IMG/VR virus record: IMGVR_UViG_3300006947_000076
Coordinates: 1-25,467 of that record
Strand: one strand, 5' to 3'
DNA length: 25,467 nucleotides
Source of the DNA: a virus
The notes under the pieces were generated by a model, which had not been told where the DNA came from, ran no database searches, and saw only the letters and a program-made list of their open reading frames with translations. Positions 1 through 25,467 of the stretch are shown one piece after another. A program made the position numbers and the translations under genes. Position 1 is the first letter of the stretch. Each line of letters starts with the position of its first letter.

Positions 1-353
1 ACCTTCATGGTACGGTTATCATCTTGCAGGCTTATTCCGAGATACGCAACGTCATGGTTGGTGTATCGCCGTCCTTCACCATCAATCAGCTCTACTCTCG
101 TAATGTCTGCAAACTCTTGGTCAAGACCATAAGGCGTAGCAGGCAAAGGCTCTGGCTCGGAGTAGTCAACAAACTCAAGGACTTCTTCAGTCCCAATAGA
201 GTAGCCACAGGCTCTCATAAAGTATGTAAAAGACTCAAGTAAGTCGTCTTTGGTCATGTCCTTAGTGTTAATGGTATAGTTAATTGTAGTGTTGGGACTA
301 GACCCAAACTCGCACTCGTATGGATGTGCAATAAATTCGTATGCTTTGTTCAA
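1..353 (-). CDS. Conserved-looking phage protein of unknown function (partial, TTG start)
   Basis: The frame is open from a TTG at 353-351 to the left edge, giving at least 117 residues with no stop, so the C-terminus lies outside the window. The start is chosen because a good Shine-Dalgarno sequence (AAGGAGA, about 362-369 read on the minus strand) sits 7 bases upstream and a sigma70 promoter lies 28 bases further up. No ATG lies in a suitable position. The protein is acidic and soluble-looking with no membrane segment. A stretch near residues 60-70 is rich in proline and glutamate. I do not recognise the family. It is the last visible gene of the leftward arm and has its own promoter. Confidence 0.75.
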   Translation of the reverse strand, partial: MNKAYEFIAHPYECEFGSSPNTTINYTINTKDMTKDDLLESFTYFMRACGYSIGTEEVLEFVDYSEPEPLPATPYGLDQEFADITRVELIDGEGRRYTNHDVAYLGISLQDDNRTMK

Positions 354-381
354 AATGGTATCTCCTTTAAATTATGTAACT

Positions 382-410
382 ATTATACCTCTGTTCAGTT
401 ATATTGTCAA
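382..410 (-). promoter_or_regulatory. Sigma70-type promoter, leftward
   Basis: Read on the minus strand, a perfect TTGACA (410-405) and a perfect TATAAT (387-382) are separated by 17 bases. The upstream AAAGTTC context matches the other promoters of the window. It drives the partial gene ending at the left edge. Confidence 0.9.
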
Positions 411-422
411 GAACTTTCTATG

Positions 423-896
423 TTAATCCCAAAGGTTTTCATAGTATTTCCCGAACAAACGGAAGCCGTTACTAATTCTATCCTGATAAACTTTCATACC
501 TTCTTTATCGACTTTGAACGTATCTCTTTTTCCTTTCTTTAGCTCCGCTGCCCCACTCGGTAAGGGTATCCACTCGAAGTCTGTCTTGCCACTATAAAAC
601 TGCTGCTGCCAGTCGTCGTCCTCAAATTTCGAGCTAAAGGCAAAAATCATCTCGTCTAGTGCCCAATCCCATGCCTCAAAGTGAAACTCATCGGTTTCCC
701 ACTTGTCTTTTCGAGGAATAGTGCCAATCAGCTCATCAGGACGATCTTCAAAGGCAACGAGAGGAGCACCATGAGTGTCTGCTTTAAGTTGAATCAACAT
801 AGGCACAACAATATGTGCTAGGGTATGATCCATAGACCAAGTATCCCACTTATCAATTTTTACAAAGTTTTTAGTTTTCGTCATCCATACTTTCAT
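423..896 (-). CDS. Conserved phage protein of unknown function, 157 aa
   Basis: This is a soluble acidic protein rich in Trp, Asp and Phe. Its N-terminal part carries the pattern WSMDHTLAHIVVPMLIQLK (residues 20-38), and a central segment (about 65-95) is rich in aromatic and acidic residues. From memory this pattern recurs in hypothetical proteins of many tailed phages, but no function is known to me. It starts with ATG sharing ATGA with the stop of the upstream gene, after a GGAG-type ribosome site, so the two are translationally coupled. It is the last gene of the operon beginning at the 2252-2280 promoter. Confidence 0.85.
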   Translation of the reverse strand: MKVWMTKTKNFVKIDKWDTWSMDHTLAHIVVPMLIQLKADTHGAPLVAFEDRPDELIGTIPRKDKWETDEFHFEAWDWALDEMIFAFSSKFEDDDWQQQFYSGKTDFEWIPLPSGAAELKKGKRDTFKVDKEGMKVYQDRISNGFRLFGKYYENLWD

Positions 897-1216
897 ACTA
901 GCTTACTCCAATTAGTTTTCTCATCCATCAAGGACACTGTGTCAGGGAACGCCTCTGAAATATCCTTCCAGACGCCAGCATTGTTCATTTTGAGGCCATA
1001 TGTCTCCATATGACACCAGTATTCAGAACCTGAGTAGCCACGGAAGATATAGTGCTCTCCATATATCTCAACCTCTGTAATACCGCTATTGAGCCTCCAA
1101 CTATCGCTTCCTAGGTAGCCTCCACTCCAACCTGCAAGTACCTTATAGGTGATCTCGTCATTGTCTTTATTAGCTATTTTTAGTACTACCCAGTTGTCTG
1201 GTCTTTCAATGCTCAT
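893..1216 (-). CDS. Conserved phage protein of unknown function, 107 aa
   Basis: This soluble protein is rich in Gly, Trp and Tyr. Residues 1-50 look like beta strands (IERPDNWVVLKI, then YKVLAGWSGGY), and the middle continues with aromatic residues (GYSGSEYWCHMETYG). I see no catalytic motif or membrane segment. Its start overlaps the end of the 45-aa gene upstream by 11 bases and its stop overlaps the next start by four, so it is part of a tightly coupled leftward operon. The composition suggests a small beta-rich domain; function unknown. Confidence 0.85.
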   Translation of the reverse strand: MSIERPDNWVVLKIANKDNDEITYKVLAGWSGGYLGSDSWRLNSGITEVEIYGEHYIFRGYSGSEYWCHMETYGLKMNNAGVWKDISEAFPDTVSLMDEKTNWSKLV

Positions 1217-1343
1217 CTTCTTCCCCTAGTTCAAATTGTATTAGCCAGTAGCAGGCTTCCGACTTAGTTGTAAAGCGAGGGCTAATAACAGCTTCTGTTA
1301 TGCTTACCCAAAACCACTCACCCCACTCTTTCTTAAGTTTCAT
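1206..1343 (-). CDS. Small Trp-rich protein, 45 aa
   Basis: ATG at 1343-1341 opens a 45-residue frame with four tryptophans, including the pattern EWGEWFWVSI, and an acidic C-terminus (GEEDEH). Support comes from context. An AGGGTGG ribosome site lies just upstream, the start shares ATGA with the stop of the 56-aa gene before it, and the end overlaps the next gene by 11 bases, so it fills the gap exactly. The length and the motif (residues resembling FTTKSEACYWLIQ) suggest a small alpha/beta domain. Function unknown. Confidence 0.75.
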   Translation of the reverse strand: MKLKKEWGEWFWVSITEAVISPRFTTKSEACYWLIQFELGEEDEH

Positions 1344-1510
1344 AGCCACCCTATAACAATGTTAATCATAATTAAATATACACATAAAAGATTAGACAAT
1401 ACAACAAACGTGCGGATATACGAGATTCTATCTTCATTCTGTACATCATAGCCATCCTCTTCGTCAAAGGAGCCTAGTGCGTGTTTCCATATTGTCCACA
1501 ATCTTTTCAT
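1340..1510 (-). CDS. Small single-pass membrane protein, 56 aa
   Basis: The frame runs from ATG (1510-1508) to TGA (1342-1340). It has a basic, Trp-containing N-terminus (MKRLWTIWKHALG), an acidic linker at residues 15-28 and one hydrophobic segment at about residues 33-56 (FVVLSNLLCVYLIMINIVIG). The order matches the 59-aa protein encoded just upstream: the same WxxIWxxxLG-like start, an acidic linker with isoleucine-arginine before the membrane segment, then the membrane helix to the C-terminus. I infer that the two are diverged tandem paralogues. Its start overlaps the stop of that gene (TGATG) and its stop overlaps the next start (ATGA). Confidence 0.8.
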   Translation of the reverse strand: MKRLWTIWKHALGSFDEEDGYDVQNEDRISYIRTFVVLSNLLCVYLIMINIVIGWL

Positions 1511-1689
1511 CAGAATCCAATTAGTCCCCAGCCATGATTGGCTATAGCGTTAAGTATGATTGCCAAACAAGTAAGCATATGTGTAAACCACCACACGCTC
1601 CTAATACCGGCAATAGTGTTTGCTTGTCTATCAGTTTCACCAACTTTCTCTCCTAATGATTTAGCCCAGATTCTCCACCACTTATTCAT
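1510..1689 (-). CDS. Small single-pass membrane protein, 59 aa
   Basis: A longer frame reaches back to 1758, but it would overlap the upstream gene by 73 bases. The ATG at 1689-1687 shares ATGA with that gene's stop and leaves a protein beginning MNKWWRIWAKSLGEK, so I chose it. A charged N-terminal half precedes a hydrophobic helix at about residues 32-55 (WWFTHMLTCLAIILNAIA). The N-terminal pattern WRIWAKSLGEK resembles, from memory, small hypothetical proteins of T4-like and other marine phages. It is a likely inner-membrane protein of unknown role, paired with a paralogue just downstream. Confidence 0.8.
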   Translation of the reverse strand: MNKWWRIWAKSLGEKVGETDRQANTIAGIRSVWWFTHMLTCLAIILNAIANHGWGLIGF

Positions 1690-2219
1690 AAAGTAATCAC
1701 CTTCTTTTGTTCCAATTCTTTTGTCATACATTTCTTGAGAACCGGAGTAGGGTGGCACTCTCTCAGTACAGCCTCAAGGTGTGCAGTCTCCATGTCAGCG
1801 ATACGAATATCGCTACGGGGTTGGTCGCCTCGTATACCGAAGGTACCCCAAGTAAGATAATGTGCTTGTACTGCGTGTACTTCGTCATCATAGAGTGCTA
1901 AAGATGTCTGATCCGCGTGTATAGTAGTTCTCACATAGTCTAGTCCACCATCAATAACATAAGTTTTGCCGTTTGCATCATTATGAGATCGGTAATCATG
2001 TCTATGCTTTGACTCGAGTATAGTTCCGTCAGGAGTCTGAATAGCGTTATAGATTAGATTACGAGAGGCAAGCTTGTCAAGAATTTGCTGAGAAGCATCA
2101 ACCCACATGGCTTGCATTTTAGTAGGGTAAGTATCTCGTTTGTAGTTTTGCACGACCCAAGAAGCTACTTCGTAGGATTTACCGTGAGGTGCAAGGCACC
2201 AAGTCATATCATTGCTCAT
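1686..2219 (-). CDS. Conserved phage protein of unknown function, 177 aa
   Basis: This soluble protein begins MSNDMTWCLAPHG. Its centre is histidine- and aspartate-rich (HRHDYRSHNDANGKTYVIDG, about residues 72-91), followed by GLDYVR, and a second His-rich stretch is at about 115-125 (DDEVHAVQAHYLTWG). From memory this arrangement occurs in conserved hypothetical proteins of many tailed phages. The clustered His/Asp could bind metal, but that is inference. It is the first gene after the promoter at 2252-2280, with a strong AAGGAAGG ribosome site, and heads a six-gene coupled operon. Confidence 0.88.
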   Translation of the reverse strand: MSNDMTWCLAPHGKSYEVASWVVQNYKRDTYPTKMQAMWVDASQQILDKLASRNLIYNAIQTPDGTILESKHRHDYRSHNDANGKTYVIDGGLDYVRTTIHADQTSLALYDDEVHAVQAHYLTWGTFGIRGDQPRSDIRIADMETAHLEAVLRECHPTPVLKKCMTKELEQKKVITL

Positions 2220-2251
2220 AATTTACCTTCCTTTTTCAAGTTTATGAAGGT

Positions 2252-2280
2252 ATTATACGCGTTTAAGAGGGGATTGTCAA
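2252..2280 (-). promoter_or_regulatory. Sigma70-type promoter, leftward
   Basis: On the minus strand TTGACA (2280-2275) and TATAAT (2257-2252) lie 17 bases apart, preceded by ATATTTC. It serves the operon from 2219 down to 423. Confidence 0.9.
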
Positions 2281-2326
2281 GAAATATTTAAGAGGAGGTG
2301 AGCAGTTTCGTGACATACTCGGGTCG

Positions 2327-2345
2327 GCCCTAAGGTAGTTAGGGC
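2327..2345 (-). other. Perfect 7-bp intergenic hairpin
   Basis: The inverted repeat GCCCTAA / TTAGGGC has a 5-base loop and lies between the end of the 2353-2583 gene and the next promoter. No T-run follows on the minus strand, so it is not a standard intrinsic terminator. It could be a weak terminator, an mRNA end-stabilising element or a processing site. Its place just upstream of a promoter recalls the promoter-plus-stem-loop cassettes of T4-like phages. Confidence 0.5.
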
Positions 2346-2352
2346 AGAGTTG

Positions 2353-2583
2353 TTATCTACTTTCTTTGTACCAAGTTGCAAACTGGTCAAAATGTTTGCC
2401 GTTCTCAAATCTAACACAATCCTCGTCCACATTTGTAAAAGTTTTAACATCATGCAGGTGCTTAGGAACATTAAGTTTAAGCCAGTCTTTAGTACGGTTT
2501 CGCATATCGGTATGAATGAAGACCTGGTAGTAACTAGCCATCAGCCATTTTCGTTTAAAATCACATATATCATTCGGGGTCAT
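2353..2583 (-). CDS. Conserved phage protein of unknown function, 76 aa
   Basis: The frame extends upstream to 2622, but the ATG at 2583-2581 has a perfect AGGAGG five bases before it and the earlier ATG has none, so the shorter form is annotated. The protein is small and soluble, with MTPNDICDFKRKWLM at its N-terminus and FTNVDEDCVRFENGKHFDQF near its C-terminus, and is rich in aromatic and charged residues. Function not recognised. It overlaps the zinc-ribbon gene upstream by 14 bases and is the last gene of the operon from the 3310-3338 promoter. Confidence 0.82.
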   Translation of the reverse strand: MTPNDICDFKRKWLMASYYQVFIHTDMRNRTKDWLKLNVPKHLHDVKTFTNVDEDCVRFENGKHFDQFATWYKESR

Positions 2584-2740
2584 TACAGCCTCCTGTGCCA
2601 AGTAAGGGTTTTTGTCCCTCATCTAAATACCAAGGTATCTCAGTTTGACAATCACAGCATAGCTTTAGATTAAGGGTAGACAGTAGTATAAGATGGGTAT
2701 TACCGCAATTAGGACATTCTTTAGTCGTTATCTTGCTCAT
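2570..2740 (-). CDS. Small zinc-ribbon protein, 56 aa
   Basis: This short frame begins MSKITTKECPNCGN. It has two CxxC knuckles: C9/C12 (CPNC) and C28/C31 (CCDC), separated by a hydrophobic stretch (THLILLSTLNLKL). This is the standard layout of a zinc ribbon, and the segment after the second knuckle (IPWYLDEGQKPLLG) resembles small phage zinc-finger proteins I recall. A strong purine-rich ribosome site (AAAGGAGAAGGG) precedes the ATG. Such ribbons usually bind nucleic acid or protein; the partner is unknown. It overlaps both neighbours in a leftward operon. Confidence 0.85.
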   Translation of the reverse strand: MSKITTKECPNCGNTHLILLSTLNLKLCCDCQTEIPWYLDEGQKPLLGTGGCNDPE

Positions 2741-2849
2741 TCCCTTCTCCTTTGTTCTGGTATTGTTTAGCGGCTCCGTATGCTCCTATGAAAAACATAA
2801 CAGCAGCAATAGAGCCTATTATAGTTGATATAATCTCATGTCCTGTCAT
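2721..2849 (-). CDS. Small membrane peptide, 42 aa
   Basis: ATG at 2849-2847 shares TAATG with the stop of the metallopeptidase gene. The 42-residue product has a hydrophobic segment at about residues 6-26 (IISTIIGSIAAVMFFIGAYG) followed by a hydrophilic tail (KQYQNKGEGNEQDND). This fits a single-pass membrane protein with the tail in the cytoplasm. It overlaps the following zinc-ribbon gene by 20 bases. Function unknown; it is one of several tiny membrane proteins in the leftward arm. Confidence 0.7.
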   Translation of the reverse strand: MTGHEIISTIIGSIAAVMFFIGAYGAAKQYQNKGEGNEQDND

Positions 2850-3286
2850 TATTCATTCCAGTATAGGTCGGTTAGTATGTCTTCAAAGCCGTAGGCTTCA
2901 ACTTCCCACGGGGTCTCAGCGTACTCTAGTAAAGAGCAGTCGATTACAGTGGTAGAGTTAGTCCATACATCGTTGTCCATGTTGATCTGCTTTCTACAGA
3001 ATTGCTTGGCGTGTGTAAGCTCGTGAGCAATTGCTTCCGCTATCTCGTGAGGAAAGAACTCTATCTCCTCGCCTTCACAAATCCAGTGTGTAGCTATGTC
3101 GATAACAGACTCTACGTCATCGCCTGTACAAAGCCCGGCATGGTGCTCATTAGGTTCACCAATGAATTTGCCAACAACTATTGTGATGTCGTAAACAGCA
3201 TCCGTAGGGAATAGAGTAGTAACACAGTCATCAATGAACTGATTGTATTTAGTGTCGAGTATGCCTTCAATTTGTACGTTAATCAT
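2849..3286 (-). CDS. Predicted zinc metallopeptidase (HExxH), 145 aa
   Basis: The zincin signature HELTH is at residues 88-92 (H88 and H92 as zinc ligands, E89 as the general base), inside an alpha-helical stretch (EIAEAIAHELTHAKQF). About 35 residues later the pattern PWEVEA (126-131) supplies a glutamate as probable third ligand. This HELTH...PWEVEAYG layout is seen in small phage-encoded metallopeptidases, which I know only as predictions. The N-terminal 80 residues form the rest of a small alpha/beta domain with no signal peptide, so it should act in the cytoplasm. Substrate unknown; an early host-takeover protease or a SprT-like DNA-repair role are both possible. It is first in its operon, behind its own promoter and a GGAG site. 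Confidence 0.82.
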   Translation of the reverse strand: MINVQIEGILDTKYNQFIDDCVTTLFPTDAVYDITIVVGKFIGEPNEHHAGLCTGDDVESVIDIATHWICEGEEIEFFPHEIAEAIAHELTHAKQFCRKQINMDNDVWTNSTTVIDCSLLEYAETPWEVEAYGFEDILTDLYWNE

Positions 3287-3309
3287 TTGTTTCTCCAGTT
3301 TATAAAGCT

Positions 3310-3338
3310 ATTATACGGGCTTTTAAGGAGAAAGTCAA
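3310..3338 (-). promoter_or_regulatory. Sigma70-type promoter, leftward
   Basis: On the minus strand TTGACT (3338-3333) and TATAAT (3315-3310) have a 17-base spacer. It starts four bases after the stop of the bS21 gene and drives the metallopeptidase operon. Confidence 0.88.
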
Positions 3339-3341
3339 GTC

Positions 3342-3545
3342 TTAAAATAATTTAGGAGGATTAGTTGACCCTTGCCTTTTACGTTCCCTCTGCTTGGCCG
3401 CTGCCTTCTTTCTCTGCTTTTTAGTAGTGGGCTTCTCGTATTGTTGTTTCTCTTTGTACTGATAGAGTAAGTTACTCTCTGTCACTTTTCTACGAAAAAT
3501 ACGCAGAGCTTGCTCTACGTTGTTGTTTCTGACTTTTACTTGCAT
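3342..3545 (-). CDS. Phage-encoded ribosomal protein bS21 homologue
   Basis: The 67-residue protein matches the bS21 plan: a short beta-like N-terminus (MQVKVRNNNVEQALRIFRRK, where bacterial S21 has KVRENEPFDVALRRFKR), a helix with the ESNLLYQYKEKQQYEKPTTK segment corresponding to bacterial REFYEKPTTERKR, then a very basic tail (KKAAAKQRERKRQG). bS21 sits at the platform of the 30S subunit near the anti-Shine-Dalgarno sequence and helps initiation. Phage copies are known from metagenomic and cultured phages and are thought to replace host S21. Its ATG directly follows the TAA of the 27-aa gene. It is shorter than typical bacterial S21 at the C-terminus. It is expressed early from the promoter at 3803-3831. 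Confidence 0.88.
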   Translation of the reverse strand: MQVKVRNNNVEQALRIFRRKVTESNLLYQYKEKQQYEKPTTKKQRKKAAAKQRERKRQGSTNPPKLF

Positions 3546-3629
3546 TTATTCATCCCAATCGTCCCTGTCCCTAGTAAATATCCACAGGAATAGTGCTGCG
3601 AATACGAGGGCTATTTCTAAAGGTGTCAT
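3546..3629 (-). CDS. Tiny membrane peptide, 27 aa
   Basis: The frame MTPLEIALVFAALFLWIFTR plus an acidic tail (DRDDWDE) fits exactly between two genes. Its ATG shares ATGA with the upstream stop, and its TAA abuts the ATG of bS21. One hydrophobic helix covers about residues 4-19. The perfect coupling is the main support; the peptide itself has no recognisable family. Translation through it may couple bS21 synthesis to the first gene. Confidence 0.65.
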   Translation of the reverse strand: MTPLEIALVFAALFLWIFTRDRDDWDE

Positions 3630-3796
3630 TTAAATCTGACACCTCTTTTCTTTAAGTAGTTTACTTGATTACGAACACTCTGCTCTGTTCTGTCTGGTAG
3701 CATATCGCACATCTCGTCTATAGACGCATGATGGTAATATTGAGTAAGATGCTTACGCTCTCTTTCTGTCCACGGCTTGTTTTTATATTTTTTCAT
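3626..3796 (-). CDS. Small SANT/HTH-like DNA-binding protein, 56 aa, probably leaderless
   Basis: The protein begins MKKYKNKPWTERERKHLTQY and continues with a helix-turn-helix-like half ending EQSVRNQVNYLKKRGVRF. A tryptophan followed by an acidic helix, then an 'S-V-R-x-x-x-x-L-K-K-R-G' recognition helix, is the layout of SANT/Myb or GcrA-like modules. The same module recurs in the genes at 9318-9755 and 12265-12990. No Shine-Dalgarno precedes the ATG. The -10 hexamer ends only six bases before it, so transcription should start at or next to the ATG. As the first gene leftward, it may be an early regulator (inference). Confidence 0.78.
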   Translation of the reverse strand: MKKYKNKPWTERERKHLTQYYHHASIDEMCDMLPDRTEQSVRNQVNYLKKRGVRFK

Positions 3797-3802
3797 GGGA
3801 GT

Positions 3803-3831
3803 ATTATACTGCCAACGGACAGCTATGTCAA
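3803..3831 (-). promoter_or_regulatory. Sigma70-type promoter, leftward, at the divergent region
   Basis: On the minus strand TTGACA (3831-3826) and TATAAT (3808-3803) are spaced 17 bases. It drives the 56-aa DNA-binding protein, the 27-aa peptide and bS21, with essentially no 5' leader. It is back-to-back with two rightward promoters. Confidence 0.9.
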
Positions 3832-3863
3832 GATATTTTTTAGGGCATGGTCAAAAATTCTCC

Positions 3864-3892
3864 TTGACATTATCCTCTTTTTCAGGTATAAT
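3864..3892 (+). promoter_or_regulatory. Sigma70-type promoter, rightward, first of a tandem pair
   Basis: TTGACA (3864-3869) and TATAAT (3887-3892) have a 17-base spacer, with T-rich sequence in the spacer. It faces away from the leftward promoter 33 bases upstream and lies 76 bases before a second rightward promoter. Confidence 0.88.
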
Positions 3893-3939
3893 GCTCATTA
3901 AGAAGTTAAGAAAAGAACTGGGTAATTATAAGATAGTTC

Positions 3940-3968
3940 TTGACACATTACCTTAAACTGCGTATAAT
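3940..3968 (+). promoter_or_regulatory. Sigma70-type promoter, rightward, second of a tandem pair
   Basis: TTGACA (3940-3945) and TATAAT (3963-3968), 17 bases apart, follow the recurrent ATAGTTC context. It heads the block of small genes, lysis genes and glycosyltransferases at 4014-6872, in which I see no further promoter or terminator. Confidence 0.92.
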
Positions 3969-4013
3969 AGTTATTCTGAAATGGAGTTACCCATTAAAGA
4001 AACGGAGATACTT

Positions 4014-4151
4014 ATGATAGAACTAGCGATATTTGTGTTTTGCCTTATAGGGTGCGGTGTAAGCTGCCACGCTGTAGGAAAGCAAGAAGGTATCGCAGCG
4101 GCTATTGAACACTTAGTCGATAACGGGATGCTAGAAATAGATGAAGAATAG
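4014..4151 (+). CDS. Small membrane protein, 45 aa
   Basis: The hydrophobic N-terminus (IELAIFVFCLIGCGVSC, residues 2-18) is followed by GKQEGIAAAIEHLVDNGMLEIDEE, an amphipathic and acidic cytoplasmic part. From memory this plan (a short membrane anchor, then an 'EG..AAIE.L...G.LE.D' tail) is common in small phage proteins of unknown role. GGAG lies eight bases before the chosen ATG. An in-frame ATG at 3981 would add 11 residues but lacks a ribosome site. It is the first gene after the tandem promoters and overlaps the next by 11 bases. Confidence 0.75.
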   Translation: MIELAIFVFCLIGCGVSCHAVGKQEGIAAAIEHLVDNGMLEIDEE

Positions 4152-4311
4152 ATTAATACTACGCGAAGAGGTACTAGACGATCACACTATTCGCTATATC
4201 GTGGAAGATGCACACCAAGTGTATATGCTAACAGGCAACCTAGCCGTAGCAGAAGAGTTAGTAAGAAACCTTAAACTAGAATACCAACGGGAGCTACAAA
4301 ATGCCAGTTAA
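4141..4311 (+). CDS. Small protein of unknown function, 56 aa
   Basis: The frame begins MKNRLILREEVLDDHTIRYI and ends VRNLKLEYQRELQNAS. It is charged, mostly alpha-helical in appearance, with no membrane segment and no motif. It overlaps the previous gene by 11 bases and the next by 11 bases, which is the normal spacing here and the main support. The ribosome site is weak (purine-rich GGGATG further upstream), so translation may depend on coupling. Function not recognised. Confidence 0.65.
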   Translation: MKNRLILREEVLDDHTIRYIVEDAHQVYMLTGNLAVAEELVRNLKLEYQRELQNAS

Positions 4312-4489
4312 ATTTAAAGAAACAACCAAAATCTTAGTAGATCGTCAAGCGAAGAAGTATAGAACTCAGAACTTTTATATGCACGCTACGACTACAGACC
4401 AATTATTAGAAGCCTTCAACTCAAGCAGTACTCGTGGGCCTCGCAAACAAAAGATTCGTAACGAGTTAGTAAAGCGTAACGCAGTCTAG
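4301..4489 (+). CDS. Small basic conserved phage protein, 62 aa
   Basis: The sequence MPVKFKETTKILVDRQAKKY is followed by a variable middle and a basic end (GPRKQKIRNELVKRNAV). I recall similar small proteins with an MP-KFK start and a 'K.K.R.ELV.RG' end in T4-like and other marine phages, none with an assigned role. The net positive charge and the C-terminal basic helix suggest nucleic-acid or ribosome contact (inference). A GGGAG site lies eight bases before the ATG. Confidence 0.82.
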   Translation: MPVKFKETTKILVDRQAKKYRTQNFYMHATTTDQLLEAFNSSSTRGPRKQKIRNELVKRNAV

Positions 4490-4559
4490 GCAAAGTAGTC
4501 TCGCCTTTTAGTAGACTAAAGTAGGGCAGTCAGCCCAAGTTTCCAAAGGAGACATAGTA

Positions 4560-4667
4560 GTGACACATAGTAATGAGGCCGCGTGCATATTCTGCAACAC
4601 GGTTACAGCAGTATGCTGTTTAGCCTTGCCGTTTTTGACAATATACGCCAGCGTACTAGCAGCATAA
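4560..4667 (+). CDS. Small membrane peptide upstream of lysozyme, 35 aa (GTG start)
   Basis: A GTG at 4560 follows AAAGGAG by about seven bases and opens a 35-residue frame. It has four cysteines and a hydrophobic stretch (AVCCLALPFLTIYASVLAA, residues 17-35) that reaches the C-terminus. It ends 11 bases before the lysozyme start. The position at the head of a lysozyme-holin cassette suggests an accessory lysis peptide such as an antiholin, but no family is recognised. The 70 bases before it hold no other gene. Confidence 0.55.
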   Translation: MTHSNEAACIFCNTVTAVCCLALPFLTIYASVLAA

Positions 4668-4678
4668 GGAGAAGCAAA

Positions 4679-5134
4679 TTGAATAGGACAGAAGTATTTG
4701 AACAACTAAAGATTGACGAGGGGGTAAAGTATGAAATCTATAATGACCATCTTGGGTATCCGACATTTGGAGTTGGCCACCTCGTACTTGAAAGTGACCC
4801 CGAGTATAACCAACCAACTGGAACCCCTATCACCGAAGAAAGAGTGGCAGAGTGCTTTGATAAAGACCTCAACACAGCCATCTCAGAGTGTAACACTCTA
4901 TACGGAACAGGGGCTTTTGACGGACTACCGGACGAAGTGCAGGGAATACTTGTCAATATGATGTTCAACCTCGGACGTCCTAGACTTAGTAAGTTTAAAA
5001 ACATGAGAAAGGCAGTAGACTCTCGTGATTGGGCGCTTGCCGCTGTTGAAGGGAGAGACTCTCTTTGGTATCGCCAGGTAGGTAACCGTGCAGAACGGTT
5101 GATGGAGAAACTAGAGAATGTTACAAGTACTTAG
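4679..5134 (+). CDS. Endolysin, T4-type lysozyme (GH24), TTG start
   Basis: This glycoside hydrolase cleaves the N-acetylmuramic acid-N-acetylglucosamine bond of peptidoglycan. E14, D23 and T29 have the exact spacing of the T4 lysozyme triad (E11, D20, T26), within KIDEGVKYEIYNDHLGYPTF and then GVGH. The C-terminal lobe keeps NMMFNLG (about 91-97), W114 and the SLWYRQVGNRAERLM segment (about 127-141). A frame extends to 4583, but the TTG at 4679 lies seven bases after AAGGAG and gives 151 residues, close to T4's 164, starting just where T4 lysozyme starts. There is no signal peptide, so it needs the holin encoded next (17-base overlap) for release. Confidence 0.93.
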   Translation: MNRTEVFEQLKIDEGVKYEIYNDHLGYPTFGVGHLVLESDPEYNQPTGTPITEERVAECFDKDLNTAISECNTLYGTGAFDGLPDEVQGILVNMMFNLGRPRLSKFKNMRKAVDSRDWALAAVEGRDSLWYRQVGNRAERLMEKLENVTST

Positions 5135-5525
5135 CGCATTAGCAGGGCCAGTAACAGGTCTACTCGATAAGTTCATCGAAGACAAAGATGTAAAGAATCA
5201 GTTAGCACATGACATCAGTACCATGGCAGAAAAGCACGCACAAGAGCTTGCTAAAGGCCAGTTAGAAGTTAATAAAACAGAGGCAGCACACAAGTCCTTG
5301 TTTGTAGCTGGATGGCGACCCTTTATTGGGTGGGTTTGTGGTATAGGATTCTTGTCTAATTTTATTTTAATACCTATGGCAAACTTTGGGTTGGCAATAG
5401 CAGAAGCTGCTATTACTATTCCAATGATTGATACAACTCAGATGATGCCCGTATTGATGGGTATGCTAGGATTAGGCGCAATGAGAACAGTAGAGAAAGT
5501 ACAAAAAGTATCCAGAGAAAAGTGA
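5118..5525 (+). CDS. Holin, 3-TM GTA-type
   Basis: The 135-residue protein has a soluble N-terminal part (1-60, with a helical EKHAQELAKGQLEVNKTEA), then GWRPFIGWVCGIGFLSNFIL (65-84), a second hydrophobic segment at about 86-102 and a third at about 110-124 (MPVLMGMLGLGAMRTVEK). The GWRPFIGW entry into the first helix and the LGLGAMRTVEK ending are characteristic of the 3-TM holin family described for gene-transfer-agent release. It would form lesions in the inner membrane that free the endolysin. It overlaps the lysozyme by 17 bases and shares GTGA with the glycosyltransferase gene. Confidence 0.88.
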   Translation: MLQVLSALAGPVTGLLDKFIEDKDVKNQLAHDISTMAEKHAQELAKGQLEVNKTEAAHKSLFVAGWRPFIGWVCGIGFLSNFILIPMANFGLAIAEAAITIPMIDTTQMMPVLMGMLGLGAMRTVEKVQKVSREK

Positions 5526-6163
5526 GGATATTTGTAGGACACGACTCCAGACAGCCTGAGAACACACAGGCTTGTGTGGAGTCTATTAAACAATTCGGTC
5601 ACGAAGTTATACTTCTGGATCGCGCACAACTTCAAAGCGAGCATGGGTACTCAAGGGACGAAGACGGTTCCACTGAGTTTACTTATACTCGCTTTTTAGT
5701 TCCTTATCTATGTAACTATCAAGGCGGTGCCCTTTTCTGTGATGGAGATTTCATCTGGAGAAAAGACCCTGCTAAGATACTACTACACATAAAACCAGAT
5801 GTAGCAGTAAACTGCGTAAAACATCTAGTAAAGCAAGTACGTGAGGATATGAAGTTCTCGAAACACAAGAACGAGTGGTACCCTAGAAAATGGTGGTCTT
5901 CTCTAATGTACTTCGACTGCTCGCACCCCCACCTCAAACAACTAACAGTAGAGTGTATAAACGAAGCAGAAGCTTCCTGGCTTCATCGTATGACTTGGAC
6001 AGGAGAAATAGGAAGCCTACCAGAGACATTTAATTATCTAGTAGGTTATTATTCCTTTCTAAAAGACCCAGTAGCAGTACACTTTACAGATGGTACACCT
6101 CTCTACGGGGACTATGCCACAGAAGAATTCGCAGAGGACTATAATGACTTTAGAAGATTTTAA
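5522..6163 (+). CDS. Glycosyltransferase, GT-A fold (GT8-like), 213 aa
   Basis: The GTG start overlaps the holin stop. The N-terminus MRIFVGHDSRQPENTQACVE is the Rossmann-like opening of nucleotide-sugar transferases that act on 'visited' residues. R57 (YTRFLVPYL) leads into GGALFCDGDFIWRKDP, with the metal-binding DxD-type motif at D74-G75-D76. The rest (WWSSLMYFDCSHPHLK, then SLPETFNYLVGYY) matches the acceptor side of such enzymes. It probably moves a sugar from a UDP/GDP donor to a glycan, phage protein or DNA; which one is not visible. It is short compared with full-length GT8 enzymes (about 300 aa). It is co-transcribed with the next glycosyltransferase. Confidence 0.78.
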   Translation: MRIFVGHDSRQPENTQACVESIKQFGHEVILLDRAQLQSEHGYSRDEDGSTEFTYTRFLVPYLCNYQGGALFCDGDFIWRKDPAKILLHIKPDVAVNCVKHLVKQVREDMKFSKHKNEWYPRKWWSSLMYFDCSHPHLKQLTVECINEAEASWLHRMTWTGEIGSLPETFNYLVGYYSFLKDPVAVHFTDGTPLYGDYATEEFAEDYNDFRRF

Positions 6164-6872
6164 TGAGTACGTCAGAGGCAAGGATATAATCCTAGTAGGG
6201 AACGATCTTAACGCCCTGACTGTAGAAAATGGTAACTATATCAACGAGCATGACGTAGTTCTGCGCTTTGGTAAAGGTATCCCGAACGACAAGACTGGCA
6301 GGTATATAGGTGACTATACAGATATTTGGGTCACAGGACAGTTAAGACAGGCTAGTGTTACTAATATCCCAAAGGACACAAAGATACTCTTCAACAATTC
6401 TCTGTACTCTAAGAAGTTTGGTAGATTAAAAGAAGATCATCTACAGATGTATACGGAAGAAGAGATTTGTGCACTAGCAGAAGATTATGGTATACAAGAA
6501 GGGCGTCGACTAAGTGCAGGGTGTGTTACAAGTCATTGGTTGGCTAACCGAGTTTCTGGTTGGAAAAGTCTTACATGGGTTAACTTCGATTGTTTTCGTA
6601 ACTGGTTTGTGTACCACGATGACGGTGCAGGGAAAGACTCAATTGCAACCAGTTGGCACATACCCTTGCTAAGACAAGACTATGTAGGGTGGAGACCTTC
6701 TGAAGGCGATCAACATCCTGCTCACGATCCTGAAGTAGAACAGCGTATATACAAAGACCTTTTAACCTTTCCCAACACTTATTGGAAAGGAACCTTTGAA
6801 GATAAAAGCAAATTCATTCCTACCCCTAGGGTCGTATGGACACACGGAAGATCCGAAGCAACGAAAGAATAG
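6144..6872 (+). CDS. Sialyltransferase-like glycosyltransferase (GT29-like), 242 aa
   Basis: The N-terminal segment KDIILVGNDLNALTVENGNY (13-32) and the following EHDVVLRFGKG (35-45) reproduce the L-motif of GT29 sialyltransferases (VGN, then I...D.V.R.N). SAGCVTSHWLANRVSG (124-139) fits the S-motif position, and HPAHDPEVEQ (191-200) fits the short VS motif with its His and Glu. GT29 enzymes use CMP-sialic acid; whether this one does is unproven. There is no membrane anchor, unlike the Golgi enzymes. The ATG at 6144 follows GAGG and overlaps the previous gene by 20 bases; an earlier in-frame start at 6090 would overlap it by 74. Its stop codon lies inside the next promoter. Confidence 0.75.
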   Translation: MTLEDFNEYVRGKDIILVGNDLNALTVENGNYINEHDVVLRFGKGIPNDKTGRYIGDYTDIWVTGQLRQASVTNIPKDTKILFNNSLYSKKFGRLKEDHLQMYTEEEICALAEDYGIQEGRRLSAGCVTSHWLANRVSGWKSLTWVNFDCFRNWFVYHDDGAGKDSIATSWHIPLLRQDYVGWRPSEGDQHPAHDPEVEQRIYKDLLTFPNTYWKGTFEDKSKFIPTPRVVWTHGRSEATKE

Positions 6873-6875
6873 TTC

Positions 6876-6904
6876 TTGACAAGCATTCTGAAATTGCGTA
6901 TAAT
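6876..6904 (+). promoter_or_regulatory. Sigma70-type promoter, rightward
   Basis: TTGACA (6876-6881) and TATAAT (6899-6904) have a 17-base spacer, preceded by ATAGTTC whose TAG is the stop codon of the upstream gene. The 19 bases from the -10 onward are identical to those at the 11456-11484 promoter. Confidence 0.93.
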
Positions 6905-6930
6905 ACATATTCAATTTCAGAGAGTACCAC

Positions 6931-7524
6931 ATGAATTTATTCTACTTAGACGAAGACCTTGACAAATGTGCAGAGTTTCATGTTGATAAACACGTCAACA
7001 AAATGATACTAGAAGCCGCACAGCTTATCAATACAAATCTCTGGATAGATCATCTATTCGGTTTTGTTCCTCGTGCTATCACTAAAGAAGAGAATGCTAT
7101 TCTCCAGACTACTCGTAAGCAACAGAAAGAGCTTCCTATGGAAGACCGCATCTTTCCGTATCTGCCTACTATGCAGAACCACCCTAGTTGTGTATGGGTG
7201 CGTTCTTCGTTAGAAAATTACTTCTGGACAAACTGTTACGCCTTTGCTCTCGGTAGCGAAGCACACTATCGTTATGGTAGTGATCATAAAAGTCTAGCAA
7301 TGCTTAGAGCCTTGCCAGAACCTAAACACATGGAAGACCACGGCTTCACCAAGTTCGCCCTGGCAATGACAGAGGAGTTAAAGGACTATGATAATCCTAT
7401 ACAGTCTTATCGCAATTTCTATATGCTCGACAAAGCTACGTTCGCTGCGTGGAAACATAGAGACAAACCACACTGGTGGGACGAAGAACTAGCCGACTAT
7501 GACAACAGAATTTCAGGACAATAA
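6931..7524 (+). CDS. Conserved phage protein of unknown function, 197 aa
   Basis: The start MNLFYLDEDLDKCAEFHVDK is followed by HVNKMILEAAQLINT (21-35), then NHPSCVWVRSSLENYFW (83-99), and near the end PIQSYRNFYMLDK (155-167) and HWWDEELADYD. This order (HVDKHVNKMILE..AQ, NHP..VWVR, QSYRNFY) is a pattern I recall from conserved hypothetical proteins of marine and T4-like phages. Some carry tentative DNA-repair labels that I cannot verify. Conserved His, Asp and Tyr suggest an enzyme. It is first after its own promoter, with an AGAG ribosome site, and ends one base before the thyX start. Confidence 0.85.
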   Translation: MNLFYLDEDLDKCAEFHVDKHVNKMILEAAQLINTNLWIDHLFGFVPRAITKEENAILQTTRKQQKELPMEDRIFPYLPTMQNHPSCVWVRSSLENYFWTNCYAFALGSEAHYRYGSDHKSLAMLRALPEPKHMEDHGFTKFALAMTEELKDYDNPIQSYRNFYMLDKATFAAWKHRDKPHWWDEELADYDNRISGQ

Positions 7525-7525
7525 A

Positions 7526-8170
7526 ATGACAGTAAGATTAATATCAGCATCAGCAGAGAACATATTAGAAGATATCGCAATGATGGCTAGAGTATCAAAC
7601 CCTAGTAACCAGTATAATACTGAAACTTCAGAGAAGTTAGTACGGTATCTAATTAAACACAACCACTGGTCACCTTTTGAGATGGCTAGTATTACTATAG
7701 AGATTAACACTACTAGGGATATTGCTCACCAGATCGTGCGTCACCGTAGTTTTGCTTTTCAGGAGTTTAGCCAGAGATATGCAGACCCAAAAGAGATGGG
7801 CTATCCTTTTGAGCTACGAGAGTGTCGCTTACAAGACGCTAAGAACAGACAGAACAGTGTTGAAACGGATGACGATCTCTTACATAAGCATTGGATAGCA
7901 CAACAGAAGGGCGTAATTGATGCCGCCTCTAGTGCATATAACTGGGCTTTAGCTAATGGTATCGCTAAAGAGCAGGCCAGAGCCGTACTTCCAGAAGGCT
8001 TAACAAAGACTCGTCTTTATATGTCAGGAACTGTAAGATCGTGGATTCACTTTGTAGATGTACGCACTACACCAGGTACTCAGAAAGAGCATATGAATAT
8101 TGCACGAGAGTGTGCATATGAAATTAATAAGTTCTTTCCTATGATTAAGGACTTCGTACATGGAGATTAA
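7526..8170 (+). CDS. thyX: Flavin-dependent thymidylate synthase
   Basis: ThyX methylates dUMP to dTMP using methylenetetrahydrofolate, FAD and NADPH. The defining motif RHRx7S is present as R72-H73-R74...S82 (VRHRSFAFQEFSQRYA). KHNHWSPFEM (44-53) is the conserved 'H.S..EH'-type region and contributes to the substrate site. The C-terminal LPEGLTKTRLYMSGTVRSWI (about 157-176) matches the ThyX region with the catalytic Arg and Ser near the dUMP phosphate. The length of 214 aa is typical. The ATG at 7526 is preferred over 7499 because it follows AGGA and the prior stop by one base and fits the family start. It supplies dTTP for phage replication. Confidence 0.96.
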   Translation: MTVRLISASAENILEDIAMMARVSNPSNQYNTETSEKLVRYLIKHNHWSPFEMASITIEINTTRDIAHQIVRHRSFAFQEFSQRYADPKEMGYPFELRECRLQDAKNRQNSVETDDDLLHKHWIAQQKGVIDAASSAYNWALANGIAKEQARAVLPEGLTKTRLYMSGTVRSWIHFVDVRTTPGTQKEHMNIARECAYEINKFFPMIKDFVHGD

Positions 8171-8642
8171 AGACTTAAAAGGCTTTATCAATGTAGCTGC
8201 TAGCGGAGAGCTTCCGAAGTGGGAGGCTCCAGGCAAGAAGTTTGATAGTGAGAAACCTAAGATGTATCTTCTACCTCCAAAAGCTACAGTCGAAGTAGCT
8301 AAAGTATTGACCTTTGGTGCGGCTAAGTATGATGAAGATAACTGGCGTAAGCTAGAAGATGCCCAGAATAGATACAGTGGCGGTGCACTTCGGCACATAT
8401 TCTCCCATCTGGATGGAGAGCTAGAAGATCCAGAAACAAACTTATCGCATCTAGCACACGCTATTTGCTGTTTAATGTTTAAATTAGAATTGGAGTTAGA
8501 AGATGGGAAGGGTAAAGAAGAAAAGCTACGAGAACCTGACGAAGCAGAACATAGACAAAGTAATAGGACTCCTGAACCCTCCGAAAGTTGGCTCAACGGG
8601 CCAGCCTACTTCGGACCAAGCTACGGTAAAACCAATAAGTAA
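8160..8642 (+). CDS. dATP/dGTP diphosphohydrolase-type protein, 160 aa
   Basis: Residues 27-110 match the domain annotated in phages as dATP/dGTP diphosphohydrolase N-terminal: KFDSEKPKMYLLPPKA, then VLTFGAAKYDEDNW (49-62), ALRHIFSHLDGELEDPET (76-93) and SHLAHAICCLMF (96-107). These His, Asp and Glu positions are those of all-alpha MazG-like pyrophosphohydrolases that bind Mg2+ and cleave (d)NTP to (d)NMP. It may tune the purine dNTP pool next to ThyX. The domain is complete by about residue 113. Residues 115-160 are read out of frame over the start of the next gene and look like an unselected hydrophilic tail. The gene overlaps thyX by 11 bases. Confidence 0.78.
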   Translation: MEIKDLKGFINVAASGELPKWEAPGKKFDSEKPKMYLLPPKATVEVAKVLTFGAAKYDEDNWRKLEDAQNRYSGGALRHIFSHLDGELEDPETNLSHLAHAICCLMFKLELELEDGKGKEEKLREPDEAEHRQSNRTPEPSESWLNGPAYFGPSYGKTNK

Positions 8643-9252
8643 GAAAGAAGCGTGTGACATCCTTAACATTGCCTACAACACTACTAGGCTAAGTAAGATT
8701 ATAGAAGATCATAATGATCAAAAAGCATATACTAAAAAACGTAAGTCAGCTTTGCGGGGTCGTCCAGCGAGTGATGCAGAAATCTCTGAAGCGTGCACAG
8801 ATTTCCTCGGAGGACATACTCTTACAGATATTTCAAAACGACTCTTTCGTTCAGCAGGGTTTGTACGAACAATTCTTGAAAGAGTTGGAGTCCCGGCACG
8901 ACCCGCAAACAAAGAAGAAAGACTAACGCCTCATTATTTTCCTGATGAGTGTGTGTCAGACGATTTCGCTTACGGGGAAGTAGCGTGGTCATCAACGTAT
9001 CATAGTACAGTAATAGTTAAAGAACGACTGACTCCAGAGTTCCTTGAAAGTAAGAAGGGCATGACCGTGGTAGACTATGAGTCTAAGTATGGCTGTCCAT
9101 GTTACGCAATTTATATAGTACAAGATGTAGATAGTGAGGACACCTTCTTTTCTAGCGTACAAGCAGGCGGTTTTAGTGCGTATGCTCCCGCGTATGAGCT
9201 AGGCAAGCTACTACATTTAGAAAAGTATGGTGTAAACTTGCAGAGGTTATGA
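8503..9252 (+). CDS. Conserved phage protein with two helix-turn-helix regions, 249 aa
   Basis: It begins MGRVKKKSYENLTKQNIDKV. A first helix-turn-helix is at about residues 45-68 (ISKKEACDILNIAYNTTRLS) and a second at about 91-131 (DISKRLFRSAGFVRTILERV, then GVPARP). The second half (ERLTPHYFPDECVSDDFAYG, then SVQAGGFSAYAPAYELGKLL) is a separate globular domain. I recall the same order in conserved phage proteins without assigned function; the helices suggest DNA binding or recruitment of transcription. The basic KKKSYENLT start is conserved in that memory, so the 8503 ATG (GGAG eight bases upstream) is preferred even though it overlaps the previous frame by 140 bases. Confidence 0.82.
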   Translation: MGRVKKKSYENLTKQNIDKVIGLLNPPKVGSTGQPTSDQATVKPISKKEACDILNIAYNTTRLSKIIEDHNDQKAYTKKRKSALRGRPASDAEISEACTDFLGGHTLTDISKRLFRSAGFVRTILERVGVPARPANKEERLTPHYFPDECVSDDFAYGEVAWSSTYHSTVIVKERLTPEFLESKKGMTVVDYESKYGCPCYAIYIVQDVDSEDTFFSSVQAGGFSAYAPAYELGKLLHLEKYGVNLQRL

Positions 9253-9262
9253 AAAATATTTC

Positions 9263-9291
9263 TTGACGTGGAGCTTAAAATCCCATATAAT
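9263..9291 (+). promoter_or_regulatory. Sigma70-type promoter, rightward
   Basis: TTGACG (9263-9268) and TATAAT (9286-9291) are 17 bases apart, preceded by ATATTTC. The transcribed start carries the recurrent TTC...AATTTAGAG that also supplies the ribosome site of the next gene. Confidence 0.88.
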
Positions 9292-9317
9292 AGTCTTTCA
9301 AATTTAGAGAGGAAGCC

Positions 9318-9755
9318 ATGGGCGACCGATTTTACAATCAGCAACTTAAAACTCTGGGCAATTGTCCAGGTAATAAAAACCCTAACAAGAGGACACGAAA
9401 AGTGGCTTGGGATGACGATAAAAAAGCAGAAGCAGTAACTCTATACGAAGCAGCATCACCTACTCCAGAAACATCTATGGAGATCGTAAAAGACATTGCA
9501 GAAGAACTAGACGAATCACCAAATGGTGTTCGTATGATTTTAACAAAGGCTGGCGTCTACGTTAAAAAGACCCCCGCAGCAAAAGCAGCATCAACAGGCT
9601 CTACTGGAGGCACTCGTGTTTCTAAAGTAGCAGCTCAAGAAGCTCTTACTGCCGCGATCACTGATGCAGGCAAAGCAGTTGACGAAGAGATTATCTCTAA
9701 GTTGACAGGCAAAGCGGCACAGTACTTTACTACTCTTCTTTCAAACGAAGAGTAA
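9318..9755 (+). CDS. SANT/HTH-like DNA-binding protein, 145 aa
   Basis: After a basic N-terminus (NPNKRTRKVAWDDDKKAEAV), a single SANT/HTH-like module spans about residues 31-82: a tryptophan and acidic helix, then IVKDIAEELDESPNGVRMIL and TKAGVYV, with NGVRMILTKAG as the recognition-type helix. A Lys/Ala/Thr/Gly-rich linker (83-105) leads to a helical C-terminal domain (VDEEIISKLTGKAAQYFTTL). From memory this is a conserved phage protein without a proven role. Its own promoter, a strong AGAGGA site and an immediate UUCG-loop terminator point to high expression as a near-monocistronic unit. The module resembles those at 3626-3796 and 12265-12990. Confidence 0.85.
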   Translation: MGDRFYNQQLKTLGNCPGNKNPNKRTRKVAWDDDKKAEAVTLYEAASPTPETSMEIVKDIAEELDESPNGVRMILTKAGVYVKKTPAAKAASTGSTGGTRVSKVAAQEALTAAITDAGKAVDEEIISKLTGKAAQYFTTLLSNEE

Positions 9756-9762
9756 TAAAACA

Positions 9763-9797
9763 AAAACCTCACTAGGTTCGCCTAGTGGGGCTTTTTT
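9763..9797 (+). terminator. Intrinsic terminator (UUCG loop)
   Basis: A 10-bp stem (9767-9776 with 9781-9790, one G·U pair) closed by a TTCG tetraloop is followed by six Ts at 9792-9797 and preceded by an A-run. It lies directly after the SANT-like gene. No promoter is visible before the next two genes, so some read-through is expected. Confidence 0.93.
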
Positions 9798-9872
9798 GCA
9801 TCTACTATAAATCACCTCTGAGTAAGTACATAGTAATAATGATTGCTAAACTACTACCAGAAGGAAACTATA

Positions 9873-10145
9873 GTGAAAAAGCAAGAACTGGCACAGTTAG
9901 TGCATGATTATGGAGACGCTATCATTACCTATCGTAGTGAGCACTCCAGAAAGTTAAAATACAATGTTTGTACTCTCGACTTCTCTACGCCCTATATACA
10001 GAAGAAAAAGAATCGCGCTTCAGAAACAGATGATACTCTTCTGTTCTTTTGCTGGGATACTGATTCGTACCGTTTATTAAAGCCCGGAAGTGTATCTAGT
10101 GTAGTACCTCTCTCATCTATCTTGAAAAACGATAGGAGACCGTAA
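9873..10145 (+). CDS. Conserved phage protein of unknown function, 90 aa (GTG start)
   Basis: A frame reaches back to 9843, but the GTG at 9873 follows AAGGAA by about six bases and begins the conserved-looking KKQELAQLVHDYGDAIITYR. The middle (SRKLKYNVCTLDFSTPYI) and the end (DDTLLFFCWDTDSYRLLKPG, then SVVPLSSILKN) match, from memory, a small conserved protein of marine phages with no known role. It seems to be a small beta-rich domain, possibly SH3-like. Its TAA shares an A with the ATG of the PC4-like gene. It lies downstream of a terminator with no promoter of its own. Confidence 0.8.
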   Translation: MKKQELAQLVHDYGDAIITYRSEHSRKLKYNVCTLDFSTPYIQKKKNRASETDDTLLFFCWDTDSYRLLKPGSVSSVVPLSSILKNDRRP

Positions 10146-10444
10146 TGGACTTACACGAGGCTCCTGAAGCCTACTCCCGTGTAATACATTATGACTCTCT
10201 CAAGGAAGTTCAGGTTAGACTAACCATCAATACCTTTCGTGGCATAGAGTATTTGCATTTGCGTAAATACTACATGGACTTCGATGAAGAATGGAAACCT
10301 ACGCCTGAAGGTGTAGCAATGCCACTTGATCTTAGTAACTCACGCGAGATGTTTATGGGGTTGGTAGAGATACTATCACTAGCAGAGTCAAAAGAAATGG
10401 TTGAGGAACATTTTTTAGATTTAATTAAGGATCTGTATAAATAG
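10145..10444 (+). CDS. PC4-like single-stranded DNA-binding protein, 99 aa
   Basis: Residues 20-62 follow the PC4/p15 transcriptional-coactivator fold: a strand (VQVRLTINTFRGIEYLHLRK) then YYMDFDEEWKPTPEGVAMPL. In PC4 proteins the matching stretch reads as 'R.F.G....DIR.YY.......PG.KGI.L', so the Arg, the YY-D and the K-P-T-x-x-G are in place. A C-terminal helix (EMFMGLVEILSLAESKEMVE) follows. PC4-like proteins bind ssDNA as dimers and act in transcription or replication; phage T5 also encodes one. Its place before the ligase genes suggests a replication role. It is coupled to the 90-aa gene (TAATG), and its stop TAG lies within the next promoter. Confidence 0.75.
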   Translation: MDLHEAPEAYSRVIHYDSLKEVQVRLTINTFRGIEYLHLRKYYMDFDEEWKPTPEGVAMPLDLSNSREMFMGLVEILSLAESKEMVEEHFLDLIKDLYK

Positions 10445-10447
10445 TTC

Positions 10448-10476
10448 TTGACTCTTATCTTAAAACTGCGTATAAT
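10448..10476 (+). promoter_or_regulatory. Sigma70-type promoter, rightward
   Basis: TTGACT (10448-10453) and TATAAT (10471-10476) have a 17-base spacer. The ATAGTTC upstream context includes the stop codon of the PC4-like gene. It drives ligase subunit A. Confidence 0.92.
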
Positions 10477-10501
10477 AAACTTTCTTATTTAGGGAAATAA
10501 T

Positions 10502-11431
10502 ATGCGAGAGTTTTTAGATCGGGCAAGTAAGTTATACTACGAAGGTACTCCTCTTCTTTCAGATGCGGAGTTTGACTTCCTAGCAACTAAACATAACTAC
10601 ACGACAGTTGGGTATGAGGTTACTGATGCAGTGCCACATACATACCAAATGTATTCGTTGCAGAAGTGTTTTGACCTTACTAAAGCTCCGATTAACATTC
10701 TTGAATGCATAGTATCCCCTAAACTAGATGGAGCAGCAGTATCTATTCTATATGTCAACGGTGAGTTAGCGTTAGCGTTAACACGCGGTGACGGCATACA
10801 TGGTAGAGACATCACTGATAAGATGAAGCATTTAGTACCTAATATTATTAAGTACTCAGGTGTTGTTCAGATTACAGGTGAAGTTGTTGCTCCAAGTAGT
10901 GTTACAAATTCTCGTAACTTTGCTTCGGGATCTCTCGGACTTAAAGGACTCAAGGGTCTTGAAGAGTTCATGCAAAGGCCCTTGGTCTTTGTAGCCTATG
11001 ATAGTAGTAATCTTTATGATAACTACTCTGAGGAGATGAACTGGCTTCGTCATGGTTGTGGCTTTAATGTTGTAACCTTGTTCGATTGTACTCGCTATCC
11101 TACGGATGGTACAGTATACAAGTTATGGGATGGCAACAAGTTTAGAGACTTGGGTCACACTGCTAAACATCCTCGCGGTGCGTTTGCTCTTAAAGAACAA
11201 GCCACTGGCGTGGAGACTACTCTCCTAGATGTCGTATGGCAGATAGGCAAGAGTGGGGTTGTAAGTCCTGTAGCAATCCTGTCCCCGATTACGATTGGTG
11301 ATGCGGTTGTTGCTAGGGCTACACTACACAACATTGAGTATATACGCGACCTCAACCTTGAGATAGGTTGTAGTGTAGAAGTAATACGCTCAGGAGAGAT
11401 CATACCTCGTGTCGTAAGACGCATAGATTGA
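10502..11431 (+). CDS. ligA: NAD+-dependent DNA ligase, N-terminal subunit (adenylation + OB)
   Basis: This is the catalytic half of a split NAD+ ligase that seals nicks, using NAD+ to adenylate a lysine. The N-terminal ASKLYYEGTPLLSDAEFDFL (8-27) is the Ia region that binds the NMN half of NAD+. The active-site lysine is K74 in SPKLDG, followed by TRGDG (94-98), GEV with E127 (motif III) and RNFASGSLG (138-146). VVWQIGKSGVVSPVA (about 243-257) and ATLHN (about 273-277) are the end of the adenylation domain and the OB fold. The protein stops at 309 aa, where a bacterial LigA of about 670 aa continues into zinc finger, HhH and BRCT. Those are encoded by the next gene. Phage T5 also has a two-subunit ligase. 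Confidence 0.93.
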   Translation: MREFLDRASKLYYEGTPLLSDAEFDFLATKHNYTTVGYEVTDAVPHTYQMYSLQKCFDLTKAPINILECIVSPKLDGAAVSILYVNGELALALTRGDGIHGRDITDKMKHLVPNIIKYSGVVQITGEVVAPSSVTNSRNFASGSLGLKGLKGLEEFMQRPLVFVAYDSSNLYDNYSEEMNWLRHGCGFNVVTLFDCTRYPTDGTVYKLWDGNKFRDLGHTAKHPRGAFALKEQATGVETTLLDVVWQIGKSGVVSPVAILSPITIGDAVVARATLHNIEYIRDLNLEIGCSVEVIRSGEIIPRVVRRID

Positions 11432-11455
11432 TTGCTACCTTCGCAAAAATAGTTC

Positions 11456-11484
11456 TTGACTACAAACCCAAAGTTCCGTATAAT
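11456..11484 (+). promoter_or_regulatory. Sigma70-type promoter, rightward
   Basis: TTGACT (11456-11461) and TATAAT (11479-11484) are separated by 17 bases. It sits between the two ligase genes and drives subunit B and the SANT-like array gene. Confidence 0.92.
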
Positions 11485-11510
11485 ACATATTCAATTTGAG
11501 AGGAAACTAA

Positions 11511-12260
11511 ATGACCACAATCGAAGCCCCAACAAACTGCCCCTCGTGTAGTTCGGTGTTAGAAGTAGTCAATCAACTCTTATATTGTAGAAACGCATCC
11601 TGTGGAACAAAGATATCGAAGCTCATGGAGCATTTCGCTAGTACCCTCAAGATCAAAGGTCTTGGCCCAGTAGCAGTACAAAAACTAGATATTCAGTCTC
11701 TTGATGAGCTGTACCGTTTAGATTTAGATGACTGCTCTGAAGGTCTTGGCTCCTTGAAGCTAGGCGAGAAGTTGTATGCTGAGATTCAGCGTTCCACTGG
11801 TGCACCTCTAAATGTGCTATTACCGGCTTTTAGTATTCCACTAATAGGCAAAACAGCATCAGCAAAATTATCAAAAGTTTGTACAGATATTGATGAAATA
11901 GACTACGATACTTGTAAAGAGGCTGGCCTAGGTGAGAAGTCTACAGCCAACCTATTAGCATGGCTAGACGAAGAGTTCTACCTGCTAGGTAATCTACCAT
12001 TTAGTTTCAAGTTTGACGCTCCTAGTAGCAAGCCTACAGCTCTGGGTACAGTATGTATCACAGGTAAGCTGGTTAGTTATAAAACTAAGGCTTTGGCTCA
12101 CGCGGCACTTGAAGAAGTTGGGTATGGTCACAAATCTAGCTTAACAAAGGATGTAACAATCCTAGTAAACGAAAGCGGAATAGAGTCCGCAAAAACCAAG
12201 AAGGCCAGAGATGCTGGCGTTCAAATTGTAACTAACCTTTTAGAATTCATTGGAGAATAA
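11511..12260 (+). CDS. ligB: NAD+-dependent DNA ligase, C-terminal subunit (Zn finger + HhH + BRCT)
   Basis: The four-cysteine zinc finger of LigA is at the N-terminus: C10 and C13 (NCPSC), C26 and C31 (YCRNASC). Helix-hairpin-helix repeats follow: LKIKGLGPVAVQKL (46-59), and later IPLIGKTASAKLSKV and EAGLGEKSTANLLAWL. The C-terminal domain (LGTVCITGKLVSYKTKALAH, then SLTKDVTILVNES) is BRCT-like, matching the 'G..F.ITG.L' opening. This is exactly the part missing from the upstream gene, so the two proteins should assemble into one ligase. No frameshift joins them: 79 bases with a promoter and a ribosome site separate the genes, so the split is real. Confidence 0.92.
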   Translation: MTTIEAPTNCPSCSSVLEVVNQLLYCRNASCGTKISKLMEHFASTLKIKGLGPVAVQKLDIQSLDELYRLDLDDCSEGLGSLKLGEKLYAEIQRSTGAPLNVLLPAFSIPLIGKTASAKLSKVCTDIDEIDYDTCKEAGLGEKSTANLLAWLDEEFYLLGNLPFSFKFDAPSSKPTALGTVCITGKLVSYKTKALAHAALEEVGYGHKSSLTKDVTILVNESGIESAKTKKARDAGVQIVTNLLEFIGE

Positions 12261-12264
12261 AAAT

Positions 12265-12990
12265 ATGTCCTTACCTAAGTGGACTGATGAGCGTACAGCT
12301 CAACTAACCGATTTTGTCGGTGGCGAAAGCCCAATTACACAAGCTACTGTTGCAGAAGCAGCTGACCAGCTTGAAACCTCTACTCGTTCTATCTCTAGCA
12401 AACTGCGAAAGATGGGCTTTGATGTAGAATTAGCTTCAGCCGGTGCTACCCGTGCCTTTACTGATGCTCAAGAAGCTACTCTAGCTGCATTCGTTGCAGA
12501 CAACAGTGGTGAATATACTTATGCTGAGATCGCTGGTCATTTTGAAGATGGTCACTTTTCTGCTAAGTCAATCCAAGGCAAGATTTTGTCTATGGAACTA
12601 ACCGGCCATGTAAAGCCTGCTCCTAAAGTCGAAGCTGTACGCACGTATAGCCCAGAAGAAGAAGTAACTTTTGTTGGTATGGTTCAAGACGGTGCATTTG
12701 TTGAAGCTATTGCTGATGCTCTTGATCGTTCTGTCAACTCAGTACGTGGTAAAGCTCTTAGCTTGCTTCGCTCTGGTGACATTGACGCTATCCCCCGTCA
12801 GGAAACTACCAAAGGCGCTTCTAAAGAAGATCCGTTGGCCTCACTTTCTGATATCGGTGGCATGACTGTTGAAGCAATTGCTGAGTCAATTGGTAAAACT
12901 GCTCGTGGCGTTAAGACTATGCTAACTCGTCGAGGCATTAGTGCCGCCGACTATGATGGCGCGGCCAAGTCTGCTAAAGCAGCTGGCTAA
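12265..12990 (+). CDS. Protein with four tandem SANT/HTH-like modules, 241 aa
   Basis: Four similar units follow each other. Module 1 covers about residues 6-53 (WTDERTAQL then STRSISSKLRKMGFD). Module 2 covers 65-117 (FTDAQEATL then FSAKSIQGKILSM). Module 3 covers 128-175 (YSPEEEVTF then RSVNSVRGKALSLL). Module 4 covers 190-231 (MTVEAIAESIGKTARGVKTM then LTRRGI). Each pairs an acidic or aromatic first helix with a basic 'S/A-x-x-V/I-x-x-K/M-L' recognition-type helix. This resembles Myb/SANT-like DNA-binding repeats; the target is unknown. An in-frame TTG at 12250 would add five residues; the ATG at 12265 with upstream GGAG is preferred. A terminator follows directly, which suggests strong expression. 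Confidence 0.82.
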   Translation: MSLPKWTDERTAQLTDFVGGESPITQATVAEAADQLETSTRSISSKLRKMGFDVELASAGATRAFTDAQEATLAAFVADNSGEYTYAEIAGHFEDGHFSAKSIQGKILSMELTGHVKPAPKVEAVRTYSPEEEVTFVGMVQDGAFVEAIADALDRSVNSVRGKALSLLRSGDIDAIPRQETTKGASKEDPLASLSDIGGMTVEAIAESIGKTARGVKTMLTRRGISAADYDGAAKSAKAAG

Positions 12991-13013
12991 TAACTATCTA
13001 GTATAGTTTCAAC

Positions 13014-13044
13014 GAGCAGGCTCTTCGGGGTCTGCTCACTTTTT
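13014..13044 (+). terminator. Intrinsic terminator (UUCG loop)
   Basis: A 10-bp stem (13014-13023 with 13028-13037, two wobble pairs) capped by TTCG is followed by five Ts at 13040-13044. It separates the SANT-array gene from the helicase gene, which has no visible promoter of its own, so it probably works as an attenuator. Confidence 0.9.
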
Positions 13045-13070
13045 CAGGTAATGATTTCGGGAGAATCTCA

Positions 13071-14417
13071 TTGAATATTGCAAGTGCGCTTATAAAGCAA
13101 GTGCTGACCGTCCAAGACTTTGAGACTTGGTCTGTTACTCACAAGCATTATATGCCAGCAGAGTACCATAGCCTCTACGGGGTTATTGAAAAGCATTGCG
13201 AGACATTTCATAAGATGCCCTCGATTGAAGACCTGAAACTTGAGATCCGTGATTCAGATACTAGAGATAAATTATATGCTGTTGAGGCCGTTCAGGTCGA
13301 TTCAGAACCATATATGCTTCTCGAATATCTGAAGAACGAGTATACTCAAAAACAAATTCTGGATTCATTGGAAGATTTCATTGATAACTCTGTTGCGTTT
13401 GAGGATGCACAAGAGTCTGTCGATCACCTACATCAAATTGTCTTAGACATAGAAGGTAGAGTTGATTTGGAAGATCCACAAGAAAGTATGCAACGTATTG
13501 ACTTGTTTGAACCAGAAGAAGATATAGCTAAGTACATACCTCTCGGACTTAATGCCGAGTACGACCACTCAGTACAATTTTCTCCCAAGGATCTTGTAAT
13601 GGTTGGTGGTAAGCGTGGAGCTGGTAAGTCAGTTATATGTGCAAACATTGCTAACAGTGTTATCGCTTCTGGTAAATCTGCTATGTATTTCACTATTGAG
13701 ATGGATAGCAGAGATATCATACAGCGGTGCTGTTCAATCGCCACTGGTGTTCCCTTCTCTCGTCTGCGTACTAAGAATCTTAGTATTGTTGAATGGGATA
13801 AGGTAGCTACCTGGTGGTCTGAACGCTTCGTGTTGGGGCAAGACCGTTTGAAAGAATATAAACAACATCGTGATTTTAGTAAGTTTCATACTAGACTTAA
13901 AGAAGGTGAGCTCCTCCCGACTCAGCAACTTGACGTTATCTATGAACCTTCTTTGACCCTTGCTAAGATTCGTGCCGAGCTTGATAAAAAAGTTCGTCCG
14001 TTGAACGTAGGTATCATTATTGTTGACTATATAAACCAAGTAAAGCGGTCGAGTCTTCCCAATAGAGGTGGTCAGTATGACTGGACTGAGCAGATAGAAG
14101 TTAGTAAAGCCCTCAAAGAAATGGCACAAGAGTACAACTGTACTGTTATGACACCATATCAAACAGACGCAAGTGGAGAAGCACGTTTCGCAAAAGGCAT
14201 CCTAGATGCTGCTGATGCGGCCTATACGTTAGAAACATGGGATCATGAGGATGCTTGTATCACTCTGAACTGTGTGAAGATGCGTAGAGGAGGCATGGAT
14301 TCGTTCACCTCAACTGTGGACTGGGATACTCTAAAAATCGGTCCCGAGTCCGCCTTGACGCCTCAAGAGAAAGACGATTCATCCCATAAAACGGGCGAAG
14401 ACGTCCACGATCTTTAA
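13071..14417 (+). CDS. Replicative DNA helicase, DnaB-like (TTG start), 448 aa
   Basis: This RecA-fold hexameric helicase unwinds the fork ahead of the polymerase. After an N-terminal helical domain (1-150), the core has Walker A GGKRGAGKS (179-187), the catalytic glutamate E210 in YFTIEMD, Walker B GIIIVDYINQV (314-324), a sensor-type glutamine in TPYQTDASGEARFAKG, and the arginine-rich VKMRRGGMD near residues 415-425 that fits the DnaB arginine finger and loop. The TTG start follows GGGAG by seven bases, and no ATG lies nearby. The C-terminus is acidic. It is placed after a terminator with no promoter, so its level may be set by read-through. It works with the primase encoded two genes on. 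Confidence 0.92.
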   Translation: MNIASALIKQVLTVQDFETWSVTHKHYMPAEYHSLYGVIEKHCETFHKMPSIEDLKLEIRDSDTRDKLYAVEAVQVDSEPYMLLEYLKNEYTQKQILDSLEDFIDNSVAFEDAQESVDHLHQIVLDIEGRVDLEDPQESMQRIDLFEPEEDIAKYIPLGLNAEYDHSVQFSPKDLVMVGGKRGAGKSVICANIANSVIASGKSAMYFTIEMDSRDIIQRCCSIATGVPFSRLRTKNLSIVEWDKVATWWSERFVLGQDRLKEYKQHRDFSKFHTRLKEGELLPTQQLDVIYEPSLTLAKIRAELDKKVRPLNVGIIIVDYINQVKRSSLPNRGGQYDWTEQIEVSKALKEMAQEYNCTVMTPYQTDASGEARFAKGILDAADAAYTLETWDHEDACITLNCVKMRRGGMDSFTSTVDWDTLKIGPESALTPQEKDDSSHKTGEDVHDL

Positions 14418-14425
14418 AATAGTTC

Positions 14426-14454
14426 TTGACAAGTAAGCCAAAGTTCAGTATAAT
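14426..14454 (+). promoter_or_regulatory. Sigma70-type promoter, rightward
   Basis: TTGACA (14426-14431) and TATAAT (14449-14454) have a 17-base spacer and the same ATAGTTC context, nine bases after the helicase stop. It heads the long block from 14481 to 23415, in which no other promoter of this type is seen. Confidence 0.93.
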
Positions 14455-14480
14455 AGTTCTTCGTAAACAGAGGAGCGCAT

Positions 14481-14762
14481 ATGGCACACACGTTTGGCAG
14501 TTTAAGATTCACAACCTCAGGTCGTAGGCGGAAAGCCTTGCCTAAGCCTCGTAAGTATACCCCTAAGTTTCAAGCATTGGAAGACTCAGATACCTATCGT
14601 AGAGATACAGTAGAGTATAAGTCTGCTAGTGCTATAGGCGGGGATTGCGAAGCCCCAGACCGTTCATATACAGAAGGTTCCAAATTCACAATAGCCCCTG
14701 CTTATAACAAGGGCGCATACCAAGTAATTAGTGCAGATAACATAAAGGATATCGGTCGGTGA
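14481..14762 (+). CDS. Conserved phage protein of unknown function, 93 aa
   Basis: A basic N-terminus (GSLRFTTSGRRRKALPKPRK, residues 6-25) leads to a Pro/Tyr-rich middle. The C-terminus (KFTIAPAYNKGAYQVISADN, about 68-87, then IKDIGR) is, from memory, the conserved part of small hypothetical proteins lying next to primase genes in several phages. It looks partly disordered with no fold I can name. An AGGAG site precedes the ATG, and its stop shares GTGA with the primase start. A role near the replisome is inferred from position only. Confidence 0.82.
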   Translation: MAHTFGSLRFTTSGRRRKALPKPRKYTPKFQALEDSDTYRRDTVEYKSASAIGGDCEAPDRSYTEGSKFTIAPAYNKGAYQVISADNIKDIGR

Positions 14763-15586
14763 CAGTAGAAGAACTACTAAAACAACGTGACATTTATTTC
14801 ATACCGAAAGGAGCAGATTACCTAGTAAGCTGCTTTAATCCTGAGCACGCAGATAGAAATCCTAGTATGAGGATTGACAACATCACAGGCATATACCAGT
14901 GTTTTTCCTGTGAGTACAAAGGCAACGTCTTTTCGCACTTTGGGGAAAAGGCAAATCAACTACAACTCAGACGAGAACTTTTAAAGAAAAAAATTAAAGA
15001 TAAGAGGTCAGAGTCGGTTGGTTTGTCTTTTCCCAAGGGTGCAGTACCCTACGTTGGAGACTGGCGTGATATTAAGCCAGCTACTTATAAGAGGTTCGAG
15101 GCATTTCAACAGCACGATGCAAACTTCATAGGTAGAATAAACTTCCCTATCAGGGATATATCAGGTAGAATAGTAGCCTTTAATGGGCGTCACACTACAG
15201 GTGGTACGCCTAAGTATATGATCTCGCCTGCGGGTGCTAAGATGCCTTTGTTCCCTATAGTAGTACCAATACAAGGTAAAGTTATCCTAGTAGAAGGTAT
15301 ATACGATATGGTAAATTTACAAGACAAAGGGCTAACTAATGCAGTTTGTACCTTTGGTACTAAGAATATCAATGAAGATAAACTACGGATGCTCTCCATT
15401 CAAGGAGTAGATAGTATAGATGTTTTCTTTGACGGAGATGATGCAGGACAACACGCAGCAGAGCGTGTAAAGGAGATGTGTGAGCAAGTAGGCTTAGCAC
15501 ATCGAAACATATGCCTCAAGGATACAGATCCTGGAGCCTTAAATCAAAAAGCAGTTAACACTTTAAAGAGAAAATTATATGGCTAA
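14759..15586 (+). CDS. DNA primase, DnaG-like (CHC2 zinc finger + Toprim), 275 aa
   Basis: It makes RNA primers for lagging-strand synthesis. The zinc-binding domain has C25, H30, C48 and C51 (CFNPEHADRNPSMR, then YQCFSCEYKG), the CHC2 pattern. A linker to about 120 leads into the core, where INFPIRDISGRIVAFNGRHT (127-146) is the DnaG-type RNA-polymerase segment. The Toprim motifs are E179 (VILVEGIYD) and D225-G-D227 (VFFDGDDAG). It is short, with no helicase domain, in line with the separate DnaB-like gene. GTG start overlapping the previous stop. It overlaps the polymerase start by 8 bases. Confidence 0.93.
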   Translation: MTVEELLKQRDIYFIPKGADYLVSCFNPEHADRNPSMRIDNITGIYQCFSCEYKGNVFSHFGEKANQLQLRRELLKKKIKDKRSESVGLSFPKGAVPYVGDWRDIKPATYKRFEAFQQHDANFIGRINFPIRDISGRIVAFNGRHTTGGTPKYMISPAGAKMPLFPIVVPIQGKVILVEGIYDMVNLQDKGLTNAVCTFGTKNINEDKLRMLSIQGVDSIDVFFDGDDAGQHAAERVKEMCEQVGLAHRNICLKDTDPGALNQKAVNTLKRKLYG

Positions 15587-17849
15587 GGTTGCCCTAATAG
15601 AAACCAAACCGAGTAGAACCAATTTTAAGTCAGAGTTTGATGAGTCATTTGAGTTTGACCAGTATCAGCTTTGCTCTGACCCCAACCTAAAGAAAGTACT
15701 AAAACGAGACTGTGACATCGAAATTGATGTTGACGCATACGACTGGATTATCCTAGTAGGCAGTGACGCACTCAAGTACTTTACCAAGACTAACTCCGTA
15801 ACAGAGTACTCTGGCAAGAAAGTAGAAGAGAAGTACTTACCTGTTATCAACCCTGCAATGCTTGCATTTAAGCCAGAAGCTCAACGTACCTGGGACGACT
15901 CTAAGCAGAGTATTATAGAGTATATCACCGGTGATAAACAAGACACGGTAATTACTACATATAACGCTTGGGGTATTCAAGATACGGCAGAAGCCAATGC
16001 TTTCTTTCAAGCAGCTATTGACGCACCCCTCCCTTATGTTGCACTCGACTCCGAGACAACAGCCTTATGGCCTAGAAATGGTCACGTATTAGGGCTGAGC
16101 TTGTCTTACGAAGCAGATCGTGGTGCTTACATAGATACAGAGTGCTTAGACGAAGAATCAGAGCGGCTACTACAAGAGCTATTCGATAAGAAGATAGTAG
16201 TATTTCATAATGCTAAGTTTGACTTGGCGTTCTTTGAGTACCACTTCAACTTTAACTTTCCTCGCTTCGAAGATACTATGCTACTTCACTATCTTATTGA
16301 CGAGAATCCAGGCACACATGGCCTGAAACAGCTATCCATGAAGTATACAATCTATGGCGACTATGAGAAGCCTATGTATGATTGGATTGATAAGTATCGT
16401 AAGGAACATGGCATCCTCAAGGCTGACTTTAACTGGGGCGATATTCCTTTTGATATTATGAAGCTATACGCAGGTATGGATGCTGCGTGTACTTTCTTGC
16501 TCTATGAGAAGTTTGTAAAAATTAAACAAAACAAACGCTTGTGTAGTGTGTACGAGAATATACTTATACCAGGCTGTAGATTCTTGACAGATGTTCAAGA
16601 CAATGGCGTACCTTTTGATGTAGGCCGATTAACTAAGTCTCAGACTCTAATGCAAAAAGAGATTGATGAGGCCATAGCAAAACTTTATGAAAACGAAGGT
16701 ATTGCTAAATTCGAGACAATTAATGGAAAACACTTTAATCCTAATAGCACTGTGCAGCTTCGTAGTCTTTTGTTTGATTTCTTGGGGCTCTCTCCAACTG
16801 GAAAGAAAACTGGCACGGGAGCAAATAGCACAGATGCAGAAGTTCTTGAGGAGCTGGCTCAGCAGTCCGACATCCCCGGACTTATCCTTGCTATTAGACA
16901 GAAATCAAAAATTAAAAATACTTATTTGGACAAAATCATACCTCAGCTGGATAGAGATAGCAGGTTACGTACAGGTTTTAATCTACATAGTACAACTAGT
17001 GGGAGGCTTAGCTCTAGTGGGAAGCTTAATATGCAACAGCTCCCTCGTGACAATCCTATTGTAAAAGGCTGTATTAAAGCAGCTCCTGGCAATACTATTG
17101 TCGCAATGGATTTAACAACAGCAGAAGTATATGTTGCAGCTATCCTAGCAAAAGATAAAGCACTCATTGAAGTGTTCAAGGCGGGAGGTAACTTCCACTC
17201 AGCTATTGCTCATAAAGTGTTTAAACTACCTTGCGAGCCTAGTGAAGTAGCCGAATTATACGGTATGCAAAGACAGGCTGCTAAAGCTGTAACCTTTGGT
17301 ATTATGTATGGTGCCGGTGCAAACAAGATTAGTGAGCAGGTTACTAAAGATAGTGGTAAGCCTTTTACCAAGAATGAAGCTCAAGAAGTAATTGATGATT
17401 ACTTTGCAGAGTTCCATAAACTAAAAGAATGGATCGAAGATAACAAAAAGTTTATTAAACAAAATGGCTTTATATATAGTTACTTCGGCAGGAAAAGGAG
17501 ATTACCAAATGTCGCATCAACAGACTCGGGCATCCAAAGTCATAGTATTAGGTCTGGTCTTAATTTTCTGGTGCAGTCTGCTGCTTCTGATATTAACTTA
17601 CTAGGTGCAATAGATATGAATGCTTGGATTAAGTCTAACAACAAGGGTGCACGTATCTTTGCTCTTGTACACGATTCAATCCTAGCAGAAGTACCAAATG
17701 CAGAAGTAGACGAGTATATGTTAAAACTTGCTTCTTTCGTTCAGATGGATAGAGGCATCTCCATCCCAGGTGTTCCGGTCGGATGTGACTTTGAGATCAT
17801 ACACCAAGACTACTCCGGTGGTAAATTCGAGAAAATGTATGGGGCCTAA
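15579..17849 (+). CDS. DNA polymerase, family A, with 3'-5' exonuclease, 756 aa
   Basis: The proofreading exonuclease has D157 and E159 (ALDSETTALW), H210-N211 with D215 (VVFHNAKFDL) and YAGMD with D301. The polymerase domain has TTSGRLSS (472-479), motif A with D511 and the steric-gate E516 (MDLTTAEVYV), the O-helix R565-x3-K569-x3-F573-G (RQAAKAVTFGIMYG), and motif C H698-D699 (LVHDS). F573 is at the place of E. coli F762, which discriminates against dideoxynucleotides. Motif A departs from the usual DYSQIELR. Residues 1-120 are an extra domain with a uracil-DNA-glycosylase-like look. There is no 5'-3' exonuclease domain. It overlaps primase and the radical SAM gene. Confidence 0.96.
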   Translation: MAKVALIETKPSRTNFKSEFDESFEFDQYQLCSDPNLKKVLKRDCDIEIDVDAYDWIILVGSDALKYFTKTNSVTEYSGKKVEEKYLPVINPAMLAFKPEAQRTWDDSKQSIIEYITGDKQDTVITTYNAWGIQDTAEANAFFQAAIDAPLPYVALDSETTALWPRNGHVLGLSLSYEADRGAYIDTECLDEESERLLQELFDKKIVVFHNAKFDLAFFEYHFNFNFPRFEDTMLLHYLIDENPGTHGLKQLSMKYTIYGDYEKPMYDWIDKYRKEHGILKADFNWGDIPFDIMKLYAGMDAACTFLLYEKFVKIKQNKRLCSVYENILIPGCRFLTDVQDNGVPFDVGRLTKSQTLMQKEIDEAIAKLYENEGIAKFETINGKHFNPNSTVQLRSLLFDFLGLSPTGKKTGTGANSTDAEVLEELAQQSDIPGLILAIRQKSKIKNTYLDKIIPQLDRDSRLRTGFNLHSTTSGRLSSSGKLNMQQLPRDNPIVKGCIKAAPGNTIVAMDLTTAEVYVAAILAKDKALIEVFKAGGNFHSAIAHKVFKLPCEPSEVAELYGMQRQAAKAVTFGIMYGAGANKISEQVTKDSGKPFTKNEAQEVIDDYFAEFHKLKEWIEDNKKFIKQNGFIYSYFGRKRRLPNVASTDSGIQSHSIRSGLNFLVQSAASDINLLGAIDMNAWIKSNNKGARIFALVHDSILAEVPNAEVDEYMLKLASFVQMDRGISIPGVPVGCDFEIIHQDYSGGKFEKMYGA

Positions 17850-18780
17850 AGACGTATCCCACTACCTCTACAGGGTAGACCTAGACTTGACGGGCTTGTG
17901 CAATCGTACTTGTTACTTTTGTCCTCGCACGTTTAAGTCCTACCCTAACGTAAACGAGCATATGAGCTTAGAGACTATAGAGATAGTACTGGCAGAGCTA
18001 CGAGCTATCGATTTCAAAGGAGTTATAGAACTAGCGGGAAGGGGTGAGCCTACTCTGCATAATAAGTTTGATAAAGTAGTAGACTTAGTTACTGCACAAC
18101 CACGCAAGTGGGAAGTAAGAGTAACCACAAATGGCTATAGAATAGATAAGTTGTGGGGCGTATACGCCAAGATAGACGAGCTAATACTTAATACTTATAC
18201 TAACCAAGAAGATTCTGACTTCATGCGAAAAAAGTATGTTAAGCTGCCTAACGGTAAGCGTATAGAACATTACTTTAAGCCAGACACGCTCAGTGTAGAA
18301 GAGATGAATAAGCTAGGTCCACAACAAGACACTACCAAGGAAGACGGTCTCTACTTTACCTACCTATTCAATAACAGAGCAGGCGTGTTTAGTGAAGAGA
18401 GTGTTAAGGAGCCTTGCTTCCACCCCATGAGACAAATTTTTATAGACTATCATGGCAACTATCAGATGTGCTGTAATGACTGGAAGTACCAGATAATAAT
18501 TGGCAATGTTCATGAGCGTAGCTTAATGGATATGTATGAGAACGATGATAAATTAAACAGGATAAGATGGAGGCTTTTAAACGGAGATAGGAACGCAATA
18601 CTTCCTTGCTCTGTTTGTGATGATAAGCAGGGAGGCAGACCTCAGTCTCTACGGGTGATTAAGAAAGTAAAAAACCAAGACCCCTATAAGTTTATAATTT
18701 GTCCCTCCTCTAGGAAGGGTGCTCGCTTTGATGATGAGCTAAAGGGCGTAGAGATGCGACCAATTTTTGTAGAAGAATGA
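17839..18780 (+). CDS. Radical SAM/SPASM-type enzyme 1, 313 aa
   Basis: The radical SAM [4Fe-4S] motif CxxxCxxC is at C21, C25 and C28 (LCNRTCYFC), with GRGEP (67-71) as the SAM-binding GGE-like motif and VTTNG (95-99) as the strand that follows. A C-terminal SPASM-like cluster region has C193, C211, C212, C257 and C260 (MCCNDW; PCSVC). Such enzymes make a 5'-deoxyadenosyl radical and modify peptides, RNA or sugars; the substrate here is unknown. A longer frame reaches to 17728, but it would overlap the polymerase by over 120 bases, so the ATG at 17839 (11-base overlap) is chosen. A paralogue is encoded at 19926-20840. Confidence 0.9.
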   Translation: MGPKDVSHYLYRVDLDLTGLCNRTCYFCPRTFKSYPNVNEHMSLETIEIVLAELRAIDFKGVIELAGRGEPTLHNKFDKVVDLVTAQPRKWEVRVTTNGYRIDKLWGVYAKIDELILNTYTNQEDSDFMRKKYVKLPNGKRIEHYFKPDTLSVEEMNKLGPQQDTTKEDGLYFTYLFNNRAGVFSEESVKEPCFHPMRQIFIDYHGNYQMCCNDWKYQIIIGNVHERSLMDMYENDDKLNRIRWRLLNGDRNAILPCSVCDDKQGGRPQSLRVIKKVKNQDPYKFIICPSSRKGARFDDELKGVEMRPIFVEE

Positions 18781-19268
18781 TAACGTATAATACAATACAC
18801 AATTTAGAGTTCCCTATATTTCTATTAGATTCTGGAAACTGGGAGCTGGCAGACGGCATACTATTCTTAGACGGGCAAGTCCTTGATGATAGGAATCAAT
18901 CTGGCGCAACACTAGGCGCACGAAGATTGCAATCTCCTTTCAATGATTTAGTGCCTCTCAGGAAGATGATAAGTACGCCTAATGGTGTTTTAAAGCAAAG
19001 CACTAGCTACTTTATAGATAACAAGGGCGTGCCCTTTACCTATATAAAAACTAGGTTCTTGCCACTAAAATATCTAAAAATAAAACGAGTAGAGAAAAAA
19101 GGTACTGGCTCTCTCGTTTTTGTAAAAGGAAGTACTGTTCCTTTTACAATCCCACGCCCTCCCGACCCAGAAATGGTATGGGCAGGGGTTTTGCATCTGC
19201 ATAAGCTACCGTGGATGCTTTATGAGTATTCGGCAACGAAACTCAAAGACACTAGAAGAAAAGTATAA
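18777..19268 (+). CDS. Conserved phage protein of unknown function, 163 aa
   Basis: The protein is beta-rich: WELADGILFLDGQVLDDRNQ (residues 22-41), then GARRLQSP, a Phe/Tyr/Lys middle, and PFTIPRPPDPEMVWAGVLHL with PWMLYEYSATKLKDTRRKV at the end. From memory the 'DG.V.DD.N..G.TLG.RRLQ' and 'P.PPD.EM.WAG.L' signatures are widespread among hypothetical phage proteins, often near PhoH, as here. No catalytic residues or membrane segments are recognised. It shares ATGA with radical SAM 1 and is one base from the PhoH start, so it is part of the same operon. Confidence 0.87.
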   Translation: MITYNTIHNLEFPIFLLDSGNWELADGILFLDGQVLDDRNQSGATLGARRLQSPFNDLVPLRKMISTPNGVLKQSTSYFIDNKGVPFTYIKTRFLPLKYLKIKRVEKKGTGSLVFVKGSTVPFTIPRPPDPEMVWAGVLHLHKLPWMLYEYSATKLKDTRRKV

Positions 19269-19269
19269 T

Positions 19270-19929
19270 ATGGCTAAAAAACGGAAGACACTCGCTGGCG
19301 CGAGCTTGGAGCTAAGGGAGATCGAACCATTAACCAGAAATCAGCTGACAGCATTTGAGTCAGAGAAAAACTTAGTATTGCACGGATTGGCAGGTACAGG
19401 TAAAACATTTATCTCCTCCTATCTAGCATACGATGATATGGCGAAGGGTAAGTATCAGAACTTAGTAATTATTCGTAGCGCAGTACCAACCCGAGACATA
19501 GGATTTCTACCGGGAACTGAGAAAGAAAAAGGTTCAGTATATGAGGAGCCTTATAAAGATATTGCTATAGACTTGTTTGGAAGAGGGGATGCGTATGAGA
19601 TCCTGAAGAACAAGAGTTTAGTACACTTTATGACTACTTCTTTTATTAGAGGTATAACACTAAGAGATGCAGTCATCCTTATTGATGAGTGCCAAAACAT
19701 GAGTTTTCATGAATTAGATTCTATCATCACTCGTATGGGTGAGAACTGTAGAATCATGTTCTGCGGAGACTTTAGACAGGCAGACTTAAAGGCTAACGGC
19801 CTACAAGATTTTATTCGTGTACTAAAACGAATGGAACGCTTTACCTTCATTGACTTCCAAGTAGAAGACATTGTTAGGTCTGAGTTTGTTAAAGACTACA
19901 TTATAGCTAAGAATGAATTAAACTTATGA
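19270..19929 (+). CDS. phoH: PhoH-like ATPase, 219 aa
   Basis: This P-loop ATPase of the PhoH family has Walker A GLAGTGKT (39-46) and Walker B VILIDECQN with D139 and E140. The family-typical RSAVPTRDIGFLPGTEKEK (69-87) and FCGDFRQADLKANG (about 158-171) are also present. The role of phage PhoH is unsettled; links to RNA metabolism and phosphate stress have been proposed, and it is a common marker gene in marine phages. The ATG at 19270 is chosen over an upstream frame start at 19222, which would overlap the preceding gene. It shares ATGA with radical SAM 2. The ribosome site is weak, so coupling is likely. Confidence 0.94.
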   Translation: MAKKRKTLAGASLELREIEPLTRNQLTAFESEKNLVLHGLAGTGKTFISSYLAYDDMAKGKYQNLVIIRSAVPTRDIGFLPGTEKEKGSVYEEPYKDIAIDLFGRGDAYEILKNKSLVHFMTTSFIRGITLRDAVILIDECQNMSFHELDSIITRMGENCRIMFCGDFRQADLKANGLQDFIRVLKRMERFTFIDFQVEDIVRSEFVKDYIIAKNELNL

Positions 19930-20840
19930 TTATCCCAACAGTAGCTGTTGATCAGCATGACTTTTTAAAACATAGACGAGATCAGGAAACCCTGCACTGG
20001 ACTAACAATCCAACAGATTCCCTTCTGCGTTCCATACTTACGGTAGAAGTAAATACTACCGAGTTGTGTAATAGAACCTGTGTATTTTGCCCTAGGCACA
20101 ATCCTGAAGTATTCCCCAACAGGAACCTTCATATGAGTCCTAAAGGGGCACTGATAATAGCTACAGAGCTTGCTGCTAATGATTTTAGAGGTAAGATATC
20201 TCTCAGCGGGTTCGGAGAGAACCTACTTAACCCTGACTTTCCTCAGATAGTGCAGATATTTAAACATAGCCTGCCCGACGCTACAGTAGAGTGTAATACC
20301 AACGGGGATAAGCTGACCTACGAACTCGCTAGAGATTTGTTTGATGTATGCGGCCTGGACTTACTCTATATTAATCTGTATGATGGTATAGAGCAGATGG
20401 AGCATTTCGATAAAGTTATGCGAGATGTACCTACAAGTAAGTTTAAGTACCGTATGCACTGGGGAGATTTTGAAAAGCATGGTTTAATTTTGAACAATAG
20501 AAGCGGTGTTATGGATTGGGTAGGAGTAGAAGAAAGTAGTGTTACTGCTTTACAAGGTAAGCCTTGTCACTACCCCTTCTATAAAATGTTTGTAGATTGG
20601 AATGGTGATGTGCTGTTCTGTAGCAATGACTGGGGACGCGAGCACGTAGTAGGTAACCTACTAATGCAGGATCTCTCGAGCGTTTGGCTGGGCAAGCCCA
20701 TGACTAAGATACGGAAGAAGTTAATGAAAGGAGATAGAAGCAACTCTCCTTGTAATAAGTGTAGTGTAGACGGGTCTCTCTTTGGAAAGCCCTCGTTTGA
20801 TTTACTAAAGGAGCACTATGAAAATTCTAATAACAGGTAG
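19926..20840 (+). CDS. Radical SAM/SPASM-type enzyme 2, 304 aa
   Basis: C48, C52 and C55 (LCNRTCVFCPR) form the radical SAM cluster motif, with GFGEN (95-99) as the GGE-like motif and ECNTNG (122-127) after it. The SPASM-like part has C214, C232, C276 and C279 (PCHYPFYKMFVDWNGD; FCSNDWG; PCNKC). It aligns by eye with radical SAM 1 along most of its length ('ELCNRTC-FCPR...N-HMS', 'VDWNGD' against 'IDYHGN', 'NDW', 'KGDR/NGDR'), but has a longer N-terminus and Ser where enzyme 1 has the second Cys of CC. I infer duplication and divergence. The substrate is unknown. It overlaps the SDR-like gene by 23 bases. Confidence 0.9.
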   Translation: MIIPTVAVDQHDFLKHRRDQETLHWTNNPTDSLLRSILTVEVNTTELCNRTCVFCPRHNPEVFPNRNLHMSPKGALIIATELAANDFRGKISLSGFGENLLNPDFPQIVQIFKHSLPDATVECNTNGDKLTYELARDLFDVCGLDLLYINLYDGIEQMEHFDKVMRDVPTSKFKYRMHWGDFEKHGLILNNRSGVMDWVGVEESSVTALQGKPCHYPFYKMFVDWNGDVLFCSNDWGREHVVGNLLMQDLSSVWLGKPMTKIRKKLMKGDRSNSPCNKCSVDGSLFGKPSFDLLKEHYENSNNR

Positions 20841-21360
20841 AAGTAGCCTTGCAAGTTTGCTTCATGAGAGACTTCTTTCTACTACTAGCTGCAGAATCGA
20901 AGAGATACTAAGGGGCGAGGTTGTACTCGATGAATACGATGTCTTTATCAACTATGCTCACGTAGGCTTCAAACAAGTAGAGCTATTAGAGTATGTGTTC
21001 AATGAGTGGCAAAATGATACAAGTAAGCTCATAATAAATATATCCTCTAGGGCTGCTCAACCAAATATCTCTAGTGGATATATGTATGCAGCTCAGAAAG
21101 CGGCATTGAATCACTATGCAGATAATCTAACTTACAACTGCCTAAGCAAACAGTGTAGAATTACTACATTAAATCTAGGTCTTATGGACAGCAAGCTCCC
21201 CAGCCTTGCGTGGGGTCATGTGTACGAGATGATCAAAACTATTATGAGCACAGATGTAGATATACCAGACTTAACTATGCAAGACAGGTACAACTACAAG
21301 ATGTTACAGCACGATAAGGGCATCTACCTTTGGAGTCTACAAAATGAAAGCAGTAATTAG
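20818..21360 (+). CDS. Short-chain dehydrogenase-like protein, 180 aa
   Basis: The start MKILITGRSSLASLLHERLL is a Rossmann-type opening, followed by DVFINYAHVG (41-50, where SDRs have NNAG), INISSRAA with S76/S77, and Y90-x3-K94 (YMYAAQKAALNHYADNL), the SDR catalytic Tyr and Lys. TLNLGLMDS resembles the PG-type segment after the active site. Two things are odd. The nucleotide-binding TGxxxGxG is TGRSSLAS, with both later glycines replaced, and the protein is about 60-70 residues shorter than a usual SDR. It may have lost cofactor binding or use a divergent mode. It sits between radical SAM 2 and the SF2 helicase with overlaps on both sides. Confidence 0.72.
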   Translation: MKILITGRSSLASLLHERLLSTTSCRIEEILRGEVVLDEYDVFINYAHVGFKQVELLEYVFNEWQNDTSKLIINISSRAAQPNISSGYMYAAQKAALNHYADNLTYNCLSKQCRITTLNLGLMDSKLPSLAWGHVYEMIKTIMSTDVDIPDLTMQDRYNYKMLQHDKGIYLWSLQNESSN

Positions 21361-22627
21361 TAACAGAATATACATGGATTGTAGTGCCGAATTGCAAGAT
21401 AAAATAGATAAAGAACTTACTTATGCAATACCGACACATAACCCGTTAGACCCCCCTCTAATGATTAAGAATATGGGTATTATACGCAATGGACTCGTCT
21501 CTATACCCGCAGGTCGTATTGATTTGATACCGTCCAATTACGATATAGTAGATAAGCGCGTAAACATACCAGTAGACTTTCCTGAGTTTAGGTTCGAGTT
21601 ACGACCAAGCCAGAAAGAGGTTTATGACAAGATCGAAGACAACGCTATAATCAACGCATGGGTTAGCTGGGGAAAGACTTTTACAGGTTTAGCAATCGCG
21701 GGTAAGTTAGGTCAGAAAACACTTGTTGTTACCCACACTGTAGCTCTACGTAATCAATGGGCGAAAGAAGTAAAGAAAGTCTATGGTTTTGAACCTGGCA
21801 TCATAGGCAGTGGTAGATTTGAACTTGATGCTCCTATCGTTATTGGGAATACCCAAACACTTTACCGAAACCTAGACAAGATTCGTAAAGAGTTTGGCAC
21901 TATCATCTTGGATGAAATGCATCACGTAAGTAGTCCGACCTTTTCCAAAGTTCTTGATACAAACCATTGTCGCTATAAGATAGGGTTATCAGGAACCATA
22001 GAACGTAAGGATGGTAAGCACGTAGTATTCAGAGATTACTTTGGTAACACTCTATTTCAGCCCCCTAAAGAGAACTATATGACGCCTACTGTGCATACTG
22101 TTCATTCGGAGATCCGCTTTATGGATGGAGCTAAAACTCCTTGGGCAAATAGAGTTACAAAATTATCAAACGATGAAGAGTACCGACATACTGTATCAAT
22201 GTTAGCAGCAGCGTATGCGGCACGAGGACACAAAGTTCTAGTAGTAAGTGACAGAGTTAGTTTTCTCAAAGCGTGTTCTGAGTTAACGGGGGACAGAGCA
22301 GTATGTGTGACTGGAGACGTTTCTCACGAAGAACGTGAAGCCTTAGTAGAAGAAGTATTGTCTGGAAATAAGAACGTACTATATGGTACACAGTCTATAT
22401 TTTCAGAAGGTATATCAGTAGACTCTCTTAGCTGTTTGATACTAGGAACACCTGTTAACAACGAACCCTTACTCACCCAGCTTGTAGGACGAGTGATAAG
22501 ATTAAGAGAAGGAAAGATAGACCCTGTAGTTGTAGACATACACTTAAGAGGTAATACCGCTAGAAAGCAGGCCTCTAACCGTATGGGGTTCTACATGAAA
22601 CAGGGTTGGGAGATAAAATACTTATGA
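21344..22627 (+). CDS. SF2 DNA helicase, UvsW/XPB-like, 427 aa
   Basis: A UvsW-like N-terminal part (1-80) precedes the helicase motifs: FELRPSQKEV (84-93), Walker A WVSWGKT (106-112), motif Ia VVTHTVALRNQW, motif II DEMHH (190-194), motif III GLSGTIERKDG, motif V in SEGISVDS and motif VI QLVGRVIRLREG. In phage T4 UvsW unwinds R-loops and branched DNA and drives the switch to recombination-dependent replication. The Walker A lacks the usual Gly-x-Gly but still fits [AG]x4GK[ST]. It overlaps the SDR-like gene by 17 bases and the oxygenase gene by four, so it is part of the long 14481-23415 block. Confidence 0.9.
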   Translation: MKAVISNRIYMDCSAELQDKIDKELTYAIPTHNPLDPPLMIKNMGIIRNGLVSIPAGRIDLIPSNYDIVDKRVNIPVDFPEFRFELRPSQKEVYDKIEDNAIINAWVSWGKTFTGLAIAGKLGQKTLVVTHTVALRNQWAKEVKKVYGFEPGIIGSGRFELDAPIVIGNTQTLYRNLDKIRKEFGTIILDEMHHVSSPTFSKVLDTNHCRYKIGLSGTIERKDGKHVVFRDYFGNTLFQPPKENYMTPTVHTVHSEIRFMDGAKTPWANRVTKLSNDEEYRHTVSMLAAAYAARGHKVLVVSDRVSFLKACSELTGDRAVCVTGDVSHEEREALVEEVLSGNKNVLYGTQSIFSEGISVDSLSCLILGTPVNNEPLLTQLVGRVIRLREGKIDPVVVDIHLRGNTARKQASNRMGFYMKQGWEIKYL

Positions 22628-23415
22628 TAAGACCTGAATTTACATGGGAAGACTTAATAGCCCCCATGACAGACGAAGCCTTTATGTCTACTGTGAAAGG
22701 CAAGAAGGCTTTGGTTATTAGAGGAGACAACTTTAAGAAAAACTTCTTTAGTAATATTACTAGCTGGGAGCAGATCTCCCAGTACGTAGCTAATGATAGA
22801 GCCTCTGCGGGGTTGCAGGTAATTACCCCTAAGGGAGACAAACTATGTATGGAAAAGGGAAATTGTCATAATCGACCTCAACCTGCATGGACTAAAAATG
22901 ATTGGTATGATAAACAACTAGTAGGCAAAATGTGGGGAGAAGGAGGTAGTATAATACTTACCAAAGCATCTATGATGAGTCCCAATATGTCCGCTGTAGG
23001 TAATGCTCTGGAAGCAAGATTCAAGAATAGTGCAGCAGACGCACACTTCTACTGCTCTGGAAAGAAGAATGCGGTTTCTTTCGAGACTCATGCTGATCAA
23101 GACGATAACTTCCTAGTACACGCCATAGGCAGGGTACACTGGAAAGTATATAATGTATTCGCCAGGAGTGAGATCGTAGCTGGCAGAAAGAAGTTTACTA
23201 CTCGACTTACAATGACTGATAAAGAGGCAAGTAAGTACACTCCCGTAATTGATACAATACTAGAGCCAGGGGATTTATTATATATTCCCTCTGGAATGTT
23301 TCACAAAGCAACCCCTGCCTCGGCCCGAGTTTCAATCTCAGTGCCTCTAATGGAAAATGCAGGAAAGCGACCAATAGACCGAGACTATTATGACTTTGAA
23401 AAAAATAATTCTTGA
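22624..23415 (+). CDS. JmjC/cupin-4 2-oxoglutarate oxygenase, ribosomal-oxygenase-like, 263 aa
   Basis: The Fe(II) ligands are visible as H156-x-D158 (FETHADQDDNFLVHAIGRVH) and H227 in EPGDLLYIPSGMFHKATP, followed by RVSISVPL. The same layout (HxDxxDxFLxQxxGxxxW, then LEPGDxLYxPxGxxH) is found in bacterial YcfD/RoxA, which hydroxylates an arginine of ribosomal protein uL16. The N-terminal 110 residues (LVIRGDNFKKNFFSNITSWE) match the pre-JmjC region of that family. The target could be a ribosomal protein, another protein or a small molecule. ATG at 22624 shares ATGA with the helicase stop; an in-frame TTG at 22606 lacks a ribosome site. Its stop codon lies in the -35 box of the next promoter. 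Confidence 0.85.
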   Translation: MIRPEFTWEDLIAPMTDEAFMSTVKGKKALVIRGDNFKKNFFSNITSWEQISQYVANDRASAGLQVITPKGDKLCMEKGNCHNRPQPAWTKNDWYDKQLVGKMWGEGGSIILTKASMMSPNMSAVGNALEARFKNSAADAHFYCSGKKNAVSFETHADQDDNFLVHAIGRVHWKVYNVFARSEIVAGRKKFTTRLTMTDKEASKYTPVIDTILEPGDLLYIPSGMFHKATPASARVSISVPLMENAGKRPIDRDYYDFEKNNS

Positions 23416-23440
23416 CTTTAACCCAATTTTGATGTATAAT
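23412..23440 (+). promoter_or_regulatory. Sigma70-type promoter, rightward
   Basis: TTGACT (23412-23417) and TATAAT (23435-23440) are spaced 17 bases. The TGA stop of the oxygenase gene lies in the -35 box, and the ATG of the next gene (23442) starts one base after the -10, before the expected start of transcription. Confidence 0.9.
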
Positions 23441-23441
23441 A

Positions 23442-23843
23442 ATGTTCTTATTTGACTGGCAGAAGGTTTACGATACGGCAGAGGGAAACATTTCCCGTTG
23501 TGCTATGATTATGGAGATGCTTATAACTAAGCGTGTTCCTAAGAATAAGTACGACCCTATCTATAAATATTCTGAGATGGACTTCTTCGGAGGCAGCTTT
23601 CTGTTGCATCCAGACGTCCTTCTATACAACTCTTATAAGTACTCAACTCGTGACATTACAGTATACTATGCGCTTGCTGCACTACGCAGTTTGCCAGAGT
23701 ATATAGTGTCACAAAAAACCACACTAGACACACTACATAGTCCTGTATGTCTAGATACCTTAACAGAAAATAGGCTACTCGGAATCTTAGATGGAAACAT
23801 CCACTTTAAGTACGAAGAAGTCACACCGGAGAATATACACTAA
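23442..23843 (+). CDS. Conserved phage protein of unknown function, 133 aa
   Basis: It begins MFLFDWQKVYDTAEGNISRC and continues MIMEMLITKRVPKNKYDPIY, then DFFGGSFLLHPDVLLYN (48-64), TVYYALAALRSLPEYI (74-89) and LTENRLLGI. The order FDWQKVY, RIMEMLITK, KNKYDPIYKY, FLLHPDVLLYN is one I recall as a common conserved hypothetical phage protein encoded near ssb and recombination genes. Its conserved N-terminus needs the ATG at 23442 because an in-frame TGA at 23430 blocks any extension. Yet this ATG lies between the -10 box and the expected transcript start, with no ribosome site. It shares TAATG with the ssDNA-binding protein gene. Confidence 0.83.
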   Translation: MFLFDWQKVYDTAEGNISRCAMIMEMLITKRVPKNKYDPIYKYSEMDFFGGSFLLHPDVLLYNSYKYSTRDITVYYALAALRSLPEYIVSQKTTLDTLHSPVCLDTLTENRLLGILDGNIHFKYEEVTPENIH

Positions 23844-24475
23844 TGGCATTATCATTTAATAAGCAAACGGGCGGAGCCCAGAAATCATCAATCAGTACTT
23901 TCACTTACAAAGACGGAGACAACAAGATGCGCGTAGTTGGCGACATTCTTGCACGTTATGTCTATTGGATTGAAGGAGAGAACGGTAAAAACATTCCTTT
24001 AGAATGCCTATCTTTCGATAGAAATTCTGAGCGATTTACCAATAAAGAACAAGACTGGGTTCGCGAGTACTACCCAGACCTAAAGTGTGGCTGGAGCTAT
24101 GCTTGTCAAGTTATTGACCCTACTGACGGTAAGGTTAAAGTAGCAAATCTAAAGAAGAAGCTGTGGGAGCAAATTATTACTGCCGCAGAAGACCTTGGAG
24201 ATCCTACTGACCCTGCAACTGGCTGGGACATTTGTTTCAAGCGAGTAAAGACCGGCCCACTGCCTTACAATGTAGAGTACCAACTCCAAGCATTGAAGTG
24301 CAAGCCTCGTGCTCTCACCGAAGACGAACTAGGCCTCATTACAGACCTAAAGTCTATGGATGAAGTTATGACACGTCCTACTGCTGATGCACAGAAAGAG
24401 TTGTTGGATCGTGTTCGTAACGCGGGCAAGGATAACGATGACGAAATGTTAGAAGCTGAGTTTAACGTAGGGTGA
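23843..24475 (+). CDS. Single-stranded DNA-binding protein, 210 aa
   Basis: The core (KMRVVGDILARYVYWIEGEN, then NIPLECLSFDRNSERFTNKE, DWVREYYPDLKCGWSYACQV and IDPTDGKVKV) is the OB-fold region of the ssDNA-binding proteins seen in T4-like and other marine phages, rich in Trp, Tyr and Phe that stack on bases. The C-terminus (NDDEMLEAEFNVG) is an acidic tail with a phenylalanine, as used by SSBs to bind partner proteins. It lacks the zinc-binding cysteine/histidine cluster of T4 gp32. It is coupled to both neighbours (TAATG before, GTGA after) and placed with SbcD/SbcC-type genes, so it acts in replication and recombination. Confidence 0.85.
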   Translation: MALSFNKQTGGAQKSSISTFTYKDGDNKMRVVGDILARYVYWIEGENGKNIPLECLSFDRNSERFTNKEQDWVREYYPDLKCGWSYACQVIDPTDGKVKVANLKKKLWEQIITAAEDLGDPTDPATGWDICFKRVKTGPLPYNVEYQLQALKCKPRALTEDELGLITDLKSMDEVMTRPTADAQKELLDRVRNAGKDNDDEMLEAEFNVG

Positions 24476-25431
24476 TATTATATACGGCAGACTGGCACAT
24501 AAAGCTGGGACAGAAGAATGTCCCAGTTAAGTGGGCACTAAACCGTTATCAAATGTTCTTTAAGCAGATATATGAGTTAGAGAGCCAGTGTAATATGCAT
24601 ATTATCGGAGGCGATCTCTTTGATCGTCTTCCGAATATGGAAGAGTTAGAACTTTACTTCACGTTTATTCGTGGAGTAAAGATTCCAACTATTATTTATG
24701 ATGGCAACCATGAAGCTACTAAAAAGCATAAGACATTCTTTACGCAGTTAAAGCAAGTGTCTCGCGATATCAACCCTTTGATAAACATAGTAGATATATC
24801 ATATATAGATGAAGACTTAGGCTATGGCATATTGCCTTACGCTGATCTTCATAGAAAAGGTAGTATAGATCATTTTGATAAGAGAATGCCCTTATTCACC
24901 CATGTGCGTGGCGAGATACCGCCCCACGTTAAACCAGAGATAGACCTTGACCTGCTATCCGACTTTCCTGTTGTATTTGCAGGCGACTTACACGCTCATA
25001 GTAATACCCAACGTAATATAGTATACCCAGGTAGTCCAATGACTACTTCTTTTCATAGAAATAAAGTAAAGACAGGGTATCTACTTATTAACGAAGGAGA
25101 CTGGAGCTGGATGTGGGAAGAGTTTATACTCCCCCAGCTTATCCGAAAGACTGTTACTAATGAAGCAGATATGATTGCTACTGATTTCGATCACACAATC
25201 TATGAAGTAGAGGGAGACATACAAGACCTTGCTTCAGTAAAAAACTCAGAACTGTTAGATAAGAAAGTAGTAGTTAGAAAGTCAGAAGCGACATTGATTA
25301 TAGATAAAGAAATGTCTATACCAGATGAGCTAGTAGAGTATCTAACTTACATTCTTGAAATTAAACCCGAAAAGATCCCAGACATAATAGGCACTTATAA
25401 TGATTACACTGCGAACGTTGAGATGGAGTAA
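24472..25431 (+). CDS. SbcD/Mre11-type nuclease subunit (T4 gp47-like), 319 aa
   Basis: All metallophosphoesterase motifs of the Mre11/SbcD family are present: D7 and H9 (TADWH), D48 (IIGGDLFDR), N79-H80-E81 (DGNHE), H144 (FTHVRGE), and H174 with H176 (AGDLHAHS), followed by YPGSP. These bind two Mn2+ ions. With the SbcC subunit the complex resects DNA ends and opens hairpins, and in T4 gp46/47 it feeds recombination-dependent replication and host DNA breakdown. GTG start, sharing GTGA with the SSB stop. It overlaps the next gene by 32 bases. The length is typical of phage gp47-like proteins. Confidence 0.95.
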   Translation: MILYTADWHIKLGQKNVPVKWALNRYQMFFKQIYELESQCNMHIIGGDLFDRLPNMEELELYFTFIRGVKIPTIIYDGNHEATKKHKTFFTQLKQVSRDINPLINIVDISYIDEDLGYGILPYADLHRKGSIDHFDKRMPLFTHVRGEIPPHVKPEIDLDLLSDFPVVFAGDLHAHSNTQRNIVYPGSPMTTSFHRNKVKTGYLLINEGDWSWMWEEFILPQLIRKTVTNEADMIATDFDHTIYEVEGDIQDLASVKNSELLDKKVVVRKSEATLIIDKEMSIPDELVEYLTYILEIKPEKIPDIIGTYNDYTANVEME

Positions 25432-25467
25432 CTGTTTTAGCTATGGTGCTGATAATGAATTGAGCCT
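25400..25467 (+). CDS. SbcC/Rad50-type ATPase subunit (T4 gp46-like), N-terminal fragment
   Basis: ATG at 25400 opens a frame that runs off the right edge after 22 codons (ITLRTLRWSNCFSYGADNEL). The pattern 'I.L..L.W.N.FSYG..N.L' is the conserved opening beta strands of SbcC/Rad50/gp46 ATPases, just before the P-loop. It follows an SbcD gene, as expected. The 32-base overlap with that gene fits the many overlaps here. The rest of the gene, including the Walker A motif, lies outside the window. Confidence 0.8.
   Translation, partial: MITLRTLRWSNCFSYGADNELS

Follow-up and report, generated by a model that had tools for sequence, protein, structure and literature searches.

Among the ribosomal proteins that phages encode, bS21 is described as the most frequent (PMC9976891, PMC9723584), and 1,310 virus genomes or contigs are reported to carry it (PMC6375957). 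The Pelagibacter phage HTVC008M, a 147-kb myovirus, encodes a bS21 of 67 aa that enters the 70S ribosome of E. coli and, in vitro, reduced the translation activity of such ribosomes to ~5% (PMC6375957). In the large phages of Bacteroidetes, bS21 is also phage-encoded and is thought to replace the host protein; its genes lie among those for terminase, portal, protease and capsid and are expressed late, and a core structural gene lies within ten genes of bS21 in 388 of 900 published phages that carry it (PMC9723584). Within the ribosome, bS21 adjoins the anti-Shine-Dalgarno (anti-SD) sequence (PMC9723584, PMC9976891), and the autoregulation of rpsU in Flavobacterium indicates that bS21 status alters which mRNAs initiate (PMC9976891). 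Furthermore, 61S ribosomes, which are without bS1, uS2 and bS21, translate leaderless mRNA selectively, while bS21 is needed for mRNAs with an SD (PMC4929434).

The bS21 described here (P0001) is, like that of HTVC008M, phage-encoded and 67 aa long, but incorporation into ribosomes has been seen for the HTVC008M protein, whereas P0001 belongs to a T5-like phage and is known from its sequence. Unlike the genes of the Bacteroidetes large phages, its gene lies on the replication side of the genome and has consensus sigma70 promoters. Flavobacterium rpsU carries an extended SD (PMC9976891); in contrast, the phage gene has a weak SD and overlaps or abuts the preceding cistron. A search of 50,697 phage records at E <= 0.01 matched P0001 solely to the bS21 proteins of the Pseudomonas PA5oct group, phages of 284-288 kb, and this match is weak (11 records, 45% over 40 residues, E 9e-3). 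The Methylophilales phage Melnitz has, as here, an annotated S21 with a distant relative of our zincin-like protein ~3.6 kb further on (29.9% over 44% of the query), but it belongs to the Kyanoviridae and has another gene order. A search of the open-licence literature found no description of a T5-like or leaderless phage bS21, and the available portions of PMC12584637, PMC13157829 and PMC11926189 held nothing on bS21 in T5-like phages. The lineage may nevertheless be among the 1,310 of PMC6375957. Phage bS21 is known; the T5-like lineage that carries it here, in a non-structural, probably leaderless operon, differs from the late structural-gene setting reported earlier.

The bS21 gene and its phage

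The window, by which we mean the whole 25,467-base virus record analysed, matches positions 61374-35791 of the IMG/VR contig G001 (L002; 69,033 bases) at 99.2-99.9%. The family A polymerase (44.8% to Proteus phages, full length), the T5-type helicase (29.7% to a reference phage protein) and the D5-like regulator (phrog_323, E 1.7e-44) match reference phages that we take to be T5-like, and by the evidence of these genes the window is part of a marine T5-like phage. Three proteins were scanned in the first 29 kb of G001, one matching a head maturation protease, one a tape measure protein and one nothing; both matches fall in the half away from bS21. Within about ten genes of bS21, capsid, prohead protease, portal and terminase families gave no match among the neighbours scanned, which were those other than the ORFs at 1340, 1510 and 3546 and many of which have no known function. 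As judged from these matches, the bS21 gene is on the replication side, away from the identified structural genes.

An earlier note on this DNA had read the ATG-initiated gene at 3342..3545 (minus strand) as a phage copy of bS21 within a leftward operon, and both parts of that reading hold, given the profile matches, the T5-like neighbours and the gene order on the minus strand. The search against Pfam Ribosomal_S21 (PF01165) that it proposed as a check gave a full-length match above the curated cut-off (54.6 bits against 27, E 8.8e-15, model positions 1-55 of 55). The NCBIfam equivalog TIGR00030 agreed (60.6 bits against 28.95, E 9.1e-17, positions 1-58 of 58), as did phrog_21469, 'ribosomal protein S21' (E 7.1e-11), and the solved structures nearest to it are of bS21 from bacterial ribosomes (9hig_U, E 1.9e-8). 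The basic C-terminal region that follows the YEKP segment is present in P0001 and conserved in alignment A3. The gene is a genuine phage bS21 of an already known kind in an unusual setting. ARAGORN found no tRNA genes in the window or in G001, which was searched as four pieces, and Rfam at gathering scores gave no match in window positions 2700-4600.

Several other genes of this phage and its relatives deserve mention. A JmjC_2 protein (22606-23415, plus strand; PF08007, E 1e-16), with relatives in 27 marine cyanophage records, has as its nearest solved relatives NO66, MINA53 and a bacterial uL16 arginine hydroxylase, which we take to be enzymes acting on ribosomal proteins; it is possibly a second ribosome-directed gene in the same phage. 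Two radical SAM/SPASM proteins (17728-18780 and 19926-20840, plus strand) flank a PhoH-like gene and one small ORF. An NAD-dependent DNA ligase (10502-12260, plus strand) is apparently split over two ORFs, the second identified by eye, with a consensus promoter between them. An IscU-type Fe-S scaffold is encoded at 7766-8203 of L019 (G001 62766-63203; TIGR01999, 237.4 bits against 192.4), and an ORF at 3385-3726 of L169 resembles, by eye, an A-type Fe-S carrier.

Promoters, lead cistron and probable coupling

The leftward operon begins behind a sigma70-type promoter that matches the consensus at 12 of 12 positions (TTGACA-17-TATAAT, 3831-3803, minus strand), with the -10 hexamer ending 6 nt before the ATG of the first cistron. 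That cistron (3626..3796, minus) encodes a 56-aa HTH protein that corresponds to one repeat of the D5-like regulator family (phrog_323, E 1.9e-6, alignment A2) and is found at 78 loci. It is followed by an ORF for a 27-aa peptide with an acidic tail (3546..3629, minus), taken by eye, from its hydrophobic stretch and acidic end, for a membrane peptide, whose stop abuts the ATG of bS21. Similar small ORFs precede and touch or overlap S21 in many relatives, and the acidic-tailed peptide is retained without S21 in L155 and L156. Reduced RpsU levels are mentioned in a paper on YohP, an E. coli membrane protein of 27 aa (PMC12719787); we see no connection to the peptide. Between S21 and the next gene lies a further promoter (3310..3338, minus, 11 of 12), and two divergent promoters that match the consensus perfectly face the other way (3864..3892 and 3940..3968, plus).

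Such promoters are far more frequent in G001 than in shuffled sequence, with 26 sites of at least 11/12 against a mean of 2.0 in ten shuffles and 12 perfect sites against 0.2. Only three of the 26 fall in the structural block, the first 29.3 kb, a distribution that fits pre-late transcription by the host polymerase. However, genes for a lysozyme and a holin lie downstream of the two divergent promoters, which are of the same consensus type, so the promoter type is no proof of early expression; the lysozyme, at 4583, matches both baseplate-hub lysozyme PHROGs and endolysins. Thus, where the earlier note spoke of a strong early promoter, 'strong' stands as a property of the 12/12 consensus, while 'early' is weakened by the lysis genes, and we would place the operon in early or middle infection. 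Separately, the promoter regions at 6862-6922, 11442-11502 and 14416-14455 are alike beyond their hexamers, with cross-matches at 80-87%.

The 78 HTH loci provide 55 distinct upstream sequences, and the best promoter in these scores 12/12 in 48, 10/12 in six and 8/12 in one. In 51 of the 55, TATAAT is separated from the HTH ATG by 6 nt, and in one by 5 nt; the remaining exceptions are L157 (8 nt by eye), L166 and L167. Transcripts usually start 7 nt after the -10 hexamer. With a 6-nt gap, the first transcribed base would thus be the A of the HTH start codon, and the lead cistron is, on this spacing, probably leaderless. In G001, 13 sites of at least 11/12 have a next ATG within 40 nt that opens at least 50 codons, and the gap at these is 6 nt in two, 23-32 nt in nine, and 12 and 1 nt in the rest. 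The two are the HTH gene of the bS21 operon and a weakly D5-like gene at 65484-65864; since the latter may start at an inner ATG, the HTH gene is the one firm case. Sites 19547, 39634 and 65899 also have an ATG 6 nt on, those after 19547 and 39634 opening just 5 and 2 codons.

We also considered that the leaderless start might serve S21 in particular. This is weakened by the S21-less relatives L119, L149, L155 and L156, which keep the 6-nt gap (the upstream region of L120 is a duplicate and is not listed), so that the leaderless start would belong to the HTH gene and not specially to S21. The S21 cistron itself is probably translated by coupling to the one before it, as its overlaps suggest. 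In 47 of 51 chosen loci the end of an upstream ORF falls between 2 nt ahead of S21 and 17 nt inside it, the exceptions being L057, L117, L158 and L167; the two ORFs overlap by 4 nt in 25 and abut in nine of the 51, and for L166 it is uncertain which codon starts S21. One branch (L030, L031, L060, L068 and L077) has the HTH gene itself overlapping S21. The SD of S21 is weak in the window (-4.0); of 36 chosen relatives, 19 have one of -5 or better.

Conservation, origin and the zincin-like neighbour

The bS21 operon is common to dozens of metagenomic contigs. Scans of viral contigs gave at least 85 bS21 loci, the second scan contributing the best 80 of 389 confirmed matches; among the matches listed, 53 of the 85 also have the HTH gene and 30 match by S21 alone, and the S21-based and HTH-based scans have many contigs in common. 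S21 lies downstream of the same small HTH gene at 72 of the 78 HTH loci. Five others (L119, L120, L149, L155 and L156) have downstream DNA but no S21, and the contig of the last, L162, ends 467 nt after the HTH gene, too soon to judge. No S21 was found elsewhere in these six contigs, all of which may be fragments. As two pairs are near copies, the five S21-less loci represent about three lineages, and their existence indicates that S21 is not essential. Pairwise dN/dS of S21 over 57 codons was 0.011-0.113 in 14 of 18 chosen pairs, dS being undefined in the other four; on these ratios the bS21 gene is under purifying selection.

The closest cellular bS21 found has 53% identity to P0001, in a sample of which 80 of 373 matches were listed; the list, mostly alphaproteobacterial, is biased because it was drawn with a single short peptide pattern. 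In the phylum of one alphaproteobacterial bS21 relative, 384 of 398 sampled genomes gave a match to P0001, so any host from that phylum would be very likely to carry a bS21 of its own. The best match in the scan of cellular contigs, L169, is from the same phage family and is filed in a Bacteroidetes MAG that encodes its own divergent bS21; we think that it is misbinned. A tree was built from 77 hand-picked bS21 rows (68 columns), and in it the 32 T5-like rows need two label changes, where shuffling gave a mean of 23.8. A single branch that has no cellular rows (SH-aLRT 88, not starred) carries 26 of them, including the window's, and another, L160, falls among the cellular rows. Resolution is weak, as 33 of the 64 inner branches stay open and the window lineage is in none of the starred sets that comprise up to half the rows; at that resolution, most T5-like rows appear to cluster apart from the other chosen phage bS21s.

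Next in the operon, at 2849..3286 (minus), is a gene for a 145-aa protein with an HExxH motif and a conserved downstream PWExEAY. The HExxH is kept in all 51 matches to this protein from 60 chosen loci. Its AlphaFold2 model (pLDDT 94.2) aligned best in VIA-align with 1oz9 (Z 9.7, 2.9 A, 111 residues), presumably a YbeY-family protein, and with M1 aminopeptidases, Wss1 and structures that bear the name YbeY. In BFVD, phage models called SprT-like match it at E 4.5e-7; a Foldseek search of the PDB had no hit at E <= 0.001, and what matches there are in Pfam are weak; the model thus places HExxH on a predicted zincin fold. The authors of PMC9976891 speculate that bS21 phages might encode a protease against host bS21, and the zincin-like protein is a putative partner of this kind, possible as a lead. 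However, the tie to S21 is weakened because all five S21-less loci retain the zincin-like gene and because the gene has its own promoter in the window. Downstream of it in the S21-less L119, an ORF at 2565-3710 resembles serine hydroxymethyltransferase by eye.

Possible roles of the phage bS21

We propose, at a probability of roughly 55%, that the operon-borne phage bS21 enters the host 30S subunit and keeps or shifts initiation toward phage mRNAs. The identity and conservation of bS21, the gene order, the perfect promoter, its spacing from the HTH ATG and the overlap of S21 with the preceding ORF are observed. From these, we suggest that host RNA polymerase would read the leftward operon, in early or middle infection, from the sigma70 promoter. 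For the lead cistron, which encodes the small DNA-binding protein of D5-like type, we predict a leaderless start, and translation of S21, as second or third cistron, would probably be coupled to that of its upstream neighbour. Since bS21 is loosely held and lies next to the anti-SD, the phage copy would most likely exchange into host 30S subunits. There it would keep the capacity for initiation, or shift it, toward phage mRNAs, most of which bear an SD.

The SD content of the phage genes bears directly on how such a preference could work. The earlier note had linked the phage bS21 to genes that lack an SD or start with TTG or GTG, so that altered ribosomes would favour these, and a related form of the idea is a block of the anti-SD as in Bacteroidota. 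The location of bS21 beside the anti-SD (PMC9723584, PMC9976891) speaks for both. However, SD pairing of -5 kcal/mol or better is found at 52% of 42 gene models with longest-ORF starts, against 18% of 836 window ATGs, so phage genes are enriched for SDs. The longest-ORF rule gives GTG or TTG starts to ten of the 42; in two of these genes, at 12250 and 22606, an ATG preceded by a good SD lies within 6 codons, and some of the others possess a fair SD themselves. Nor do relatives differ in the expected direction, as 57% of 302 genes have a good SD where S21 is present (23 of 72 loci chosen; 30% to 80% at single loci) and 68% of 34, a small sample, where it is absent (3 of 5 loci chosen). The Bacteroidota-type block is rejected on the protein itself: the aromatic residue 54 of the Bacteroidetes large-phage bS21, at the position responsible for the block in Bacteroidota, is absent from P0001, in which the residue aligned to Tyr54 of a Bacteroidetes MAG bS21 is Gln, the column is aromatic in 0 of 19 rows of A3, and the Tyr of 'YEKP' stands at another position. 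Promoters of the E. coli consensus presumably also argue against a Bacteroidota host. We therefore consider this account very improbable.

The near-equal SD usage with and without S21 also fits a simpler role, in which the phage protein is host-like and replaces falling host rpsU product during infection, with no mRNA preference. The conserved hallmarks of the family and the strong purifying selection would be expected of such a supplement; against it, no cellular bS21 found comes close to the lineage (best 53% among the matches listed from the sample), and 26 of 32 T5-like rows sit on the branch without cellular rows (SH-aLRT 88, not starred). We hold it as a rather doubtful but serious alternative. 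An unlikely one is that the phage bS21, once in the 30S subunit, depresses the initiation of host mRNAs. The HTVC008M protein, with which E. coli ribosomes had ~5% activity in vitro (PMC6375957), could point to this, since that activity could mean poisoning rather than help. The authors of that work offer a foreign-host mismatch or missing factors as the cause, and a general block would also strike phage mRNAs, which have ordinary SDs. A more elaborate proposal, to which we attach hardly any credence, joins the leaderless start and the neighbour in a start-up circuit for ribosome takeover. Host bS21 would be lost or removed, possibly by the zincin-like protein; the resulting bS21-poor ribosomes would favour the leaderless lead cistron; and the coupled phage bS21 would then refill the 30S subunit, rebuilding ribosomes with a phage subunit. 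If it were true, the operon would be translated best just when host bS21 is short.

Our preferred reading remains the entry of phage bS21 into the 30S subunit in favour of phage mRNAs. The role of phage bS21 has so far been tied to late infection, and the lineage of the window offers a second setting in which to probe it, with the S21-less relatives as a natural comparison. Conserved and specific as it is, this setting lends itself to a test of the function that we infer for bS21 in these phages.
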